From NCBI RefSeq assembly GCF_000165735.1, contig NZ_GL538185.1:1-64000 (forward strand): a stretch of DNA of 64,000 nt. Direction: 5' to 3'. This document shows, piece after piece, positions 1 through 64,000 of the stretch (positions are counted from its first letter, which is position 1; the number at the start of each line of letters is the position of its first letter). A program made the position numbers and the translations under genes. Source of the stretch: Megasphaera micronuciformis F0359 (GTDB taxonomy: Bacteria > Bacillota > Negativicutes > Veillonellales > Megasphaeraceae). The notes under the pieces are model-generated. The model was not told the origin of the DNA and did not search any database. It worked only from the letters and a program-made list of their open reading frames with translations.

Positions 1-320
1 CGATTGTGGCACACGTGATTCATGGCTTGCCAATTCTTCATATCCCAGAACAGCTTCTGATTGCCTCGGTGCGGAATAACGTGGTCCACCACATCCGCAG
101 GTAGCGGCTGGCCTGATGCCTTGCACCGCTCGCATTCACAGGTAGGATGCTCGGCTAAAAATGCTAACCTGGCCTTGTTCCACTTCGAACCGTAGCCTCG
201 TTTGGCGGCGCTTTGCCGTCTGCTATCGTATGAAGTCTTGCGGTGCTTTTCGCAATACCTGTCACGGGTAAGCTCATGGCAGCCCGGATAACAGCACACG
301 TGTAAACTCTTTTGCGGCAT
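1..320 (-). CDS. Phage HNH endonuclease (3' end cut by window edge)
   Basis: About 106 residues are visible, starting MPQKSLHVCCYPG at 320. An N-terminal zinc-ribbon-like part (CCYPGC, later CEKH) is followed by a basic stretch and then the HNH core: CERC pair, VVDHVIPH with the first catalytic His, NQKLFWDMKNWQAM, and the end of the domain NHVCHN at the edge. This is the small HNH type found next to phage terminase genes, where it assists packaging cleavage, so a terminase probably follows to the left. The ribosome site AGGAGG lies inside the stop region of the preceding small gene. The family call is firm; the packaging role is inferred from known neighbourhoods. Confidence 0.85.
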   Translation of the reverse strand, partial: MPQKSLHVCCYPGCHELTRDRYCEKHRKTSYDSRRQSAAKRGYGSKWNKARLAFLAEHPTCECERCKASGQPLPADVVDHVIPHRGNQKLFWDMKNWQAMNHVCHN

Positions 321-324
321 TACC

Positions 325-492
325 TCACCTCCTTGAAGCGCCGTACCTGGAATGGTTCATGGCATGTTTGGCTGCAACGAAACACTTGCACGCGCCTGTC
401 CCACCGATATGTATTACGTTAGCAGAGCATACACCTTTATGATTGTTTAAGCAGGACCTGCGACAGCATTGTACTTTCGTTTGATTCACCAT
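325..492 (-). CDS. Small cysteine-rich phage protein (DUF1540-like)
   Basis: A 55-residue reading frame starts at ATG 492 behind a GGAG site and ends in AGG AGG TGA, so its last codons are the ribosome site of the HNH gene. The cysteine pattern (CC, C, then SCLNNHKGVCSANVIHIGG, then CKC) resembles DUF1540 proteins, which bind metal through C-x-x-x-C..C...C arrangements. Function is unknown. The coupling to HNH and the good start signal argue that it is real. The family call is moderate because the spacing was compared from memory only. Confidence 0.6.
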   Translation of the reverse strand: MVNQTKVQCCRRSCLNNHKGVCSANVIHIGGTGACKCFVAAKHAMNHSRYGASRR

Positions 493-761
493 GACTCTCC
501 TTGATACGACGCCTCAATCATGTATCTAGATTACTAATTACCAAATAGCATTGCGCTTTGATAAATAAGAATAGACTACACCACATGTCGTTTCTCGCGC
601 TCTTTTATACAAGAATTTTCTACATGTAGTATCTTCATCGCTCACAACCTATCCGATGAAATACTTTACAGCTTCTAAAATTAGATATATACTCGAGATG
701 AATTTCGAATTCCATGATACCAAGTAAGACATGGATCACTTCATTTGCATCTTCATCTCTC

Positions 762-802
762 AAGAAACAGCCCCGGGTCATAACGACTTGGGGCTGTTTC
801 TT
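762..802 (-). terminator. Intrinsic terminator
   Basis: A 13-bp perfect stem, AAGAAACAGCCCC paired with GGGGCTGTTTCTT, has a 15-nt loop. Leftward transcription ends in CTTGAG rather than a long U run, but the stem includes U-rich ends. It probably ends the structured RNA at 763-990 and any read-through from the late regulator gene. It could work in both directions. Confidence 0.7.
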
Positions 803-990
803 TGTTACGGCCCACACAAGCAAACGGCAAAGGCGACGCCTGCAATAGACGCCGCCTCGGCTGTAAATAAAACTACGTTGAAATTAGTAGTTGAGGGCTA
901 CCGCAGCAACCCTCATCGAACAGGTCTCCGCAGGGATGACTGCCCCATACTCGCACGGGGGCCCGTAGGCCTTTCCGTACTCTTCACACA
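763..990 (-). ncRNA. Candidate structured phage non-coding RNA
   Basis: The 493-1015 gap holds no convincing gene. Its right half folds into a run of hairpins on the minus strand: ACGGG/CCCGT (955-966), GCAG/CTGC (930-943), GGGTTGC/GGTAGCCC (895-912), AACTAC/GTAGTT (871-892) and GGCGGCG/CGTCGCC (832-856), ending at the terminator 762-802. Several helices are complete only on the minus strand because they need G-U pairs (for example at 832-856, where the plus strand would have an A-C mismatch). That asymmetry suggests leftward transcription. I see nothing in 493-761 except possible promoter-like AT-rich sequence. The class of RNA is not recognised. Confidence 0.45.
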
Positions 991-1015
991 TACACTATAT
1001 CATGTCAAGAGTGTA

Positions 1016-1441
1016 TCATTTTAGTACCCCCCCCCCTAAATATTTTTGAAAATTTTTTAACGCTCGATGGTGCAGCCGATGCGTGCTCGGCCACGAAATC
1101 CCCATGCTAAACGCTATCGCCTCCCAGCGCTCATTAGAGATGTACCTTCGCGTTAATACTTCTCGCTGCTTTTCACTTTCAATCGCTGCAATAAGGCGCT
1201 TTGCCTTTTCCCTTTCGTCAATTAGCCTATCCCAGTCCTCGTTTGCCTTACGAATCAGCTCATCGAGTCTTACAATTTTCCCCGATATATCAATCGGGCT
1301 GCCGCCGGTAATCTTATCCCTGCTATAGTCCAACGCCTGTATGCTACAAATATCGTTCCGCAGTTGCGTTATCTCAAGCTCCTTTATTCGTAATCGAGTA
1401 TCCAAACTTCGAACGTATTCCAAATACTCTTTAGCCGTCAT
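1016..1441 (-). CDS. DUF1492/RinA-like phage late transcription regulator
   Basis: The protein is 141 residues from ATG 1441, behind an AGAGG site that overlaps the end of the upstream gene. A long coiled-coil half (residues about 5-95, rich in Leu, Arg, Glu) precedes a sigma-70 region 4-like helix-turn-helix near the C-terminus, with WEAIAFSMGISWPSTHRLHHRALKNF. RinA/ArpU/DUF1492 proteins switch on late phage genes, and this position just before the HNH (packaging) region fits. The 3' end runs through ten consecutive G bases (GGG GGG GGG G), giving Gly-Gly-Gly-Val. One added or lost base would change the C-terminal tail. An upstream in-frame ATG at 1525 is not used because it lies inside the neighbouring gene and lacks a ribosome site. 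Confidence 0.75.
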   Translation of the reverse strand: MTAKEYLEYVRSLDTRLRIKELEITQLRNDICSIQALDYSRDKITGGSPIDISGKIVRLDELIRKANEDWDRLIDEREKAKRLIAAIESEKQREVLTRRYISNERWEAIAFSMGISWPSTHRLHHRALKNFQKYLGGGVLK

Positions 1442-1442
1442 T

Positions 1443-1673
1443 TCACGCCTCTTCCCAATGCTCGATAAGTTTAAACAGGAACTTAACAATGCCGGCATAA
1501 AGTAAAGCCCCCAGTGCCATCGCATAAAACAGGGTCATGTAAACGCCGGCTTCCTGGTTAATACATAAACCAAGAAAAATTAGAATTATCGTTGCAAAAT
1601 CCACCAATAAAAACGTCCGAATTACAAATTCGATCACAATACCATTTTCTCTAATAAAATTCATAGCTCTCAT
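1443..1673 (-). CDS. Small phage membrane protein
   Basis: This 76-residue protein has two predicted membrane helices (residues about 17-36 and 44-68, the second containing YMTLFYAMALGALLYAGIVKF) and a short acidic tail. The start overlaps the stop of the methyltransferase gene (ATGA), and its own stop abuts the DUF1492 start, so it is translationally coupled in the leftward early operon. I do not recognise a family. A holin is possible for a two-helix phage protein, but the position in the replication operon makes that unsure. Confidence 0.55.
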   Translation of the reverse strand: MRAMNFIRENGIVIEFVIRTFLLVDFATIILIFLGLCINQEAGVYMTLFYAMALGALLYAGIVKFLFKLIEHWEEA

Positions 1674-2125
1674 CCTTTCACAAATATAATCCAGTGAGTC
1701 TTTCCTCGTTTATCCCCGAACAAGGGGTGTCGAATTGCTAACTCTAGTACCTGCTTCAAAGGTATCTGGTCTGTACTCCACTTAAATATCAGTACGCCGC
1801 CTTTCTTCAAAACTCGGAAACACTCGTAAAAGCCAACTCGTAAATCGCTTTCCCAAGTGTCTTTGTTTAATACCCCGTACTTCTTAGCTAACCAAGAGCT
1901 CTTCCCGACTCGAAGTAAATGGGGCGGGTCAAAGACAACCATGTCGTATGTCTCGTTGTAAAACGGAATCGCCCTAAAGTCTCCAACGATATCGGGTTTA
2001 ACAGTAATCTTTCGTCCGTCGGATAATTCAACCTCTCCTTCTCGGATGTCCATATAAGTTACAAGAGGACTTTCTTTGTCATAATAAAACATACGGCTGC
2101 CGCAGCACACATCAAGAATTTTCAT
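1670..2125 (-). CDS. Phage class I SAM-dependent methyltransferase
   Basis: The 151 residues contain motif I (ILDVCCGSRMF), an acidic residue after the second strand (YMDIREG) and motif IV as FDPPHLL followed by KYG, then VLKKGGVLIFKW and the terminal HWIIFVKG. The DPPH motif is typical of amino-N6-adenine or related nucleic acid methyltransferases of phages, which may protect phage DNA from host restriction. No target recognition domain is present, so specificity is unknown. It overlaps the upstream gene by 14 bp and the next gene by 4 bp. Confidence 0.8.
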   Translation of the reverse strand: MKILDVCCGSRMFYYDKESPLVTYMDIREGEVELSDGRKITVKPDIVGDFRAIPFYNETYDMVVFDPPHLLRVGKSSWLAKKYGVLNKDTWESDLRVGFYECFRVLKKGGVLIFKWSTDQIPLKQVLELAIRHPLFGDKRGKTHWIIFVKG

Positions 2126-2324
2126 TGGCTTCCACTTCCTTGCTTAAAAGGGTCAGCATTTCATTGGATTTTGCATGAAGGACCCCTATCACTTCTTTTA
2201 TCGCGCCTGCATTATCCGGCTCAATCTCACATCTTGCAATGGCAATGGCGGTAGCAGATATCTTTATGACTATCTCGGTAGCACAAAGCTCCGCTTCTTT
2301 TAATTGCAGTAATTTGTTTTCCAT
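2112..2324 (-). CDS. Small helical phage protein, unknown function
   Basis: A 70-residue product with an AAGGAG site in front of ATG 2324. It is mostly helical (ELCATEIVIKISATAIAIARCEIE, then AIKEVIGVLHAKSNEMLTLL) with an acidic C-terminus. No recognisable family. It overlaps the methyltransferase start by 14 bp, which supports real translation within the operon. Confidence 0.55.
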   Translation of the reverse strand: MENKLLQLKEAELCATEIVIKISATAIAIARCEIEPDNAGAIKEVIGVLHAKSNEMLTLLSKEVEANENS

Positions 2325-2336
2325 GTTTTTCTCTCC

Positions 2337-2543
2337 TTATCTTGTTATCCACAACACAAATTTTAGGGTTAATATTTCAACAGCAAGCCCAATCGTGGCG
2401 ACTGCTACACCCAATATCGATAATTTTTCGTTAATGTACGCCCATAACGCGTTTGTTATGGCCAAGGCTACAATTATACTAACGGCTATGGTAAAACCAC
2501 ACAGAAGCCAAAATTCGATAAGATTTTTAGTATTCCTAATCAT
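2337..2543 (-). CDS. Small phage membrane protein
   Basis: The product has 68 residues with two hydrophobic helices (residues about 10-33 and 42-66) and a positive N-terminus (MIRNTKN). ATG 2543 is preceded by AAGGA and overlaps the end of the DUF3310 gene by 8 bp. It resembles the membrane protein at 1443-1673 in size and layout but not in sequence. Function unknown. Confidence 0.5.
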   Translation of the reverse strand: MIRNTKNLIEFWLLCGFTIAVSIIVALAITNALWAYINEKLSILGVAVATIGLAVEILTLKFVLWITR

Positions 2544-2805
2544 CAGCGTTTCCTTTCAGAACCATCAACATGTCAATGTACTGTTTGGCTTTCTGTAAAT
2601 CTTTTAAAGGTGTGCCTTTCTTCGGATATCGGTACAAGTACTTCACAACAGCCCCGAGATAGTACGCCTCTTTACCCTCAGCCCCCTGTGTAAGCTCGCC
2701 TATAATTTCTTCGCACACCTTACCTCTCCAGGTATAGTGGTTCGGGCTCTTAATATCGTCGGCTTCAATTTGTCCGTTTATGGGGCTTCTTGATATGTTT
2801 GTCAT
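2536..2805 (-). CDS. DUF3310 phage protein
   Basis: The 89 residues carry the DUF3310 signature: SPNHYTWRGKVCEEIIGEL, then GKEAYYLGAVVKYLYRYPKKGTPLKDLQKAKQYID. Members are common in phage replication regions and are sometimes called nucleotide kinase-like, though without good biochemical support. The start overlaps the stop of the upstream gene (TAATG). The family call is confident; the function is not known. Confidence 0.8.
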   Translation of the reverse strand: MTNISRSPINGQIEADDIKSPNHYTWRGKVCEEIIGELTQGAEGKEAYYLGAVVKYLYRYPKKGTPLKDLQKAKQYIDMLMVLKGNADD

Positions 2806-3275
2806 TACGCATCACCCCCAGGGTTTTTAATTATGGAAACAATAACTACCGGTAATTCTTCACCCGCAATGTATACCCGAAGCACCCGATCGTCGTATAC
2901 ATCGATGCTTTTAGCTGACAGCGGCAAATATTCATATAAAAATTCTGACACTAAGATTTCCTGACCCTCTGTGCCATATATAAACTTTTTTGCTTTAATA
3001 TTTCCCTCTACGATTTTTGTTTCACCAGTATCAAAAACACGTTCCGCTTTACCATTTGTAATTATTTTTCTCATACGTTGGCGTATGTTTTCATTTTTTC
3101 GGTCCGCTTTAAATGGATGCGGGCACCCCTTCGGAAGTCTTATGAGAACATACTTCTTGGCAGATACAAACCCTATATCGGGAATGTCTTGGCTATAGAA
3201 TTTTTCTTCATCTATTTGCGCTATGTTCCATAATTCAAATATTCCCTGCACTAATTTCTTCTGAAGGTTATCCAT
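2805..3275 (-). CDS. Phage protein of unknown function
   Basis: A 156-residue product with an AAAGGAG site inside the end of the helicase gene. The middle is basic (HPFKADRKNENIRQRMRKIITNGKAERVF), the second half is beta-rich (KKFIYGTEGQEILVSEFLYEYL, RVLRVYIAGEELPVVIVSII). I do not recognise a domain. It lies between the SNF2 helicase and DUF3310 and overlaps both slightly, so it belongs to the same transcript. Confidence 0.55.
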   Translation of the reverse strand: MDNLQKKLVQGIFELWNIAQIDEEKFYSQDIPDIGFVSAKKYVLIRLPKGCPHPFKADRKNENIRQRMRKIITNGKAERVFDTGETKIVEGNIKAKKFIYGTEGQEILVSEFLYEYLPLSAKSIDVYDDRVLRVYIAGEELPVVIVSIIKNPGGDA

Positions 3276-4659
3276 GCTTTTGTTCTCCTTTCACTTTATC
3301 AATTCTTGCTTTTAGACTCTGTAATACGTACTCCTGTGCGTCGGCCTTTCGATTTAATGCTTCCATCATATCCTCATCTCGGGTACCGATACTGATGAGA
3401 TGATGAATGATGACCTTCTCTCTTTGCCCTTGGCGGTGAAGTCTCTTATTAGCCTGTTGGTATAACTCAAGGCTCCAGTTCAGGCCGAACCATATAACGT
3501 GGTTGCCCCCGTCTTGAAGATTCAACCCGTATGCCGTACTTGCAGGATGCGCCAAGAGTACATCAATCTTTCCTTCGTTCCACTCTCGCTCTTCCGTGGC
3601 GCCTTTTAACTCCTTTACGATTAATTTCGACTTGTCCAGTGCCGCTTTCAACCGCTCAAGGTCATGCTTGAAGTTATAGAACACCAGTGCCGGCTTTCCG
3701 GATAGCTGTTCAATCAGTTCCTTAAACGCTTCAATCTTACAATCATGTATCTCATGTACGTTGCGAAGCTCATCGTATACTGCACCGTTTGCCAGCTGCT
3801 GTAATTTCGTTGATAGTGCTGCCGCCGATACGGCTGTAATTTCTTCGCCGCTTTCGACAAGCTCCAGTACCATCCGTGTTTCCATCTCGTCATAATCTCG
3901 TTGTGCCTTCGGCGATAATTGCACCGGTACGATATCTTCAATAACAGGCGGTAGCGTCAGGTAGTCTTCCGATTTCATAGACACACACAGATGAGATATG
4001 GCTCTAAGTACATCACCTTCTGCCGTATCTTTAGGCTTGTAACTGTAGATAACCGTCTGTGACCGCTGATCGGGTATAAAGTAGTGCTCCCTAAAGCTCG
4101 TGTATGTTCGCCCCAGGGACTGCCCTCGATCCAGCAAATAGATTTGCGCCCACAGGTCAATCAACCCTTTAGGTGTAGGCGTTCCCGTAAGAAGTACCAT
4201 CCGTTTGATGTGATTATACATATGGGCTAACGACTTGAATCGTTTTGCCGCATGGTTTTTAAAGCTGCTGGACTCATCGGCCACTACCATATCAAACGGC
4301 CAGTCGTTCTTGTAGTAGTCGACCAGCCAGGTCACATTATCCCGATTGATGATGTAGATATCGGCCGGAGTGTTCAAGGCCTTTACTCTCTTACTAAGGC
4401 TCCCCAGGACCGTTGAAATCCGAAGGATTCCAACTCCGTCCCACTTCTGTGCTTCCCGTTGCCATGTCGCTTCGGCTACCTTCTTCGGGGCAATGATTAA
4501 AACCTTCTGCACGGCGAAGCGGTTATACTTTAGTTCGTATATTGCCTGTAAGGTGATGATGGTTTTCCCAAGACCCATATCCAGGAAGAGCCCTATCTTC
4601 GGCTGTTTTATGACCCTATCAATGCAATAGGCTTGATACGGATGCGGCTTAAACTCCAT
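3268..4659 (-). CDS. SNF2-family DEAD/DEAH helicase
   Basis: This 463-residue superfamily 2 ATPase has Walker A DMGLGKTIITL near residue 30, motif II as ADESSSFKN near 130, motif III LLTGTPTPKG, and the C-terminal helicase half with HPASTAYGLNLQDGGNHVIWFGL and QANKRLHRQGQ (motifs V and VI). Such short SNF2 proteins are standard in phage replication modules next to VRR-NUC nucleases, where they probably remodel DNA-protein complexes. The DEAH box being DESS is common in this phage subgroup. It overlaps the VRR-NUC gene by 11 bp upstream and the unknown gene by 8 bp downstream. Confidence 0.9.
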   Translation of the reverse strand: MEFKPHPYQAYCIDRVIKQPKIGLFLDMGLGKTIITLQAIYELKYNRFAVQKVLIIAPKKVAEATWQREAQKWDGVGILRISTVLGSLSKRVKALNTPADIYIINRDNVTWLVDYYKNDWPFDMVVADESSSFKNHAAKRFKSLAHMYNHIKRMVLLTGTPTPKGLIDLWAQIYLLDRGQSLGRTYTSFREHYFIPDQRSQTVIYSYKPKDTAEGDVLRAISHLCVSMKSEDYLTLPPVIEDIVPVQLSPKAQRDYDEMETRMVLELVESGEEITAVSAAALSTKLQQLANGAVYDELRNVHEIHDCKIEAFKELIEQLSGKPALVFYNFKHDLERLKAALDKSKLIVKELKGATEEREWNEGKIDVLLAHPASTAYGLNLQDGGNHVIWFGLNWSLELYQQANKRLHRQGQREKVIIHHLISIGTRDEDMMEALNRKADAQEYVLQSLKARIDKVKGEQKHG

Positions 4660-4939
4660 GTTTCATTGACCTCACATTGAGATATGCGTTCACGGCGTCC
4701 ATGCCGTACAGGATATGTACGTTGCACTCCATCGCTTGCAGTCGGGCAATCTGTGTGGCCTGTGTTTTTGACAACTGCCCCTTTGCTGTTTTAAGCTCGA
4801 TGAATTCGATACTGCCGTCAGGCCATATGACAATTCGGTCAGGTACTCCAATATTTCCCGGTGATACAAATTTATAAGCCCGACCGCCCAACTTTTTCAC
4901 GCCTGCCACTAATTTTTTCTCGATGTCTCTTTCCAGCAT
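4649..4939 (-). CDS. VRR-NUC domain nuclease
   Basis: About 96 residues from ATG 4939. The VRR-NUC core is visible: GRAYKFVSPGNIGVPDRIVI with the conserved G-x-P-D, then IEFIELKTAKGQLSKTQATQI with the catalytic E-x-K, and a final VHILYG. In phages such stand-alone domains are found beside SNF2 helicases and are thought to resolve branched DNA. I chose ATG 4939 over an upstream in-frame ATG at 4984 because the AAGGAG site lies 13 bases before it. The upstream region is the repeat-rich gap, so this is the first gene of a leftward transcription unit. Confidence 0.85.
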   Translation of the reverse strand: MLERDIEKKLVAGVKKLGGRAYKFVSPGNIGVPDRIVIWPDGSIEFIELKTAKGQLSKTQATQIARLQAMECNVHILYGMDAVNAYLNVRSMKHGV

Positions 4940-5084
4940 TTTCCTATTGACACTCCTTTCCGTTTGTTGTATAATCGCGCGCATATTTTGCGCACACGCG
5001 CGCGCCCGTACACTTGCCCGTATTTAAGGGCGTAAAGGACGATATATATCCTTTAATTACTTACTTTTTATACCTTTTAAAATA

Positions 5085-5265
5085 AATGTTGACATTGTTT
5101 ACAAGTCCTATAAATATAGATAAACACTAGTTCTATGCGGCAACATTAGGTGTCAACATTCTAAAAGTTTGTTGACATACCTCTGTCAACATTTTCCTGA
5201 GAATGTTGACAAAATCGGGTAGAATGTTGACGCTTTTCTAACATGTTGACGGTAGAATGTTGACA
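5085..5265. repeat. Cluster of eight TGTTGACA-type repeats (iteron-like)
   Basis: In the 340-bp gap between the VapE-type gene and VRR-NUC the motif AATGTTGACA occurs at 5085, 5202, 5223 (ending G), 5242 (CATGTTGACG) and 5256. There is also TTTGTTGACA at 5168, reversed copies TGTCAACATT at 5151 and 5184, and a partial reversed copy near 5141. Five copies are packed into 5168-5265. Such clusters near a replication initiator are typical of phage origins (iterons) or of operator arrays controlling the downstream leftward genes. The core TTGACA also equals a -35 box. An alternating GCGCGC stretch lies at 4977-5005. Which role applies is not decided by sequence alone. Confidence 0.75.
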
Positions 5266-5279
5266 CATCCCGATATAAA

Positions 5280-7760
5280 TTAAACTGCCTTTTCCGCTTT
5301 TTCTTGATTGATTTTAAACCCACGCTGTTTTCCATACTCTCCAAATCTCATAACTTTACTTCCGCCTTCCGTATACGGCGAGTCCATCAGAATTTGATTT
5401 ATCTCCCGGGTATCGACTTTCTTCATTCGTGCCGGGTCTTGGCCAAAGCATTCGTACCAGACTTCTACCGCACATATACGGTCTCTGTATTCGAGGTCTT
5501 CGTCGGGCGTGTGACTGCCCATGGTAAGGTACGTACGTCTGGCCGATCGGCTCATCGTATTCCAGTTTTTCGGTACTTTTTGTAATAAGAACTCATTGAT
5601 AAGGCCTTGCTTAGAATTAGACTCCATATGGGCCTCTCGTGCTGTTTCTGCTATCTTTAAGGCCGCTTCATTGTCCTCGATAATGAGTGACTCACCATTC
5701 TTGTACCTTACGACGGCCTCCGCCCAGATTTGGTCTACTTCACCAGGAAGATTCACATATACGTTCTTCGTAGGCTTCTGCGCCTCGATGTCCACGGGCC
5801 AAAAGCGACGATTACCGGTAATATCCTTTAAAAACTCATACTGATTAGAACTTCCGAAAAATACGCAGCGTCTGGGGTACTCTTGTGTTCGCCTACCATA
5901 CGCTTGCCTGAATACATCTACTTGCCGCGATAAGAATTGCTTTGATGCGTTCTCTTCGGCTCTTGTATACCCTGCCATTTCGCCTGCTTCGATAATCCAT
6001 TTTCCTTGGATGTTCTCGGCCGCTTCTTTACCTTCAAAAGTTGATAAGCCGTCAGCGTACCACTTCTTACCCATCGTTCGAATTAATGTACTCTTACCGG
6101 CTCCCTGACGGCCGATTAATATCGGCATGGTGTCATACTTGCACCCGGGCTCAAACGCCCGTGCTACAGCTGCTGTGAGGGATTTACGGGCTACGGCGCG
6201 GGTGTAGACATTGTCCTCTGCCCCAAGGTAGTCGATAAATAGCTTATCGAGTCGTTCTATGCCATCCCATTTAAGGCTGTTCAAGTAATCCAGAACTTCA
6301 TTAAACCCATTTTGTTCGGCGCACATGATCATCGCATCTTGGACTTTATCACGGCCTGTAACTTCGTATTTATTCTCTAAATACCAACGTAATCCTGCAT
6401 CGTCAGCATCTGTCCAAAGCCTAGTTCCGGGTGTCATATTCCACGGCAGCGCCCCTTTGGCCACGTACCTTGACGCGAATCGGTCGTAAGCGACACGGCC
6501 TGAAAGGGCTTGGTCATGCACGAGTATCTTTAGCATGTTGTCAAGCGTCGGTTTGACCCGTCCGTTGTCGTCATACCGTAATGTCGAGGTCTTCATCCAT
6601 TCGACATCTGTTAAGGCGTTCGGGTTTAGGTCCGTAATCTCTTGCTTGCCCTTTTCTTCCTTCTGTATGAGGTCGGCAAAGACGTTCTGCGCCGACTCCT
6701 GGGCTCTAGCGGCATTAAGCTCGGCTACAACCGCATTATCTTGCATCACAAGCTTACTCATAGCCGTATAAGACGGCAGCTTATGAACGGGCGTGCCGTC
6801 TTTGGCTGTCTCGTCCAAGTCGTGGAACTTGTGAAGCCGCACCAAGTCGAAGGCGTTCACGAGCTGACCGCCCCCCGGGTCGGTGTTGTGGTGGCTATAT
6901 AAGAACTGGCCATCGTCGTAGATAACCGCCCCCGCTACCGTAGAGCCTGTAGCAAAGGTCAGACGGTCCGCGGAGCCTTCAACAGCCGTATACGCATGCG
7001 GTAGATACTCGTCGAGAGCCTCACGGATGTTGTAGACCCGGCAGAAGGCTCCGACGATACCGTGCTTCGTCTTCGGGTCCCCCTGCTTAGCTAAGAGCTG
7101 CCGTTCACGCTGTGACGCCTCGTGTCCCGGCACTTGCGGCCAGGACCGTACATCGTGCCAATCATCGTATAGCCCCAGCATGCCGTCTGCTGAAAGGAAG
7201 CGTTTATCGCCGTAGTGGAAGACGTACTGCGCGTCTTTCGGGCAACTCGGCCAATACATAAGCCTGGATGCCTCAAACGTCGTGCCATCACACATGCCGA
7301 TGCCTATGAGAGACGCCAGTTTACGGGCTATCGGTTCATATTCGTCAACGGTCATCGTTCGATCCGTCGGTACAACTACCCGTAGCCTCGGACGGTGCTC
7401 CGTATGGGACCTCGTTGAGTAGATAGCGTATGCCATGCCGAGACTATCAACCGTACGCACGACATGGTCCGTGTCACCCGGGCTAATCGAGTCCAGATCA
7501 AGCGTAATGAGGTCACGACCAGTCACGTTGATAGCCTTACGCTGAAGACCGCTGAGAGTGCCGCCGACGAAGCCGCCGATGTCCTTGAGCTTGCCCTTGT
7601 CGGCCTTCTTCATCTTGTGATACTCTTCGACGGTCTCCTCGGTCCGTACAGGGGTCTTGAGGCGGTCGCACAGTTCGGACCAGAGCATCGTTGTCTGTGT
7701 CCACTGCATAGACCACCGACTCGCACCTATGCTGATTGATATTTTTTTGTCGTTATTCAT
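5280..7760 (-). CDS. VapE/virulence-associated E-type phage primase-helicase
   Basis: The 826-residue protein has an N-terminal primase-like part (about residues 50-200, DLITLDLDSISPGDTDHV and HRPRLRVVVPTDR) and a C-terminal SF3-like ATPase: GRQGAGKSTLIRTMG (Walker A, near 545), KWIIEAGEMAGY (Walker B), RRCVFFGSSNQYEFLKD and GNRRFWPVDIE. This arrangement is usual for phage and island VapE proteins that unwind DNA at the origin and prime synthesis. The repeat cluster just beyond its stop may be its target. ATG 7760 is chosen because AAGGA is correctly spaced. It overlaps the polymerase stop. Confidence 0.9.
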   Translation of the reverse strand: MNNDKKISISIGASRWSMQWTQTTMLWSELCDRLKTPVRTEETVEEYHKMKKADKGKLKDIGGFVGGTLSGLQRKAINVTGRDLITLDLDSISPGDTDHVVRTVDSLGMAYAIYSTRSHTEHRPRLRVVVPTDRTMTVDEYEPIARKLASLIGIGMCDGTTFEASRLMYWPSCPKDAQYVFHYGDKRFLSADGMLGLYDDWHDVRSWPQVPGHEASQRERQLLAKQGDPKTKHGIVGAFCRVYNIREALDEYLPHAYTAVEGSADRLTFATGSTVAGAVIYDDGQFLYSHHNTDPGGGQLVNAFDLVRLHKFHDLDETAKDGTPVHKLPSYTAMSKLVMQDNAVVAELNAARAQESAQNVFADLIQKEEKGKQEITDLNPNALTDVEWMKTSTLRYDDNGRVKPTLDNMLKILVHDQALSGRVAYDRFASRYVAKGALPWNMTPGTRLWTDADDAGLRWYLENKYEVTGRDKVQDAMIMCAEQNGFNEVLDYLNSLKWDGIERLDKLFIDYLGAEDNVYTRAVARKSLTAAVARAFEPGCKYDTMPILIGRQGAGKSTLIRTMGKKWYADGLSTFEGKEAAENIQGKWIIEAGEMAGYTRAEENASKQFLSRQVDVFRQAYGRRTQEYPRRCVFFGSSNQYEFLKDITGNRRFWPVDIEAQKPTKNVYVNLPGEVDQIWAEAVVRYKNGESLIIEDNEAALKIAETAREAHMESNSKQGLINEFLLQKVPKNWNTMSRSARRTYLTMGSHTPDEDLEYRDRICAVEVWYECFGQDPARMKKVDTREINQILMDSPYTEGGSKVMRFGEYGKQRGFKINQEKAEKAV

Positions 7761-7765
7761 CACTA

Positions 7766-9730
7766 TCAATCCTTCATGTAGTAATCATTGGTGAATCCTG
7801 CGGCTGTGAGCGCTAATCCTTCCGCCCACGGGATAGGAAGCGCAAACGTCTTCTCGACAATATCCAGATACTCGTCTGCCTCGTCCTTCGGTACTTCTAT
7901 CACCGCTTCGTCGTGGATGTGCATAATAGCCGGTAGACCGTTGCCTGATAACCGCATCAGTGTAAGAGCTAAGCAGTCACGAGCGACGGCCTGTGTGATG
8001 TTTTCAACGAGTTTCCCTCCGTAAGTTGACTCCGTTACCCAGGCGTTATTGAGCTGAGTCTTGAAGTGTACCGCTTCCTTATCGAAGTTATTCAACTTGA
8101 TGTGCGGATCAGGATAGAAGAGCTTACGCCCAGACGGCAGCTCAATCGTCATATACCGATATCCGTAGAACGGGTCGACTTCCAGGCGAAACGTAATGCC
8201 GTGGTCAAGAGTCATCGGATTACCGGTCGTAACCGTGTACACGGCGGCCTTTTCAACCGTGTACCAGAACTTTACGATGTTAGGAGATGCTTGCCGCCAG
8301 AGCCCCACGATATTCGGCAGCTCTTCTTCCGTAAGGCCCATATCAAGAGCCCCCATGGCCTTCAAAGCGTTGACCCCGCCTTGATAGCCCAGGGCGAGTT
8401 CTGCTACTTTTCCTTTCTGCCTTAAGTGCCCGTTCACGCCGTGCTTCACAACGGGGACCCCGAACATCGAAGAAGCGGATGCACAATAGATGTCGCCACC
8501 TTCAGCGAAGACCTTCTGCCGCCACGTCTCGCCGGATAACCAAGCAATAACGCGAGCTTCAATAGCTGAGAAGTCGGCTACGCATAACGTATATCCTTCC
8601 TTAGCGATAATGGCCGTTCTGATGAGCTGTGAGAGCGTATCAGATACATCTCCGAATAAGAGCCCCAGGCCTACTCGATTGGAAGCTTTGACGAGGCTAC
8701 GGGCGGTGTCGAGGTTCGTAATGTAGTTCCTCGGCAGGTTCTGTACTTGTAAGAGCCGACCCGCCCATCGACCGGTTCGGTTCGCCCCGTAGAACTGGAG
8801 CGTACCTCGTAGACGGCCGTCTTGACCTGTGGCGCTTGCCATCATCTCGTACTTCGATACGGACGACTTGGCAAGTTTCTTACGGATGGTGAGGACCTTC
8901 TTCGCCAGGTCGTCGGCGTCTGTCATGGCTGCGGCCACTGAGTCCTTCGTAAGCTTCTCAAGCTCAAGGTTCGTGTTGGAGTTGAGCCAATCGAGCAGTT
9001 GGTTACGACTGTTCGGATTGCTGAGCCCCGTCAGCTCATAGGCCTCTTCTAGGAGCGCCTTCTTGTTCTCTTCGTCGATTGTAAGGGCTCCGTCTACCAG
9101 CTGCCGGTCAATGCCAACACCCGTAGCGTTCATACGAATGTCTACTTGCCACTGCTTTTCGACTTCTTCAGGGACAGGGAACGCGGACAGTCTTCTGTAG
9201 CACTCCATCTCAGTGACGACGTCTTGCTTGTTGTAGGCGATATACGCCGCCCACTTGTCAGGATCATGCTTCGGCAGGTTTCTCGTGCGGCCGCCGTTCT
9301 TCTTCGTCGGCTTACAAGGCACCGAGAAGTACCGTATAAGTGCTGCCCCTGCTTTATCCTTCATCTTGTCTTGAGTAAGCCCCAGGGCCTTGCCGAGTTT
9401 TGCTAGACCCATCGGGTACCCGAGATATGCCCCGTGAATCATCGTGCATCTCCACTGTTCGACGAAGGTCTGATACCCGGCACGATTTAAGCAAGTAATT
9501 TCAAACTGCGCGTTATATGCATGCTTTATGACTTCGTCTCTTTTAAGGTCGAGTACTACATCATCGGGTATTGTCTCGCCTGACGCCAGGTCTACAACGT
9601 GAACCTCCCCGAAGGCGTAGGCATAAGAGAACAGTAATATCTCGAATTCTTCGGATTCGGAATATTTGTAAACGCCGAACGAGATGTCGTTCGGCGAATA
9701 CGTTTCTATGTCAATGTTGAGGTGCCGCAT
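7766..9730 (-). CDS. Phage family A DNA polymerase (PolA type)
   Basis: The 654-residue protein begins with a 3'-5' exonuclease domain (NIDIETYSPNDI carrying the first acidic pair) and continues to the polymerase: motif A DFSAIEARVIAWLSG near 395, motif B RQKGKVAELALGYQGG, and motif C MHIHDEAVIEVP near 620. The 5'-nuclease domain of cellular Pol I is absent, as is normal for phage enzymes. It is the replicative polymerase of this phage module and overlaps or nearly touches its neighbours on both sides. Confidence 0.95.
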   Translation of the reverse strand: MRHLNIDIETYSPNDISFGVYKYSESEEFEILLFSYAYAFGEVHVVDLASGETIPDDVVLDLKRDEVIKHAYNAQFEITCLNRAGYQTFVEQWRCTMIHGAYLGYPMGLAKLGKALGLTQDKMKDKAGAALIRYFSVPCKPTKKNGGRTRNLPKHDPDKWAAYIAYNKQDVVTEMECYRRLSAFPVPEEVEKQWQVDIRMNATGVGIDRQLVDGALTIDEENKKALLEEAYELTGLSNPNSRNQLLDWLNSNTNLELEKLTKDSVAAAMTDADDLAKKVLTIRKKLAKSSVSKYEMMASATGQDGRLRGTLQFYGANRTGRWAGRLLQVQNLPRNYITNLDTARSLVKASNRVGLGLLFGDVSDTLSQLIRTAIIAKEGYTLCVADFSAIEARVIAWLSGETWRQKVFAEGGDIYCASASSMFGVPVVKHGVNGHLRQKGKVAELALGYQGGVNALKAMGALDMGLTEEELPNIVGLWRQASPNIVKFWYTVEKAAVYTVTTGNPMTLDHGITFRLEVDPFYGYRYMTIELPSGRKLFYPDPHIKLNNFDKEAVHFKTQLNNAWVTESTYGGKLVENITQAVARDCLALTLMRLSGNGLPAIMHIHDEAVIEVPKDEADEYLDIVEKTFALPIPWAEGLALTAAGFTNDYYMKD

Positions 9731-9736
9731 TTGGGC

Positions 9737-10357
9737 CTACATCGGCTGACCGGTAATCGGGTTAACCTGCGGAGCCGCATCTACGCCGCCGTATACGTTT
9801 GCCGCGCTCCCTTGCGGTGCTCCGAATACTGAAGCTGCAGAAGCGGGGGCTCCTCCGAGGGCTTCACCGTCGCGGACTTTTTGAACAGGCCCTAAGCTGC
9901 ACGCAATGCCTTGAGATTGGTTATCGTAGTAATAGAACGTTACAAGAACATTGGCGTACATACCAGAGTAAACTTGCGCATGATCGGTAATCGGTGCACC
10001 CGTCATATCAACGACTTCAACCTTATACTTGGGGTCTTGCCATGCGGTAAAGACCCAATGACCTTTCGCTTCAGGGCCGAACTCTTTGCCGTTTTGCGTA
10101 TACCCGTCGCCGTCCCATACGGGGGTTTTCGGCTTAGCCGGTACGCTCTTCGCGCCGTACTTCTGACGGCCTTCTTCAACAGCGGCGGCAATGGCTGCGT
10201 CAATTGCTTGTTTTTGCGCTACGTCACTCTTCGGCAGGAGAATCGTAGTCGAGTACTTCGGCTTTGTCTGGTTCGGAGCCGTGTGCGGCTCCATGATATG
10301 AACGTAAGACAGACGAACATTCTTGAGTAATACTTCGGTTGCTTTCGGTGTAAACAT
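9737..10357 (-). CDS. DUF2815 phage single-stranded DNA-binding protein
   Basis: The 206-residue DUF2815 protein shows TEVLLKNVRLSYVHIMEP, PKYSTTILLPKSD, then GHWVFTAWQDPKYKVEVVD and MYANVLVTFYYYDN. The C-terminal quarter is low-complexity (Ala, Gly, Pro). DUF2815 is an OB-fold family regarded as a phage ssDNA-binding protein, and its place between the polymerase and the DUF2800 nuclease agrees. The start at 10357 has GGAGG eight bases upstream. An ATG five codons earlier overlaps that ribosome site and is unlikely. Confidence 0.85.
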   Translation of the reverse strand: MFTPKATEVLLKNVRLSYVHIMEPHTAPNQTKPKYSTTILLPKSDVAQKQAIDAAIAAAVEEGRQKYGAKSVPAKPKTPVWDGDGYTQNGKEFGPEAKGHWVFTAWQDPKYKVEVVDMTGAPITDHAQVYSGMYANVLVTFYYYDNQSQGIACSLGPVQKVRDGEALGGAPASAASVFGAPQGSAANVYGGVDAAPQVNPITGQPM

Positions 10358-10375
10358 AGTTAATACCTCCATGAA

Positions 10376-11533
10376 TTAAGAATTAAATACGTCAGCCGCT
10401 GTCGGCTGGTTAGTGATTTTGGGTCTTTTATCAGATTCTTCGACAAGGGTCGGCTTACCGGGGTTCTTCACGACGAGATTCCCAACAATCTCTCCGAAGG
10501 CCTTCTTACCAACGGCCTTTTCCATTTGAGCCAGTGTCAAAACTCGGCGTTCGTAGAGAACACTCTCATCGATTCCGTTCTTGATGAGAATATCGACCGC
10601 CTCGTCTGTATCGGTAAATGCCCTACTACCGCGACCTTCAACAGCCTTCCAACCCGGTACATCTGCACCGGCTAGAGATTCAGACAGCGCATACTCCTTC
10701 ATATCTTCGAGCCAGGCAGCCATATCACGACCACGCTTTAGATATTCACCAAGTTCCTCAAGCGTAATAAGCCTCGGATCGTGCCGTGCTGACAGCTCAG
10801 GATATAATGAGTCATTCGACTCGTACCGCGTCTTGCACTGCTGCTTGGCTCTACAGAAGCGGCACCAATCACCTGCTTCAAACGTTCCGTTGCCCGATAT
10901 GGCCGCTTCGGCCTTCGGCTTAACGACCGTTTCACCCCATTCGATAAGTTCGTCGGCCGACATCGTGAACTCCGATATGTTGTTAACTCGAGGCTGTACG
11001 ATAACCATATGGACCGATTTGAAGCGGTACAATAATGACAACTCGTCCATAGCTCCTAGAGCGTAGAGCATCATCTGCGGATTATGATCTGCATCGACCA
11101 CAACACCCTTACCGTGCTTATAATCGATGACGTGCAGCGTATCGCCGGCTAATATTAAGCAGTCGGCTGTTCCAAAGCCCTCGGGGACGTAGCGACTAAA
11201 GTCGACCCTTTTCTCGATAAGTACAGCAGGGGCTATTTCGCACGCCAGCATAATTCCTTTAACGTACTCGAGATAGGCTTCTGACGTTCCTTCCATCTCG
11301 TTCTGCCACAGCTCGGACTTCATTATCTTGTTGTGCGCTCTTGTATACGTTCCCTTAGTCATTACGGTCGTATACTTCTTGAGCTTCAGTTCGCAGAGCT
11401 CATGCGCAAGCGTGCCCTCTTGCGCATAAACCGATGTAGTATCGGGGAATTCTTTTTCAAGAAGCGGGCTACCGGTGCAGTGCAGCCACCGGTGCGCGCT
11501 ACTTGCGGATAATACTGCGTGTTGAGTCGGCAT
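10376..11533 (-). CDS. DUF2800 phage nuclease-like protein (PD-(D/E)XK superfamily)
   Basis: The 385-residue protein starts with the family signature HAVLSASSAHRWLHCTGSP, followed by AQEGTLAHELCELKL, the nuclease core GFGTADCLILAGDTLHVIDYKHGKG (acidic residues and K of the PD-(D/E)XK fold), and a cysteine cluster WCRFCRAKQQC that in RecB-type nucleases helps hold an iron-sulfur cluster. DUF2800 proteins pair with DUF2815 in many phages and are presumed recombination nucleases. The start overlaps the stop of the next upstream gene by one base. Confidence 0.85.
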   Translation of the reverse strand: MPTQHAVLSASSAHRWLHCTGSPLLEKEFPDTTSVYAQEGTLAHELCELKLKKYTTVMTKGTYTRAHNKIMKSELWQNEMEGTSEAYLEYVKGIMLACEIAPAVLIEKRVDFSRYVPEGFGTADCLILAGDTLHVIDYKHGKGVVVDADHNPQMMLYALGAMDELSLLYRFKSVHMVIVQPRVNNISEFTMSADELIEWGETVVKPKAEAAISGNGTFEAGDWCRFCRAKQQCKTRYESNDSLYPELSARHDPRLITLEELGEYLKRGRDMAAWLEDMKEYALSESLAGADVPGWKAVEGRGSRAFTDTDEAVDILIKNGIDESVLYERRVLTLAQMEKAVGKKAFGEIVGNLVVKNPGKPTLVEESDKRPKITNQPTAADVFNS

Positions 11534-11946
11534 TAGATTTGCGCCCCCAATGCCCGTAAGTCAGCTGCAAATACGCCGTATTGGTCTTTCGGAAGGTCGA
11601 CCAGGCTTACAACTTTGTACTTAGCAAGAAGGGCTTGAAGTTCTGCAAGTTTTGTATTGATGAAGGGCTGCATCGCTACTTGCAGCTCTTCTAATTTATA
11701 TTCTTTGACGGCGGCAACGGGTACGGCCGCCATCGGATCTTCCGCAGGTTTAGCTTCTTCCTTTGCCGGTTCTTCGGGCTGTACGTCCTGAGTCGTCCAG
11801 TTCTTCGGCATTTCTACGGCCGATTCAGGTACCGGCGTAAAGACTTCCTTTGCTTCCTTCCCATTAGTGCTGCTTAACGCGTTTACGAGAGCCTTCATTT
11901 CAAACATTACTGATTTCGCGTTTCCTTCAAAGGTGATTTTTAACAT
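11533..11946 (-). CDS. Phage protein of unknown function, replication operon
   Basis: A 137-residue product. The N-terminus (MLKITFEGNAKSVMFEMKALVNAL) is followed by a Pro/Glu/Ala-rich linker around residues 42-75 and a C-terminal helical part (KLEELQVAMQPFINTKLAELQALLAKY, then DLPKDQYGVFAADLRALGA). The layout recalls accessory proteins that precede DUF2800 in Clostridial phages. I do not recognise a named family. Confidence 0.55.
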   Translation of the reverse strand: MLKITFEGNAKSVMFEMKALVNALSSTNGKEAKEVFTPVPESAVEMPKNWTTQDVQPEEPAKEEAKPAEDPMAAVPVAAVKEYKLEELQVAMQPFINTKLAELQALLAKYKVVSLVDLPKDQYGVFAADLRALGAQI

Positions 11947-11961
11947 AGTTTCATATGCCTC

Positions 11962-12423
11962 CTATTTTTCAGCTTCAAGTTTCTTAACTAATTGGTCGCG
12001 AGCATAAAGCAAGTCTTTAAACTCAACCGACTGATCCGCAAGGATGGTATATACGTCTTCTATGCTGTTCTTGTTAATCCAGTCGCACATAGCTTTTTCG
12101 GCTTTACCGACCTCTTTAATAAGTTTATTACGAGCTACTATATGCTCGATGTTCACGAAGTCGACAACTTGACGAGTTACGTTCTCCTCGCTCATGCCCG
12201 CGTTAAGCGCTAAGTTAATACCCCCGTCTGACTTCTTAACAATACGGCCGACGGCTAAGCCCCGGCACGTGTCTACGACTACATATTGCCCGATGCTAAC
12301 GTCATCTAACGGCCCGAGGTCGTCTTCATAGAACTTGAACCAGTATATTCTTCCTATACTGAACCTCGTAATGTCCGTATAATCCATGTCGTTAAAGTTA
12401 TGTGTCACACCTACGTATTTCAT
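11962..12423 (-). CDS. Phage protein with PSP1-like N-terminal part
   Basis: A 153-residue product from ATG 12423, with AAGGAG seven bases upstream; the ATG two codons earlier is too close to that site. The segment IGQYVVVDTCRGLAVGRIVKK resembles the N-terminal strand pair of PSP1 domain proteins. The C-terminal half is helical and charged (NKLIKEVGKAEKAMCDWINK). Function unknown; the PSP1 likeness is weak and by eye only. Confidence 0.45.
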   Translation of the reverse strand: MKYVGVTHNFNDMDYTDITRFSIGRIYWFKFYEDDLGPLDDVSIGQYVVVDTCRGLAVGRIVKKSDGGINLALNAGMSEENVTRQVVDFVNIEHIVARNKLIKEVGKAEKAMCDWINKNSIEDVYTILADQSVEFKDLLYARDQLVKKLEAEK

Positions 12424-12459
12424 GTACATTCTCCTTTGTGTTATAATATTTGTATCCTC

Positions 12460-12567
12460 TTATATTTCTTTGCTTTGGTCGCTTCCTAATGCTGCAGGGA
12501 GCGGCCATTTTTCTATGCATTCATCGGGGATACAATAATCTTTATTAGGGCAGTTCTCGCAATTCAT
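12460..12567 (-). CDS. Small cysteine-rich phage peptide
   Basis: A 35-residue frame starting at ATG 12567, with AAGGTG eleven bases upstream. Four cysteines are arranged as CENCPNKDYCIPDEC, a pattern seen in small zinc-binding phage peptides. It follows two other very small frames and precedes the PSP1-like gene. No function can be assigned. The tight packing of frames here supports it, but it could be fortuitous. Confidence 0.4.
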   Translation of the reverse strand: MNCENCPNKDYCIPDECIEKWPLPAALGSDQSKEI

Positions 12568-12579
12568 CTCATTACACCT

Positions 12580-12756
12580 TTACATCACAGCGAGAACTAC
12601 TATAAACAAATGGGCTATTATTGCGCCAAAGATAACTTCTATGGCATCTTTATAAGTGAACCGGATGCTTTCGGGATTTTTTACCGGCCTGTTTCTGATT
12701 TCGTAGTACCGCCTGTTAACCCAATCAGGCGGCTTTTGTAGGGTTATCGCTTTCAA
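12580..12756 (-). CDS. Small phage protein with C-terminal membrane helix
   Basis: A 58-residue frame starting with TTG at 12756, eight bases after GGAGG, which is itself encoded in the end of the upstream frame (TTG overlaps its TGA). A basic N-terminal half (PDWVNRRYYEIRNRP) is followed by a membrane helix EVIFGAIIAHLFIVVLAVM at the C-terminus. Unknown function. Start signal and overlap support real translation. Confidence 0.45.
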   Translation of the reverse strand: MKAITLQKPPDWVNRRYYEIRNRPVKNPESIRFTYKDAIEVIFGAIIAHLFIVVLAVM

Positions 12757-12848
12757 CGCTTACCTCCTTTTTGAATTATGTCGAGCGCTATCCATAACGC
12801 CCAGGCAATTACAATTGCGCACGTAATAGTTACCAGTGTATTTACCAT
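12753..12848 (-). CDS. Tiny phage membrane peptide
   Basis: A 31-residue single-helix peptide, MVNTLVTITCAIVIAWALW followed by a short basic tail QKGGKR. The codons for Gly-Gly are the ribosome site (GGAGG) of the next frame. It closely resembles another tiny frame at 13985-14071 (shared TCAIVIA core), so the two are probably paralogues. GGAGG-like sequence (GGAGGAAACTGAA) precedes the start. Confidence 0.4.
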   Translation of the reverse strand: MVNTLVTITCAIVIAWALWIALDIIQKGGKR

Positions 12849-12861
12849 TTCAGTTTCCTCC

Positions 12862-13311
12862 CTATTCTCCGGTGCTCCCGAATCCGCCTTCACCACGATC
12901 GGTTTGACTTAATTTATCCGCTTCTTCAAACTCTACCGGGATGTTCCTTTCAATAAGGCCCTGCATGAATCGCTCCCCGGCTCGTATCCATTTCGTTGAA
13001 TCTCTTCCTGTTGCCGCCTTGAAGATTCCTCTTACTTCTCCTCGATAGCTGCTATCGATAATCCCGACGCAGTTGGCAAGGAATATTTTCTTTTTCGCTC
13101 CATAGCTACTTCGCATGAAAAGCTTCATGTGGTAGCCTTCAGGAATTTCAAAGGCAAGTCCTGTCCTTACAAGTGTTGCCGGGCCTTTATGCATAGACCT
13201 GATCTCCGTGTCTTCCAGTGCGTAGAAGTCGAAGCAGGCGTTCCCTTGTGTAATAAGGGGTAAGCGGGCCTGGTCGTGAGTCTTTTTTATTTTTATTTTT
13301 AAAGGTTCCAC
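12862..13311 (-). CDS. dut: dUTP diphosphatase (dUTPase)
   Basis: This 149-residue trimeric-type dUTPase hydrolyses dUTP to dUMP, keeping uracil out of phage DNA. Motifs run in order: ACFDFYALED (motif 1), RSSYGAKKKIF (motif 2), VGIIDSSYRGEVRG (motif 3 with the catalytic Asp), ERFMQGLIERN (motif 4) and GEGGFGSTG (motif 5). The start is GTG 13311 behind AAAGGAG. Bases 13176-13213 (codons 33-46) match the single spacer of the mini-CRISPR array at 15267-15376 with three differences. Confidence 0.95.
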   Translation of the reverse strand: MEPLKIKIKKTHDQARLPLITQGNACFDFYALEDTEIRSMHKGPATLVRTGLAFEIPEGYHMKLFMRSSYGAKKKIFLANCVGIIDSSYRGEVRGIFKAATGRDSTKWIRAGERFMQGLIERNIPVEFEEADKLSQTDRGEGGFGSTGE

Positions 13312-13321
13312 GTCTTCTCCT

Positions 13322-13525
13322 TTAACGGAATCGTTCGCCTTGTCTCATTTCAGCTTTCTTCCGCAGCCACTCGTTGAGAGCCTCTACGTGAATGAGCCTT
13401 TTTCCTCCGCGCTGCCCGATTATGAAACTCGGGAAATCAACATCATTTGCTGCCCACCTACTCATTTGTTCGTAGGATACCGAAGCAGCTTTAGCAGCCT
13501 CTTCAACTGTCATGCACAACTTCAT
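13322..13525 (-). CDS. Small helix-turn-helix protein (excisionase/MerR-like)
   Basis: The 67-residue product has MTVEEAAKAASVSYEQMSRWAAND, a winged-helix/HTH of the AlpA-Xis kind, followed by FPSFIIGQRGGKRLIHVEALNEWLRKKAEM. Such proteins act as excisionases or as regulators of early phage genes. ATG 13525 is preferred, with AGGAG ten bases upstream; a GTG two codons earlier is possible. It heads the leftward operon opposite the YozE-like gene, so its promoter lies in 13530-13600. Confidence 0.75.
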   Translation of the reverse strand: MKLCMTVEEAAKAASVSYEQMSRWAANDVDFPSFIIGQRGGKRLIHVEALNEWLRKKAEMRQGERFR

Positions 13526-13622
13526 TGGCACTCAGCTCCTTTTTAATATCTGATAGCTAATTTCAAATGTGGTTTTGTGATTCGTTATGGGGTACACTAT
13601 TGGGTATAAGGAGGTGATCAAG

Positions 13623-13850
13623 TTGAAAAAAACACCTGCATTGTCGTTTTATGAGTGGTTAGTTTTGTTCAGGGGCGTTGATAGGCCCATTGGCGATTTA
13701 GCACAAGATGCGCTACGAGACCCGGATTTTCCTAAACATAAAAACTTTGAAGAAATCCGTGACCATCTTCAAGCTAAACACGCATCACAAGAGGCGCTGA
13801 AAACCCTCGACGACTCCTATGTGTACTACAAACTTGATGAGCTGTTGTAG
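13623..13850 (+). CDS. YozE SAM-like family protein
   Basis: The 75-residue product FYEWLVLFRGVDRPIGDLAQDALRD...FPKHKNFEEIRDHLQAKHAS...ALKTLDDSYVYYK matches the YozE SAM-like (DUF1250) pattern of a small four-helix domain. The start is TTG 13623, eight bases after AGGAGG; an ATG at 13587 lies upstream of that ribosome site and is not used. Function is unknown; the family also occurs in Bacillus and Staphylococcus chromosomes. Its 3' end overlaps a small gene on the opposite strand. Confidence 0.75.
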   Translation: MKKTPALSFYEWLVLFRGVDRPIGDLAQDALRDPDFPKHKNFEEIRDHLQAKHASQEALKTLDDSYVYYKLDELL

Positions 13851-13981
13851 AGATTTCTAGTCATCAGATTCAGAGAAAGTGTGCACTCTACGTCGTACGC
13901 TTTCTCTATTCTTTTGAGCATTTCAACGGCTTTATTAATGGCCTTTTCATTATCTGTGTTTACAGTTACGTTGATTTTCAT
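13826..13981 (-). CDS. Small phage protein, unknown function
   Basis: A 51-residue frame, MKINVTVNTDNEKAINKAVE then MLKRIEKAYDVECTLSLNL, with GGAG well placed before ATG 13981. That site is formed by the last codons of the tiny membrane peptide gene upstream. Its 3' end overlaps the converging YozE-like gene by 25 bp. No family recognised. Confidence 0.45.
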   Translation of the reverse strand: MKINVTVNTDNEKAINKAVEMLKRIEKAYDVECTLSLNLMTRNLYNSSSSL

Positions 13982-13984
13982 GTT

Positions 13985-14071
13985 TTAATCTCCTCTCTTT
14001 AATTCGCTAATCAGTAATAACACCGCTGTGGCGATGACAATCGCACACGTTAGATTCACCAGGATGATCAT
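13985..14071 (-). CDS. Tiny phage membrane peptide
   Basis: A 28-residue single-helix peptide, MIILVNLTCAIVIATAVLLL followed by ISELKRGD, behind an AAAGGGG site. The sequence shares the LTCAIVIA core with the tiny frame at 12753-12848. Its final codons provide the ribosome site for the next frame. It overlaps, in another frame, the end of the gene at 14007-14213, so one of the two may be unexpressed. Confidence 0.35.
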   Translation of the reverse strand: MIILVNLTCAIVIATAVLLLISELKRGD

Positions 14072-14213
14072 TGACGTCGCCCCTTTCTACCCTTTCAACT
14101 ACATATTCGATTTCATCCGTCCCATATAAGATATTGAGTGCGACTTCTAGCGGCCGTTCAGGACGAAAGTTGATAAATCGTGCGGTCGGTATTTTCTTTT
14201 TCGTTTTAATCAC
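14007..14213 (-). CDS. Small charged phage protein, start uncertain
   Basis: A frame of about 68 residues from GTG 14213: basic start (KTKKKIPTARFINFRPERP), helical acidic middle (LEVALNILYGTDEIEYVVERVE), then a His/Cys-rich tail (CDCHRH) where the frame overlaps the tiny membrane peptide gene. The only ribosome-like sequence is AAGAAG directly before GTG, so the start is weak. Composition suggests a real protein, but I cannot name it. Confidence 0.4.
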   Translation of the reverse strand: MIKTKKKIPTARFINFRPERPLEVALNILYGTDEIEYVVERVERGDVNDHPGESNVCDCHRHSGVITD

Positions 14214-14228
14214 CTTCTTTTTTAGTGA

Positions 14229-14260
14229 TAAAATCACCTCAAAGAAAGGAGGTGATTTTA
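14229..14260 (+). repeat. Inverted repeat hiding the ribosome site of the next gene
   Basis: TAAAATCACCTC (14229-14240) and GAGGTGATTTTA (14249-14260) are perfect 12-bp complements with an eight-base loop. The right arm contains the GGAGGTGA ribosome site for the TTG start at 14261. If the transcript begins upstream, the site would be paired and translation reduced. The shorter palindrome GTGATAAAATCAC at 14225-14237 overlaps the left arm and could instead be a protein-binding site. Confidence 0.55.
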
Positions 14261-14557
14261 TTGGCTAATGTTTACCACTTTCGAGACTTGTCTCAGGAGA
14301 TGCAGGCTGCCTTGATTAAATACATCAAATCGCACTTCACGGTTCGCCCCAGCATAAACCCTTACGTATCTGCGTATGGTCTTAAGCAGCGATTTACTCG
14401 TCTTGCGCAATCCCCTGAGCACGTTACATCCCAGTGTTTCGCCGAAGCTATGGAGCTTTGCGGTTTTCGGGCTAAACTCATCGGCGACAAGATAACCCCC
14501 AACTCTAACTGGCGTTTCAACGTTTACGTTCTAAAAAAGCCTCGAGACTTGAAGTAA
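14261..14557 (+). CDS. Small phage protein, paralogue of 14928-15224
   Basis: The product has 98 residues, starting TTG GCT AAT GTT TAC (M-A-N-V-Y) five bases after GGAGGTGA. The sequence VYHFRDLSQEMQAALIKYIK is followed by a part with YVSAYGLKQRF and a C-terminal NWRFNVYVL. The pattern Y-G-L-K ... N-W-x-F recalls a short domain common in small phage early proteins, of no known function. It is about 69% identical (67 of 97 positions by hand) to the gene at 14928-15224. It converges on the minus-strand gene 14517-14858, overlapping it by 41 bp. Confidence 0.6.
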   Translation: MANVYHFRDLSQEMQAALIKYIKSHFTVRPSINPYVSAYGLKQRFTRLAQSPEHVTSQCFAEAMELCGFRAKLIGDKITPNSNWRFNVYVLKKPRDLK

Positions 14558-14858
14558 TCTCATCTCTGGAAAAAGAATCGTTCGGTAAAGGCACGCAGAA
14601 CGATTCTTTTTTCATGCACAAAGCAATGGCGCCTTCATGATTGCAGACCGCCATACACCCCGAACGAATAGAATCGCAATCCTCGGGAGCATAGACGTTT
14701 TTGAACCATGCGTTACGCAAGGTTTCTACCAGCTTTGTCTTACCTAACCCGGGGCCGTAAAAACTGATATGGCTTTTTCCTAAGTTCCGGGCTAATACGT
14801 CAATCTGGTCATCTGTTAACATCGAGCGAAGATAATCAATAAAATTAGTTTTTTCCAT
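14517..14858 (-). CDS. Small phage protein with shortened P-loop-like motif
   Basis: The product has 113 residues. After a helical start (FIDYLRSMLTDDQIDVLARNL) comes HISFYGPGLGKTKLVETLRNA, which looks like a Walker A loop lacking one residue (G-P-G-L-G-K-T instead of G-x-x-x-x-G-K-T). A cysteine-bearing middle (SGCMAVCNHEGAIALCMKK) and a helical end follow. No Walker B is evident. A degenerate SF3-like ATPase fragment or an unrelated fold are both possible. It lies between the two plus-strand paralogues on the opposite strand. Confidence 0.5.
   Translation of the reverse strand: MEKTNFIDYLRSMLTDDQIDVLARNLGKSHISFYGPGLGKTKLVETLRNAWFKNVYAPEDCDSIRSGCMAVCNHEGAIALCMKKESFCVPLPNDSFSRDEITSSLEAFLERKR
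14573..14612 (+). terminator. Intrinsic terminator inside an opposing gene
   Basis: AAGAATCGTTC (14573-14583) pairs with GAACGATTCTT (14598-14608), followed by TTTTTC. It sits 16 bp after the stop of the plus-strand gene 14261-14557 and within the coding sequence of the minus-strand gene 14517-14858, so one DNA segment serves as terminator for one strand and codons for the other. Confidence 0.75.
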
Positions 14859-14878
14859 CCTTTTTATCTCCTTTCATT

Positions 14879-14908
14879 TTGTAAATCACTACGGTTTCAC
14901 GGTATAAT
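14879..14908 (+). promoter_or_regulatory. Promoter for 14928-15224 and perhaps the mini-CRISPR array
   Basis: A perfect -10 box TATAAT (14903-14908) has TTGTAA (14879-14884) 18 bp upstream. Transcription would start near 14915, just before the ribosome site GGGAGGTGG, and could read on into the repeat-spacer unit at 15267-15376, since only a weak hairpin lies between. Confidence 0.6.
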
Positions 14909-14927
14909 GCCCGTATGGGAGGTGGTT

Positions 14928-15224
14928 ATGGTGGTAAGGGTTTACCACTTTAGGGATTTATCCCCTGAGATGCAGCGTGCCTTGATTAAATACATCAAGT
15001 CGCACTTTACGATTCGCTCCAGTATTAACCCTTACGTATCTGCGTACGGGCTTATGCAGCCGTTTATTCACGCAGTGCGCTCTGAGGAGCGCATCACTTC
15101 CCGGTGTTTTACCGAAGCCATGGAGCTCTGCGGCTTTCGGTCCAGGCCCATTGAAAATACAATCCACTCCGAGCCTAACTGGAGATTTAACGTTTATGTC
15201 TTACAAACCCCTCGAGACTTGTAA
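14928..15224 (+). CDS. Small phage protein, paralogue of 14261-14557
   Basis: A 98-residue product with VYHFRDLSPEMQRALIKYIK, YVSAYGLMQPF and NWRFNVYVL, the same architecture as the gene at 14261. ATG 14928 lies five bases after GGAGG. The next codon GTG 14931 is eight bases away and lines up better with the paralogue start, so either could be used. It has its own TATAAT promoter. The stop codon is 42 bp upstream of the first CRISPR-type repeat. No function known; differences from the paralogue are concentrated in the middle and before the NWRF end. Confidence 0.6.
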   Translation: MVVRVYHFRDLSPEMQRALIKYIKSHFTIRSSINPYVSAYGLMQPFIHAVRSEERITSRCFTEAMELCGFRSRPIENTIHSEPNWRFNVYVLQTPRDL

Positions 15225-15266
15225 GGCCCCCCGGTTGTTAAAAAAAACCGGAAAGCTCCTTATTTA

Positions 15267-15376
15267 AATTGGTTTACTGTTGCCCCGTAAGGGGACGGAA
15301 ACTTGCCGGGCCTTTATGCATAGACCTGCTCTCTGTGTCCGATTTAATCACCGTTACCCCGTAAGGGGACGGAAAC
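15267..15376 (+). CRISPR. Phage-borne mini-CRISPR array: two repeats, one spacer
   Basis: Repeat 1 (15267-15302) and repeat 2 (15341-15376) are both taken as 36 nt. The last 20 bases, CCCCGTAAGGGGACGGAAAC, are identical; the first 16 differ at seven positions, so repeat 1 is partly degenerate. Each has the CCCC-GTAA-GGGG palindrome and ends GGAAAC, giving an 8-nt handle ACGGAAAC as in type I or type III systems. The 38-nt spacer (15303-15340) matches 13176-13213 in the dUTPase gene at 35 of 38 positions, with the first 26 bases identical. No cas gene is in the window, so host Cas proteins would be needed. An extra GGAAAC copy follows repeat 2. Both repeat and spacer lengths are normal for CRISPR. 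Confidence 0.8.
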
Positions 15377-15383
15377 GGAAACA

Positions 15384-15614
15384 CTATTTAAAGTTGTGTC
15401 GAGCCAGTTTCAGTAGCTCTTCACGAATACCTCTATCAGCCAAGGAGTACAACAAGCTTAAGCGTTCCTGCTCGTCATCAATATCGCTAAGGTACTTCCT
15501 GGTTGTTTCTGCTATTCGCTCTCTAATCTCGATGTAAAGATGTAACAGTTTCAAGTGTTTCCTACTGTTAAACGGAGCTTCGTCCATACGAAGCTCTTTT
15601 TCTTTTTCTTCCAT
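15384..15614 (-). CDS. Small charged helical phage protein
   Basis: The product has 76 residues, strongly helical and charged: MEEKEKELRMDEAPF, KLLHLYIEIRERIAETTRKYL, ERLSLLYSLADRGIREELLKL. A GGAG-type site precedes ATG 15614. The stop lies only seven bases beyond repeat 2 of the mini-array on the other strand. A 16-bp operator-like dyad (15641-15656) sits just upstream, so it is probably controlled by the phage repressors. No known family. Confidence 0.5.
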   Translation of the reverse strand: MEEKEKELRMDEAPFNSRKHLKLLHLYIEIRERIAETTRKYLSDIDDEQERLSLLYSLADRGIREELLKLARHNFK

Positions 15615-15640
15615 TTTCTTTTCTCCTTTTCTTATATTTT

Positions 15641-15656
15641 GTTTATCATGTTAAAC
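15641..15656. promoter_or_regulatory. Repressor operator-like dyad 1
   Basis: GTTTATCATGTTAAAC is a near-perfect 16-bp palindrome. The same element, in reverse orientation, occurs at 15884-15899 between the two repressor genes, with a weaker copy at 15940-15955. This copy lies between the XRE gene stop and the start of the small gene at 15384-15614, where it could control that gene. Confidence 0.6.
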
Positions 15657-15857
15657 TTATTCTGTAAAAAAAATAGAACATAGTCTTTCGTCAAGCGCAT
15701 CAGCTATTTTAGTTAAAGTGTTGGTTCTAACAACCTTTATTGAACCATTTTCTATTCCAACAATAATTGTTCTAGCTACGTGTGCTTGATGAGCTAATTC
15801 GGCCTGGGTTAGACCGGCCGCTTCTCTTACCTCTTTTAACCGATTAGGTATTCCCAT
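15657..15857 (-). CDS. XRE-family regulator, probable Cro-like protein
   Basis: This 66-residue helix-turn-helix protein (RLKEVREAAGLTQAELAHQA, then RTIIVGIENGSIKVVRTNTLTKIADAL) contains only the DNA-binding domain. It is divergent from the LexA-like repressor gene and first in the leftward early direction, the position of Cro in temperate phages. GAGGAGG precedes ATG 15857. Cro-like function is inferred from position. Confidence 0.8.
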   Translation of the reverse strand: MGIPNRLKEVREAAGLTQAELAHQAHVARTIIVGIENGSIKVVRTNTLTKIADALDERLCSIFFTE

Positions 15858-15883
15858 CTACTCACCTCCTCTGATTGTCACAA

Positions 15884-15955
15884 GTTTAACATGATAAACT
15901 ATGATTGTCAACAATGTTAAACATAAATCTTGTAAATTTGTTTATCATGCTGTAC
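15884..15955. promoter_or_regulatory. Divergent operator/promoter region of the immunity switch
   Basis: The gap between the two regulators holds GTTTAACATGATAAAC at 15884-15899, GTTTATCATGCTGTAC at 15940-15955 and a half-site TGTTAAACAT at 15915-15924. The dyads share the consensus GTTTAWCATGWTAAAC with the copy at 15641. This spacing of full and half sites is expected for a CI/Cro lysis-lysogeny switch. Confidence 0.65.
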
Positions 15956-15984
15956 AATCTGATTAATAGAAAGCGAGGTATCTA

Positions 15985-16641
15985 ATGGAGAATATAGGAG
16001 ATTTAATTAGAGAATATCGCCAAAGCCATGGGCTGAGTATGGAAGAGTTTGGGAAACGAGTTGGATTGAGCAAGGCATATATATCACTAATAGAACGCGG
16101 CAAAAACACTCGTTCAAACAAACCCATCGTGCCTTCTATTGATACCATGAAGGCTATTGCCGATGGGCTTGAAATGGATTTAGATGTTCTTTTAAGATCC
16201 ATTGACCCTTCCCAGAAAATTAAAATCAACAATACTCACCCCAAAGGAGTCCAAATCCCCGTACTTGGCAGAGTCGTAGCGGGAGTGCCCTTAGAAGCCG
16301 TCGAGGAGATTCTAGATTACGAAGAGATCACACCGGAGCTTGCGGCAACGGGGGAGTTTTTTGCCTTACAGATTCGCGGCCGATCTATGGAGCCACGGAT
16401 GCTTGAGGGCGATGTAGTGATAGTTAGGCGTCAAAGTGACGTGGACTCCGGAGATATCGCAATTGTCCTAGTAAACGGCGATGAGGCTACCGTTAAACGA
16501 GTCAGTAAGTCCGATAGAGGTATTACCCTTATCGCTACCAACCCAAACGTATACGAGCCACACTTTTACTCCAGTGAAGAAATAAACGACCTTCCCGTTC
16601 AGATCCTAGGGAAAGTCGTTGAGTTGAGGGGGAAACTTTAA
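15985..16641 (+). CDS. LexA/CI-like phage repressor with S24 peptidase domain
   Basis: The 218-residue protein has an N-terminal XRE domain (LIREYRQSHGLSMEEFGKRV, AYISLIERGKNTRS) and a C-terminal S24 autoprotease. The cleavage site is Ala-Gly in GRVVAGVPLEA near residue 98. The catalytic Ser is in QIRGRSMEPRM, and the Lys in DEATVKRVSK. RecA-stimulated self-cleavage would induce the phage after DNA damage. The start has GAGG upstream. It presumably binds the GTTTAWCATGWTAAAC dyads. Confidence 0.9.
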   Translation: MENIGDLIREYRQSHGLSMEEFGKRVGLSKAYISLIERGKNTRSNKPIVPSIDTMKAIADGLEMDLDVLLRSIDPSQKIKINNTHPKGVQIPVLGRVVAGVPLEAVEEILDYEEITPELAATGEFFALQIRGRSMEPRMLEGDVVIVRRQSDVDSGDIAIVLVNGDEATVKRVSKSDRGITLIATNPNVYEPHFYSSEEINDLPVQILGKVVELRGKL

Positions 16642-16754
16642 ATATCGGAGGCCAAATGTGCACCGGTTTTTCCGAACATTAGTATGAAAGAGCTTGTATT
16701 GAGCACTTTTATAAAACAAAGTGAAATAGATTAAATATAAAAGGAGATAATCAT

Positions 16755-17480
16755 ATGTTTAAAAAAACTTTATTGGCCACTCTTGCTATGTCTCTAGTAT
16801 TACCCTTAAACTCTATGGCGTATTACACCGTTATAAAAAACGCAACCCCCCAGCAAATTCGCGATGCGATTGTTCAGACGGCAGCCCAGAGCGGGCAGCC
16901 ATTCACTATTGAGTCCTCGACAGACTATGGCATAACTATTGTAACTAACAGCACTTTCGGCGCGGGGCTGTTCGGCGAAATACCCATCGCGGTCGAAGAC
17001 AAGCATGCCTTCACATTCACTGACGCTCCTAATGGAGTAGGTGTAAACTGCAGTATCATAGAAACTCGCTCGGCAGCTACCGGAGCAAATTTTACGCAAC
17101 CACTGCCGCCGATAGTTGAGGTTCAAGACCTAGCATCGATAAAAGAGAAATTTGACGGCCTATACTGGTTTGGATTTGACCTCGCTACGAAAAAAGAAAA
17201 AGGAGGATACGCGCTCACTGAAGTAACCCCTGGAATGCCGATGGCGCAGGCGGGGTTAGAAGTTGGTGATATTATTCTCAAAATCAACGGGAAAAAAATT
17301 CCGAAAAACAAAGCCACAGGGCAGATTGACACTATCATTCTTGGGCAGAACAGACTTGCTCAACAGGTGTGGAACTTTGAGGTCTTAAAAAAGAACGGGC
17401 AAAAGCAGACATACTCAGTATCCTCTCAGTTCTATACGCCCGAAGAAATGAAGAAAATCAGAGATTCACTGTATCAATAA
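16755..17480 (+). CDS. Secreted PDZ-domain protein (prophage cargo)
   Basis: The 241-residue protein has a clear signal peptide (MFKKTLLATLAMSLVLPLNSMAYY, cleaved after about residue 22) and a C-terminal PDZ domain (residues about 140-215: WFGFDLATKKEKGGYALTEV, GMPMAQAGLEVGDIILKING). No protease domain is present. It lies directly after the repressor gene on the same strand, the place for genes expressed in the lysogen. An exported host-modifying protein is a reasonable guess; the substrate is unknown. AAAGGAG precedes the start. Confidence 0.75.
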   Translation: MFKKTLLATLAMSLVLPLNSMAYYTVIKNATPQQIRDAIVQTAAQSGQPFTIESSTDYGITIVTNSTFGAGLFGEIPIAVEDKHAFTFTDAPNGVGVNCSIIETRSAATGANFTQPLPPIVEVQDLASIKEKFDGLYWFGFDLATKKEKGGYALTEVTPGMPMAQAGLEVGDIILKINGKKIPKNKATGQIDTIILGQNRLAQQVWNFEVLKKNGQKQTYSVSSQFYTPEEMKKIRDSLYQ

Positions 17481-17553
17481 CTCACATACAAAGTGCCTTG
17501 CTGCCACTCTCATAAAAGTCGGGAATGTCGTTGTTTTAACCCATGAATAGCTA

Positions 17554-17582
17554 TTGCATTTAATACTTCCATAGTGTATATT
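17554..17582 (+). promoter_or_regulatory. Candidate promoter of small RNA
   Basis: TTGCAT (17554-17559) and TATATT (17577-17582) are separated by exactly 17 bp. A transcript starting near 17589 would end at the terminator at 17627-17664. The -35 box is weak (three of six consensus bases). Confidence 0.4.
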
Positions 17583-17588
17583 GATGAT

Positions 17589-17664
17589 AGTGAACTATCC
17601 CCTTCGCATTGCGCGGCTGGGATACTGAGGACTTCGCCATCATCAGATGGAGGGGTCCTCTTTT
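17589..17664 (+). ncRNA. Candidate prophage small RNA (about 75 nt)
   Basis: In the 404-bp gap between the PDZ gene and the next gene, TATCCC (17596-17601) pairs with GGGATA (17619-17624). A terminator hairpin follows: GAGGAC (17627-17632) with GTCCTC (17655-17660), inner pairs CCATC/GATGG, then TTTTAG. The rest of the gap is AT-rich and holds a weak hairpin ACCTTTA/TAAAGGT near 17730-17750. A flanking pair TGATGAT (17582-17588) and ATCATCA (17639-17645) would compete with the terminator if a longer transcript exists, so an attenuator is an alternative reading. Confidence 0.4.
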
Positions 17665-17884
17665 AGTATTACAGTGAACTTATAGACGATGAATTGCACT
17701 TTTATAGAGCGCTGAGTAAAACACCTTTACCCAATAAAGGTATGCTTAAAATACCCTTATTTTTTAGAAATTTTTAAAGGTATTTCATTGATGCCTTTAC
17801 GGAGTCTTTATTACTGAATAGTGTAGACGCTACTTCACCAATATTAAACTTGCAAAAATTAATTTTCTTTAAGGAGTCGATACG

Positions 17885-18946
17885 ATGGAAGCTAGCTTTA
17901 ATGAAAACCCCAATTGTGAATTTGTTGTGGACTATATTACAAATCGTAAATATTGGTTTGTTCGGACAAACGGTGGCGAATATTACGATGAATATTTACG
18001 TAAAGGCTTCATCGCTGTTGGCTTTAATTGGATTATCGACGCCTCTTTGATTAAACAAGCAGAAAAAGATAATGCATCTAAAAGAGCACTGTATGAAAAG
18101 ATAAAAGCTGAAGCAGCTGAAGATGATGGAAAACAAATAAAACCCGGGCTTGTTGTAAACCAAATAAAGCGCTTCTTGCTGGAAATGAACCCGGGAGATA
18201 TTGTTCTAATTCCTAGTGAAAATTCTCAGTATATCGCTTTTGGAGAAATTACAAGCGATACGTATATTATTAATGAGTCCGAATTACAGGAAAATTGCTG
18301 CCCCTTTATCAAACGTAGGAGAGTAAAATGGGGTAAAAAGCTAAGCCGAGACTCACTAGACCCTTACTTATTCAAGGCTATATATTCACATCATGTAATC
18401 ACGGATGTATCAGATTCATCCAGCTTTATAAACCGCTCGTTGTCTGGTATGTACGTGTCAGGTGACAAGGCACATATTACATTTCGCGTTAGCACGCAAG
18501 AAGCGGTACGGCTTTCTGATATTCAACCGTTACTTTATGGTTTTGAAGAGGTCGCTATTGCCGCGCACTTTCCCGCCAACATAATCTCAGAAATCGAAGC
18601 CACTGAGCTAAAAATAAACGTTCAATCCCCCGGCCCAATAGAATACATAGTTACAACGGTAGGGCTTATTGGATTTTTAGCAATCACAATAGCAATTAAT
18701 ATGTTTCGTGCAACGTCTGCAGCAAAGAAAAACGGCGGAACGCTCAGCCTTAAAATTCTTTGGCTCTCTTATAAGTGTAAAATTAACAAACCCAATAATT
18801 CATCCCATGATATATCAACAGAGGATTTAGATAAGTTAATCGAAAAAATCGCTAACAATCCAGAAGCACTGAGCAAATTGGATAAAATGGCTAACGCCAT
18901 CAATAAGTTGGATGCAAAGCTCCCAAATGAAAAAGAAGACCAGTAA
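17885..18946 (+). CDS. Prophage membrane protein, possible defence gene
   Basis: The 353-residue protein has an N-terminal domain opening KYWFVRTNGGEYYDEYLRKG then FIAVGFNWI. This resembles the N-terminal EVE/PUA-like modules seen in front of restriction- or defence-type effectors (by-eye likeness only). A basic stretch (IKRRRVKWGKK) follows, then one membrane helix at residues about 256-278 (PIEYIVTTVGLIGFLAITIAI) and a cytoplasmic charged C-terminal tail (EDLDKLIEKIANNPEALSKL). AAGGAG precedes ATG 17885. It sits in the cargo zone between repressor and integrase, and its AT-richness differs from the replication genes. No enzymatic motif is certain. Confidence 0.6.
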   Translation: MEASFNENPNCEFVVDYITNRKYWFVRTNGGEYYDEYLRKGFIAVGFNWIIDASLIKQAEKDNASKRALYEKIKAEAAEDDGKQIKPGLVVNQIKRFLLEMNPGDIVLIPSENSQYIAFGEITSDTYIINESELQENCCPFIKRRRVKWGKKLSRDSLDPYLFKAIYSHHVITDVSDSSSFINRSLSGMYVSGDKAHITFRVSTQEAVRLSDIQPLLYGFEEVAIAAHFPANIISEIEATELKINVQSPGPIEYIVTTVGLIGFLAITIAINMFRATSAAKKNGGTLSLKILWLSYKCKINKPNNSSHDISTEDLDKLIEKIANNPEALSKLDKMANAINKLDAKLPNEKEDQ

Positions 18947-18947
18947 C

Positions 18948-19157
18948 CTAGTCTTCTTTTTCAAAGTCGATTCGTATTCGCAAGTATTTGATTTGTAAAA
19001 ATATTGCAATCGCTATAGCCAGTGGCCCATTAATAAAAAAGCCATTCACGTATATATTTACGCTATCAATATATATGGACGGTAATAATAATAGTATTGT
19101 GATTACACAAATTGACAAAATATTAGATGCCAATTCCAACTGTTTAAAACAGTTCAT
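18948..19157 (-). CDS. Small prophage membrane protein
   Basis: The product has about 69 residues with two hydrophobic helices (ILSICVITILLLLPSIYI and FINGPLAIAIAIFLQIKYL) and an acidic C-terminus. ATG 19157 has AGGGG upstream. It converges on the putative defence gene with no gap, so the two may share function or merely position. Family not recognised. Confidence 0.45.
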   Translation of the reverse strand: MNCFKQLELASNILSICVITILLLLPSIYIDSVNIYVNGFFINGPLAIAIAIFLQIKYLRIRIDFEKED

Positions 19158-19256
19158 ATGAATCACCCCTACTCTGCATTAACCTATATTACGGATTTCA
19201 GTAATTCAATTATAAGTGTTTTATATCCTTTAGTGCAAGAATTTTTTTTCACTTCT

Positions 19257-19294
19257 AAAAAAAGCCCGCACTCTGCTACTAACAGAACACGGGC
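19257..19294 (-). terminator. Leftward intrinsic terminator
   Basis: On the minus strand GCCCG pairs with CGGGC (inner TTCTG/CAGAG extends it), followed by seven U residues (19257-19263). It would stop transcription entering from the integrase side toward the small membrane protein gene. Confidence 0.6.
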
Positions 19295-19341
19295 GCGCCG
19301 CCGTACCATCAATACCACGGCTAACATTACTCTACCTACGA

Positions 19342-19384
19342 AGGCTGATTACGATATAAGTATATCATAATCAGCCTCTTTTAT
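19342..19384 (+). terminator. Terminator or attenuator in front of integrase
   Basis: AGGCTGATTA (19342-19351) pairs with TAATCAGCCT (19368-19377), with further inner pairs and CTTTTAT downstream. It lies 24 bp before the integrase start, between any upstream promoter and the ribosome site, so it insulates or attenuates integrase expression. Confidence 0.6.
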
Positions 19385-19407
19385 AGCAGAAAGGAGCTGT
19401 ATTTTTT

Positions 19408-20493
19408 ATGTCTAAAATCAAAAAACGTCCTGACGGACGCTATGTAATGACATTTACCACTAACGGCAAGCGTAGATATTTCTACGGGCGTACCCGATCG
19501 GAAGCACAGGCCAAGTATGACGAATTTATAAAAAAGTCCGAAAACCTGGCTAACTTTGATGGGAATATTACTATAGCCGAATGGGCGAAAGAGTGGTTGA
19601 GAATCAAAGAACCTTCTATAACACCCAGCACCCTCGATAGCTACCGAAATGTTATTCGTCATTATATTGTTCCCGAAATTGGGACCATTAAACTTGTTGA
19701 CTTAACAGCTCCGACAATTCGCCGACTGCTTACCATAAAGATGGAGACCCTCTCCAGTCGTACCGTTCGATATATCCATACGCTCTTAAACGCTATGTTA
19801 AAACAGGCTGTCTTGGATGAAATTATCGCTACTAATGCAGCCGCTAAGGTCCGCAAGCCTAAACTACACAGGACAAAAGAAATGGTGACGCTAACGGCTG
19901 ATGAGGTCAAATTATTTTTGTCTAAGATCCCAATCCCTGAGCACCATATGCTGTTCAAATTGGCTTTCGCCTCCGGACTTCGTCGGTCAGAACTTTTAGG
20001 GCTGCCGTGGTCGAATGTAGACCTTGATAAGAAAACTATCACGATCACACAGACCGTCATAAAGATAGATAATGAGGCGGTTATATCAGAAACGACCAAA
20101 AACGCCTCTTCCAGACGTTCTATAACGCTTGACGACGAAACTATCGCCGAGCTCAAAAAACACGCGCAGAGAGTAAAAGCAACGCGATTGGCATCACCTA
20201 ATTGGGTTCACAACGATTTAGTTTTTCCCGGCAAAGACGGAAAACCTATATTCCCTGACTCAGTCTCCCAACTTTGTAAGAGATACGCTGCCCAAATTGG
20301 AAAGCCTTCCTTTTCTATGCACGGGACCAGACATACCCACGCCACTCTTCTTATTGAGGCTGGAGTGAATTTTAAAGTAATTCAAGTACGCCTTGGGCAT
20401 TCATCATTTACAGAAACAATGAATACCTATTCACACCTGACCCCTACTATGGAATACGATGCCGTAGAGAAGATAGAACAAATTTTATCGTAA
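19408..20493 (+). CDS. int: Phage tyrosine integrase
   Basis: The 361-residue protein has an N-terminal arm-binding domain (KRPDGRYVMTFTTNGKRRYF), a core-binding SAM-like domain (ITIAEWAKEWLRIKEPSI) and the catalytic domain with Arg in FASGLRRSELLGLPW, H-x-x-R in HGTRHTHATLL, His in RLGHSSFTETM and the Tyr nucleophile in NTYSHL. It inserts and excises the phage at its attachment site. Gene end and tRNA-Leu 3' end face each other 80 bp apart. AAAGGAGC precedes ATG 19408. Confidence 0.95.
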   Translation: MSKIKKRPDGRYVMTFTTNGKRRYFYGRTRSEAQAKYDEFIKKSENLANFDGNITIAEWAKEWLRIKEPSITPSTLDSYRNVIRHYIVPEIGTIKLVDLTAPTIRRLLTIKMETLSSRTVRYIHTLLNAMLKQAVLDEIIATNAAAKVRKPKLHRTKEMVTLTADEVKLFLSKIPIPEHHMLFKLAFASGLRRSELLGLPWSNVDLDKKTITITQTVIKIDNEAVISETTKNASSRRSITLDDETIAELKKHAQRVKATRLASPNWVHNDLVFPGKDGKPIFPDSVSQLCKRYAAQIGKPSFSMHGTRHTHATLLIEAGVNFKVIQVRLGHSSFTETMNTYSHLTPTMEYDAVEKIEQILS

Positions 20494-20539
20494 GTGGTCA
20501 AAATGTGGTCAAATATCGCTTGACTTTATGTGGTCAAAT
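20494..20539. repeat. GTGGTCAAA repeats, candidate integrase arm sites
   Basis: Three direct copies of TGTGGTCAAA (first as AGTGGTCAAAA at 20493-20503, then 20504-20514 and 20529-20539) follow the integrase stop, between it and the tRNA. Direct repeats at this place are typical arm-type binding sites beside the attachment core. Confidence 0.55.
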
Positions 20540-20540
20540 A

Positions 20541-20569
20541 AAAATAGCGCTCCATAAGAGCGCTATTTT
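20541..20569. terminator. Bidirectional terminator after integrase
   Basis: TAGCGCTC and GAGCGCTA form an eight-bp stem with a five-base loop, bounded by AAAA and TTTT, so it can act on both the integrase transcript and the tRNA-Leu transcript. Confidence 0.8.
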
Positions 20570-20572
20570 CCT

Positions 20573-20605
20573 TGGTGCCGGAGGTGGGACTTGAACCCAC
20601 ACGAC
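20573..20605. other. Probable phage attachment site in tRNA-Leu 3' end
   Basis: The phage ends at the 3' end of tRNA-Leu. The core is expected to be the T-arm and acceptor end, TTGGTGCCGGAGGTGGGACT, which the phage would regenerate. The second copy should be at the far left end outside this window. Exact boundaries cannot be set here. Confidence 0.5.
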
Positions 20606-20658
20606 TATTCATCGCTTGATTTTGAGTCAAGTGCGTCTGCCATTCCGCCACTCCGGCA
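20573..20658 (-). tRNA. tRNA-Leu (anticodon CAA)
   Basis: The minus strand gives a class II tRNA beginning TGCCGGAGTGGCGGAATGGC with anticodon loop CTCAAAA (anticodon CAA, reads UUG), a long variable arm, GTTCAAG T-loop and encoded CCA end. The acceptor pairs TGCCGG with CCGGCA. It is the first host feature and the probable phage integration target. Confidence 0.95.
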
Positions 20659-20756
20659 AACAGACTTATGCGTTAGCACGTTCTTTATTATAAGCAAAAA
20701 GTCTGTCGTCGTCAAGTAAAAATGACGAGGTCTATAATTTTTTTCTTACACAAGCC

Positions 20757-22139
20757 CTAACCGTTCTCCACCACTGTTTCTCCGGTTTCTTTTTTCATTT
20801 CTATTTGCTTCACATGTTCAAAGTAAAGTTTCGTTTCACTTACTACTACACCGCTAAGTCCTATGAGTGCCACTAAGTTAGGTATCGCCATCAGACCGTT
20901 TACGATATCCGCTAAAATCCAGATAACATCAAGTTTAAGAAAAGCTCCGCAGGCTACGAGAATAATAAACACAATACGATAAGGCAAGATTCCCTTAACT
21001 CCTACCAAGTAATTAATGCAACGTTCGCCATAGTAATTCCAGCCTAAAATAGTAGTAAAGGCAAAAAGTGTAAGCCCGACACAAAGAAGCAGACTGCCGG
21101 CAACGGGATAGGCCTGGCAGAAGGCTTCATTAGTTAAAGCCGCGCCGTTCAAATCACCCGTCCAGGCACCGCTGATAACAATAACCAGTCCGGTTAATGT
21201 GCAAATGATAATGGTATCAATAAAGGTTCCTGTCATAGAGACAAGCCCTTGTTCAGCAGACCACTTCGTCTTTGCCGCTGCCGCTACGATGGGCGCCGAG
21301 CCAAGACCCGATTCATTGGAAAATACGCCGCGAGCTACCCCGTTGCGCATAGCCAACATAACAGTGGCCCCGGCAAAACCGCCGACAGCCGCTGTCGGTG
21401 TAAAAGCATCTGTAATAATTTGCATAATTGCCGACGGTACTTGTTCACGGAAAATAATTAAAAATACGACAGTAACGGCAATATACAAAACAGCCATGGC
21501 CGGAACAATTTTAGCGGCGGCCCGTGAAATGGATTGCAATCCGCCGATAGTAACGGCGGCAACCAATACGGTAAGTACGACTGCCGTATATTCAACGGGA
21601 ATATCCGTTGCCAATTTTGTGATTTCAACGATAGAGTTTACTTGAGCAAAGGTGCCGATACCGAAGAAGGCTACAAGAACCCCGAATATAGCGAAGAGTT
21701 TTGCCAAAGGTTTAAACTTTTCCCCTAAGCCTCGTTCAATATAATACATGGGACCACCTGCAATATCCCCGTTTTCATCGGTTGTCCGAAACTTAACGGC
21801 CAAACAGCCTTCGGCATACTTCGTCGCCATCCCCACAAAAGCGGCAATCCACATCCAAAAAACCGCTCCGGGACCACCTGCATGAATAGCCGTCGCTACG
21901 CCGACAATATTACCGGTCCCGACAGTGGCCGCCAAGGCCGTACACAAAGCCTTAAAGCTGTCAATATCACCGTCACCCTTATTCTCAGCTGTGAAGATAA
22001 GTTTCAAAGCTTGCGGCAATTTAAAGAACTGAATCAACTGTAACCGAATCGTCAGCATCAAGCCGGTACCGATCAAAAGTACCAACAAGGGCGGCCCCCA
22101 TACAAAGCTGTCAATACTGTTCAACACATCCGTTATCAT
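20757..22139 (-). CDS. AGCS-family sodium:alanine/glycine symporter
   Basis: The 460-residue protein has about ten membrane helices and the AGCS features GTGNIVGVATAIHAGGPGAVFWMW, GGPMYYIERGLG, and NESGLGSAPIVAAAAKT. It takes up alanine or glycine with Na+. The start is ATG 22139 with GAGGAGAG upstream. An open frame running 48 codons further upstream passes through the terminator and riboswitch and is not coding. The tandem glycine riboswitch in its leader indicates that glycine is the relevant substrate. Confidence 0.9.
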   Translation of the reverse strand: MITDVLNSIDSFVWGPPLLVLLIGTGLMLTIRLQLIQFFKLPQALKLIFTAENKGDGDIDSFKALCTALAATVGTGNIVGVATAIHAGGPGAVFWMWIAAFVGMATKYAEGCLAVKFRTTDENGDIAGGPMYYIERGLGEKFKPLAKLFAIFGVLVAFFGIGTFAQVNSIVEITKLATDIPVEYTAVVLTVLVAAVTIGGLQSISRAAAKIVPAMAVLYIAVTVVFLIIFREQVPSAIMQIITDAFTPTAAVGGFAGATVMLAMRNGVARGVFSNESGLGSAPIVAAAAKTKWSAEQGLVSMTGTFIDTIIICTLTGLVIVISGAWTGDLNGAALTNEAFCQAYPVAGSLLLCVGLTLFAFTTILGWNYYGERCINYLVGVKGILPYRIVFIILVACGAFLKLDVIWILADIVNGLMAIPNLVALIGLSGVVVSETKLYFEHVKQIEMKKETGETVVENG

Positions 22140-22157
22140 CGTATCATCTCTCCTCAA

Positions 22158-22196
22158 TAAAAAATTCCTGCTTCCGAAAACTCCGGAGACAGGAAC
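22158..22196 (-). terminator. Riboswitch-controlled terminator
   Basis: On the minus strand GTTCCTGTCTCCG...CGGAAGCAGGAA followed by six U residues forms a terminator between the glycine aptamers and the symporter start. It is the likely expression platform. Confidence 0.75.
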
Positions 22197-22235
22197 AAGA
22201 AAAGACAATACAAATCGCCTTATAAATTCATCATT

Positions 22236-22388
22236 GCCCTCTGTCCTTTTGCCTGAGAGATAAGAAGCTATCGCTTCGTGCACCTTCGGCGCTCATTAAG
22301 AGACTCTCCAGAGATATGTCCGCATCCGGTCCCGTTCTTTCGAACACCTGAGAGTTTAACTCCTTCGGTTGACTTATGTCATCTCCCG
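22236..22388 (-). promoter_or_regulatory. Tandem glycine riboswitch
   Basis: Two glycine aptamers lie in series on the minus strand. The first has CCGAAGGAGTTAAACTCTCAGG and then GAACGGGACCGG. The second has GCGCCGAAGGTGCA, ATCTCTCAGGCAAAAGGACAGAG. The paired CTCTCAGGYA and GGAC elements are the hallmark of the class. Known glycine riboswitches sense glycine cooperatively. Here a terminator follows, so glycine probably turns symporter expression on, as in efflux or catabolic control, but the direction is inferred. Confidence 0.9.
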
Positions 22389-22471
22389 GAATGCATCATC
22401 CATGTATATTCGGTTTTGTCGTTATTATAAACCCAAAAACGTTATTTATGCAAGTGTTTTTTTATTTTTAA

Positions 22472-23242
22472 TCAATATTTATGAAAAATAAGTCGGTCTC
22501 CCGTCTCCATGGCCGCCGTAGCCGTTTGTTGCCATCTCAAAGGCGTAACCGTGATTTTCCCCGCTTTAATATTAGCTATGTCGCTGAATGTCGGCGCTGT
22601 CGACATATCAATATCACCGACAATGCGGATACAGGAATCACCGTTTTCATCCTTTTTCTCTACAATAACATTTTTGTAAAACTGTACCGTTTGCGGTGCT
22701 ACAACAACGTTTTCCAGACAAATATCGCCCTTTTTTTCCGGTACGTTAACATTCAAAATCCCCGGAAACTTTCCGGTAAAGATGACTCTTTCGATTAACT
22801 GCATCACCAACTTTGCCGTTTGCCGGGCACGCCCCTCATTCATCTTACCGATAGACACGGCTACAGCCGGAGTCAAATAATAGGGGCCTTCCATGGCTGC
22901 CGAAACGGTCCCTGAATATAAGACATCGCTTCCCAAATTATATCCGTTATTAATTCCCGAAATAATCAAGTCCGGTCGATCTTTCTTCAGGATAAATTCC
23001 ATGGCCGTCTTAACACAATCCACAGGAGTGCCGTCCAAAGAGTACTTAGTTACATTGTGTAAAGGTGACGCTATCCGCTTTAAATACAAATCCTTATTAA
23101 TCGACATGGCATGTGATGCCGCACTACGTTGTCCTTCAGGCGCTACTACGGTCACCTTATCTGCAACGGTTGCGACAACTTCTTCCAAAATACTTAAGCC
23201 CTTAGCTGTAATTCCGTCATCGTTGGTAAGTAAAATATGCAT
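22472..23242 (-). CDS. surE: 5'/3'-nucleotidase SurE
   Basis: The 256-residue protein starts MHILLTNDDGITAKGL, with the metal-binding Asp pair of SurE, followed by VVAPEGQRSAASHAMS and DLIISGINNGYNLGSDVLYSGTVSAAMEG, both family signatures. It removes phosphate from nucleoside monophosphates and short polyphosphates. It is downstream of the glycosyltransferase and lipid genes on the same strand with a 14-bp gap, so it is probably cotranscribed. Confidence 0.95.
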   Translation of the reverse strand: MHILLTNDDGITAKGLSILEEVVATVADKVTVVAPEGQRSAASHAMSINKDLYLKRIASPLHNVTKYSLDGTPVDCVKTAMEFILKKDRPDLIISGINNGYNLGSDVLYSGTVSAAMEGPYYLTPAVAVSIGKMNEGRARQTAKLVMQLIERVIFTGKFPGILNVNVPEKKGDICLENVVVAPQTVQFYKNVIVEKKDENGDSCIRIVGDIDMSTAPTFSDIANIKAGKITVTPLRWQQTATAAMETGDRLIFHKY

Positions 23243-23256
23243 GTACGTTCTCCTAA

Positions 23257-24510
23257 TTATTTTTTATTTTCTTTACGCAAGAGAGCCGTACTGTCGTATG
23301 AAACGGCACGCGTATGAACCGTATGACTCCATTTCATGTCATGACGATCCTTAAACCCGAGAAAATTTACAGGTATCCAACTATACATAAAAAGCGGATA
23401 CACAATTAAATAGACCCACGACTTTAAGGGTACCTTGATTTTCAAAAGGACGATAACGGGAATAGCATATTGAGCCACAAACAAAACCGTCCAAATTTCC
23501 ATGGGCATAAGTTGATTGAGTATATTCGTATAAAAAACATACCACGTCGTATTAATATATGATAACCCGGCGTAAATCGTCGACATCATCATAAAAAACG
23601 GTTGTGATAATGTAATAATCCCGTCGAGCATACGAATATTTCCCGTACGAATGCCTTTGACAAAAAGTTTAGGTATAAAGCGTTCGCCGCAATCGGTCTG
23701 TCCTTGTGCCCAGCGCTTACGCTGACGACATGAAGCCATGAAATCGACAACTTTTTCATCATAAATAATGGCGTCGTGCGCCCAACAGGTACGAACGCCT
23801 TCGAGAAGGACCTTCATAGAAAATTCCATATCTTCCGTCAAGCAATCGCAGCCCCACCCATACTTACGGACCACATCGGTAGCAATACACATGCCCGTGC
23901 CTCCCAATGCCGTGGATAAACCGATATTGTACTTGGCACGATGCCACATATGATTAACCAGCCAAAACGCAATCGAAAAGGTACCGGAAATCCAAGAATC
24001 CGTCGGATTCTTAGAGTCCATATACCCTTGTATGACTTGTTCTCCTTTACAGAGATGGTTGTTCATTTCCCGTAAAAATTCGGGATGAACCAGGTTATCC
24101 GCATCAAAGACGACAAAGGCATCATACTGCTTTTCTTGTTGTAACAGCCGTTCAAACATCCAATCCATGGCAAAACCTTTACCCACGTCTTCCCTGTTCG
24201 TCCGTACGGCTACTATGGCTCCGTGTTCTTTACATACATCTGCAGTATGATCTGTGCAATTATCCGCTACCACATAAATATCGTACATATCTCGCGGATA
24301 GTTAAGACACTTCAGGTTATCAATGAGTTGCCCTACAACCGCTTCTTCATTATGTGCACAGATAACAGCCGCAAACGTATGCTGCGGCTGTACCGTAACT
24401 TTATCTTCTTTTTTTATGAGGCCGAATAAGGCGAGTACAAAGTAATACAAGGTATAAAACACAATAATTACTTGTACGGGAATCATGACCAAATCCGCTA
24501 TATGTTCCAT
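23257..24510 (-). CDS. Membrane glycosyltransferase family 2
   Basis: The 417-residue protein has one membrane helix at the N-terminus and about three at the C-terminus around a GT2 domain. AAVICAHNEEAVVGQL is followed by VVADNCTDHTADV, FDADNLVHPEFL (DxD), DCLTEDMEFSMKVL and QRKRWAQGQ, the Q/RxxRW motif of processive cellulose/hyaluronan-type synthases. The product polymer is unknown; the neighbours (phospholipid synthesis, TagA-like transferase) point to the envelope. Confidence 0.85.
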   Translation of the reverse strand: MEHIADLVMIPVQVIIVFYTLYYFVLALFGLIKKEDKVTVQPQHTFAAVICAHNEEAVVGQLIDNLKCLNYPRDMYDIYVVADNCTDHTADVCKEHGAIVAVRTNREDVGKGFAMDWMFERLLQQEKQYDAFVVFDADNLVHPEFLREMNNHLCKGEQVIQGYMDSKNPTDSWISGTFSIAFWLVNHMWHRAKYNIGLSTALGGTGMCIATDVVRKYGWGCDCLTEDMEFSMKVLLEGVRTCWAHDAIIYDEKVVDFMASCRQRKRWAQGQTDCGERFIPKLFVKGIRTGNIRMLDGIITLSQPFFMMMSTIYAGLSYINTTWYVFYTNILNQLMPMEIWTVLFVAQYAIPVIVLLKIKVPLKSWVYLIVYPLFMYSWIPVNFLGFKDRHDMKWSHTVHTRAVSYDSTALLRKENKK

Positions 24511-24526
24511 AATGAAGACTCCCGGT

Positions 24527-25195
24527 CTATACGAGCTTGCCGTTCATAGCCGTATTAATCAAGCCGTATACGATATAAAGGCCGAAAGGCAAGGTCAGTG
24601 CCAAATGCCAATCATAAATGACAACGGCTGCACCGATAAGCAGTGTAATAATAAGCGCCGATTTATGAAGTACATCGGCACTTTGTCCTTTAAAGTCGGG
24701 ATGATGTACCTTGCTGACCAAATCGTAACCCACGAGTACGACCAGAACCGCAATGAGCGGTGCCGGCAACATGACTCCTGAAAGGACATAGGTAGCAAAA
24801 AGACAACCGCCGTTCGGAATCGGCATACCTTCAAAATATCCGTGTACGGTCGCCGTATTGATATTAAAACGTGCCAAGCGAATACCGCCGAGTGCGGAAT
24901 AAATAAGTACGGGAATAACTCCGATCCAACCCAGAGTATGCAAGGTGTAATTATACATTAAGAAGGCCGATGCGGCACCGAAAGAAACACAGTCCGATAA
25001 GGAATCGAGCTCTTTTCCGAATTCACCGCTTACGCCCAAAGCTCGGGCCGAGCGTCCGTCCATAGCATCACAAAGCATGGCAAAGAAAATACATAGGGCA
25101 CCCCAAAAGAAGTTCCCTTGCGATGATAAAATCATGCTGAGAACACCGAAGCACAAGTTACCAGATGTAAATAAACAGGGAATTACCTTTTTCAT
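24527..25195 (-). CDS. pssA: CDP-diacylglycerol-serine O-phosphatidyltransferase
   Basis: The 222-residue membrane protein carries the CDP-alcohol phosphatidyltransferase motif D-G-x-x-A-R-x8-G-x3-D-x3-D as DAMDGRSARALGVSGEFGKE then LDSLSDC. It makes phosphatidylserine, which the adjacent decarboxylase turns into phosphatidylethanolamine. The start overlaps the psd stop (ATGA). Confidence 0.95.
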   Translation of the reverse strand: MKKVIPCLFTSGNLCFGVLSMILSSQGNFFWGALCIFFAMLCDAMDGRSARALGVSGEFGKELDSLSDCVSFGAASAFLMYNYTLHTLGWIGVIPVLIYSALGGIRLARFNINTATVHGYFEGMPIPNGGCLFATYVLSGVMLPAPLIAVLVVLVGYDLVSKVHHPDFKGQSADVLHKSALIITLLIGAAVVIYDWHLALTLPFGLYIVYGLINTAMNGKLV

Positions 25196-25830
25196 TCAAC
25201 AATCCTCCCGATTATCGATTCTCCGCCGCGAACCCGGTCGCCTTTTTTGACGGAAATCTCTACATTATCCTGCACATATACTTCTATGCAGGAGCCGAAC
25301 TTGATCATGCCGTATAGCTGACCGTGCTCCAGTGCATCCCCCAAGGTAACCCACGATACAACACGGCGTGCCAAAACGCCGGCGATGAGCGTTACCAACA
25401 ACTGTGTACGCCCGTTATCAATGCCGATAGAATAGCGTTCATTTTCATAACCTACGCCATCTTGATAAGCAGGTCGAAACCGTCCGCACGTATATTGTTG
25501 GAACTTAATAACTCCCGACAAGGGGGTACGATTAACATGAGCGTCAAAGATGGACAAAAAGATGACCACCTTACGACAGTCCTGTCCTAAAAATAAATCT
25601 TCATGCACCGATTCCACGCTGACAACCGTCCCGTCTGCCGGTGAGACGAGAAGAGACGGATCATCAGGAATGATACGATGCGGATTTCTGAAAAAGTACG
25701 TAAAATAGGCTGCCAAAACAAGGGGAACAACGGCAACATACAAATTAATAAAATAAGCCGCCAATAGGGCCAGCACTAAGGGAACGGCTATAAACGGATA
25801 GCCGTCTTCAATAATAAACGGTTTATTCAT
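25192..25830 (-). CDS. psd: Phosphatidylserine decarboxylase proenzyme
   Basis: The 212-residue protein is of the short (archaeal-type) PSD class. It has two N-terminal membrane helices, SPADGTVVSVE, IFLSIFDAHVNRTP and the self-cleavage site in MIKFGSCIEVYV, where Ser becomes the pyruvoyl group. It converts phosphatidylserine to phosphatidylethanolamine. Translationally coupled to pssA. Confidence 0.95.
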   Translation of the reverse strand: MNKPFIIEDGYPFIAVPLVLALLAAYFINLYVAVVPLVLAAYFTYFFRNPHRIIPDDPSLLVSPADGTVVSVESVHEDLFLGQDCRKVVIFLSIFDAHVNRTPLSGVIKFQQYTCGRFRPAYQDGVGYENERYSIGIDNGRTQLLVTLIAGVLARRVVSWVTLGDALEHGQLYGMIKFGSCIEVYVQDNVEISVKKGDRVRGGESIIGRIVE

Positions 25831-25843
25831 AAGTCACCTCGCC

Positions 25844-26572
25844 TCAAACTCGGCTGCCGAATTTCACGGCAACCACAAATTTCGGCAAAGCAAGCATACG
25901 CATAGCTCGACTCGGTTCCTTGTACAGGCGGTAAAGCCATTCAAGACGATGTTCCTGCATCCACTTGGGGGCTCGACATACATGACCGGCCAATACATCG
26001 AAGGTACCGCCTACACCCATGCACACACAAGGTCCCAATTCATATAAATGACGATGTATCCACTTTTCCTGCTTCGGTACGCCGAGAGCTACGAATAAAA
26101 CAGATGCCCCCGAATTCCGTATATCTTCAATGATTTTCGGCTCTTCTTCAGGCGTAAAAAAGCCGGACCGAATACCAACAACGGGAAATTCGCCCACCGA
26201 CTCTTTCATATTTCGAGCCGCCTTTTCGGCAATTCCCGGAGCCCCGCCGAAGAAATATACCTTTGTCTGTCTTTCAACACAACGGGCCATAATCCGACAA
26301 GCTAAATCTACGCCGGCAACTCGTTCTTTGAAATGTTTTCCTTGTTGTTCCGCTGCCCAAAGCACTCCGGCTCCGTCGGGCACGACCAAGTCGGCTTCCG
26401 CCAAAATACGGGCCAACTCGTGATCTTCTTTGGCCCTCATAATCATTTCCGCATTGGCTGTAGCGACAGTCGTCGCTCGACCTTCGGCGATGCGGGAAAA
26501 GACAAAATCCGTCGCTTCGTCCATCGATACATTACGAACGGGAACGGACAATATTTCTATGGTCTCTTCCAT
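25844..26572 (-). CDS. WecG/TagA/CpsF-family glycosyltransferase
   Basis: The 242-residue protein has VATANAEMIMRAKED, DLVVPDGAGVLWAAE, ERVAGVDLACRIM, KVYFFGGAPGIAEKAA and the end MQEHRLEWLYRLYKEPSRAMRM, all typical of the GT26 family that adds ManNAc or similar sugars to lipid-linked carriers. The catalytic Asp lies in VPDGAG. It probably works in an envelope polysaccharide pathway. GGAGG precedes the start. Confidence 0.9.
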   Translation of the reverse strand: MEETIEILSVPVRNVSMDEATDFVFSRIAEGRATTVATANAEMIMRAKEDHELARILAEADLVVPDGAGVLWAAEQQGKHFKERVAGVDLACRIMARCVERQTKVYFFGGAPGIAEKAARNMKESVGEFPVVGIRSGFFTPEEEPKIIEDIRNSGASVLFVALGVPKQEKWIHRHLYELGPCVCMGVGGTFDVLAGHVCRAPKWMQEHRLEWLYRLYKEPSRAMRMLALPKFVVAVKFGSRV

Positions 26573-26587
26573 TAGGACCTCCGTTTT

Positions 26588-28060
<1,473 letters not shown>

Positions 28061-28150
28061 TTAATAAAATATAATAAAAGGGGAATTTCACCCTCAACAG
28101 CTTTATCCCTAATTATAGCCGATAAACACCTTTCTGTATATACAATTGAA

Positions 28151-30184
28151 TTAATTGTCTAAAATACGTAAGAAGTCATTGCCGAAGCGTTTTTTCAGAG
28201 CCTCTTTCACGATCTTCTCCGTTCCCGGCAAGCGCAGGTACGCTTGTGCCCCGTCTCTTGCAGGAATGAGAAGGTCAGCGTCCTCAATAATGCGGGCCGC
28301 CTTCAAATCGGGTAACCCGTGCTGCATACTACCGAAAAGTTGGCCGGCACCTCTTAGAAGTAAGTCCTTTTCGGAAAGGGAGAAGCCGTCATGAATCGTC
28401 TCCATCCACTTAAGACGCTGCCTCGTTTCCTCATTGCCGCTCTTTGCCAGTAAAATGCAGTAGGCCTGCGCCGCTCCGCGCCCTACACGGCCGCGCAACT
28501 GGTGCAACTGAGCCAAGCCGAATCGTTCCGCACCGTCAACACACATAATTGTCGCATTCGGTACATTCACACCCACTTCTATAACACTCGTGGCAACCAG
28601 AAGTTTTATATCGCCCCTTTGAAAGCGTTCCATGACCTCGTCTTTTTCCTTGCCGCTCATACGGCCATGTACCAACCCACAGGAAATATCGGCAAAATCA
28701 GTACTTTTAAGGGATTCATACAGTGCCGTAGCAGCTTGTAAGTCCGCACTTGCCGACTCTTCCACCAAGGGGCATACAACATAACATTGATGTCCTGCCG
28801 CAATTTCTTTACGCATAAAGGCATATATCCGACTTCTCATTCCTTCCGTTACGGCATAAGTTTTGACCGGTTTACGACCGGGCGGCAATTCTCGCATAGT
28901 CGACACATCCAAATCCCCGTATACGGAAAGGGCCATAGTTCTCGGAATAGGCGTAGCCGTTAAAAACAGTGTATGCACATCCTTCCCTTTATTCCTCAAA
29001 GCTGCCCGTTGCCGCACACCGAAGCGATGTTGTTCATCTGTAACAACCAAGGCCAAGTCGGAAAAAATCACATCGTCTTGAATCAAAGCATGCGTACCCA
29101 CTAAAATATCAACTTCTCTATGAGCTGCCTTTTGTAGTATCAATTCTCTTTCTTTACCTGTCGTCCTACCTGTAAGCAAGGCTATACGTACAGGCAAGTC
29201 TTTAAAAAGTCGATTCAGCTCTTCATAATGCTGTATCGCCAAAATTCCGGTCGGAGCCATCAGTGCCCCCTGATAGCCGTTTTCCACGGCCTTAGCCAAG
29301 GCCAACGCGGCAACAACAGTCTTCCCCGATCCGACATCCCCCTGTACGAGTCGTTGCATAGGTACTTGAGTCTCCGTATCGTTCACAATATCGGCAAACG
29401 CTTCCGTCTGCCCTTTTGTCAACAAAAAAGGCAGGTTGTTCAACAGGCCCTTAATCAGCTTGCCGTTCGGCCCGAATTTAACGGCTTGCCCCGACTGTTC
29501 CGCACGACGCTTCAATAACAACCCGGCCTGCAAAGCAAAGAGCTCTTCAAAGGCCAACCTCTTACGAGCCCTTTCCAGGGCTTCAAAGGACGCGGGAAAA
29601 TGCAAGGCTTTATACGTCTCTACGCTTACTTCAGTGCCCTGAATATCCAACGATAGGCATGGCGGAATCAAGTCCTTTACAGACGCTTCATCGGCAAAGA
29701 GGGCCGCGACGGCCCTGCGTACATCGGCCTGACGCAAGCCCTCTGTCAAAGCATACACGGGGACCAGGCCGCCGGGGACAGCCGGACCCGGCTCCGCCTC
29801 CGGTGAATTCATTTGCAAGCGCCCGTATGCCCGTTCCGTTTTCCCGAAAGCATGAACGTCTTTCCCGACCTTAAACAGACGCTTTTTGAAGGGCTGATTA
29901 AACCACACCAGTTCTAAACCGCCCGTACCGTCACTGATTAGCACTTTGAGAATCGTCATACCGCGCCGCGGTCGTAGCTCAACGACAGACTTCACGGTTC
30001 CGTTGACAAGAACGGGCCGGTCGTCATTATTACTTATATCTTTTATGGCCCGTATTTTCGATCGATCTTCGTAAGCACGAGGAAAATACTGCACCAAATC
30101 ACTTGCCGTTTCAAGTTTCATACGAGCAAACAGCTTAGCCCTGGCCGGTCCTATTCCTTTTATATCCTTTATAAACTTTATCAT
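28151..30184 (-). CDS. recG: ATP-dependent DNA helicase RecG
   Basis: The 677-residue protein has an N-terminal wedge domain (IKGIGPARAKLFARM), Walker A RLVQGDVGSGKTVVAALAL, motif II VTDEQHRFGVRQRAAL, LFLTATPIPRTMAL, and the C-terminal TSVIEVGVNVPNATIM and QLHQLRGRVGRG. RecG reverses stalled replication forks and branch-migrates junctions. Start chosen at ATG 30184 (MIKFIKDIKGIGP); twelve codons upstream remain open but overlap the promoter region shared with rpmB. Confidence 0.95.
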   Translation of the reverse strand: MIKFIKDIKGIGPARAKLFARMKLETASDLVQYFPRAYEDRSKIRAIKDISNNDDRPVLVNGTVKSVVELRPRRGMTILKVLISDGTGGLELVWFNQPFKKRLFKVGKDVHAFGKTERAYGRLQMNSPEAEPGPAVPGGLVPVYALTEGLRQADVRRAVAALFADEASVKDLIPPCLSLDIQGTEVSVETYKALHFPASFEALERARKRLAFEELFALQAGLLLKRRAEQSGQAVKFGPNGKLIKGLLNNLPFLLTKGQTEAFADIVNDTETQVPMQRLVQGDVGSGKTVVAALALAKAVENGYQGALMAPTGILAIQHYEELNRLFKDLPVRIALLTGRTTGKERELILQKAAHREVDILVGTHALIQDDVIFSDLALVVTDEQHRFGVRQRAALRNKGKDVHTLFLTATPIPRTMALSVYGDLDVSTMRELPPGRKPVKTYAVTEGMRSRIYAFMRKEIAAGHQCYVVCPLVEESASADLQAATALYESLKSTDFADISCGLVHGRMSGKEKDEVMERFQRGDIKLLVATSVIEVGVNVPNATIMCVDGAERFGLAQLHQLRGRVGRGAAQAYCILLAKSGNEETRQRLKWMETIHDGFSLSEKDLLLRGAGQLFGSMQHGLPDLKAARIIEDADLLIPARDGAQAYLRLPGTEKIVKEALKKRFGNDFLRILDN

Positions 30185-30359
30185 CTTTACACCGTCACTT
30201 CGCACACCCAAGGTGTACACCTTGTTATTTCCTTTTGTTTATTGTATCATATTTACGTATAGAATCAGGAATTTGAAGGTAAATAATTCTTGCTTTGCCT
30301 TATTTTTTATGCTATTATTTGTATGTTGTACTGTGACACTGCAAGGAGGTGTGTGCGTC

Positions 30360-30551
30360 ATGGCAAATTATTGTGAAATTTGCGGCAAGGGTACCATGAG
30401 CGGTATGAACGTCAGCCATTCCCACTTGAAAACGAAAAGAACGTGGAAACCGAATATCCAAAGAGTACGTGCCATCGTAGACGGCGAAGCAAAACGCGTT
30501 AATGTTTGCACTCGTTGCCTTCGTTCCGGCAAAGTACAGCGCAATGCGTAA
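30360..30551 (+). CDS. rpmB: 50S ribosomal protein L28
   Basis: The 63-residue protein MANYCEICGKGTMSGMNVSH continues with KTKRTWKPNIQRVR and CTRCLRSGKV. The two CxxC pairs mark the zinc-binding form. The ribosome site AAGGAGG precedes ATG 30360, and a terminator follows directly. The pairing of divergent rpmB and recG is seen in many Firmicutes. Confidence 0.97.
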   Translation: MANYCEICGKGTMSGMNVSHSHLKTKRTWKPNIQRVRAIVDGEAKRVNVCTRCLRSGKVQRNA

Positions 30552-30559
30552 AGGAATAT

Positions 30560-30596
30560 AAAAAGAGATGATTCTGTGACGAGTCATCTCTTTTTA
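30560..30596 (+). terminator. Terminator of rpmB
   Basis: AAAAAGAGATGA pairs with TCATCTCTTTTT around a 12-base loop, 9 bp after the rpmB stop. Confidence 0.85.
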
Positions 30597-30642
30597 TGTG
30601 CCTTGAACGAACCGAAAAAGAACAGACCTGCCCTCAACTATA

Positions 30643-30693
30643 CAAAAACAGCCGTCTTGAAGTGACCTTCTCCACTTCAAGACGGCTGTTTTT
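30643..30693 (-). terminator. Terminator of the ccpN-like/ppsR operon
   Basis: A 17-bp perfect stem ACAGCCGTCTTGAAGTG/CACTTCAAGACGGCTGT with A and T runs on both sides follows the ppsR stop immediately. Confidence 0.9.
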
Positions 30694-31515
30694 TTACTCA
30701 TCGTACAGCTCTTTATTCCGTTTTACAATATCCAAAATCAAGTTAGCCGTTTCTTCAATAGCCTTTGCCGACACGTCTATAACCGGACAGTGAAGACGAC
30801 GCATGACGTTTTGTGCATATTCCAGTTCTTCATTGATTCGTTCTACATCGGCATAGTTTGCATCCGGTTCAAGACCCATAGCCCGCAACCGTTCAGACCG
30901 GATATAATTCAGTTTATACGGATCAATAACAAGCCCTACGATTTTCCGCGCCGGTACTTCAAATAGCTCCTGCGGTAAAGGCACTTCCGGTACCAAGGGC
31001 AGATTGGCCGCCTTTACGCGCTTATGTGCCAAATACATGGATAAAGGGGTCTTCGACGTTCGAGAAACACCGATGATGACAATATCGGCCTTTAAAAACC
31101 CTAAGGGATTTTTGCCGTCGTCAAACTTAACAGCAAATTCGATAGCATCGACACGCTTGAAATATTCACCATCCAGACGATGAATCATACCGGCCTTAAT
31201 GGTCGGTTCCGTATCGGTCAAATGGCCGATACCGTTCATCATAGGTCCGATAATATCGATAACGGGAATATGGGCACTTTGCGCCAATGTGCTCAAACGT
31301 TTACGCAAAACAGGAGAAATGATGGTATAGCAAATCATGGCATTTTCATCCGTTGCTTTTTGTACAATTTCTTCAATTTGCTGTTCCGAACGAATATAGG
31401 GAAGTCTTACTATATTAAATTCCTGTTTATCATATTGGCTGGCCGCCGCTCGAGCAACGCGTTCCGCCGTTTCCCCCAAGGAGTCGGAGCAGGCGTAAAT
31501 AATAGGTCTATCCAT
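30694..31515 (-). CDS. ppsR: Pyruvate, water dikinase regulatory protein (PpsR, DUF299)
   Basis: This 273-residue DUF299 protein has YACSDSLGETAERVARA at the N-terminus and the P-loop-like VIIGVSRTSKTPLSMYLAHK. The family are bifunctional kinase/phosphorylases that switch PEP synthase or PPDK off and on by ADP-dependent phosphorylation. The target, ppsA, is two genes upstream here. It starts directly after the CcpN-like stop (TAAATG). Confidence 0.92.
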   Translation of the reverse strand: MDRPIIYACSDSLGETAERVARAAASQYDKQEFNIVRLPYIRSEQQIEEIVQKATDENAMICYTIISPVLRKRLSTLAQSAHIPVIDIIGPMMNGIGHLTDTEPTIKAGMIHRLDGEYFKRVDAIEFAVKFDDGKNPLGFLKADIVIIGVSRTSKTPLSMYLAHKRVKAANLPLVPEVPLPQELFEVPARKIVGLVIDPYKLNYIRSERLRAMGLEPDANYADVERINEELEYAQNVMRRLHCPVIDVSAKAIEETANLILDIVKRNKELYDE

Positions 31516-32163
31516 TTAGGCTCTCCTTCCTGCCGCACAATCTGCAAATAAGCGTGTAATATTAGTCTTTGATATACGACCTAAAATATGAAGCTCTTTC
31601 TTTTTCGACTGTTCGTCTTCTTCAATACGCACAACGGGCAAGCAGTCAATTTCAAATTCCAGCAATCGCTGTGCCGCCACCAAGGCCTTTTCATCGCCTT
31701 CAACATAAATGATTTTACTTACAGGTGTCATAACCATCCGTACCGGTAAGGTCCGTAAGTCATTGTTGCCCATAGCGGCTTTCAACAAATCCTTTCGCGA
31801 CACGAGTCCGACCAGAATTTCAGCGGCCGTTACGAATACAGTTCCCACATCTTCCGTAAACAAAGCAATAACCGCATCATAGGCCGTCATTTTCTCATCG
31901 ATTACGACGGGTTGGGAAAGATAGTCGGTTACGTTAATTTCTGTCAAAGCACGTGAAAGTAAATCTTCTTCCTTATTGCCCGTATAGAAATAACCTAACT
32001 TGGGTCTGGCATCAATAAGGCCCAACATGGTAAGAATGGCCAAATCCGACCGCAATGCCGCCCGGGTAACATGCAATTGCTCCGCAATATGTTGACCTGT
32101 CACGGGGCTATTTGTCCGAACAATTTTCAAAATTGTTTCCTGTCGTTCCGTCAACACGTGCAT
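31516..32163 (-). CDS. CcpN-like regulator: HTH plus two CBS domains
   Basis: About 215 residues. An N-terminal DeoR-like helix-turn-helix (RQETILKIVRTNSPVTGQHI, HVTRAALRSDLAILTMLGLI) is followed by a pair of CBS domains (TDYLSQPVVIDEKMTAYDAV and MVMTPVSKIIYVEGDEKALV). This is the architecture of CcpN, which represses gluconeogenic genes in Bacillus, where it is also beside the DUF299 gene. ATG 32163 lies only two bases from GGAGG, so GTG 32157 may be the real start. It probably controls ppsA or other gluconeogenic genes in response to nucleotide levels. Confidence 0.85.
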   Translation of the reverse strand: MHVLTERQETILKIVRTNSPVTGQHIAEQLHVTRAALRSDLAILTMLGLIDARPKLGYFYTGNKEEDLLSRALTEINVTDYLSQPVVIDEKMTAYDAVIALFTEDVGTVFVTAAEILVGLVSRKDLLKAAMGNNDLRTLPVRMVMTPVSKIIYVEGDEKALVAAQRLLEFEIDCLPVVRIEEDEQSKKKELHILGRISKTNITRLFADCAAGRRA

Positions 32164-32222
32164 CACCTCCGACACGTGAAAAAACAGCATATACTACTGT
32201 TATTTATCATACTATATTTTCT

Positions 32223-32262
32223 TTTTTAAAAAAAGCCTTGCTGCCAAAACAGCAAGGCTTTT
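32223..32262 (-). terminator. Terminator of ppsA
   Basis: AAAGCCTTGCTG/CAGCAAGGCTTT with a six-base loop and a U-rich tail on the minus strand, between ppsA and the regulator gene. Confidence 0.85.
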
Positions 32263-32295
32263 AGTATGTCTGCAAGAAGGGAGGATTTTTTATTC

Positions 32296-34686
32296 CTACC
32301 AGCTGTAATCTTCCGTATCCGCCCTACCCTTTCCTGTAAGAGAATCCATGAGAATACGCTGTTCGATTTGTGCTACACTCTTACGCGTCGAAGCTACTAC
32401 ATCAGGGTTGACGGAAATAGAATCTATACCGCTCTTGATTAAGAATTCCGTAAAGTCCGGATATACACTCGGTGCCTGCCCGCAAATTGATACGGTCTTG
32501 CCTTCTTTATGTGCGACTTCGATTAAGTGACGAATAGCACGTTTTACAGCAAGGTTGCGTTCGTCAAAGAGAGGTGCTACCGTTTCGTTGTCTCTGTCGC
32601 AACCCATGACCAACATAGTCAAATCGTTTGAACCTATGGAATACCCGTCGACAAACTTATTAAACTGATCGGCCAGAATAATATTCGAAGGAATTTCAGC
32701 CATAAGCCATACCTTGAAGTCCGGTCCGCGATGGAGCCCTTCAGCATCCATTAATGCTACTACTTTTTCCATTTCATCAACGCGACGGCAGAAAGGAACC
32801 ATAACATTCAAGTTCTTCAAACCGAATTCTTCACGCACTTTACGTACCGCTTTCAATTCCAATTTGAAAGCTTCAATGTATTTCGGATCATAGTATCTGG
32901 ATGCACCGCGCCATCCGAGAAGAGCACTGCTTTCATTCGGCTCGAACTTATCTCCGCCTTTAAGGTCACGATATTCACTCGATTTAAAATCGCTGAAACG
33001 CAAAGTAACCGGGCGGGGTGCCATAGCCTGGCACATCTTGCGAATACCTTCAGCCAATTGATCGACAACGCGTTCGGGATGTCCGATTTCGATGAGATAT
33101 AACGGATGTTCGTGAATGAAGGTCGTCCAAATAAATTCTTCACGCATCAAGCCGATACCGTCGCAGGGTAATACGCTGTATTTTTCAGCCATGTCGGGGT
33201 TACCGAGATTCATATAAATCTTCGTGCCAGTAATCGGGGCCGGTTCAACAACAGTCATCCCGCCTTGAGCCTGTTCCTGTTTCGGTTTTACCAGGTCTTC
33301 CACATACCCTTCATACACAACCCCGTTCGTTGCGTCAACCGTAATGTCGGCACCGTCATGAATCGTCGTTGTAGCTTCCGTGCTGCGACTCTTTGTACCC
33401 ACAATGCAGGGAATACCGAGTTCACGACTGACAATGGAGGCATGGCAGGTCATTCCCCCTGCATCCGTTACAATGGCCTTGGCCTTCTTCATCGCCGGTA
33501 CCCAGTCGGGAGCCGTCATGGTCGTAACCAGAATTTCTCCTTCTTTAAATTCATCAATACGCGAGGGGTCTAAAATAACGTGAGCCTTACCTGCTGCTTT
33601 TCCGGGGCTTGCAGGCAAGCCTTTAACGACGACAACACGTTCCGACGTAACTTCCATGGTTTCACCTTCCGTTGAGGGTTTCTTTTCCTTATTTTTCTTC
33701 GACCAAACTGTTTCGGGACGAGCCTGGAGCAACCAAATCTTATCGTTCCGTTCATCAACGCCCCATTCCATATCCATGTAACAACCGTAGTGTTTTTCTA
33801 TGGCTTTAGCATATGATGCCAATTCTTTAATCTGTTCTTCTGTCAAGACTTGCACCTTTTGCAAATCTTCAGGAACAGGCAATTCTTCGCAATCTCCACC
33901 GGCTTTGCGAACAAGTTGAATGGGCTTCGTATTTACCATAGTCGATACGATGCTTAAATCATCTTTTTTAACCCGGAAGTTATCGGGTGTAACAGTACCT
34001 TGCACAACATATTCGCCCAGGCCCCAAGCGCCTTCAATAGTAATCGTCGAATCGTCGCCGGTTACAAGGTCAACAGTAAACATGACACCTGCACTCTTAG
34101 AGAATACCATCATTTGAATAGCTGCACTCAAGGCTACTTCCAAGTGGTCAAATCCTTTTTTCGTGCGATAGTATGTAGCTCTGTCCGTAAAAGTAGATGC
34201 ATAACATTCTTTTACCTTCTGAATAACCATATCGGCGCCGCGTACATTCAAATATGTATCCTGTTGGCCGGCAAAGGATGCGTCAGGCAAGTCTTCAGCT
34301 GTAGCACTGGAGCGAACAGCCACGAAAGGATCCGGTTCGCCTACTTTTTGACCCAGCTCTTCATACCCTTTTCGAATCGATTCGGCCAATTTCGGCGGCA
34401 TCGGAGCGGCACAGACGGCTTCACGAATCTTAGCTGTTACTATACGAAGTTGCACTGGATCTTCGACATCCGTCAATTCTTCAAGCATTTCTTTAATCTG
34501 TTTATCAAGACCTGTTTCGGTCATGAAATATCTATATCCCGCCGCTGTCGTAGCAAAACCGTACGGTACCGGCACGTTTGTAGCCGACGTCAATTCACCT
34601 AAAGACGACGATTTACCTCCGACTAAGTCCACATCTTCACGACGAAGTTCGTCAAACCATAAAATAAAAGCACTGTTTCTGTCCAT
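32296..34686 (-). CDS. ppsA: Phosphoenolpyruvate synthase (pyruvate, water dikinase)
   Basis: The 796-residue enzyme has an N-terminal ATP-grasp domain (LVGGKSSSLGELTSATNVPV, DLPDASFAGQQDTYLN), the swivelling phosphohistidine domain with AGGMTCHASIVSRELGIPC, and the C-terminal PEP-binding barrel with LRFSDFKSSEYRDLKGG and GSNDLTMLVMGCDRDN. It converts pyruvate, ATP and water to PEP, AMP and phosphate. Regulation by the nearby PpsR and CcpN-like proteins is expected. The length is normal. Confidence 0.96.
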   Translation of the reverse strand: MDRNSAFILWFDELRREDVDLVGGKSSSLGELTSATNVPVPYGFATTAAGYRYFMTETGLDKQIKEMLEELTDVEDPVQLRIVTAKIREAVCAAPMPPKLAESIRKGYEELGQKVGEPDPFVAVRSSATAEDLPDASFAGQQDTYLNVRGADMVIQKVKECYASTFTDRATYYRTKKGFDHLEVALSAAIQMMVFSKSAGVMFTVDLVTGDDSTITIEGAWGLGEYVVQGTVTPDNFRVKKDDLSIVSTMVNTKPIQLVRKAGGDCEELPVPEDLQKVQVLTEEQIKELASYAKAIEKHYGCYMDMEWGVDERNDKIWLLQARPETVWSKKNKEKKPSTEGETMEVTSERVVVVKGLPASPGKAAGKAHVILDPSRIDEFKEGEILVTTMTAPDWVPAMKKAKAIVTDAGGMTCHASIVSRELGIPCIVGTKSRSTEATTTIHDGADITVDATNGVVYEGYVEDLVKPKQEQAQGGMTVVEPAPITGTKIYMNLGNPDMAEKYSVLPCDGIGLMREEFIWTTFIHEHPLYLIEIGHPERVVDQLAEGIRKMCQAMAPRPVTLRFSDFKSSEYRDLKGGDKFEPNESSALLGWRGASRYYDPKYIEAFKLELKAVRKVREEFGLKNLNVMVPFCRRVDEMEKVVALMDAEGLHRGPDFKVWLMAEIPSNIILADQFNKFVDGYSIGSNDLTMLVMGCDRDNETVAPLFDERNLAVKRAIRHLIEVAHKEGKTVSICGQAPSVYPDFTEFLIKSGIDSISVNPDVVASTRKSVAQIEQRILMDSLTGKGRADTEDYSW

Positions 34687-34749
34687 GGCTCTACCTCCCG
34701 ATAATCGGATATATTATTCGTAAACACTGAATTTATTACTTTGCTTCTT

Positions 34750-34778
34750 TATGGTATATTATTTAAATTTAAATGTCA
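34750..34778 (-). promoter_or_regulatory. Candidate ppsA promoter
   Basis: The 325-bp gap between ppsA and the PBP gene is AT-rich. On the minus strand TTGACA (34773-34778) is followed after 17 bp by TACCAT (34750-34755), a weak -10. The remainder holds presumed divergent promoter sequence for the PBP gene, with nothing else recognised. Confidence 0.4.
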
Positions 34779-35014
34779 ACTACTTTGTGCTAAAAGGTGT
34801 GTTTTTATATATTTAGTATACTCTATATTTTATCTGGTGACTTTCCGAAAACTGCCATTATAGAGATTTATATGATATCTATGCCTTTTATCACATTTTT
34901 TCAAAATAAATTTCCCTTTCCTATATTAGATGATATATAATAGGAACGATAATATCGACGTGATATGCCTTAAACGGCCTTGCGCCTTAATCGAACACCC
35001 AATAGGAGGATATG

Positions 35015-37036
35015 ATGTATACACCCAGACATAGAGTTCGAACGAAAAAGAAAGGGCCTTTTCGTTCTATTCGCGTCATGGCGGCTCTAGTGCTCGTCAT
35101 TATTGCAGGCCTCATGTTCGGCTATATATTCGCGGCATACCAAAGCTTACCCGAAGTAGGTAATAACATGCGGCCTGCCGTCTCATCACAGGTTTTTGAC
35201 AGTCAGGGAAAGCTGATTACGACTCTGCACTCCGATCAGAACCGGCTGCCCATTGATATTAACAAGGTCCCGAAAAACTTGCAGAACGCCTTTATTGCCG
35301 CCGAAGATAATCGATTCTACGACCATATCGGTGTCGATCCCATCGGGATTTTACGTGCCGTCGTAACCAACTTGACTAATCGCGGTATTGCTCAAGGCGG
35401 CAGTACGATTACTCAACAGTTAGCTAAGAATGCTTTTTTATCCCAAGACCAGACATTAAAACGTAAAATTCAGGAAGCCATCTTAGCTCTTGAATTGGAA
35501 CGTAAGTACAGCAAAAAAGAAATTCTGGAAATGTATATGAATCAGATTTATTTTGGTCGCGGCGCTTACGGCATTCAGACGGCGGCCCACACATACTTCG
35601 GCAAAGATGTAGGCGATCTTACTCTGGCCGAATGCGCTATGATTGCAGGCCTACCGAAGAGCCCCAACTACTATTCCTCCAGTGTTAATGAAGCCACCGC
35701 CCGCAAAAACGTAGTGGTAGGCCAAATGGAAAAATACGGATACATTACACCTTCCCAAGCGGAAGAAGCTAAAAAATCAAGTCTGGATATTAAGCAAAAA
35801 TCGACAAGCAATACACCGGACGAAACGGCATACTTCATCGACTATGTTACTCAGGAAATAGCACAAAAGTACGGTGACGACGCGCTTTACAAAGATGGAT
35901 TGAAGATTTACACGACTCTTGATACGGATAAACAGCATGCAGCCGTTCAAGCTATGCGCCATCTCCCGGAAACACATACGGATGATCAGGGACTTACTCA
36001 ACCGCAAGGAGCCATTATCTCTATTGACCCGAAAACGGGCCATATCCTTGCCATGGTCGGCGGCCGCGGCCAAGACAGCTTTAATCGTGCCAGCATGGCA
36101 GTTCGCCAACCCGGGTCGGCATTTAAACCCTTTGTCTATATGACGGCTATGGAACACGACATGACTCCCGATACGATAATGGAAGATAAGAAGGTTGAAT
36201 ACGGAGGGTGGTCACCGCATAATGCCGATAACAGCTACCAGGGCCGCATGCCTTTATGGAAGGCTCTGGCATTATCCGTAAATACGGTCGCCGTTCAATT
36301 GGCTGACAAGGTCGGCCCTTCCAATGTCATTGCCAATGCCAAAAAGTTGGGTATTACGACCTTGGTGGAAGACGGCAGTCCCAACGATGATAACTTGGCT
36401 TCAGCCGCTCTCGGCGGTTTGACTAAGGGCGTTACCCCGCTGGAAATGGCGGCAGCTTACGGAGCCTTTGCCAACAAGGGAGTATATATAAAACCGACAG
36501 CTATCGTAAAGATTCTTGACCGCAACGGCAACGTTTTGGAAGATAACTCTTCAGATGTGCAAAAGACTCAAGTTATGTCCGAAAAGACGGCCTACGAAAT
36601 GACCAGTATGCTCGAAGGGGTTATTGCAAGAGGCACGGGCACGGCCGCTTCCATCGGCAGACCTGCGGCCGGCAAGACCGGTACGACCGACGACAATCAT
36701 GATGCATGGTTCATCGGCTATACGCCTGATATTGTAACAGCCGTTTGGGTCGGCGATGACACGGGAAGTCAAAGTCTCGGAGAAATTTACGGCGGTACTG
36801 TACCTGCACAGATTTGGCATGACTACATGGCTTCTGCCGTCAGCGGCACATCGGCTGATGATTTCGATGTCCCTGCCGGTATGGGAAAAGCTTACTACGA
36901 AGAACCTAAAGAAGACGTCAAATCTGATAAAAAGAACGATAAAGAAGACAAAAAAGAAGAGTCCGCCTCAAAGGATGACTCTTCAAAACAATCCGTTTCG
37001 GACAAACCGCAAAAGCGAAAATCATCTAAGCGCTAA
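35015..37036 (+). CDS. Class A penicillin-binding protein (PBP1a-type)
   Basis: The 673-residue bifunctional enzyme has a basic cytoplasmic start, one membrane helix (residues about 22-43), a GT51 glycosyltransferase domain (AAEDNRFYDHIGVDPIGI, QGGSTITQQLAKNAFL) and a transpeptidase domain with SxxK in GSAFKPF, SxN in LSVNTVAVQ and KTGT in AGKTGTTDD. The C-terminus is a charged Lys/Asp/Ser-rich tail. It polymerises and cross-links peptidoglycan. ATG 35015 has AGGAGG five bases upstream; the ATG just before it is too close. Confidence 0.95.
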   Translation: MYTPRHRVRTKKKGPFRSIRVMAALVLVIIAGLMFGYIFAAYQSLPEVGNNMRPAVSSQVFDSQGKLITTLHSDQNRLPIDINKVPKNLQNAFIAAEDNRFYDHIGVDPIGILRAVVTNLTNRGIAQGGSTITQQLAKNAFLSQDQTLKRKIQEAILALELERKYSKKEILEMYMNQIYFGRGAYGIQTAAHTYFGKDVGDLTLAECAMIAGLPKSPNYYSSSVNEATARKNVVVGQMEKYGYITPSQAEEAKKSSLDIKQKSTSNTPDETAYFIDYVTQEIAQKYGDDALYKDGLKIYTTLDTDKQHAAVQAMRHLPETHTDDQGLTQPQGAIISIDPKTGHILAMVGGRGQDSFNRASMAVRQPGSAFKPFVYMTAMEHDMTPDTIMEDKKVEYGGWSPHNADNSYQGRMPLWKALALSVNTVAVQLADKVGPSNVIANAKKLGITTLVEDGSPNDDNLASAALGGLTKGVTPLEMAAAYGAFANKGVYIKPTAIVKILDRNGNVLEDNSSDVQKTQVMSEKTAYEMTSMLEGVIARGTGTAASIGRPAAGKTGTTDDNHDAWFIGYTPDIVTAVWVGDDTGSQSLGEIYGGTVPAQIWHDYMASAVSGTSADDFDVPAGMGKAYYEEPKEDVKSDKKNDKEDKKEESASKDDSSKQSVSDKPQKRKSSKR

Positions 37037-37112
37037 AAACGCTCCCGCCGACGGCACCGGAAAGTTAACCCCGACTTTCCGGTGCCGTTTTGTCAACGGG
37101 AGCGTTTTTTAT
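37036..37112 (+). terminator. Terminator with nested stems after the PBP gene
   Basis: An outer stem AAACGCTCCCG/CGGGAGCGTTT encloses an inner stem ACGGCACCGGAAAGT/ACTTTCCGGTGCCGT, with T runs behind each. It is usable from both strands and separates the PBP gene from the converging permease gene. Confidence 0.85.
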
Positions 37113-37116
37113 TTTT

Positions 37117-38277
37117 TTACGCAGCCTGTCGTTTATCCGTCACTTTATGAACAAGGACAGATAGTAGGACAACTGCAACAATTACGGGGAAGGTAATTCC
37201 TAAAGGGGTATCCCAATCGAGAAGTTGCCGATAAAGGCAAAAACCCATAGCCCATAAAACTAAATTCGTAAGATTCACACTCGTGTCTCTGCGGTCAGCA
37301 TGCAATACAAAATAATCGGCTATTAAGACAGCTGTCATAGGGGCAAAGACAGAACCGATGAAATAAAGAAAATCCTGAAAAGCATCTGTATCGAAAAAGA
37401 CAGCCAGTATCACGCCCAGAACACAGGTTACTAAGGCACAAGGCGTATCTTTTAATCGAGGAGAAATGGAAGAAGCGCTGATGCCGGCTGACAGAGCATC
37501 CAGAAAAGTCGTCGTAACGGTCGACAACAAAACGATTAAGATACCCATACAGCCGAGACCGGCAGCAGCCATAACCGCCGCCAAGTCATCACTTCCCAAA
37601 TAAATAACGGCTCCCATACCGATAAAGAACATCCAACAGCTGGCTATAAAATAAGACAGGCAGGAACTGACCGTCACTTTCACGGGAGATTCGGCCGTAC
37701 GCGTATAGTCGGCAATAAGAGGCAACCACGACAAGGGCATGGCTACAGCCAACTCTACTGCTCCGCCGAAGGTTATATCCCCGCTCACAGGTTGAGGAAT
37801 ACCGTCAAAAACAAGACGACTTAAAAACAGGGTGAGAAGAAGCAAGGCTGCCATAATAACACGGTTAACCTTATCCAAGTTCTTAATACCCAATAAAATC
37901 CAAAGAGCAATTCCTGCACCGGCGATAACGCTCCACACTGCATTGCCCCAAGGCACTAAAGCATCCGCCGAAGTAGCCGCAGTCGCAATCATGACAGCTG
38001 TCCAGCCGATTAGCTGAATAACATTCAGCAAGGCAAACCAAAGCCTTCCCTTACTGCCGAAAGCCATCCCTACGGTTTCCATGGACCCCACACCGGTCCT
38101 GGCTCCGATCAGTCCGGCTGCAAACATAACGGCGCCGCCGATTAAATGGCCGATTAATATAGCCGTCGCCCCTTCGACAAAACCCAAGGGTGCTACGAGC
38201 ATGCCTGTCAAAATTTCGGCAATGGAAATACCGGCCCCGAACCATAACAGCCCGTTACTTACTACTGAAGTTTTCAT
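37117..38277 (-). CDS. NCS1-family permease, CytX-like (thiamin precursor uptake)
   Basis: The 386-residue protein with about twelve membrane helices belongs to the cytosine/purine permease family (LLWFGAGISIAEILTGMLVA, MPLSWLPLIADYTRTAESP, FGGAVELAVA). The TPP riboswitch in its leader marks it as the CytX type, thought to import hydroxymethylpyrimidine. Start at ATG 38277 with GAGAGGGG upstream; ten further open codons upstream belong to the leader. Confidence 0.88.
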   Translation of the reverse strand: MKTSVVSNGLLWFGAGISIAEILTGMLVAPLGFVEGATAILIGHLIGGAVMFAAGLIGARTGVGSMETVGMAFGSKGRLWFALLNVIQLIGWTAVMIATAATSADALVPWGNAVWSVIAGAGIALWILLGIKNLDKVNRVIMAALLLLTLFLSRLVFDGIPQPVSGDITFGGAVELAVAMPLSWLPLIADYTRTAESPVKVTVSSCLSYFIASCWMFFIGMGAVIYLGSDDLAAVMAAAGLGCMGILIVLLSTVTTTFLDALSAGISASSISPRLKDTPCALVTCVLGVILAVFFDTDAFQDFLYFIGSVFAPMTAVLIADYFVLHADRRDTSVNLTNLVLWAMGFCLYRQLLDWDTPLGITFPVIVAVVLLSVLVHKVTDKRQAA

Positions 38278-38304
38278 ACACACAACCCCTCTCTTCAAGG
38301 GGTG

Positions 38305-38333
38305 CAAAAAACGGCCGCCTGAAAGACGACCGT
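38305..38333 (-). terminator. TPP riboswitch terminator
   Basis: On the minus strand ACGGTCGTC pairs with GGCGGCCGT (two G-U pairs) followed by six U residues. It lies between the aptamer and the permease start and is the expression platform. Confidence 0.75.
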
Positions 38334-38348
38334 CACATAAGTATATAT

Positions 38349-38424
38349 GTCCCTACGTTGGCATTATCCACATCAGGTTACGGGTCGAATAAAATTTCCT
38401 CTCAGCCGGTTAAAGCTCCCCTTA
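38349..38424 (-). promoter_or_regulatory. TPP (thi-box) riboswitch
   Basis: The minus strand carries the thi-box landmarks in order: GGGGAGCTTTAACCGG, CTGAGAGG, GACCCGT, CCTGATGTGGATAATGCC and AACGTAGGGA. TPP binding is known to stabilise the structure and favour termination, so the permease is expressed when thiamin pyrophosphate is low. Confidence 0.95.
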
Positions 38425-38587
38425 CATATATTAAGTATACCATAGGTGCTAAGCCTGTCAATTTCCCTACTGTCAAAGAGATGTTTAGATTTTTTAATTT
38501 ATGAATTATAGGCGATACGTCAAATATATGATATACTGGTACTCATATTATTAAAATATTTTTCTTTATATAGAATCAGGTGAACTT

Positions 38588-39721
38588 ATGAAGTTAAACG
38601 TACAAAATCTTAAAAAACGACCGAAACTTTTAATCGCCGTCGCACTTGTTGTCATCTGTTCAATAGGCGCCTATGCCTATTATGAGCATACGGTATCCGC
38701 CTCTAAAGCCGGTGCCGTGGAAACGGCGGAAGTCACACGCATGAATATTAAGTCCAGCATTTCCGCTACCGGTGTTATCAGCCCTGTAAATTCCGTTGAA
38801 GTATCTCCTAAAATTACAGCTCGAATCAGTACTGTAGCCGTAAAAGAAAATGACCGTGTCGAGAAAGGACAGGTCGTCGCCACCTTGGACGGTAAAGACT
38901 ATGCTGCAAAGAAAGATCAAGCTCAATACAAATTGACCAATGCACAGCTCAAATACGAACGAGCCAAAGCCCTATACGAAGCCGGTGCCGGCAGCAAACA
39001 GGACTTGGATAATGCCCAGTTCGAATATGATACGGCTGCCAGCAGTCTGAGTGAAGCCGAATCAGATGTTGCCGAAACGGTCATTACAGCGCCCATGAGC
39101 GGAGTAGTGGTCGGTGAGCCTAAGACCCCCGGAACGATGGCCGTACAAGGCAACTCCAGTCCCACCGTTATTATGAGAATCGCCGACACGGGAACAAAAC
39201 AAATCATCGCTAAAGTTGACGAAACTGACATCGGAAAAATCAAAGTCGGACAAGATGCAACTTTTACGGTAGACTCTTATACGAATAAGACCTTTACGGC
39301 TCATGTTTCAAAAATTTCTCAAACCGATACCACCTATTCATGGGACACGACGAATACGACCTCTTCAGCATCTGCTTCTTCAGCCAGTGTTATTTATTAC
39401 TATGTAACCTTGGACGTAGATGACCCGAACGACGACCTTCGCCTCGGAATGACAGCTCGTGTCGATATCAGTACTTCTCAAAAGGAAAATGCACTGGTCG
39501 TTCCCATTGCCGCCTTGAAAACGAATAATTCCGGTTCTTATGTCGTCGTTGTTCACGATGACGGCTCAACGGAAAACGTAATGGTTCAAACGGGCATTTA
39601 CAGCGACGACTATGTTGAAATTACAAGCGGCCTGTCCGTCGGCGATAAAGTTTCTATCGCCTATACTTCATCGGGTAAGTCATCGGAAAACAATAAACAA
39701 CAGGGTCCGCCGCGGTTATAA
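38588..39721 (+). CDS. MacA-like periplasmic adaptor (membrane fusion protein)
   Basis: The 377-residue protein has an N-terminal membrane anchor (residues about 17-31), lipoyl/barrel-sandwich halves (ISPKITARISTVAVKENDRVEKGQVVATLDG near 75 and TVITAPMSGVVVGEPKTPGT near 155) around a coiled-coil hairpin, then a beta-barrel domain. It is the first gene of an adaptor-ATPase-permease operon of the MacAB type, exporting peptides, antibiotics or lipids. No outer-membrane channel gene is nearby. Confidence 0.9.
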   Translation: MKLNVQNLKKRPKLLIAVALVVICSIGAYAYYEHTVSASKAGAVETAEVTRMNIKSSISATGVISPVNSVEVSPKITARISTVAVKENDRVEKGQVVATLDGKDYAAKKDQAQYKLTNAQLKYERAKALYEAGAGSKQDLDNAQFEYDTAASSLSEAESDVAETVITAPMSGVVVGEPKTPGTMAVQGNSSPTVIMRIADTGTKQIIAKVDETDIGKIKVGQDATFTVDSYTNKTFTAHVSKISQTDTTYSWDTTNTTSSASASSASVIYYYVTLDVDDPNDDLRLGMTARVDISTSQKENALVVPIAALKTNNSGSYVVVVHDDGSTENVMVQTGIYSDDYVEITSGLSVGDKVSIAYTSSGKSSENNKQQGPPRL

Positions 39722-39735
39722 GGCAGGAATCTCCT

Positions 39736-40443
39736 ATGGATAATATTATGATAGCCCTTCAGGACATTCGCAAAATCTATCACATCGGTTCTCAAGATTT
39801 CGCTGCCCTGGCAGGCATTACTCTACAAATTAAAGAGGGCGAATTTGCAGCACTTATGGGGCCTTCCGGATCCGGTAAGTCTACACTCATGAACATTCTG
39901 GGATGTCTCGATCGCCCTACCTCGGGTTCCTATAAATTAGGGGGCAAAGAAGTCGCCCATTTATCGGATGATGAATTGGCTGTTACACGTAATAAAAGCA
40001 TCGGTTTCGTTTTCCAGAATTTTAATCTTCTCGGCAAAATATCAGCCTTGGATAATGTGGCCTTACCGCTGGTCTATGCCGGCGTTGGCAAAAAAGAACG
40101 AACTGAACGAGCCATGGAAAAGCTCCGTGCTGTCGGCTTGGAAACATGGTCACACCACAAACCCAACGAATTATCCGGAGGACAACGTCAACGCGTCGCC
40201 ATCGCTCGTGCTTTAGTCAACGATCCGCATATTATTATGGCCGATGAACCTACGGGTAACTTGGATACAAAATCAACACGGGAAATCATGGATATTTTCG
40301 AAGAGCTTCACAGTCAGAAAAAAACGGTAATTCTCGTTACCCACGAACCGGAAATAGCTGCCTGTGCAAGCCGTCAGCTGTTACTCAGTGACGGTTTGAT
40401 TACTAAAGATGCCGGAAAAGGGGTGGTTATGGATGTTATTTAA
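39736..40443 (+). CDS. MacB/LolD-type ABC transporter ATPase
   Basis: The 235-residue protein has Walker [22 protein letters not shown]-loop VFQNFNLLG, signature [17 protein letters not shown], Walker B IIMADEPTGNLD and H-loop VTHEPE. It powers the permease encoded next; the reading frames overlap by 11 bp. Confidence 0.95.
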   Translation: MDNIMIALQDIRKIYHIGSQDFAALAGITLQIKEGEFAALMGPSGSGKSTLMNILGCLDRPTSGSYKLGGKEVAHLSDDELAVTRNKSIGFVFQNFNLLGKISALDNVALPLVYAGVGKKERTERAMEKLRAVGLETWSHHKPNELSGGQRQRVAIARALVNDPHIIMADEPTGNLDTKSTREIMDIFEELHSQKKTVILVTHEPEIAACASRQLLLSDGLITKDAGKGVVMDVI

Positions 40444-41650
40444 AGAAAGCGTTACCATCGCTTTAACTGCCCTTTTGAGTAATAAACTACGCTCCATCTT
40501 GACCATGCTCGGCATTATTATCGGTATCGCCGCCGTCATCGTCATGATTTCCATCGGCATGGGAGTACGAAAAAATATTACGGACTCCATTGCCAGCTTG
40601 GGCAGTAATATGCTTATCGTCACCCCCAACTCGTCCAACTCCCGCGGTATGCGTGCCGCTGCCGGCTCAGGTAAGAAGCTGAAACTCGACGATGCAACAG
40701 CTATAAAAAAACGAATCAAAAACATTGATTATGTAGCCCCGACAGTCAGTGCTTCTTATCAAGTCGTCAACGGGAACGAAAACTGGAATACGAGTGTCTA
40801 CGGAGTGACTCCCGAATACTTGCAAATCCGTTCCCTTACGGTTACATCCGGGTCCTTCATCAGCCAAGCCGATTTGGATTCACGCAATCGTGTCGCCGTC
40901 ATCGGTTCTACCGTAGCCGGAAATCTCTATGGCTCTGAGAACCCTGTAGGTAAAAACATTCGCGTAAACAATCAGCCGTTTAAAGTCATCGGCGTCCTGG
41001 AAAAAAAGGGGCAAGCCTCTATGGGCGGTGACCAGGACGATGTCGTCCTCGTCCCCCTGACAACCGCACAGGAACGCTTAATGGGGATTACGTACATTCG
41101 CTCTATTAACATCCAAGTCTCTTCTTCCGACAAAATCGATGAAGTCCAAGACCAAGTCGGTACCCTTCTGCGCCAGCGGCATCACTTAGGTATAGGCAAG
41201 GAAGATGACTTTACCATTAACAATATGACGAGCCTCATGGAAACGATGAATTCCACGACGGCAACGCTTACCCTTTTTCTCGGTAGTGTAGCAGCTATTT
41301 CACTCCTCGTCGGCGGTATCGGCATTATGAATATTATGATTGTCTCCGTTACGGAACGAACCAGAGAAATCGGTATTCGTAAAGCCCTGGGAGCTACATA
41401 TCGGACTATTATGACGCAATTCTTAATCGAAGCCGTTATTATCGGCCTCATCGGCGGGGTCTTGGGAATCGCCTTGGGCATCTCCCTCGTCGAAGTATTC
41501 AAAAAATTCGCCGAAGTACCTCCCGTTATCACCTTGGCTCCTATTCTTATTTCCTTTACCTTCTCTGTCGGTATCGGCCTCTTCTTCGGTATCTATCCGG
41601 CACGCAAGGCTGCACGCCTTGATCCTATCGAAGCCTTGCGCTACGAATAG
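40433..41650 (+). CDS. MacB-like ABC transporter permease
   Basis: The 405-residue protein has an N-terminal helix (LTALLSNKLRSILTMLGIIIGIAAVIVM), a large extracytoplasmic MacB_PCD domain (residues about 50-240) and three C-terminal helices in the FtsX domain, with the motif RTREIGIRKALGATYRTI. The start at ATG 40433 has AGGGG upstream and lies within the ATPase gene end. Confidence 0.93.
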   Translation: MLFKESVTIALTALLSNKLRSILTMLGIIIGIAAVIVMISIGMGVRKNITDSIASLGSNMLIVTPNSSNSRGMRAAAGSGKKLKLDDATAIKKRIKNIDYVAPTVSASYQVVNGNENWNTSVYGVTPEYLQIRSLTVTSGSFISQADLDSRNRVAVIGSTVAGNLYGSENPVGKNIRVNNQPFKVIGVLEKKGQASMGGDQDDVVLVPLTTAQERLMGITYIRSINIQVSSSDKIDEVQDQVGTLLRQRHHLGIGKEDDFTINNMTSLMETMNSTTATLTLFLGSVAAISLLVGGIGIMNIMIVSVTERTREIGIRKALGATYRTIMTQFLIEAVIIGLIGGVLGIALGISLVEVFKKFAEVPPVITLAPILISFTFSVGIGLFFGIYPARKAARLDPIEALRYE

Positions 41651-41674
41651 CTTCACAAAATTAAAATCAACGAT

Positions 41675-41716
41675 ATAAGTAAAGAGCCGCTCAAAATCGA
41701 GCGGCTCTTTACTTAT
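41675..41716. terminator. Bidirectional terminator
   Basis: ATAAGTAAAGAGCCGCTC and its complement GAGCGGCTCTTTACTTAT form an 18-bp stem between the converging permease and DUF3829 genes. Confidence 0.9.
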
Positions 41717-41749
41717 AAAATTTTACACCCTATTATGAAGCGGCGAATC

Positions 41750-42646
41750 CTACTTACCGTCTAAACGCTCTGCATTCAAGCCGTTATACGCATTGACATA
41801 CGAATTGTACTGTTCGTACATGCCCGCTCTGGTTTCTTCATCGGGATTAGCCATAAATTCCCTAACGTCACCGATTAATTCATTTCCTTCGGTCTTCAGT
41901 ATATCCCCTTCGCTTGAGCTGATACTTCCCAGAAGAGTCGAAACGGCTCCCAATTCTTGTTCAATTTTAGCTTTGTCGGGATTTTGATCATGCGTTCCCA
42001 ATTCATCCATAATCGCTTTGAAACGCACAGTAGCTTCTAAAGCGGCTGCCATATTTTTCTTCCCGGCAGATTTATACTGTTCAATCTCTTTCTGACTGTT
42101 TTCTTGATTAACCTGTCCGATGGCATCGTCTAACTTATCCATAGCGGCATTAAACTTATCTACCGCTGCTAAATACTTAGGTGCTACTTCTTTAACTTTC
42201 GCATAATTATCATTTAAATAAGTCTTAGATTCGTAATAAGTCTGAAGATCCGTGGCTACGGGAACCAATTCATCTAAGGCACTTAAAACCTTATCAAGTT
42301 CCGCATCAACGTTCTTATAAGTAGCACCGCCGGCTTTTACGGCTTTCAGTGCTTCTTGCAGAGACTTGTAATCGGGAGCCACAAAACTCTGATCGTATAC
42401 GCCGTTTCTTAAGCCGTCGTTAAACTGCTTTTCCTTGCCTCCGAATGAAAGTCTAAAGTCAATGTAGTTATTTTCCGCATCAATCAGCTTATTAAAATTT
42501 TCAACTTGACTACCGCTTGCTTTTTCCGCCGCACTGCTTATTTTACCTACAGTTCTGGAAAGGGAGCATCCCGATACAAAAGCGGTCGATGTCAATACGG
42601 TTACACACATAAAAACGGATAAAAGGCGTCTCGTAGATTGCTTCAC
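41750..42646 (-). CDS. DUF3829 lipoprotein
   Basis: The 298-residue protein has a lipoprotein signal: basic start KQSTRRLLSVF, hydrophobic stretch, and lipobox FVSGC with the modified Cys near residue 27. The rest is helical with DUF3829 traits (KLIDAENNYIDFRLSFGGKE, YLAAVDKFNAAMDKLDDAIG). The start is GTG 42646, nine bases after AGGAGG; the ATG eight codons upstream overlaps that site. Function unknown; expected at the outer surface of the cytoplasmic membrane or in the periplasm. Confidence 0.8.
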   Translation of the reverse strand: MKQSTRRLLSVFMCVTVLTSTAFVSGCSLSRTVGKISSAAEKASGSQVENFNKLIDAENNYIDFRLSFGGKEKQFNDGLRNGVYDQSFVAPDYKSLQEALKAVKAGGATYKNVDAELDKVLSALDELVPVATDLQTYYESKTYLNDNYAKVKEVAPKYLAAVDKFNAAMDKLDDAIGQVNQENSQKEIEQYKSAGKKNMAAALEATVRFKAIMDELGTHDQNPDKAKIEQELGAVSTLLGSISSSEGDILKTEGNELIGDVREFMANPDEETRAGMYEQYNSYVNAYNGLNAERLDGK

Positions 42647-42742
42647 TATAACAGTCCTCCTAAGACTCATTTATATTCTATACTGCACCCATTTTATCTT
42701 ATTTCTTCCTCGTTTTACAATAGTCTTCTACTTTAAATAACA

Positions 42743-42787
42743 AAACCGCATACAGTCGATATCCGGAAATACCGACTGTATGCGGTT
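42743..42787 (-). terminator. Terminator of the class V aminotransferase gene
   Basis: AACCGCATACAGTCG pairs with CGACTGTATGCGGTT; it lies 14 bp beyond the stop at 42801. The minus-strand tail is TTGTTA, moderately U-rich. Confidence 0.8.
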
Positions 42788-42800
42788 GTATCACTTTTCT

Positions 42801-43940
42801 TTATCGCTTTGCAATATCACGTAAGGCTGCTAATGCCGCTTCTACTTCTTGCTTCGTCGTAAAGAGGCTGAAGGAGAAACGAACAATACCTCGCTTATCC
42901 GTGTGTAATTCTTTATGAATCAAAGGGGCACAGTGGAAACCCGCTCGTGTTGCCATTGCATATTCTTCCCAAAGAATTTCACCGACCAAAGCGGCTTCAG
43001 CTTCACCGATATTAATGGCAAAAACATTGACGCGCGGCCGCGTCAAATCGGCATACAAGGTAAGGTTCGGGATTTCCTGCAGGCCTTTAATAAAAAGGTC
43101 CGATAATTCTCGCTGTGTTCGAACAATATCTTCTTCGCCCCGTTCCAACAACAGCTGAATACCCGCCTCCAATCCGGCTATACCGGCTATATTTTCCGTA
43201 CCTGCTTCAAATACACCGGGAACTGTATGAGGAAATTCTTTGTCAAAGGTATGAATTCCGTCTCCCCCTGTAATAAGGGGCTTTACATCAACATCGGTTT
43301 TAACAATCATACCTCCCGTACCGCCCGGTCCGTATAAAGACTTATGCCCCGTAAAGCAGGCCGCCGTAACGATATCATCCGACAGGTCGATAGGATAGGC
43401 ACCTGCCGTTTGCGAAATATCGACAATAAGCATCAACCCGTGACGCTTACAAAACGCCTTAATAAAATCCAAGTCGATAATATTTCCCGTCACATTGGAA
43501 GCATGGTTGCAGACCACGGCCTTCGTTTCGTGACGAAGTAGTTTTTCAAACTCCTCATAGCAGAGAGCCCCCGTCTTACTGTCAGACCTTACAAAGTCGA
43601 GAGTTACTCCCTCTTGCCCCATTTCATATAAGGGGCGTAGCACTGCATTATGCTCCCATGTAGTGGAGATAACATGATCGCCCTTACGTAAGAGCCCTTT
43701 GATTACCATGTTCAAGGCGGTCGTCGAGTTATGCGTAAAGGCTACATCGTATGCAGGGCCGGCGTGTACCAGTTGCTTTACACTCTCTTTAGCGGACAAT
43801 ACGACCTTATAAGCTCGTATAGCATAGTCATGCGCTCCCCGTGACGGATTGCCGTATTCCTTTTCTGCCAGTGCTTCATATACGGCTCTGGCTACCTCTT
43901 CCGGTTTATGAGCTGTTGTTGCGGCATTATCAAAATACAT
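42801..43940 (-). CDS. Cysteine desulfurase-like class V aminotransferase
   Basis: The 379-residue PLP enzyme starts MYFDNAATTAHKPEEVARAV, with VAFTHNSTTALNMVIKGLL, VCNHASNVTGNIIDL, the PLP Asp in LIVDISQTAGAYPID and the Lys in CFTGHKSLYGPGGTGG. The C-terminal MATRAGFHCAPLIHKEL carries the catalytic Cys candidate. It belongs to the SufS/SclA-like branch that removes sulfur (or selenium) from cysteine (or selenocysteine). A second member lies at 48189-49337 beside the selenium genes. Confidence 0.9.
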   Translation of the reverse strand: MYFDNAATTAHKPEEVARAVYEALAEKEYGNPSRGAHDYAIRAYKVVLSAKESVKQLVHAGPAYDVAFTHNSTTALNMVIKGLLRKGDHVISTTWEHNAVLRPLYEMGQEGVTLDFVRSDSKTGALCYEEFEKLLRHETKAVVCNHASNVTGNIIDLDFIKAFCKRHGLMLIVDISQTAGAYPIDLSDDIVTAACFTGHKSLYGPGGTGGMIVKTDVDVKPLITGGDGIHTFDKEFPHTVPGVFEAGTENIAGIAGLEAGIQLLLERGEEDIVRTQRELSDLFIKGLQEIPNLTLYADLTRPRVNVFAINIGEAEAALVGEILWEEYAMATRAGFHCAPLIHKELHTDKRGIVRFSFSLFTTKQEVEAALAALRDIAKR

Positions 43941-43988
43941 GTTAATCTCCCCGATCTTTTTCTTCAGTCGCCGGATTTATCGTATCGC

Positions 43989-45281
43989 TTATAACCCGAA
44001 TCGAGCAAAAATCGTGTCAACGTGACTGAGCATCTTCTTTACGTCAAAGCAAGCTTCAATTTCTTCATGCGTCATAACGGTCGCAATATCTTTATCTTTT
44101 TTCAGGTTTTCCAAGAAGTCTTCCCCTTCAAGCCAACGTTTCATAGCATTACGTTGCACCCAGCGATAAGCCTGTTCACGAACGGCACCTTTTTCAACAA
44201 GGGTATTTAAAAGAATGGGGCTATAAATCAGTCCGCCTGTCAATTGCAGATCTTCCATCATCTTTTCAGGATAGACAATCAGCTTATCGACAACGCGAGT
44301 AAACGTTGTCAACATATAATCAAGTGCAATCGTACTGTCCGGCAAGATGATACGTTCTACGGAAGAATGGGAAATATCCCGTTCATGCCACAATGCTACA
44401 TCTTCCAAGGCAGCCTGTGCGTTGCCGCGAATAACGCGAGCCAAGCCGCACATGCGTTCACACGTAATAGGATTCCGCTTATGAGGCATAATGGATGACC
44501 CTTTTTGTTTAGGGCTAAAATATTCTTCAGCTTCACGTACTTCCGTTCTCTGTAAGTGACGAATTTCCGTTGCAAACTTATCGATGGAGCTGGCAATAAC
44601 AGCCAAGGTCGTAACGAATTCGGCATGACGATCACGTTGCAATGTCTGTGTAGAAATGGGCGACGGCGTAATGCCCAACTTCTTGCACACATACTCTTCT
44701 ACAAAGGGATCTACATCGGCATAAGTACCGACAGCACCGGAAATCTTACCGACAGATACGACTTCCTTAGCTCTTTTCATGCGTTCAATATTGCGTTCCG
44801 TTTCGGCCAACCACATGCACAGTTTCAAACCGAAAGTCGTAGCTTCGGCATGAATACCGTGGGTACGACCGATAGTCGGTGTATATTTAAATTCAACAGC
44901 ACGACGACGCAAAACATCACGAAAGGCTTCCAAATCGGCCAAAAGAATTTCGGAAGCTTGTTTCAACATGTATCCCAAAGCCGTATCTTTTACGTCCGTT
45001 GAAGTCAACCCCAGATGCACATATTTACCGGCTTCTCCTATGTTCTCGGAAAGATTAGAGACGAAGGCGGCAATATCATGGTGAGTTTCCGCTTCGATTT
45101 CATGAATACGGTCAACGGAAAAAGCAGCTTTTTCCCGAATCTGTTCGGCAGCTTCCTTGGGAATATTACCCAGTTCCGCTTGAGCTTCGCTGGCAAGAAT
45201 CTCTACCTGCTTCAGTGTATCCCATTCATTTTGTTCGCTCCAAATACTGCCCATTACTTCATTGGTATAGCGTTCAATCAC
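43989..45281 (-). CDS. purB: Adenylosuccinate lyase
   Basis: The 430-residue fumarase/aspartase-superfamily enzyme has VHLGLTSTDVKDTALGYML, TIGRTHGIHAEATTFG and the signature loop QKGSSIMPHKRNPITCE with the catalytic Ser. It cleaves adenylosuccinate and SAICAR in purine synthesis. The start is GTG 45281 behind AAGGAG. Confidence 0.96.
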   Translation of the reverse strand: MIERYTNEVMGSIWSEQNEWDTLKQVEILASEAQAELGNIPKEAAEQIREKAAFSVDRIHEIEAETHHDIAAFVSNLSENIGEAGKYVHLGLTSTDVKDTALGYMLKQASEILLADLEAFRDVLRRRAVEFKYTPTIGRTHGIHAEATTFGLKLCMWLAETERNIERMKRAKEVVSVGKISGAVGTYADVDPFVEEYVCKKLGITPSPISTQTLQRDRHAEFVTTLAVIASSIDKFATEIRHLQRTEVREAEEYFSPKQKGSSIMPHKRNPITCERMCGLARVIRGNAQAALEDVALWHERDISHSSVERIILPDSTIALDYMLTTFTRVVDKLIVYPEKMMEDLQLTGGLIYSPILLNTLVEKGAVREQAYRWVQRNAMKRWLEGEDFLENLKKDKDIATVMTHEEIEACFDVKKMLSHVDTIFARFGL

Positions 45282-45383
45282 GTCAAATCTCTCCTTTTTC
45301 TGTATATGAGTTTATAATACCTCTATATTATAACAGCCGCCTTGTGAATCCTCAATGAATTTACCTACGGAGGATTTTCTTTC

Positions 45384-45425
45384 TAAAAAAAGCAGACAGG
45401 CCAGCCCATGCGTGCCTGTCTGCTT
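45384..45425 (-). terminator. Terminator of the selenium operon
   Basis: AAGCAGACAGGC pairs with GCCTGTCTGCTT and is followed by seven U residues on the minus strand; it lies just after the selD stop. Confidence 0.9.
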
Positions 45426-45432
45426 GTATGAA

Positions 45433-46473
45433 TTATTTCCGGACCATTAAATCCGTACCTTCTTTTGCCGTTACATAGCCGATGATTTTACCGCACGGCA
45501 AGTTGTCACTCAATTCCTTTTCCAACGCCGGCGCATCCTTTTCACTGACGGCAATCATCAAACCGCCCGAAGTCTGCGGATCGTAAAGAATATCCAATTC
45601 CGCTTCACTAATCGGCCCTTCGGTACGTACATGACCGTCCGTATAATCACGATTACGATAAGCACCTGCAGGAATAAATCCCTGTTTTGCCATTTCAATC
45701 GCTTCTTTATGATAGGGCATGTTGTTCATATCAAAATGAATAGTCATGCCGCTACCGGACGCCATTTCATAGGCATGTCCCATAAGGCCGAAGCCCGTAA
45801 TGTCAGTACAGCTGTGCACATCATACTTCATCATAATATCACGGCCGTACTTGTTCAGTTCCGCCATTTCCTTATAAAGCTGCTGTTCCAAAGATTCGTC
45901 CACAAGTCCGACCTTAGCCGCCGTCGTTAAGATACCGACACCCAAAGGTTTGGTCAATAAGAGAACATCCCCTTCACGAGCCGACGAATTGCTGAGCAGA
46001 TCCTTCGGATGCATAAAGCCCGTTACGGATAAGCCGTACTTCGGTTCCTTATCTTCAATCGTATGACCGCCCGTAATCAATACACCCGCTTCATAAGCCT
46101 TGCTATAGCCGCCTTGTAAGATTTCCCGAACCGCATCTTGACCCATAGCCGAGTTAATAGCCATGACATTCATTGCCAATTTGGGATCGGCTCCCATAGC
46201 AAAAATATCGCTCAACGAATTGGCCGCCGCAATTTGTCCGAACATATACGGGTCATCGACAATAGGCGGGAAAAAGTCTACCGACTGAACAATGGCCAAA
46301 TCATCGCGCACAACATAGACAGATGCATCATCACTCTTATCGTACCCTACAATAAGTCGATCATCTTGATGTCGGGGAATGCCGTTCAACATTTGTGCCA
46401 GTACACCGGCACCGATTTTTGCGCCTCAACCGGAGCAGGACGCCATTTCTGTTAATTTTACTTTATCACTCAC
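45433..46473 (-). CDS. selD: Selenophosphate synthetase with in-frame selenocysteine
   Basis: This 346-residue SelD is read through a UGA codon (46426-46428): the N-terminus is KLTEMASCSG-Sec-GAKIGAG, where Sec replaces the catalytic Cys of the usual SCGCGAK-type motif. The rest shows RLIVGYDKSDDASVYV, VDFFPPIVDDPYMFGQIAAA, LITGGHTIEDKEPKYGLSVT and DPQTSGGLMIAVSEKDAP. It makes selenophosphate from selenide and ATP. GTG 46473 (eight bases after AGGA) is preferred over an ATG three codons earlier that touches the ribosome site. Automatic gene callers will start it after the UGA and lose the active site. Confidence 0.93.
46395..46428 (-). promoter_or_regulatory. Selenocysteine UGA with SECIS-like hairpin
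   Basis: The UGA (46426-46428, minus strand) is followed after 13 bases by GTGCC GGTGTACT GGCAC (46395-46412), a short stem with a G-rich GGU-containing apical loop. Bacterial SECIS elements sit just downstream of the UGA with such a loop for SelB binding, so the distance and loop fit. Confidence 0.75.
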
Positions 46474-46485
46474 TGTAATCATCCT

Positions 46486-46728
46486 TTACATCGAACTGTA
46501 AATCTTTTCAAATCCGGATTCCGTTTCCCGGACTACTTGTTCGACTTCACCACTTTCATCGCCTGAATAGGTGTAGTCGTCAGGTGCCTCAAAGCGGGCA
46601 CAGGTGCCGCAAGACGAGCTCAGGTTTCGCGGCACGGGCATCAATTCAATAGATGTCACCGACGGATGAGCTTCGTTTTTAAAACGAATAGCACCGAAAT
46701 GCGAATAAAAAGTAGCGATAAATTTCAT
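46486..46728 (-). CDS. DUF3343 protein (selenium-associated)
   Basis: The 80-residue DUF3343 protein reads MKFIATFYSHFGAIRFKNEA, then SIELMPVPRNLSSSCGTCARF. Family members occur almost always beside SelD, YedE and YedF-like genes and have been proposed to handle selenium through the conserved SSSCG. Gap of 12 bp to selD; same operon. Confidence 0.85.
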   Translation of the reverse strand: MKFIATFYSHFGAIRFKNEAHPSVTSIELMPVPRNLSSSCGTCARFEAPDDYTYSGDESGEVEQVVRETESGFEKIYSSM

Positions 46729-46748
46729 GTTTACACCGACCTTACCTA

Positions 46749-46952
46749 CTATTTTTTCTTGAAGACAAGTTTGTAGTCGTCTCCTTCGGCTGTCGAAACA
46801 ACCGTATACCCGTTATGGGATACATATCGAGTTACGTTTTCCATAGCCGTCCGAGAGTCTACCAACATTTCATATTCCTGTTCCTGTGTCGCCAATGCCT
46901 TTTGAGCCATAATTACCGGCTCGGGGCAAGAATATCCTCTAGCATCTATCAT
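46749..46952 (-). CDS. TusA/SirA-like sulfurtransferase (YedF-type N-terminal domain)
   Basis: The 67-residue protein begins MIDARGYSCPEPVIMAQKAL with the CPxP motif whose Cys carries sulfur or selenium as a persulfide or perselenide. The rest (YEMLVDSRTAMENVTRYVSH) completes the two-helix fold. Between a YedE-like transporter and DUF3343/selD it probably shuttles selenium. ATG 46952 lies seven bases after GGAGG. Confidence 0.88.
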   Translation of the reverse strand: MIDARGYSCPEPVIMAQKALATQEQEYEMLVDSRTAMENVTRYVSHNGYTVVSTAEGDDYKLVFKKK

Positions 46953-46964
46953 CACGATTCCTCC

Positions 46965-48026
46965 TTATGCACCCTGTTTACGCGTATTGACAACGGCAAT
47001 AATCAAAGCTACGACAAAGCCCAAAACAACAGCTACTTCACCATTGAATGTAGGCCCGTTGCCGCTTGCGGCAAGACCGAAATTATGAGCAAATGCCGCA
47101 CCGATAACAAGACCCAAAACCGTAATGGCCGAGTCCGTATTACCTTCACCCGTCATAATAAGCTGACGCATGGGGCAACCGCCGAGCAAAATACTGCAAA
47201 AACCTGCCAAAGCCATGCCGAGGAAGTTCCATAAACCGTCCGTATGGGCAATAGGCTGATTGGCAAAGCCGGGATGGAAGTTACCGAAAGCGAGGTTAAC
47301 GAGGAATGCCGCTACAAAAACAGCAACGAAGCCCATCAACAATTTCGTTTCATGGAATAAGATTATATCACGAATACCGCCAACCATGCAAAGGCGTGTG
47401 TATTGCGCCAAACCGCCGACGACAATTCCGGCAATAAGAGATACGGCCCAGAAAGCATGTACCGCCCCAGGACCTTTTTCACTGAAGAAAATGAAAGCCG
47501 GAGCCATTACGACGAGAATCAACAATCCTACCATAAGAACCGGCATAACTGCCGTATCAAACTTGGGAAGGCTATACGTACGCTTTAACGAATACCCTCT
47601 CTTCAAGAAGAAGGTCCCCGCACCGATGCCGACTGCAAAGCCTACAAAGCCTAAAATAGCATTCCAGTCGCCGCCGGCAAGACGCAGAATCAAGCGGAAG
47701 GGGCAACCGAGGAACATGAGGCAACCAATCATAACGAAAAAGCCGAGAATAAAACGCGTCATGGGAGCGCTGCCGCCCTTAGCCTGATGTTCGCCGCGAA
47801 TAAAAGATAATAAGAACGCACCTAAAACAAGACCGATGATTTCCGGACGAATATACTGTACCGGTGCCGCCCGGTGCAACCCGAGTCCGCCTACAGTATC
47901 ACGAATAAAGCAAGCAATACAAAAACCCATGTTCGCGGGATTCCCTGCCAGGACCAAAAATCCCGCAATGGCGCCGATGATTAAACCGGCAATGATAATA
48001 GCGCGTTTTTCATGTGCTAAACCCAA
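46965..48026 (-). CDS. YedE/TsuA-family selenium (or sulfur) transporter
   Basis: The 353-residue membrane protein with about ten helices has FLVLAGNPANMGFCIACFIRD, FLGCPFRLILRLAGGDWNAI, YTRLCMVGGIRD and LGGCPMRQLIMTGEGNTD, the conserved Cys-bearing motifs of the YeeE/YedE (thiosulfate or selenium) family. The start is TTG 48026, seven bases after GAGGAGG. It is the first gene of the operon with TusA-like, DUF3343 and selD, which favours a selenium role. Confidence 0.88.
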   Translation of the reverse strand: MGLAHEKRAIIIAGLIIGAIAGFLVLAGNPANMGFCIACFIRDTVGGLGLHRAAPVQYIRPEIIGLVLGAFLLSFIRGEHQAKGGSAPMTRFILGFFVMIGCLMFLGCPFRLILRLAGGDWNAILGFVGFAVGIGAGTFFLKRGYSLKRTYSLPKFDTAVMPVLMVGLLILVVMAPAFIFFSEKGPGAVHAFWAVSLIAGIVVGGLAQYTRLCMVGGIRDIILFHETKLLMGFVAVFVAAFLVNLAFGNFHPGFANQPIAHTDGLWNFLGMALAGFCSILLGGCPMRQLIMTGEGNTDSAITVLGLVIGAAFAHNFGLAASGNGPTFNGEVAVVLGFVVALIIAVVNTRKQGA

Positions 48027-48188
48027 AATAAATCCTCCTCTCAAACTGAACCCATGCACCGTTCTGCATTAATAAATTATTTCTGTATTAAAACTCCTTA
48101 TCGATTTACCTAAAACGAACATTTGTAAAACGACCGGATGTCGACTATACTGAACGGAGCAAGTCATTTCATCCATAGGAGACAGAAA

Positions 48189-49337
48189 ATGCGAAGAATA
48201 TACCTTGATAACGGGGCTACGACTTTCCCCAAACCTAAGAGTGTTCCCGAAGCCATGAGCCGTTTCATCAGTGAAAGCGGCGTCAATATTAATCGAGGTT
48301 CGTACGCTCCTGCTTACGACACGGAAGAAACAGTCTACCTGACCCGACTTTGGCTAAAAGAAATGTTCGGCGGCGACGATGTGAAGAATGTCATCTTCAC
48401 ACAAAATGTCACGATGAGCCTCAACATGGCCATTAAGGGGTTACTCAAAAAAGGCGATCACATTCTCGTATCGTCCATGGAGCATAATGCGGTCATGCGG
48501 CCTCTTGTCCAGATGGAAAAAGAAGGCCTGACCTTTGATCGTCTGCCCTGTCGGTCTGACGGTTCACTCATTCTTGAAAGCCTTGACGATTTCGTCAAAG
48601 AAAACACGAAAGCCGTTATCATGACCCATGCATCCAATGTCTGCGGGACCGTAATGCCGTTAAAAGAAGTCGGGGCCTTTTGTCGCAAACACGGCCTGCT
48701 TTTCATCGTCGACTCGGCACAAACGGCCGGTACGATACCTATCAATATGAAGGATATGAATATCGACATCTTATGCTTCACCGGACACAAGGGACTTCTA
48801 GGACCTCAAGGTACAGGCGGCATGGTTATTCCCGACTCGTTGGCAACAATCATGACCCCTCTCATTGCCGGCGGCACGGGGAGCCTTTCACATACGGAAG
48901 AAATGCCGGACTTTCTTCCCGACCGTTTCGAATCGGGTACTTTAAACCTACCCGGAATCATAGGCCTTCATGCAGCCCTTGACTTTATCAAAGCGGAAGG
49001 CATGGAAAATATCCATCATAAAGAAATGGCTCTTACGTCTCGTTTCTTAGACGGAATCTCCGACCTGTCGAAACTGACCGTTGCCGGCAAAAGGGATTTA
49101 CAGGACCGTACGGCCGTCGTATCTGTTGCCGCTAAAGAAATGGATAATTCGGCAGTGGCCTTCAAGCTTGAGTCCGAATACGGAATCCTCACCCGCGTCG
49201 GCCTCCACTGTGCCCCGTCAGCTCATAAAACATTAGGAACCTTTCCGGGCGGAACAGTCCGCTTCTCCTTTGGATATTTCAACACGGAAGATGACGTTGA
49301 TACGGCCGTGAAAGCTCTGCGTGAAATCTGCGGCTAA
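48189..49337 (+). CDS. Cysteine desulfurase/selenocysteine lyase-like enzyme
   Basis: The 382-residue class V aminotransferase starts [20 protein letters not shown], with [54 protein letters not shown], the PLP Lys in [17 protein letters not shown] and [15 protein letters not shown] with the catalytic Cys. It is divergent from the selenium operon with about 160 bp between the starts, so it may supply selenide or sulfur to it. ATG 48189 has GGAG upstream. Paralogue of the gene at 42801-43940. Confidence 0.9.
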
Positions 49338-49374
49338 GCCGTATTAAGACCTGCTGTATAAGGCAAGTCTTTTT

Positions 49375-50202
49375 TTATTCACAGCCCAATTTACCGCAAG
49401 CATCGGCACGACAACGACTGCAATGCGTCATTTGTTTCATCGAACCGCTGATAAATTGCCGTACTCGGTGTATATCTTCCTTAGACGGTGTTTCAATGCC
49501 GGCAAAGGGAGTGTCATGCACAGGGATCATGGCCATACAATTCATAATATCGGCCTTCCATTCTTTAGCCTTAGCGGCAATTTGCGGTACATGATCCATA
49601 TTAATTCCGGGAATGACGACCGTATTAATCTTGACGATCATACCCGCTTCCTTCAGCTTGCGAATCCCTTCATCTTGACGAGCCAGTAAAATGGCAGCTC
49701 CTTCTTCGCCCGTATAAGTTTTGCCGTTGTAACGAACCCAAGCATAAACTTTACCGCCCACAGAGGGAGTAACGGCATTGACCGTTACTGTCACATGACT
49801 GACTCCGATACGCACGATGTCATCTACATGTTCGGGTAAGGCCAAGCCGTTGGTGGAAAGACACAGCATGAGGTGCGGGAACCGAGCACGGCACTTTTCA
49901 AATGTCGGCAAGGTCTTATCGGCATCACACATGGGATCTCCCGGTCCGGCAATGCCGATAACCGAAATATCCTGTCTGTCCTTAAAAAGTTTTTCCAAAT
50001 AAGCCACGGCTTCATCAGGAGTGTACACCTTCTGAGTAACGCCGGGACGATTTTCATTAGCGCAGTCGTACATACGATTGCAGAAGTTACATTGAATATT
50101 GCAATTCGGAGCCACCGGTAAGTGAACCCGCCCCCAATTAACCGAAGCCCCTTTGTTGAAGCAGGGATGATTATTTAAAAAGCTTTGTGTATGTACGTCC
50201 AT
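49375..50202 (-). CDS. NifB-family radical SAM protein (stand-alone)
   Basis: The 275-residue protein has NifB hallmarks: NHPCF (residues 12-15), CNIQCNFCNRMYDC with the radical SAM CxxxCxxC at 34, 38 and 41, NRPGV, GIAGPGDP, LCLSTNGLALPEHVDDI and the C-terminal HCSRCRADACGKLGC, the CxxCRADA motif. In diazotrophs NifB makes NifB-co, the carbide-containing iron-sulfur core of the nitrogenase cofactor. The NifX-like domain is absent, as in archaeal forms, and no nif genes are seen. Its start overlaps the stop of the membrane ferredoxin gene (TAATG). Confidence 0.88.
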   Translation of the reverse strand: MDVHTQSFLNNHPCFNKGASVNWGRVHLPVAPNCNIQCNFCNRMYDCANENRPGVTQKVYTPDEAVAYLEKLFKDRQDISVIGIAGPGDPMCDADKTLPTFEKCRARFPHLMLCLSTNGLALPEHVDDIVRIGVSHVTVTVNAVTPSVGGKVYAWVRYNGKTYTGEEGAAILLARQDEGIRKLKEAGMIVKINTVVIPGINMDHVPQIAAKAKEWKADIMNCMAMIPVHDTPFAGIETPSKEDIHRVRQFISGSMKQMTHCSRCRADACGKLGCE

Positions 50203-50972
50203 TACTGTTTACCTTTCCGCCCGAATTTAATAGCGTTCTTATGGCAAACATTCAAGCAATCCCCGCAGTTCGTGCAGTTCATTTCGTCAGGACGCGTACC
50301 CATATCACACTTACGCAGGCAAGCATCACAGTTGTCACAGGCATCGGTCTTGAAAATACGGAATATGGAAATCTTGCGTATCAATTCCATGGCCCCGCCG
50401 ACAGGACAAATAAACCGACACCAGAAATTCGAAATAATGAGCGATGCCGCAATAAGTGCTACGACGATAACCGTACGAACAGCCCAATACCAATCGGCAA
50501 AGCGAATGGACATAATAAGCGAGTTAAAGTATTCATCACTCGTACGAATAGGTATCATAACGCGCGGGTTGTCATAAATGAAATATACACCCAGTCCGAT
50601 TAAAATCGTAACAACCATCCCCAACTGAGCCCATCTCATCTTTTTGTTGCGTATCTTCAGCTTCGTAATTGCTACCTTACCGAGCATTTGATTGACAAAA
50701 CCGCTCGGGCAGAGCCAGCCGCAAAAAGCTCGTCCCAGGAAGATAGCCAACAGAGGAATGAATAACCAGAATCCGAAGAAGTAGGCTGTAATACGCCCCC
50801 AACAGGTGATTACGGGACATCGTTCACAGTTGACAAAGGGGACGATGAAGGGACATCGGAAAATTCCGTAGTATATCCACTTACCCATGACGGCCAAGAA
50901 TATAAGTTGTACCAAATGCCGTAACTTCGGTAAGTAGAATTCTTTTTTCTGTGCACTTGTATTATTGGACAT
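50202..50972 (-). CDS. NapH-like membrane ferredoxin (4Fe-4S)
   Basis: The 256-residue protein has about four membrane helices with the NapH/CcoG-type motif GRAFCGWLCPSGFVNQMLG, an extra CERCPVITC near the first helix, and a C-terminal cytoplasmic ferredoxin part: CDNCDACLRKCDMG and CTNCGDCLNVCHKNAI. It is likely to carry electrons across or along the membrane. It overlaps the binding-protein gene upstream (11 bp) and nifB downstream, so the three are one translational unit. Its 3' end has a degenerate copy at 51986-52079. Confidence 0.88.
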   Translation of the reverse strand: MSNNTSAQKKEFYLPKLRHLVQLIFLAVMGKWIYYGIFRCPFIVPFVNCERCPVITCWGRITAYFFGFWLFIPLLAIFLGRAFCGWLCPSGFVNQMLGKVAITKLKIRNKKMRWAQLGMVVTILIGLGVYFIYDNPRVMIPIRTSDEYFNSLIMSIRFADWYWAVRTVIVVALIAASLIISNFWCRFICPVGGAMELIRKISIFRIFKTDACDNCDACLRKCDMGTRPDEMNCTNCGDCLNVCHKNAIKFGRKGKQ

Positions 50973-51828
50973 CTTTTACGCCGAACCTTTCTATTAAGTC
51001 TAAGCCTCGTGCCGAGTGGACGGATGTGAAACCGTTTCTTTCCAGTATTTCCTGACCGTCGGAACGGACGAAATCCGAATAGTCTTCAGCCAACTTTTCA
51101 TCCTTTACATACTTCATTACATTGAGAGTAAAGGTAAGAGGTGCCGGCGGAATAAACTTCGGATCAATAGGCATGTACTCAATTTTATCCTTAAAGCGAT
51201 CGTGTGTAGTCAAACGTTTTTCAATAATGGAAGCATCGCCTTTTCCTTCTACGAGGCCGCACATCATCTTAATGACACACGTTTCGTTAACCGTCATATT
51301 CTGCATGACAGGATCCGTAAGACCCGACTTCTTCAGAATCCCCTTGACGGAAGCACTGCCCGGAGGTGAAGCCCCTAACGGCAACATGACACGAACCCCC
51401 GGTTCCGCCAAATCCTGCAAGTCGCGAATACCTGCCGGATTCCCCTTAGGAACTACAAGAACATAGTCCGTAAAGCAAAGGGGTTTAAAACGAAGGCTGA
51501 TTCCCTTTTTACGTAAATTTTGGGCCAGTTCCAAACCGCGTGCTCCGAACATCTCCGTTTGTCCTTTTAAGGTTAACAGAGATTTACCCAATGCCCCCGC
51601 AAAAGCACCGGTGTACTGAATGTTATGGCCTGTTTTTGCTTCATATGCATCGTTGATTTGCAAAAAAGCTTCCGATAAGCCGCCGCAAGTCCACACCTCT
51701 AGCGAATCGGATTTAAAAGGTGTATACCCGGCGGAGATCAGCTTAGGCCCAGCCGCCGCTACGGCAGCCGTCGCTACAGCGCCCTTTAAGAACTGCCGTC
51801 GCGAAATTTTGTCTTTCAAAAACTCCAT
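50962..51828 (-). CDS. Tat-exported ModA-like substrate-binding protein
   Basis: The 288-residue protein has a twin-arginine signal (KISRRQFLKGAVATAAVAAA). The mature part (LEVWTCGGLSEAFLQINDAY, NIQYTGAFAGALGKSLL, YVLVVPKGNPAGIRDLQDLA) resembles molybdate/tungstate-type binding proteins. No ABC permease or ATPase is adjacent. Instead it is coupled to a membrane ferredoxin and NifB, an unusual combination. The ligand may be a metal oxyanion, but binding residues cannot be judged by eye. Confidence 0.8.
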   Translation of the reverse strand: MEFLKDKISRRQFLKGAVATAAVAAAGPKLISAGYTPFKSDSLEVWTCGGLSEAFLQINDAYEAKTGHNIQYTGAFAGALGKSLLTLKGQTEMFGARGLELAQNLRKKGISLRFKPLCFTDYVLVVPKGNPAGIRDLQDLAEPGVRVMLPLGASPPGSASVKGILKKSGLTDPVMQNMTVNETCVIKMMCGLVEGKGDASIIEKRLTTHDRFKDKIEYMPIDPKFIPPAPLTFTLNVMKYVKDEKLAEDYSDFVRSDGQEILERNGFTSVHSARGLDLIERFGVKDVQ

Positions 51829-51985
51829 ACTTTGTACTCCTTCTTAATAAAGAATAATATTAAGGTCCCCATTATTGTATCACTTTTTACCTTCCTTTTT
51901 CTCATCTCATTTATAAAAAATTATCCATAATTAACAGGGTGTTAATTATGGATAATAATAAATGGATGCGTATTGATAATTTTTA

Positions 51986-52079
51986 TTACTGTTTGCCTTT
52001 CCGCTCGAATTTAATAGCGTTCTTATGGCAAACATTCAAATAATCCCCGCAGGTCGTGCAGTTCATTTCATAGGAATGC
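51986..52079 (-). pseudogene. Degenerate copy of the 3' end of the membrane ferredoxin gene
   Basis: About 94 bp are nearly identical to 50202-50295 in the same orientation. They encode MNCTTCGDYLNVCHKNAIKF followed by ERKGKQ and a stop, against MNCTNCGDCLNVCHKNAIKF in the intact gene; one cluster Cys has become Tyr. Upstream of this the frame soon meets stop codons. It lies in the 418-bp gap between the binding-protein gene and the next gene, 157 bp upstream of the operon start. Confidence 0.8.
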
Positions 52080-52178
52080 GTCTCTATCACCAAACAATGA
52101 TTGCTCCTTCTTTTTACATCATATATTTTTCGCATGTAATCATAGGAATCCCCTATGATCCGGTAAAAGTCCGAAAAA

Positions 52179-52209
52179 CTGACGTAACAACGATAACCTA
52201 TGGTATAAT
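52179..52209 (+). promoter_or_regulatory. Candidate promoter for 52247-52681
   Basis: A perfect TATAAT (52204-52209) has TGACGT/CTGACG about 18-19 bp upstream (52179-52185). The start codon follows 38 bp downstream. Confidence 0.5.
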
Positions 52210-52246
52210 GTCATCAATGTACCTTGTTTCGAAAGGAGTTACCCTC

Positions 52247-52681
52247 ATGAGTCAACGACACCGTGACCATATACACGATTCAAAACAGGATTTGCATCTG
52301 CAAATCGGCATTTTTCTTTGGACTTTAATTCTCGCTCTCCTCTTATTGTGTGAGTTTTTCTTCTCACTACCGCTTTACGGTATGGTCGCCACGGCTTTCA
52401 TCCTTATCATTTCATCCTTATTTTTTAAAGTTAAATACAAAGATTTCTACACCTATCGCGATCGTGGTCAACGAACCCAATGCGCGGTCATAGCCTTATA
52501 TATCAGTCTCCTTTTCACCGGTACCTGCCTTTACTTATATAGCCGGTCAACGGAACTTACCTGGGACTACGGCCTTGTCTTTTTATTCGGCTTTCTCTTC
52601 TTTACGAACATGGCCTACCAAACCCTCAGCCGAACCATGGTTGTCGGCAACAAGCGTATGCCCAGACGCTATGAAAAATAA
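52247..52681 (+). CDS. Membrane protein of unknown function
   Basis: The 144-residue product from ATG 52247 (AAGGAG upstream) has four membrane helices (residues about 16-36, 38-60, 80-100 and 105-125) and a short basic end (GNKRMPRRYEK). A longer frame upstream runs through the ferredoxin pseudogene and is not coding. The family is not recognised. Host gene by composition. Confidence 0.65.
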   Translation: MSQRHRDHIHDSKQDLHLQIGIFLWTLILALLLLCEFFFSLPLYGMVATAFILIISSLFFKVKYKDFYTYRDRGQRTQCAVIALYISLLFTGTCLYLYSRSTELTWDYGLVFLFGFLFFTNMAYQTLSRTMVVGNKRMPRRYEK

Positions 52682-52683
52682 AC

Positions 52684-52718
52684 AAGAAGCCTCTGTTATA
52701 ATATGGCGAGGCTTCTTG
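52684..52718 (+). terminator. Terminator after the membrane protein gene
   Basis: AAGAAGCCTC pairs with GAGGCTTCTT around a 15-base loop, directly after the stop; the 3' side is only weakly T-rich. Confidence 0.6.
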
Positions 52719-52751
52719 CATCGGCATGTACATAGTTTTATATATAAAAAG

Positions 52752-52793
52752 AAATTGAACGGTATATTCAATGAATATACCGTTCAATTTCTT
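52752..52793 (-). terminator. Terminator of the tRNA cluster
   Basis: AAATTGAACGGTATATTCA pairs with TGAATATACCGTTCAATTT, a stem of about 19 bp; leftward transcription from tRNA-Val reaches it and then meets TTTTTATATA. Confidence 0.8.
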
Positions 52794-52796
52794 TTT

Positions 52797-52872
<76 letters not shown>

Positions 52873-52877
52873 GAGTG

Positions 52878-52952
52878 TGGTGACCCCTACGGGATTCGAA
52901 CCCATGTTATCGCCGTGAAAGGGCGGTGTCTTAACCGCTTGACCAAGGGGCC
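52878..52952 (-). tRNA. tRNA-Glu (anticodon TTC)
   Basis: GGCCCCTTGGTCAAGCGGTT with anticodon loop CTTTCAC (TTC), T-loop GTTCGAA and encoded CCA, five bases from tRNA-Val. Confidence 0.95.
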
Positions 52953-52963
52953 ATATAAAATTG

Positions 52964-53040
52964 TGGTGATCCACCCGAGATTCGAACTCGGGACACCCTG
53001 ATTAAAAGTCAGGTGCTCTACCGACTGAGCTAGTGGATCA
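52964..53040 (-). tRNA. tRNA-Lys (anticodon TTT)
   Basis: TGATCCACTAGCTCAGTCGG with anticodon loop CTTTTAA (TTT), T-loop GTTCGAA and encoded CCA. Confidence 0.95.
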
Positions 53041-53047
53041 AGAAATA

Positions 53048-53121
53048 TGGCAGGGGTAGCTGGATTCGAACCAACGATGACGGAGTCAGAGTCCGTTGCC
53101 TTACCGCTTGGCGATACCCCT
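53048..53121 (-). tRNA. tRNA-Gln (anticodon CTG)
   Basis: AGGGGTATCGCCAAGCGGTA with anticodon loop CTCTGAC (CTG, reads CAG), T-loop GTTCGAA and encoded CCA. The acceptor begins with an A-U pair, as in many glutamine tRNAs. Confidence 0.93.
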
Positions 53122-53124
53122 ACA

Positions 53125-53200
53125 TGGCTCCTCAAGTAGGACTCGAACCTACGACAAATCGGTTAACAGCCGATTGCTCTACCAACTGAGCTATTGAGGA
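53125..53200 (-). tRNA. tRNA-Asn (anticodon GTT)
   Basis: TCCTCAATAGCTCAGTTGGT with anticodon loop CTGTTAA (GTT), T-loop GTTCGAG and encoded CCA. Confidence 0.95.
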
Positions 53201-53225
53201 ATATTCTTTCCTCCTAAGAGAAAAA

Positions 53226-53300
53226 TGGAGCGGAAAACGAGGCTCGAACTCGCGACCCCCACCTTGGCAAGGTGGTGCTCTACCACTGAGCTACTTCCGC
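53226..53300 (-). tRNA. tRNA-Gly (anticodon GCC)
   Basis: GCGGAAGTAGCTCAGTGGTA with anticodon loop containing GCC, T-loop GTTCGAG and encoded CCA. First gene of the cluster, next to the promoter at 53313-53342. Confidence 0.95.
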
Positions 53301-53312
53301 ATGACAACAAGT

Positions 53313-53342
53313 ATCTTACCATAGACTCTTAACGTCTGTCAA
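53313..53342 (-). promoter_or_regulatory. Promoter of the tRNA cluster
   Basis: Minus-strand TTGACA (53337-53342) and TAAGAT (53313-53318) with an 18-bp spacer; transcription would begin within a few bases of tRNA-Gly. Confidence 0.6.
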
Positions 53343-53441
53343 CAGTTTTTACCCATACTGCCTGCATCTTTTTTCCAATAGCATAATCAGGATGCTTATT
53401 TATTATACGTGAAACTGCGGATAAGTGTCAAGACAACAGAT

Positions 53442-54113
53442 TTAAATCAAACCTTTGACCAAAGCATATACGTCTTCGTGAATAGCCCCGGGAGAACGAA
53501 GCACTCCCTCTCTTGTACAGTCAATCTTATACCAACCGTACTTAGCGGCCAATCCGACGTAGGCGGCGTGACATTTGCGCAAAAATTCCCGGTCTTTTTC
53601 ATGAATATCTCCCGTCGTACCGCCCGTCTTACCGGTACGTTCGGACATCAATCTTTCCGTCACTTCTAAAGGCACGTCTAACAGTATGACAGCATCGGGT
53701 TCGGGCAAGCCCAACTTTTTAAACTCAAAATCCCATAGCCAGTCCAAGTAAGCATCCTGGTCAGCTTTCCCGGGTATTTTGATCATTTGGTATAGCATAT
53801 TACTCGTCGTATACCGATCAGCCAAAACGATTCCGCCGTCCTTAAAAAACCGCTTCCATTTCAACTCATAAGAGGCAATACGATCAACGGCATAAAAGGC
53901 CGACGCCGCATAGGGATTAATCGTATCCGCATCAGTTCCGAAGTCGCCTCGCAAATACATTTTTACGAGTGCACTCGATTCGCTGTCATAATCGGGGTAC
54001 GATACCGCTTTAACAAATTCCCCGTCGTCCGCCAGGTGCCGTCGCAGTAATTCGGTCTGTGTCGCCTTACCGCTTCCGTCGCCGCCTTCTATAATAATCA
54101 AATGTCCCTTCAT
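53442..54113 (-). CDS. Thymidylate kinase-like nucleoside monophosphate kinase
   Basis: The 223-residue protein has the P-loop IIEGGDGSGKATQTELL, the DR motif LADRYTTSNMLYQM and LLDVPLEVTERLMSERTGK. It phosphorylates dTMP to dTDP or a related nucleotide. It resembles the variant thymidylate kinases common in Clostridia and Negativicutes that differ from E. coli Tmk (longer YPDYDSESS loop). The start overlaps the stop of the decarboxylase gene (ATGA). Confidence 0.85.
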   Translation of the reverse strand: MKGHLIIIEGGDGSGKATQTELLRRHLADDGEFVKAVSYPDYDSESSALVKMYLRGDFGTDADTINPYAASAFYAVDRIASYELKWKRFFKDGGIVLADRYTTSNMLYQMIKIPGKADQDAYLDWLWDFEFKKLGLPEPDAVILLDVPLEVTERLMSERTGKTGGTTGDIHEKDREFLRKCHAAYVGLAAKYGWYKIDCTREGVLRSPGAIHEDVYALVKGLI

Positions 54114-55579
54114 GACTTCTCCTCTTCACTTTTCACCGTTTTAATAAAGGTCGCCGTTTTATCTTCACACCCGTGGGGTCCATATCCTTCAGCAATCTTT
54201 CTCTGAATATAACGTACACATTGAGCTGTTATCTCTTCCCCCGGTGCCAGAACGGGAATACCCGGAGGATAGAAAATCACGGATTCCGCGGCAATCGAAC
54301 CGATTGCTTCATCCAATCGTTTGTCAACAGACGGCATATGCCACGCGGCCCGCGGTGCCAAACGCACTACCGGGTCCGGCAAGGGGACTTCCTTCATTTC
54401 GACTCTTTCGGTTTTTTCTCCACCTTCGGAAATATGCCGACAAGCTTTGATTAAGGCCTCCGCACTTTCATTATCATCGCCGGGAGTAATTAAACATAAG
54501 ACATGGTGCCCCGCCGTCAACTCGACTTCTATCTTTTCACGACGCAATAACCGTTCCGCTTCAGCCCCTGTAAGGCCCAATCCGGAAAAGTCTATGGTAA
54601 TTTTCGTTTCATCGAAATCCTGCACACCGTCATAGTCTAAAATATCTTTTCCGAAAACACGAATTCCCGCAAGAGTATTCAACTCTCGCCGAATACGTCG
54701 CGCCATTTTTAAAGCTTTTTCTTCATCATCATGTCCGTATAGTGCGGCCCGCCGTCTGGCACTGTCTAATGATGCTAAAAACCAATAATGGGGGCTCGTA
54801 GACTGCAGCAAATGCATAGCCGCCGCCACTTTATCTACATGCAAAAATCCCTTCCGACAATGAAGCATGGACGTTTGGGTCAAAGAACCACCCAACTTAT
54901 GAGTGCTCTGTGCCGCCATATCGGCGCCGCACGACAACGCCGTTGCCGGCAAGTCTTCGTGTAATCCGAAATGAGCTCCGTGTGCTTCATCAACAAGAAC
55001 AAAGAGCTTGTGTCTATGGGCTGCCTCGCACACCGACTTCAAATCGATACAAAGGCCGTCATAAGTCGGATAGGTAATAACTATCCCCTTCGCCTTCGGA
55101 TGAGTCTCCATCAAATCTTCAATTTCCCTTGTGTCGGGGCCGAGAGAAATTTCCTCCTGCAACGCAAACCGGCTCTTCATATATACAGGTACGGCACCGC
55201 TCAAAATAAGTGCATTCATAACACTTTTATGAGCTTCACGCGGAATAATCAATTCATCTCCGTCACCGCATACTGCTAAAATCATGGCCTCAATACAAGC
55301 TGTCGTTCCGTTAACGGAAAAAAAAGTCCGACCTGCCCCGTATAATTCAGCAGCCAAATCCATGGCTTCGCCTAAGGGCCCGACCGGATCAAATAGGTCA
55401 TCCAGGGCATACATAAGCCCCAAATCCCGCCGCAAGGCTGCCCCGAAGAGCTTTCGTTCCTCTGCAGAACTTCCTTTCCCGCCTTTATGTCCGGGCGTAT
55501 GGTAGGGATAAAAACTTTCTCTGCAATAAGCTTCCAATGCCTCTGTAAAGGGAGCTCTCCCTTGTTTTTTTCTATTCAC
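54110..55579 (-). CDS. Orn/Lys/Arg decarboxylase family protein
   Basis: The 489-residue PLP enzyme has YPYHTPGHKGGKG, FFSVNGTTACIEAMIL, VLVDEAHGAHFGLHEDLP and the PLP Lys in AQSTHKLGGSLTQTS. It lacks the wing domain of inducible enteric enzymes, as do Bacillus SpeA/YaaO-type proteins. The substrate could be lysine, arginine or ornithine. In Bacillus, yaaO lies next to tmk as here. It overlaps NUDIX upstream by 8 bp and the kinase downstream by 4 bp. Confidence 0.9.
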   Translation of the reverse strand: MNRKKQGRAPFTEALEAYCRESFYPYHTPGHKGGKGSSAEERKLFGAALRRDLGLMYALDDLFDPVGPLGEAMDLAAELYGAGRTFFSVNGTTACIEAMILAVCGDGDELIIPREAHKSVMNALILSGAVPVYMKSRFALQEEISLGPDTREIEDLMETHPKAKGIVITYPTYDGLCIDLKSVCEAAHRHKLFVLVDEAHGAHFGLHEDLPATALSCGADMAAQSTHKLGGSLTQTSMLHCRKGFLHVDKVAAAMHLLQSTSPHYWFLASLDSARRRAALYGHDDEEKALKMARRIRRELNTLAGIRVFGKDILDYDGVQDFDETKITIDFSGLGLTGAEAERLLRREKIEVELTAGHHVLCLITPGDDNESAEALIKACRHISEGGEKTERVEMKEVPLPDPVVRLAPRAAWHMPSVDKRLDEAIGSIAAESVIFYPPGIPVLAPGEEITAQCVRYIQRKIAEGYGPHGCEDKTATFIKTVKSEEEKS

Positions 55580-56042
55580 GGGCCGCCTCCCGGGGAGCTG
55601 TCAAAAATTCTTTAAGAAGTTCTGTCGAAAACGCGGGTATCTTTTCCATTTGTCGCAAAGCGGTATGCAAAGATGCATGGATGGGGTATTGATTCAATTC
55701 ATCGGGCCGGACCCACGCATAGTCCGTGTGTTCTGATGAAATCATAACCTCTTGCCGTGTCGCCGTAGCCGTATAAATCACACCGTTTAAAAACTGACCG
55801 TTTCGCTTGCGATACTGCCAGGTTCCGGCAAGTCCGTCAACATGAACGGACAGCCCCGTTTCTTCTTTTACCTCTCTATACAGGCCGTCCAGGAAATTTT
55901 CACCGCGCCGTAATCCGCCGCCGGGAAATTCCCAATGGGATACGGTCTTCCCGTCATTTTTCCGCAACAATAAAAGTTTTGCTTCGAAAAAAATCATGGC
56001 CTTCACGCTGAGCCCCATGGCAACATCTCTGTCTTGCCCCAT
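55572..56042 (-). CDS. NUDIX hydrolase
   Basis: The 156-residue protein contains the Nudix box GGGLRRGENFLDGLYREVKE followed by ETGL, with WEFPGG before it. Such MutT-like enzymes hydrolyse nucleoside diphosphates linked to another group; the substrate is unknown. GGGGGAGG precedes ATG 56042. First gene of an overlapping three-gene operon. Confidence 0.88.
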   Translation of the reverse strand: MGQDRDVAMGLSVKAMIFFEAKLLLLRKNDGKTVSHWEFPGGGLRRGENFLDGLYREVKEETGLSVHVDGLAGTWQYRKRNGQFLNGVIYTATATRQEVMISSEHTDYAWVRPDELNQYPIHASLHTALRQMEKIPAFSTELLKEFLTAPREAARE

Positions 56043-56215
56043 AATTACCTCCCCCGAGACAATCGTTAGTTTTAATTACATATTGTATCATATGTCTTTA
56101 TCCATAGATAGGTCGAGCACGCCAGATGGAAGCGGACTTTACGTAAAACTGTCTATTTACATATCCCGCATATTCTTCATAATATACATAGACAGATAAT
56201 AAAGGAGGCAGTTTC

Positions 56216-57055
56216 ATGTCTACAAAAAGAGTCTTGGCAATTCATGATTTATGTTCCTTCGGCCGTTGTTCTCTAACGGCGGCAATCCCCGTTATATCAG
56301 CCTTGGGAAGTCAGGTTTGTCCCTTTCCGACAGCCTTGTTCAGCAATAATCTTACATACGGTACCTTTAAAAGCACCGATTTATCCGCGACCATGCCGGA
56401 TATGATGGCAGCCTGGTCGAAATTAAATCTTACATATGACGCAGTCTACAGCGGTTTTCTGGCCGGACCGGATCAGGCAGAAACGGTTAAAGAGGCCGTG
56501 TTACAATTCGGTAAGGGCGGTTTGTCCATTATTGACCCGGCTATGGCCGACAACGGCAAATTGTACCCGGTCTTTGACGAGTCCATGATAAAGGCTATGA
56601 AATCGCTGATTACCGTAGCCGACTTAATCACTCCCAACTATACGGAAGCCGCACTTCTCTCCGATACGGAAGTTGATTTCTCCGCTACACCTACAACCAA
56701 ATCAGTCCTTGAAATGTGTAAAACGCTATCAGCTGACGGTCCGCAGCGAATCGTTATCACCAGCGTACCGTCACGAGACGGCATTAAAAATATCAGCTAC
56801 GATGCTACCACAGCCACCTTCGATGAGGCAGTCACTTATAAGGTAGATTTCAGCACTTGCGGTACCGGCGATATCTTCACGTCCGCACTTACGGGGCTGT
56901 TATTGAAAAAAGATGATCTGCATGCTGCAACGGCAGCTGCCACACGCTTTCTTACAAAGGCCATTGAGTTCACAGCCGCCTCCGGAGCGGATCCGCGGGA
57001 AGGCGTCCAGGTTGAACCCTGCCTGGCGGATCTCATCGCCGAAAATCGGCCCTAA
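56216..57055 (+). CDS. Pyridoxamine/pyridoxal kinase family protein
   Basis: The 279-residue ribokinase-superfamily enzyme starts VLAIHDLCSFGRCSLTAAIP, with VYSGFLAGPDQAE, IIDPAMADNGKLYP, DLITPNYTEAALLSD and the C-terminal anion hole and base in DFSTCGTGDIFTSALTG. It probably makes pyridoxal or pyridoxamine 5'-phosphate (salvage). AAAGGAGG precedes the start; a terminator follows. Confidence 0.88.
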   Translation: MSTKRVLAIHDLCSFGRCSLTAAIPVISALGSQVCPFPTALFSNNLTYGTFKSTDLSATMPDMMAAWSKLNLTYDAVYSGFLAGPDQAETVKEAVLQFGKGGLSIIDPAMADNGKLYPVFDESMIKAMKSLITVADLITPNYTEAALLSDTEVDFSATPTTKSVLEMCKTLSADGPQRIVITSVPSRDGIKNISYDATTATFDEAVTYKVDFSTCGTGDIFTSALTGLLLKKDDLHAATAAATRFLTKAIEFTAASGADPREGVQVEPCLADLIAENRP

Positions 57056-57084
57056 AAATCCTTTAGTCCATACATACAATACTC

Positions 57085-57122
57085 AAAAACGGCGAAACCC
57101 TTCGGATTCGCCGTTTTTTTTA
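57085..57122 (+). terminator. Terminator after pyridoxamine kinase gene
   Basis: AAAACGGCGAA pairs with TTCGCCGTTTT, with a T run behind; the T run touches the stop of the converging ABC ATPase gene, which may use it too. Confidence 0.85.
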
Positions 57123-57887
57123 AAACTGCAACATTGAGCTGAGAAAATTCTTCGTTCGTTCATTTTGAGGATGTTCAAATACATCTTCAGGACGACCTTC
57201 TTCCTGAATAACTCCGTCGGCCATGAAAATAATACGATCTGCCACTTCTCTGGCAAAGGCCATTTCATGCGTTACAATAACCATGGTCATGTCTTCATCG
57301 GCTAATTGCTTTATCGTTCGCAACACCTCACCGGTCAGTTCCGGATCCAAGGCCGATGTCGGTTCATCAAACAACATAATGTCCGGTTTCATTGCCAAGG
57401 CTCTGGCAATAGCCACCCGCTGTTTCTGACCGCCCGATAAGCTGGAAGGGTAGACATCCCGCTTATCCCATAAGCCGACCTTTCGTAAAAGTTCTTCCGC
57501 CAGCGGTAAAATATCCGCATCCTTCATACCTTTTACAACTCGTGGCGCTTCCAGAATGTTATCAAGAACCGTCATGTGCGGAAAAAGGTTAAATGACTGA
57601 AAAACCATACCCATGCGACGGCAAATTTGACGTACCTTATCAGGAGATGAGTACACAGTCTTACTTGCCCCCTCAGGTTGTTCAGCCATCACTTCTCCAC
57701 CCACGCAAATATCACCTTTATCTATTTTTTCCAATTCGCACAAGCATCGCAAAAAAGTACTCTTACCACTTCCCGACGGGCCGATAATAGAAACCACTTC
57801 ACCTGACTCCATGTGCAAGGATACATCTTTCAAAACTTCCAGGTTACCGAAGCTTTTACCTATATGATTCATCTCAATAAAACTCAT
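57120..57887 (-). CDS. Polar amino acid ABC transporter ATPase (GlnQ-type)
   Basis: The 255-residue protein has Walker [22 protein letters not shown]-loop [16 protein letters not shown], signature [17 protein letters not shown], Walker [16 protein letters not shown] and VTHEMAFA. It drives the permease and binding protein encoded upstream. GGAGG before ATG 57887. Confidence 0.93.
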
Positions 57888-57898
57888 ATTATCGCCTC

Positions 57899-58549
57899 CT
57901 ATCCTTCATATACATTGAAGCGTTTTTCAAGATACATAAAGAAACGGGTCAAAATAAAGGTAAATACCAGATAAAATACAGCCGCTACAATAAAGGCCGT
58001 CGTATCGAAGTCTCGCTGTACAATAGAGCGGGTAATGCGCAATACGTCATTCATAGCCAAGATGTAAACTAAGGACGTATCCTTCAGCAAGTTGATGGTT
58101 TCATTGGCTACCGGCGGCAGGACGCGCTTTAACACTTGCGGTAATACAATGCGACGCATGGTTTGCGCATATGTCATGCCCAGAACTTTAGCTCCTTCAT
58201 ATTGACCTCGATCAATGGACTGAATGCCGCCTCGAAAGATTTCGGCAAAATATGCGGCATAGTTTAAAACAAAGGCGATAATAGCCGCAGGATAATCGGC
58301 CAAGCGTAACCCGGGAATCAGGAACGGAAGGCCGTAATAAATAAATAAGATCTGTAACATGAGCGGTGTACCGCGCATTAAGTAAATATAACCTTCCAAA
58401 AGCTTACGCAAAACGGCTAAAGGACTTAGCCGCGCCATGGCCATAATAATCCCCAAGGGCAGGCTGAGAACAATGGTGATGACAAATATTTTTAATGTAA
58501 CTTGAAGCCCGTCGGCAATAGCCGGAACGATTGTTGATAAATAATCCAT
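57899..58549 (-). CDS. Amino acid ABC transporter permease
   Basis: The 216-residue HisM/GlnP-type membrane protein has five helices and the EAA loop [37 protein letters not shown] is the other family signature. It forms the channel for an amino acid import system. A hairpin separates it from the binding-protein gene. Confidence 0.92.
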
Positions 58550-58572
58550 AAGAACTCCCTCTGAAACAAAGT

Positions 58573-58600
58573 AAATGAGGAATCGTGCGATTCCTCATTA
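58573..58600 (-). terminator. Intercistronic hairpin (partial terminator)
   Basis: AATGAGGAATCG and CGATTCCTCATT form a 12-bp stem with a two-base loop between the binding-protein and permease genes. No strong U run follows, so it probably gives partial termination or mRNA stabilisation, raising binding-protein levels. Confidence 0.6.
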
Positions 58601-58612
58601 TACTTGTCGTTT

Positions 58613-59410
58613 TTATAACTTCATCGAAATATCTTCACCGAACCACTTTTGTGAAATTTTAGCCGTCGTGCCGTCTTCACTCATTTGTTTGAGAACGCTG
58701 TTAAGTTTATCTCTGAGCAGAGTATCTTCTTGACGCATACCGACGCCGAATTCTTCTTCACCCATGTTTTTATCGATGACCTTGAATACGCCCTGTTTCT
58801 TCTGCATGTAGTATCTGCCTACGGAGCTGTCAACCAATACCGCATCGACACGTCCCAATTCAAGATCCATCAAAGCCGCTACATTATCTCCGTACAGTTT
58901 AACATTCCCTAAGGACGCTTTAAAGTCGGCTGCTTTATTAAGGCAATCAATCGAGCTGCTGCCGTCTTGTGTTGCCAAGGTCTTTCCTGCTAAACCGGCA
59001 CGGTCCGTAACAGGTGAGTCACTACGAACCACGATAATCTGACCGTTTTTCATATACGCATCGGAAAAAGCGATTTCCTTTTTTCTATCTTCCGTAATAC
59101 TCAAACCATTCCAGAGCATATCTACTTGCTTGCTCTTCAAGGCAGCTTCCTTACTGTCCCAATCGATAGGTTTAAATTCTACTTCAATACCGAGACGTTT
59201 TGCGGCTTCTTTAGCCAAATCAATATCGGACCCGACGAGATTACCGCTTTCATCTCTGAATCCCATGGGCGGGAAATTATCATCCAAGCCGATAATAACT
59301 TTATCAGGTAACTTTTGTTCCGACTTGGCCGAGTCGGAACCGCACCCGGTTGCAAGCATAGCTGTCATTGTCATAATTGTTGCGGCCAATATCCATTTTT
59401 TCATATTCAT
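58613..59410 (-). CDS. Amino acid ABC transporter substrate-binding lipoprotein
   Basis: The 265-residue protein has a lipoprotein signal (MKKWILAATIMTMTAMLATGC, Cys about 23) and a periplasmic binding protein type 2 fold: VIIGLDDNFPPMGFRDESG, DLAKEAAKRLGIEVEFKPID, MLWNGLSITEDRKKEIAFSD. Family 3 binding proteins take polar amino acids or cystine; the exact ligand is not evident. First gene of the operon; a promoter should lie in 59411-59530. Confidence 0.92.
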   Translation of the reverse strand: MNMKKWILAATIMTMTAMLATGCGSDSAKSEQKLPDKVIIGLDDNFPPMGFRDESGNLVGSDIDLAKEAAKRLGIEVEFKPIDWDSKEAALKSKQVDMLWNGLSITEDRKKEIAFSDAYMKNGQIIVVRSDSPVTDRAGLAGKTLATQDGSSSIDCLNKAADFKASLGNVKLYGDNVAALMDLELGRVDAVLVDSSVGRYYMQKKQGVFKVIDKNMGEEEFGVGMRQEDTLLRDKLNSVLKQMSEDGTTAKISQKWFGEDISMKL

Positions 59411-59558
59411 TGTTATTCCTCCCTAATTACCGTTTATTGTCTCCTCAGACCGCGTTTCCGGATACCCGCCGTCTTTCGATGTCTTCATTATACTTTAGTA
59501 CGTTAAATTAGTAAAGTATTTTTTCGAAAATTTTTCGATTTTTTTATTTTCCCGCATT

Positions 59559-60056
59559 TCAGGTGTCTTCAGGCTCTTCTTGAGCCGCACGAATCCTCGC
59601 CAGTATCTCTTTTTTATTCTTTGCTGACAAATACCTGAGCCGCACAGGCTGCACAACAAGACCGCCTATCTCGGCACTGCCTAATTCAAAAGTTACCCAA
59701 TTAGACGGTATATCAAAAATAGCTTTATACGGTATAAACACAAGATGCTCAGCCCCAAAAAGAATCTCGCTCATAAACTCATAAAAAGTTCGATAATGGC
59801 TGCGTACAACCAGTCCCTTCTCCGTTACATAACATACCGTATCGCCTTGCCGATACATCCGCACAAGACAAAACACCAGCCCGAGGAACGGATAAATGCG
59901 AAAAGCGGCTTGAGTTTCTACCATAAAGGAGTGAAAACAATACATACCCGCCAGGGCAAACACAGCCCGTAAGAGAAAAGATATTTTCCGGCTATTTTCA
60001 TACATTTTTTCAACCTTGCCGCAATCAAAGCGCTGTTGTAATTCTTTTGCCTTCAT
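59559..60056 (-). CDS. Membrane protein of unknown function
   Basis: The 165-residue product has two membrane helices near residues 28-45 and 53-66, followed by a beta-rich cytoplasmic part (TVCYVTEKGLVVRSHYRTFYEF, HLVFIPYKAIFDIPSNWVTF) that recalls a PH-like fold, and an acidic end. ATG 60056 lies seven bases after AGGAGG. No family is certain. Confidence 0.6.
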   Translation of the reverse strand: MKAKELQQRFDCGKVEKMYENSRKISFLLRAVFALAGMYCFHSFMVETQAAFRIYPFLGLVFCLVRMYRQGDTVCYVTEKGLVVRSHYRTFYEFMSEILFGAEHLVFIPYKAIFDIPSNWVTFELGSAEIGGLVVQPVRLRYLSAKNKKEILARIRAAQEEPEDT

Positions 60057-60307
60057 CTTCACCCCTCCTTATGGCTCTTATTGTACACTACACACTGAAC
60101 GACTCTCAACCAAGACAACCTTTATACCTGATGCTCATACTTGGCAAGATTCTCGCCGATAGTATATGATAAGTATATATACAAAGATACGATTTTCTTT
60201 ATATTTACGATACTCACCTTAACATAACGGGATTGGCCTCGTTATACAAATACTGCAAGCGAAGAACAACCACCTCTGAACCATGATTACTTTCTATAGG
60301 AGCTAGG

Positions 60308-60988
60308 ATGAAGAAGAATGCCGCACCTGCGTTAAAAGAACAAGTATATAAAACGGTTAAAAATCGGCTTCTCGACCAAACTTACAAAGATGGCCAAGTA
60401 TTAACGGAAAGGGCTTTGGCTGAAGAGTTATGCGTCAGTCGCACACCTGTGCGCGAAGCCATGAGGCAGCTTCAAAAAGAGGGCTGGCTTCGTTATATCC
60501 CTCGCAAAGGAATTGTCGTCCGTCGTCTTGACGAAAAGAATTTGACCCACATCTTTCAAATTCGCACGGCACTGGAAGTCTTAGCCGTCCAATTAGCCAG
60601 TACGTCAATTACCAAGGATCAGCTGGAACTATTACGGCTTCTCGTAGAACAGCAGAAAAAGTTAATCCATCACAAAGATCCGGCATATAAGGAGTTTATT
60701 TTCAGCGACACGGAATTTCATAATATCATTATTGCTTCTACGGGAAACACATTACTTCGTTCCCTCGTAGAAGAAATTCGAGATAAAATTCGTCGTACAG
60801 GTATTAATTCTCTGTACAGCCACGCTAACCGGGTGCAAGAGGCGGCCGATGAACATGCGGCAATTTTAGATGCCTTAAGTGACGGCAATACGCAAGAAGC
60901 CGTACGCATGATGGAAGAGCATCTGCGTATTTGCTATACGTCCGCCTCGTCTTACATTGCGACGGAATCGGGAGAGGATTCCCTATGA
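60308..60988 (+). CDS. GntR-family regulator (FCD/FadR subgroup)
   Basis: The 226-residue protein has an N-terminal winged helix (LKEQVYKTVKNRLLDQTYKD, ALAEELCVSRTPVREAMRQLQKEGWL) and a C-terminal all-helical FCD domain (residues about 85-215) with metal/effector His residues (DTEFHNIIIAS, ADEHAAILDAL). It usually senses a small acid. Its stop overlaps the QueG-like start. The AT-rich region 60160-60200 may hold its operator. Confidence 0.88.
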   Translation: MKKNAAPALKEQVYKTVKNRLLDQTYKDGQVLTERALAEELCVSRTPVREAMRQLQKEGWLRYIPRKGIVVRRLDEKNLTHIFQIRTALEVLAVQLASTSITKDQLELLRLLVEQQKKLIHHKDPAYKEFIFSDTEFHNIIIASTGNTLLRSLVEEIRDKIRRTGINSLYSHANRVQEAADEHAAILDALSDGNTQEAVRMMEEHLRICYTSASSYIATESGEDSL

Positions 60989-61875
60989 CCGCACAGGATG
61001 TGAAAACCTTTTGCAGGACTTTAGGACTCACTGCCGTAGGCATTGCAAGTGCTTCATTACCGATACCGCCCACACAAGGAGACATTTGTCCTTTAGCCTC
61101 CGGACGCGGTATCGATCGCTATGACCCTTGCCGGTTACTGCCTCTATGTCGGTCTATCATTGTTGTCCTCTTCCCGTATTTTTGCGGCTATCCGAAAAGC
61201 AGTAATTTATCCTTGTACACTCATAGCTATGATTATCATACAATTATACACTCTTACTTAAACCGCATAGGACAGTTTACGGAAAAGGCCTTTCCCGGCT
61301 CGTCTTATTATTCGGTAGTAGATACATCACCGTTGTCCGACCGCCATTTGGCCGTCACTGCCGGCCTCGGTTTTATCGGCGACAACGGTTGTCTTATACA
61401 TGAGACCTACGGATCTTACTGCTTTATCGGTGCCGTTTTAACAACAGCCGATTTAGAAGTAGATGAGCCGACAAAAAAAGAGTGTTTCCACTGCGGCAAT
61501 TGCGAAAAAATCTGCCCAGGCAACTGTTTTTCAGGAACAGCTTATAATTTTGTCACCTGCAAATCTTACTTAACTCAAAAAAAAGGCGACCTTACATCTC
61601 AAGAACAAAAAATTGTCGCCAAAACACCGTACATTTTCGGTTGTGACGAGTGTCAGCGAGTCTGTCCTCACAACAAGGATATTCCCGTAACGCCACTTGC
61701 AGACTTTCGTACGGATCTCTTATCTTATGTAGATACCCGCTCCTTTAAGAATCTCACAAACCGCCAATTTAAAGAAACCTACGGAAAGCGAGCCTTTTCT
61801 TGGCGCGGAAAAGCCATACTCATTCGAAACTTTACTTATATAGAACAAGAAAACACGCCCGAATCAAAAAAATAA
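60985..61875 (+). CDS. QueG-like epoxyqueuosine reductase, short form
   Basis: The 296-residue protein has the QueG DUF1730 part (SYYSVVDTSPLSDRHLAVTA, GLGFIGDNGCLIHETYGSYC, with the catalytic-type Asp) and two 4Fe-4S motifs, CFHCGNCEKICPGNCFSG and CDECQRVCPHN. QueG reduces epoxyqueuosine to queuosine with cobalamin. The C-terminal HEAT-like repeats of the long form are missing, as in several Firmicute homologues, so activity on tRNA is likely but not certain. ATG 60985 overlaps the GntR stop. Confidence 0.8.
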   Translation: MTAQDVKTFCRTLGLTAVGIASASLPIPPTQGDICPLASGRGIDRYDPCRLLPLCRSIIVVLFPYFCGYPKSSNLSLYTHSYDYHTIIHSYLNRIGQFTEKAFPGSSYYSVVDTSPLSDRHLAVTAGLGFIGDNGCLIHETYGSYCFIGAVLTTADLEVDEPTKKECFHCGNCEKICPGNCFSGTAYNFVTCKSYLTQKKGDLTSQEQKIVAKTPYIFGCDECQRVCPHNKDIPVTPLADFRTDLLSYVDTRSFKNLTNRQFKETYGKRAFSWRGKAILIRNFTYIEQENTPESKK

Positions 61876-61890
61876 TTCGGGCGTGTTTTT
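61853..61890. terminator. Terminator between queG-like gene and dnaB
   Basis: ACACGCCCGAAT pairs with ATTCGGGCGTGT, followed by TTTTTAT. It overlaps the end of the plus-strand gene and abuts the dnaB stop on the other strand. Confidence 0.85.
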
Positions 61891-63226
61891 ATTGCGGCAC
61901 TTCGCTATGTCGAGTATCCAAGTTCATAAATAATGTATACTCACCTTTAAAGTACAGTCTGACTGTACCGGTAGGGCCGTTTCGATGCTTAGCCACAATA
62001 ACTTCCGTAATATGTTGGTCTTCCGTCTCTTTATTATAGTAATCTTCCCTGTACAGGAAAGAAACGATATCCGCATCCTGTTCCAAAGCACCCGATTCTC
62101 GCAAATCACTGAGCATAGGTCGCTTATCCTGTCTGCTTTCAACACTACGGCTGAGCTGTGACAAAGCAATAAGCGGCACCTTCAGCTCTCTTGCCAACGC
62201 CTTCAGGTTTCGCGATATGTCGGAAATTTCCTGTTGCCGACTTTCGGCATTTTTCCCTTGCATAAGTTGTAAGTAGTCAACAATAATCAGGTCCAAGCCA
62301 TGTTCCGCCTTAAGGCGTCTGGCTTTGGATCTCATTTCGCCGACGGATATCCCCGGCGTATCGTCTATATAAATAGGTGCATCATATAATTTACTGCAAG
62401 CTTCTGTCAGTTTCGTCCACTCTTCATCCGTATTCAACTGCCCGGTCCTCAGCTTTTGTGAGTCTACATGGGAAATTTGACACAAAAGTCTATGAACCAG
62501 CTGTTCTTGAGACATTTCCAACGAAAAAAAAGCAACGGTCTTCTTTTGACGAACACCTACATTTTGTGCAATATTCAGGGTGAACGCCGTTTTCCCCATA
62601 CTGGGGCGAGCTGCCACCAACACAAGGTCCGACGGTTGCAAACCTGAAGTCAGCATATCTACATCTTTAAATCCTGTCGGCAGACCCGTAAGCCCTTCCT
62701 TGTTTTCATACATTTTCGTAATATGGTCCAAGGCTGTACCTACAACCTCTCCCACAGAGGCAAAATTGCCGTGTTTACGACTATCACCCAGACGTAAGAT
62801 CTGTTGTTCTGCCATATCCAGAATATCTTCTGTCGATTTTTCGCCGTTATAAGCATCGGCTGCCACGTCCGTACAGGTTCGAATAAGCTTTCTGCCCAAC
62901 GCCTTTTCAGCCACAATCCCGACATGATATTCAATATTGGCCGCTGTAGCCACCAGATTCGGTAAAGATAAAATATACTGTATACCGCCTGCTTCTTCAA
63001 GCTTTTTCATGCGTCGCAACTCTTCATCGAGAGTAATAACGTCAACTTCTTTATTGGCACGATTAAGGTTTACCATGGCTTCAAAAATAAGCCTATGTGT
63101 ATCCCTATAAAAATCTTCAGCATCCAATTTTTCCGTTGCCGCAATGACGGCACTGCGATCAATCAACATGGCTCCTAAAACGGCCTGTTCCGCTTCCACA
63201 TTTTGCGGAGGTATGCGCTGTTCCAT
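61889..63226 (-). CDS. dnaB: Replicative DNA helicase
   Basis: The 445-residue hexameric helicase has an N-terminal primase-interacting domain (NVEAEQAVLGAMLIDRSAVI), Walker A LVAARPSMGKTAFTLNIAQ, DLIIVDYLQLMQGK and SQLSRSVESRQDKRPMLSDL then RESGALEQDADIV. It unwinds DNA at the chromosome fork. It follows the Lon-family protease gene with a nine-bp gap. Confidence 0.97.
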   Translation of the reverse strand: MEQRIPPQNVEAEQAVLGAMLIDRSAVIAATEKLDAEDFYRDTHRLIFEAMVNLNRANKEVDVITLDEELRRMKKLEEAGGIQYILSLPNLVATAANIEYHVGIVAEKALGRKLIRTCTDVAADAYNGEKSTEDILDMAEQQILRLGDSRKHGNFASVGEVVGTALDHITKMYENKEGLTGLPTGFKDVDMLTSGLQPSDLVLVAARPSMGKTAFTLNIAQNVGVRQKKTVAFFSLEMSQEQLVHRLLCQISHVDSQKLRTGQLNTDEEWTKLTEACSKLYDAPIYIDDTPGISVGEMRSKARRLKAEHGLDLIIVDYLQLMQGKNAESRQQEISDISRNLKALARELKVPLIALSQLSRSVESRQDKRPMLSDLRESGALEQDADIVSFLYREDYYNKETEDQHITEVIVAKHRNGPTGTVRLYFKGEYTLFMNLDTRHSEVPQ

Positions 63227-63235
63227 ATAACTCTC

Positions 63236-64000
63236 CTATTCGACAAAGAGGAGACTCATGACCTCCTGAATTGTCGTAACGGCATGAATATTTAGATTTA
63301 AGTGATGTTTCGTAATTTCATCCTTGTTTTCGACAGGAATAATCATGTCTTTCATTCCGGCTCGAGATGCCCCGTAAGCTTTCTCGAAAATACCGCCTAC
63401 AGCACGGACCTGTCCGCTCACGGATATTTCGCCCGTAACAGCCGCGTCTTGACGAACCTTTTTCCCTGTAAGTGCGGAAATGAGAGCAACCGTAACGGCC
63501 GTTCCCGCCGACGGGCCGTCAATTTGGCCGCCGCCGACAAAGTTGACATTTATGTCGAAGTCGGAGATTTCCTTTCCCGTTACAGCCCTAACGACAGCCG
63601 CCGCATTAAATAGTGAGTCCTTTGCCATAGAGCCGGCCGTATCGTTAAAACGAAAATACCCTTTCCCCGCTTCACGGGCCGGAAATGCCACCGCCTCGAT
63701 TTCTATGACCGAACCTAAATACCCGGAAACACCGAGCCCGAAGACCTTTCCCGCTACCGGAAGGGATGACGCTTTTTCCGCTGCATACGGGATAAAGTGA
63801 CCGATTCTTACCACATGCTTGGCGTCTTCAAGGGTAATAACCGTATTTTCTCCCGATCCCTGCTTATAAACGGCATACCCGTACATATCGGCCAAAAGAT
63901 TAATAGCCTTACGCCCTTCGACTGTAAATTCAGAAATATATTCAGCCACGCCGTCTTCCAAAGATACTGATAAATCATGAGCCGCGTTGCGAACAATAGC
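63236..64000 (-). CDS. Lon-family (LonB/LonC-type) protease, 5' end cut by window edge
   Basis: The 254 visible C-terminal residues form the Lon proteolytic domain with the catalytic Ser in GGGQIDGPSAGTAVTVALI and the Lys in GGIFEKAYGASRAGMKDMII. The frame stays open to the right edge through NAAHDLSVSLEDGV, so the ATPase part lies outside. Lon-like genes next to dnaB (with rplI further up) are common in Firmicutes. Confidence 0.9.
   Translation of the reverse strand, partial: AIVRNAAHDLSVSLEDGVAEYISEFTVEGRKAINLLADMYGYAVYKQGSGENTVITLEDAKHVVRIGHFIPYAAEKASSLPVAGKVFGLGVSGYLGSVIEIEAVAFPAREAGKGYFRFNDTAGSMAKDSLFNAAAVVRAVTGKEISDFDINVNFVGGGQIDGPSAGTAVTVALISALTGKKVRQDAAVTGEISVSGQVRAVGGIFEKAYGASRAGMKDMIIPVENKDEITKHHLNLNIHAVTTIQEVMSLLFVE

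Follow-up and report, generated by a model that had tools for sequence, protein, structure and literature searches.

A prophage-borne mini-CRISPR array in Megasphaera micronuciformis with host-like type III-A repeats and a spacer closely similar to the prophage's own dUTPase gene

The window analysed here is a 64,000-nt stretch of Megasphaera micronuciformis F0359 (contig NZ_GL538185.1, positions 1 to 64,000) and contains a prophage recognisable by an integrase, a CI-like repressor, a Cro-like regulator and replication genes (Table 1). The contig begins at window position 1 and the left part of the prophage is therefore absent from it. The leftwards-transcribed prophage genes code for a dUTPase, an exonuclease, an SSB-like protein, a DNA polymerase and helicases. 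On the strand opposite to this lytic operon, and near the CI/Cro switch, lies a short unit of two CRISPR repeats and a single spacer.

Table 1. Features of the mini-array and of the surrounding prophage (window coordinates).
Feature	Coordinates	Strand	Remarks
dUTPase gene (phrog_135)	12862..13311	-	149 aa, intact; in leftward early/replication block
Near-protospacer in dUTPase gene	13176..13213	+	35/38 vs spacer
Promoter-like site (TTGTAA-18-TATAAT)	14879..14908	+	Upstream of ORF 14907-15224 and mini-array; consensus match only
Small ORF, annotated without function	14907..15224	+	Directly upstream of array, same strand; paralogue of 14225-14557
CRISPR repeat 1	15267..15302	+	36 nt; 30/36 vs host repeat; divergence confined to 5′ 16 nt; hairpin and 8-nt handle ACGGAAAC intact
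Single spacer	15303..15340	+	38 nt; host spacers 34-41 nt
CRISPR repeat 2	15341..15376	+	35/36 vs host chromosomal repeat GATTTAATTACCGTTACCCCGTAAGGGGACGGAAAC
Terminator-like hairpin with T-run	15574..15597	+	Downstream of array; consensus match only
Operator-like sequence GTTTATCATGTTAAACTT	15641..15658		Upstream of leftward genes
Cro-like HTH regulator	15657..15857	-	First leftward gene
Second operator-like copy, inverted	15882..15899		Between Cro-like and CI-like genes
CI-like repressor (phrog_4)	15985..16641	+	
Integrase (phrog_1)	19408..20493	+	Right end of prophage

The two repeats share an identical 3′ 20 nt (CCCCGTAAGGGGACGGAAAC), a motif confined to them within the 64-kb window (chance expectation 0). 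The 3′ half, with the hairpin and the handle, is intact in both; repeat 1 has diverged in its 5′ half, and its hairpin can still fold despite the substitutions. The annotated genes in the prophage portion covered by this contig include no cas genes, and inspection by eye of the sequence preceding the array revealed no leader resembling that of the host. The preliminary description, of two 36-nt repeats with an identical 20-nt end and a 38-nt spacer in a prophage, with no cas genes near the array, is exact. A virus-borne mini-array lies in a viral genome, lacks cas genes, and has one or two spacers bracketed by repeats that match a host CRISPR array. The element at 15267–15376 has one such spacer, no cas genes in the contig's part of the prophage, and repeats matching the host array at 35/36 and 30/36 positions; it is a real mini-array.

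The mini-array and the small ORF preceding it are flanked by the promoter-like and terminator-like sites, and the operator-like copies are found only at the leftward genes, with none at the promoter-like site at 14879–14908. This arrangement suggests that the leftward genes, including the dUTPase gene, would be repressed in the lysogen and that the rightward unit could be transcribed. Among named records, the nearest homologues of this small ORF include one in Megasphaera sp. MJR8396C, and no mini-array is present at the loci L129–L132 of the same ORF. A third copy of the two paralogous small ORFs (14225–14557 and 14907–15224) is located elsewhere in the host (L022:676–1008, contig C7), and a hairpin at 14226–14263 covers the GGAGGTGAT ribosome-binding site of ORF 14225–14557, with possible translational control. 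A 25-nt repeat (AGAATGTTGACA...) occurs in two copies (5200–5224 and 5254–5278) just past the end of the helicase/primase gene.

The host genome (1.76 Mb, 37 contigs, 98% complete) contains one contig, C37, with about 31 repeats carrying the motif of the mini-array, and the chromosomal repeat is GATTTAATTACCGTTACCCCGTAAGGGGACGGAAAC. The repeats of three sister species match those of the mini-array at 23–28/35 positions, compared with 35/36 and 30/36 for the host, which ties the mini-array to this particular host; the species-specific 5′ half of the repeat is common to the host array and the mini-array. Adjoining the C37 array are cas1, cas2, cas10 (with an HD domain), csm2, csm3, csm4, csm5, cas6 and csm6, and the locus is a complete type III-A system, with its cas10, csm2–csm5, cas6 and csm6 set next to an array of the same repeat as the mini-array. 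A single cas1 and no type I Cas5 were found in the host genome, making the III-A system the only evident user of the mini-array, although at 98% completeness a second CRISPR locus lacking cas1 and Cas5 is not fully excluded. The search proposed beforehand for cas genes and for arrays with the same repeat thus leads to this locus, and Cas proteins are available in the host as had been supposed. No spacer of the host array matches the prophage, and the alignments found comprise repeat sequence only. The host array contains one spacer (GATAAGTGTAAGTAAGTTACATAGTGTCTGTTCTT) twice, at C37:25931–25965 and 26327–26361. A lone copy of the repeat 3′ half (CCCCATAAGGGGACGGAAAC; 19/20) is located at C7:2659–2678 (L022), just upstream of a leftward gene, within a mobile element with recombinase, Abi_2, RhuM and HTH genes that also carries the third small ORF copy, and is a possible solitary repeat unit.

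The spacer closely resembles the prophage's own dUTPase gene, differing at spacer positions 27, 32 and 38. The match of 35/38 claimed in the preliminary description is reproduced, and the best match of 300 shuffled spacers scored across the 64 kb is ≤25/38. Its codon reading is also correct: two of the three differences are silent and lie at third codon positions (Glu33 GAA/GAG and Thr35 ACG/ACA), and the third changes Ile37 to Ser. Placing the handle ACGGAAAC 5′ to the spacer gives a crRNA that is antisense to the dUTPase message, the orientation needed by type III systems, and the flank of the near-protospacer pairs with the handle at only 1/8 positions, so that the dUTPase target would count as foreign rather than self-protected. 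On the prophage's own dUTPase mRNA, uninterrupted pairing begins at the handle side and continues for 26 bases, and all three mismatches are handle-distal. The guide thus has the properties of a III-A guide, antisense to a transcript whose flank is not complementary to the handle.

A scan of IMG/VR with the repeat family identified three additional viruses that have one or two spacers, and every spacer nearly matches nearby DNA of its own virus; this is a small sample, in which L026 and L029 represent almost one and the same virus. The two L068 spacers match L068 genes at 32/37 and 33/35 positions, and the seven differing bases leave the encoded peptides identical. The L026/L029 spacer matches its own sequence at 25/29 positions, with the L026 unit being the least certain (three mismatches in the first repeat and a spacer of only 29 nt), and the L027 spacer differs from its target, which is outside any clear gene, by one substitution and a two-base gap. 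Among all coding targets pooled, 10/14 differences are at codon position 3 (p about 0.004), and the spacers accordingly look like homologous gene sequences, as if derived from related phages. The guide is antisense in every coding target (L068 twice, L026 and the window), as are the weaker matches in two longer arrays (L123 and L125). When longer arrays on viral contigs are considered as a whole, the majority of their spacers have no such matches to own sequence, and a seeming match of L079 to itself was rejected as an artefact of masking. A search for relatives of the L068 guides returned L068 alone. Lone related repeats are present on three other viral contigs (L057:6756, reverse strand; L061:2052; L081:6848) and are candidate RNA anti-CRISPRs; that of L057 sits between hairpin arms.

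A source for the window spacer was sought in four collections. Degenerate scans found no exact or near-exact protospacer in IMG/VR besides the window's own sites or an identical copy, and none in 84,980 GTDB species genomes besides the own site, with chance-level matches elsewhere; a three-mismatch scan of the host family returned only the window's own two sites, and blastn against INPHARED gave no exact or near-exact match. Strain-level prophages are poorly covered by all four, and the expected related phage with a perfect 38-nt dUTPase match was not found in them. The IMG/VR copy (L028/L030) is identical DNA to the window and was rejected as an independent occurrence. Isolated 'repeats' scattered over the sister genomes G004, G013 and G014 were likewise discarded, as those that were read are 16S rRNA containing CCCCGTGAGGGGACGGAAAC; this 16S rRNA sequence (L033, L037 and L038) is one base off the CRISPR repeat motif and can mislead scans for the repeat. 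The nearest relatives have prophage-type dUTPases that are 57–65% identical, and no mini-array is present at the nearest related dUTPase loci (L086–L088 and G007). Residue 37 is aliphatic in the nearest dUTPases and the spacer would encode Ser, such that a natural source with exactly the spacer's sequence is not assured. The proposal that the codon-aware pattern betrays the dUTPase gene of a related phage is weak for this spacer taken alone (2/3 differences) and gains from the 10/14 seen across viruses with coding targets; no perfectly matching phage was found for it in the four collections.

The favoured interpretation, to which about even chances are given, is that the leaderless prophage mini-array borrows the host III-A system and has the exclusion of related phages as its main function. 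The rightward unit would be transcribed in the lysogen, probably together with ORF 14907–15224, and host Cas6 would cleave both repeats to yield one crRNA with the handle ACGGAAAC and a predicted 5′ start of ACGGAAAC-TTGCCGGGCC; the 38-nt spacer is within the host range of 34–41 nt. Loaded onto the host Csm complex, this crRNA would recognise the early dUTPase mRNA of an incoming related phage, and Csm would cleave the message and trigger Cas10 and Csm6, excluding the superinfecting relative. The prophage's own dUTPase would be spared mainly by its silence in the lysogen and less by the three mismatches. In staphylococcal III-A immunity, up to six mismatches left targeting in the lytic cycle intact and silent prophages were tolerated (PMC5754349), and in a second study loss of handle-distal pairing had no effect (PMC9704408). 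Because III-A systems sense RNA and tolerate distal mismatches (PMC5754349, PMC9704408), the machinery would be predicted to target the dUTPase transcript of the prophage as well, and targeting of rivals only is not established. By transfer from these other III-A systems, self-sparing by mismatch is doubtful and self-sparing by silence is the better-supported idea, and with such tolerance the prophage should suffer from the array in its own lytic cycle if the array is neither switched off nor inhibited. As to the earlier suggestion of phage–phage exclusion by host Cas proteins, the host-repeat mini-array and the available Cas machinery speak for it, whereas neither rivals-only targeting nor a perfectly matching relative has been borne out.

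The same guide could instead serve the prophage itself, by acting on its own dUTPase or early lytic transcript: Csm would cut mRNA arising from leaky expression and thereby stabilise lysogeny or time lysis, the mismatches softening the response. The 26-base pairing next to a non-self flank, the III-A tolerance of such mismatches (PMC5754349, PMC9704408), the recurrence of near-matches to own genes with antisense guides in every coding target examined, and the location of the array close to the CI/Cro switch, on the strand opposite to the lytic genes, are all consistent with such self-regulation; however, III-A recognition also fires Cas10 and Csm6, which would be a harsh control of an own gene, and the third-codon differences point to homologous genes rather than to tuned self-guides, and the proposal is considered unlikely. 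A broader reading, in which a class of prophage mini-arrays has guides that are antisense, with imperfect pairing, to mRNAs of the prophages' own early genes and drives host III-A systems as a self-directed regulator or lysogeny guard, and not only as a weapon against relatives, is less likely still. The array may also be a relic, a repeat–spacer–repeat unit gained by recombination with a host array that once targeted relatives of the phage, and no longer expressed. Recombination with host arrays is a published model of origin (PMC6858448), and the degraded 5′ half of repeat 1 and the lack of a host-like leader recognisable by eye would fit, but hairpins and handle are intact in both repeats and the arrangement recurs in other viruses, making a relic improbable. 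Quite unlikely is an RNA decoy, a repeat transcript that occupies Cas6 or Csm and lowers host III-A immunity with little regard to the spacer, as phage solitary repeats do for type I-F (PMC10651486): the preservation of the 3′ half in both repeats with drift in the 5′ half of repeat 1, the lone repeat 3′ half in the host's second mobile element and the lone repeats on viral contigs (e.g. L057, L061 and L081) would suit it, but a full-length spacer with a 35/38 phage-gene match would be superfluous, and such spacers occur in four viruses.

Exclusion of relatives through a borrowed host system has precedents. Published phage and prophage mini-arrays use repeats of the host, lack a leader and carry spacers directed at related viruses; these spacers often closely resemble a sequence of the carrier itself (PMC6858448, PMC7099407, PMC11656645). 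Such bacterial examples having been published, the window array would not be the first outside archaea (PMC6858448, PMC7099407, PMC11656645). It is a clean bacterial case: the repeat of the host and the one CRISPR type found there are known, as are the targeted gene and the strand concerned, and inter-phage exclusion by a borrowed CRISPR system is hence directly testable. The III-A machinery also sharpens the question of self-targeting, since on induction the guide should direct the host's mismatch-tolerant RNA sensor against the dUTPase message of the prophage itself.

Among known systems, the RNA anti-CRISPRs formed by solitary repeat units (Racrs) share a phage-borne copy of a host repeat without cas genes, but have a single repeat with no spacer (PMC10651486); the window has two repeats and a 38-nt phage-matching spacer and is thus no solitary repeat. 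In conditional prophage tolerance by III-A, a spacer with mismatches to a gene of a silent resident prophage is likewise involved, although that spacer is in the host III-A system and the window spacer is carried by the prophage (PMC5754349). The mini-arrays of the Sulfolobales portogloboviruses SPV1 and SPV2 similarly rely on the CRISPR system of their host for the exclusion of a related virus, but have host-like leaders and reciprocal targets and belong to non-lytic archaeal viruses (PMC6858448). Closest are the phage and prophage mini-arrays of Faure et al. 2019, as these are described where cited (PMC6858448, PMC7099407), which combine host-identical repeats with one or two spacers, lack both cas genes and a leader, and have a spacer near-identical rather than identical to the carrier's own sequence. 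Compared with that description, the window array differs in that no relative with a perfect match to its spacer was found in the four collections and that its only evident host machinery is III-A, which is RNA-sensing and mismatch tolerant, and this III-A dependence makes it unusual among virus-borne mini-arrays.
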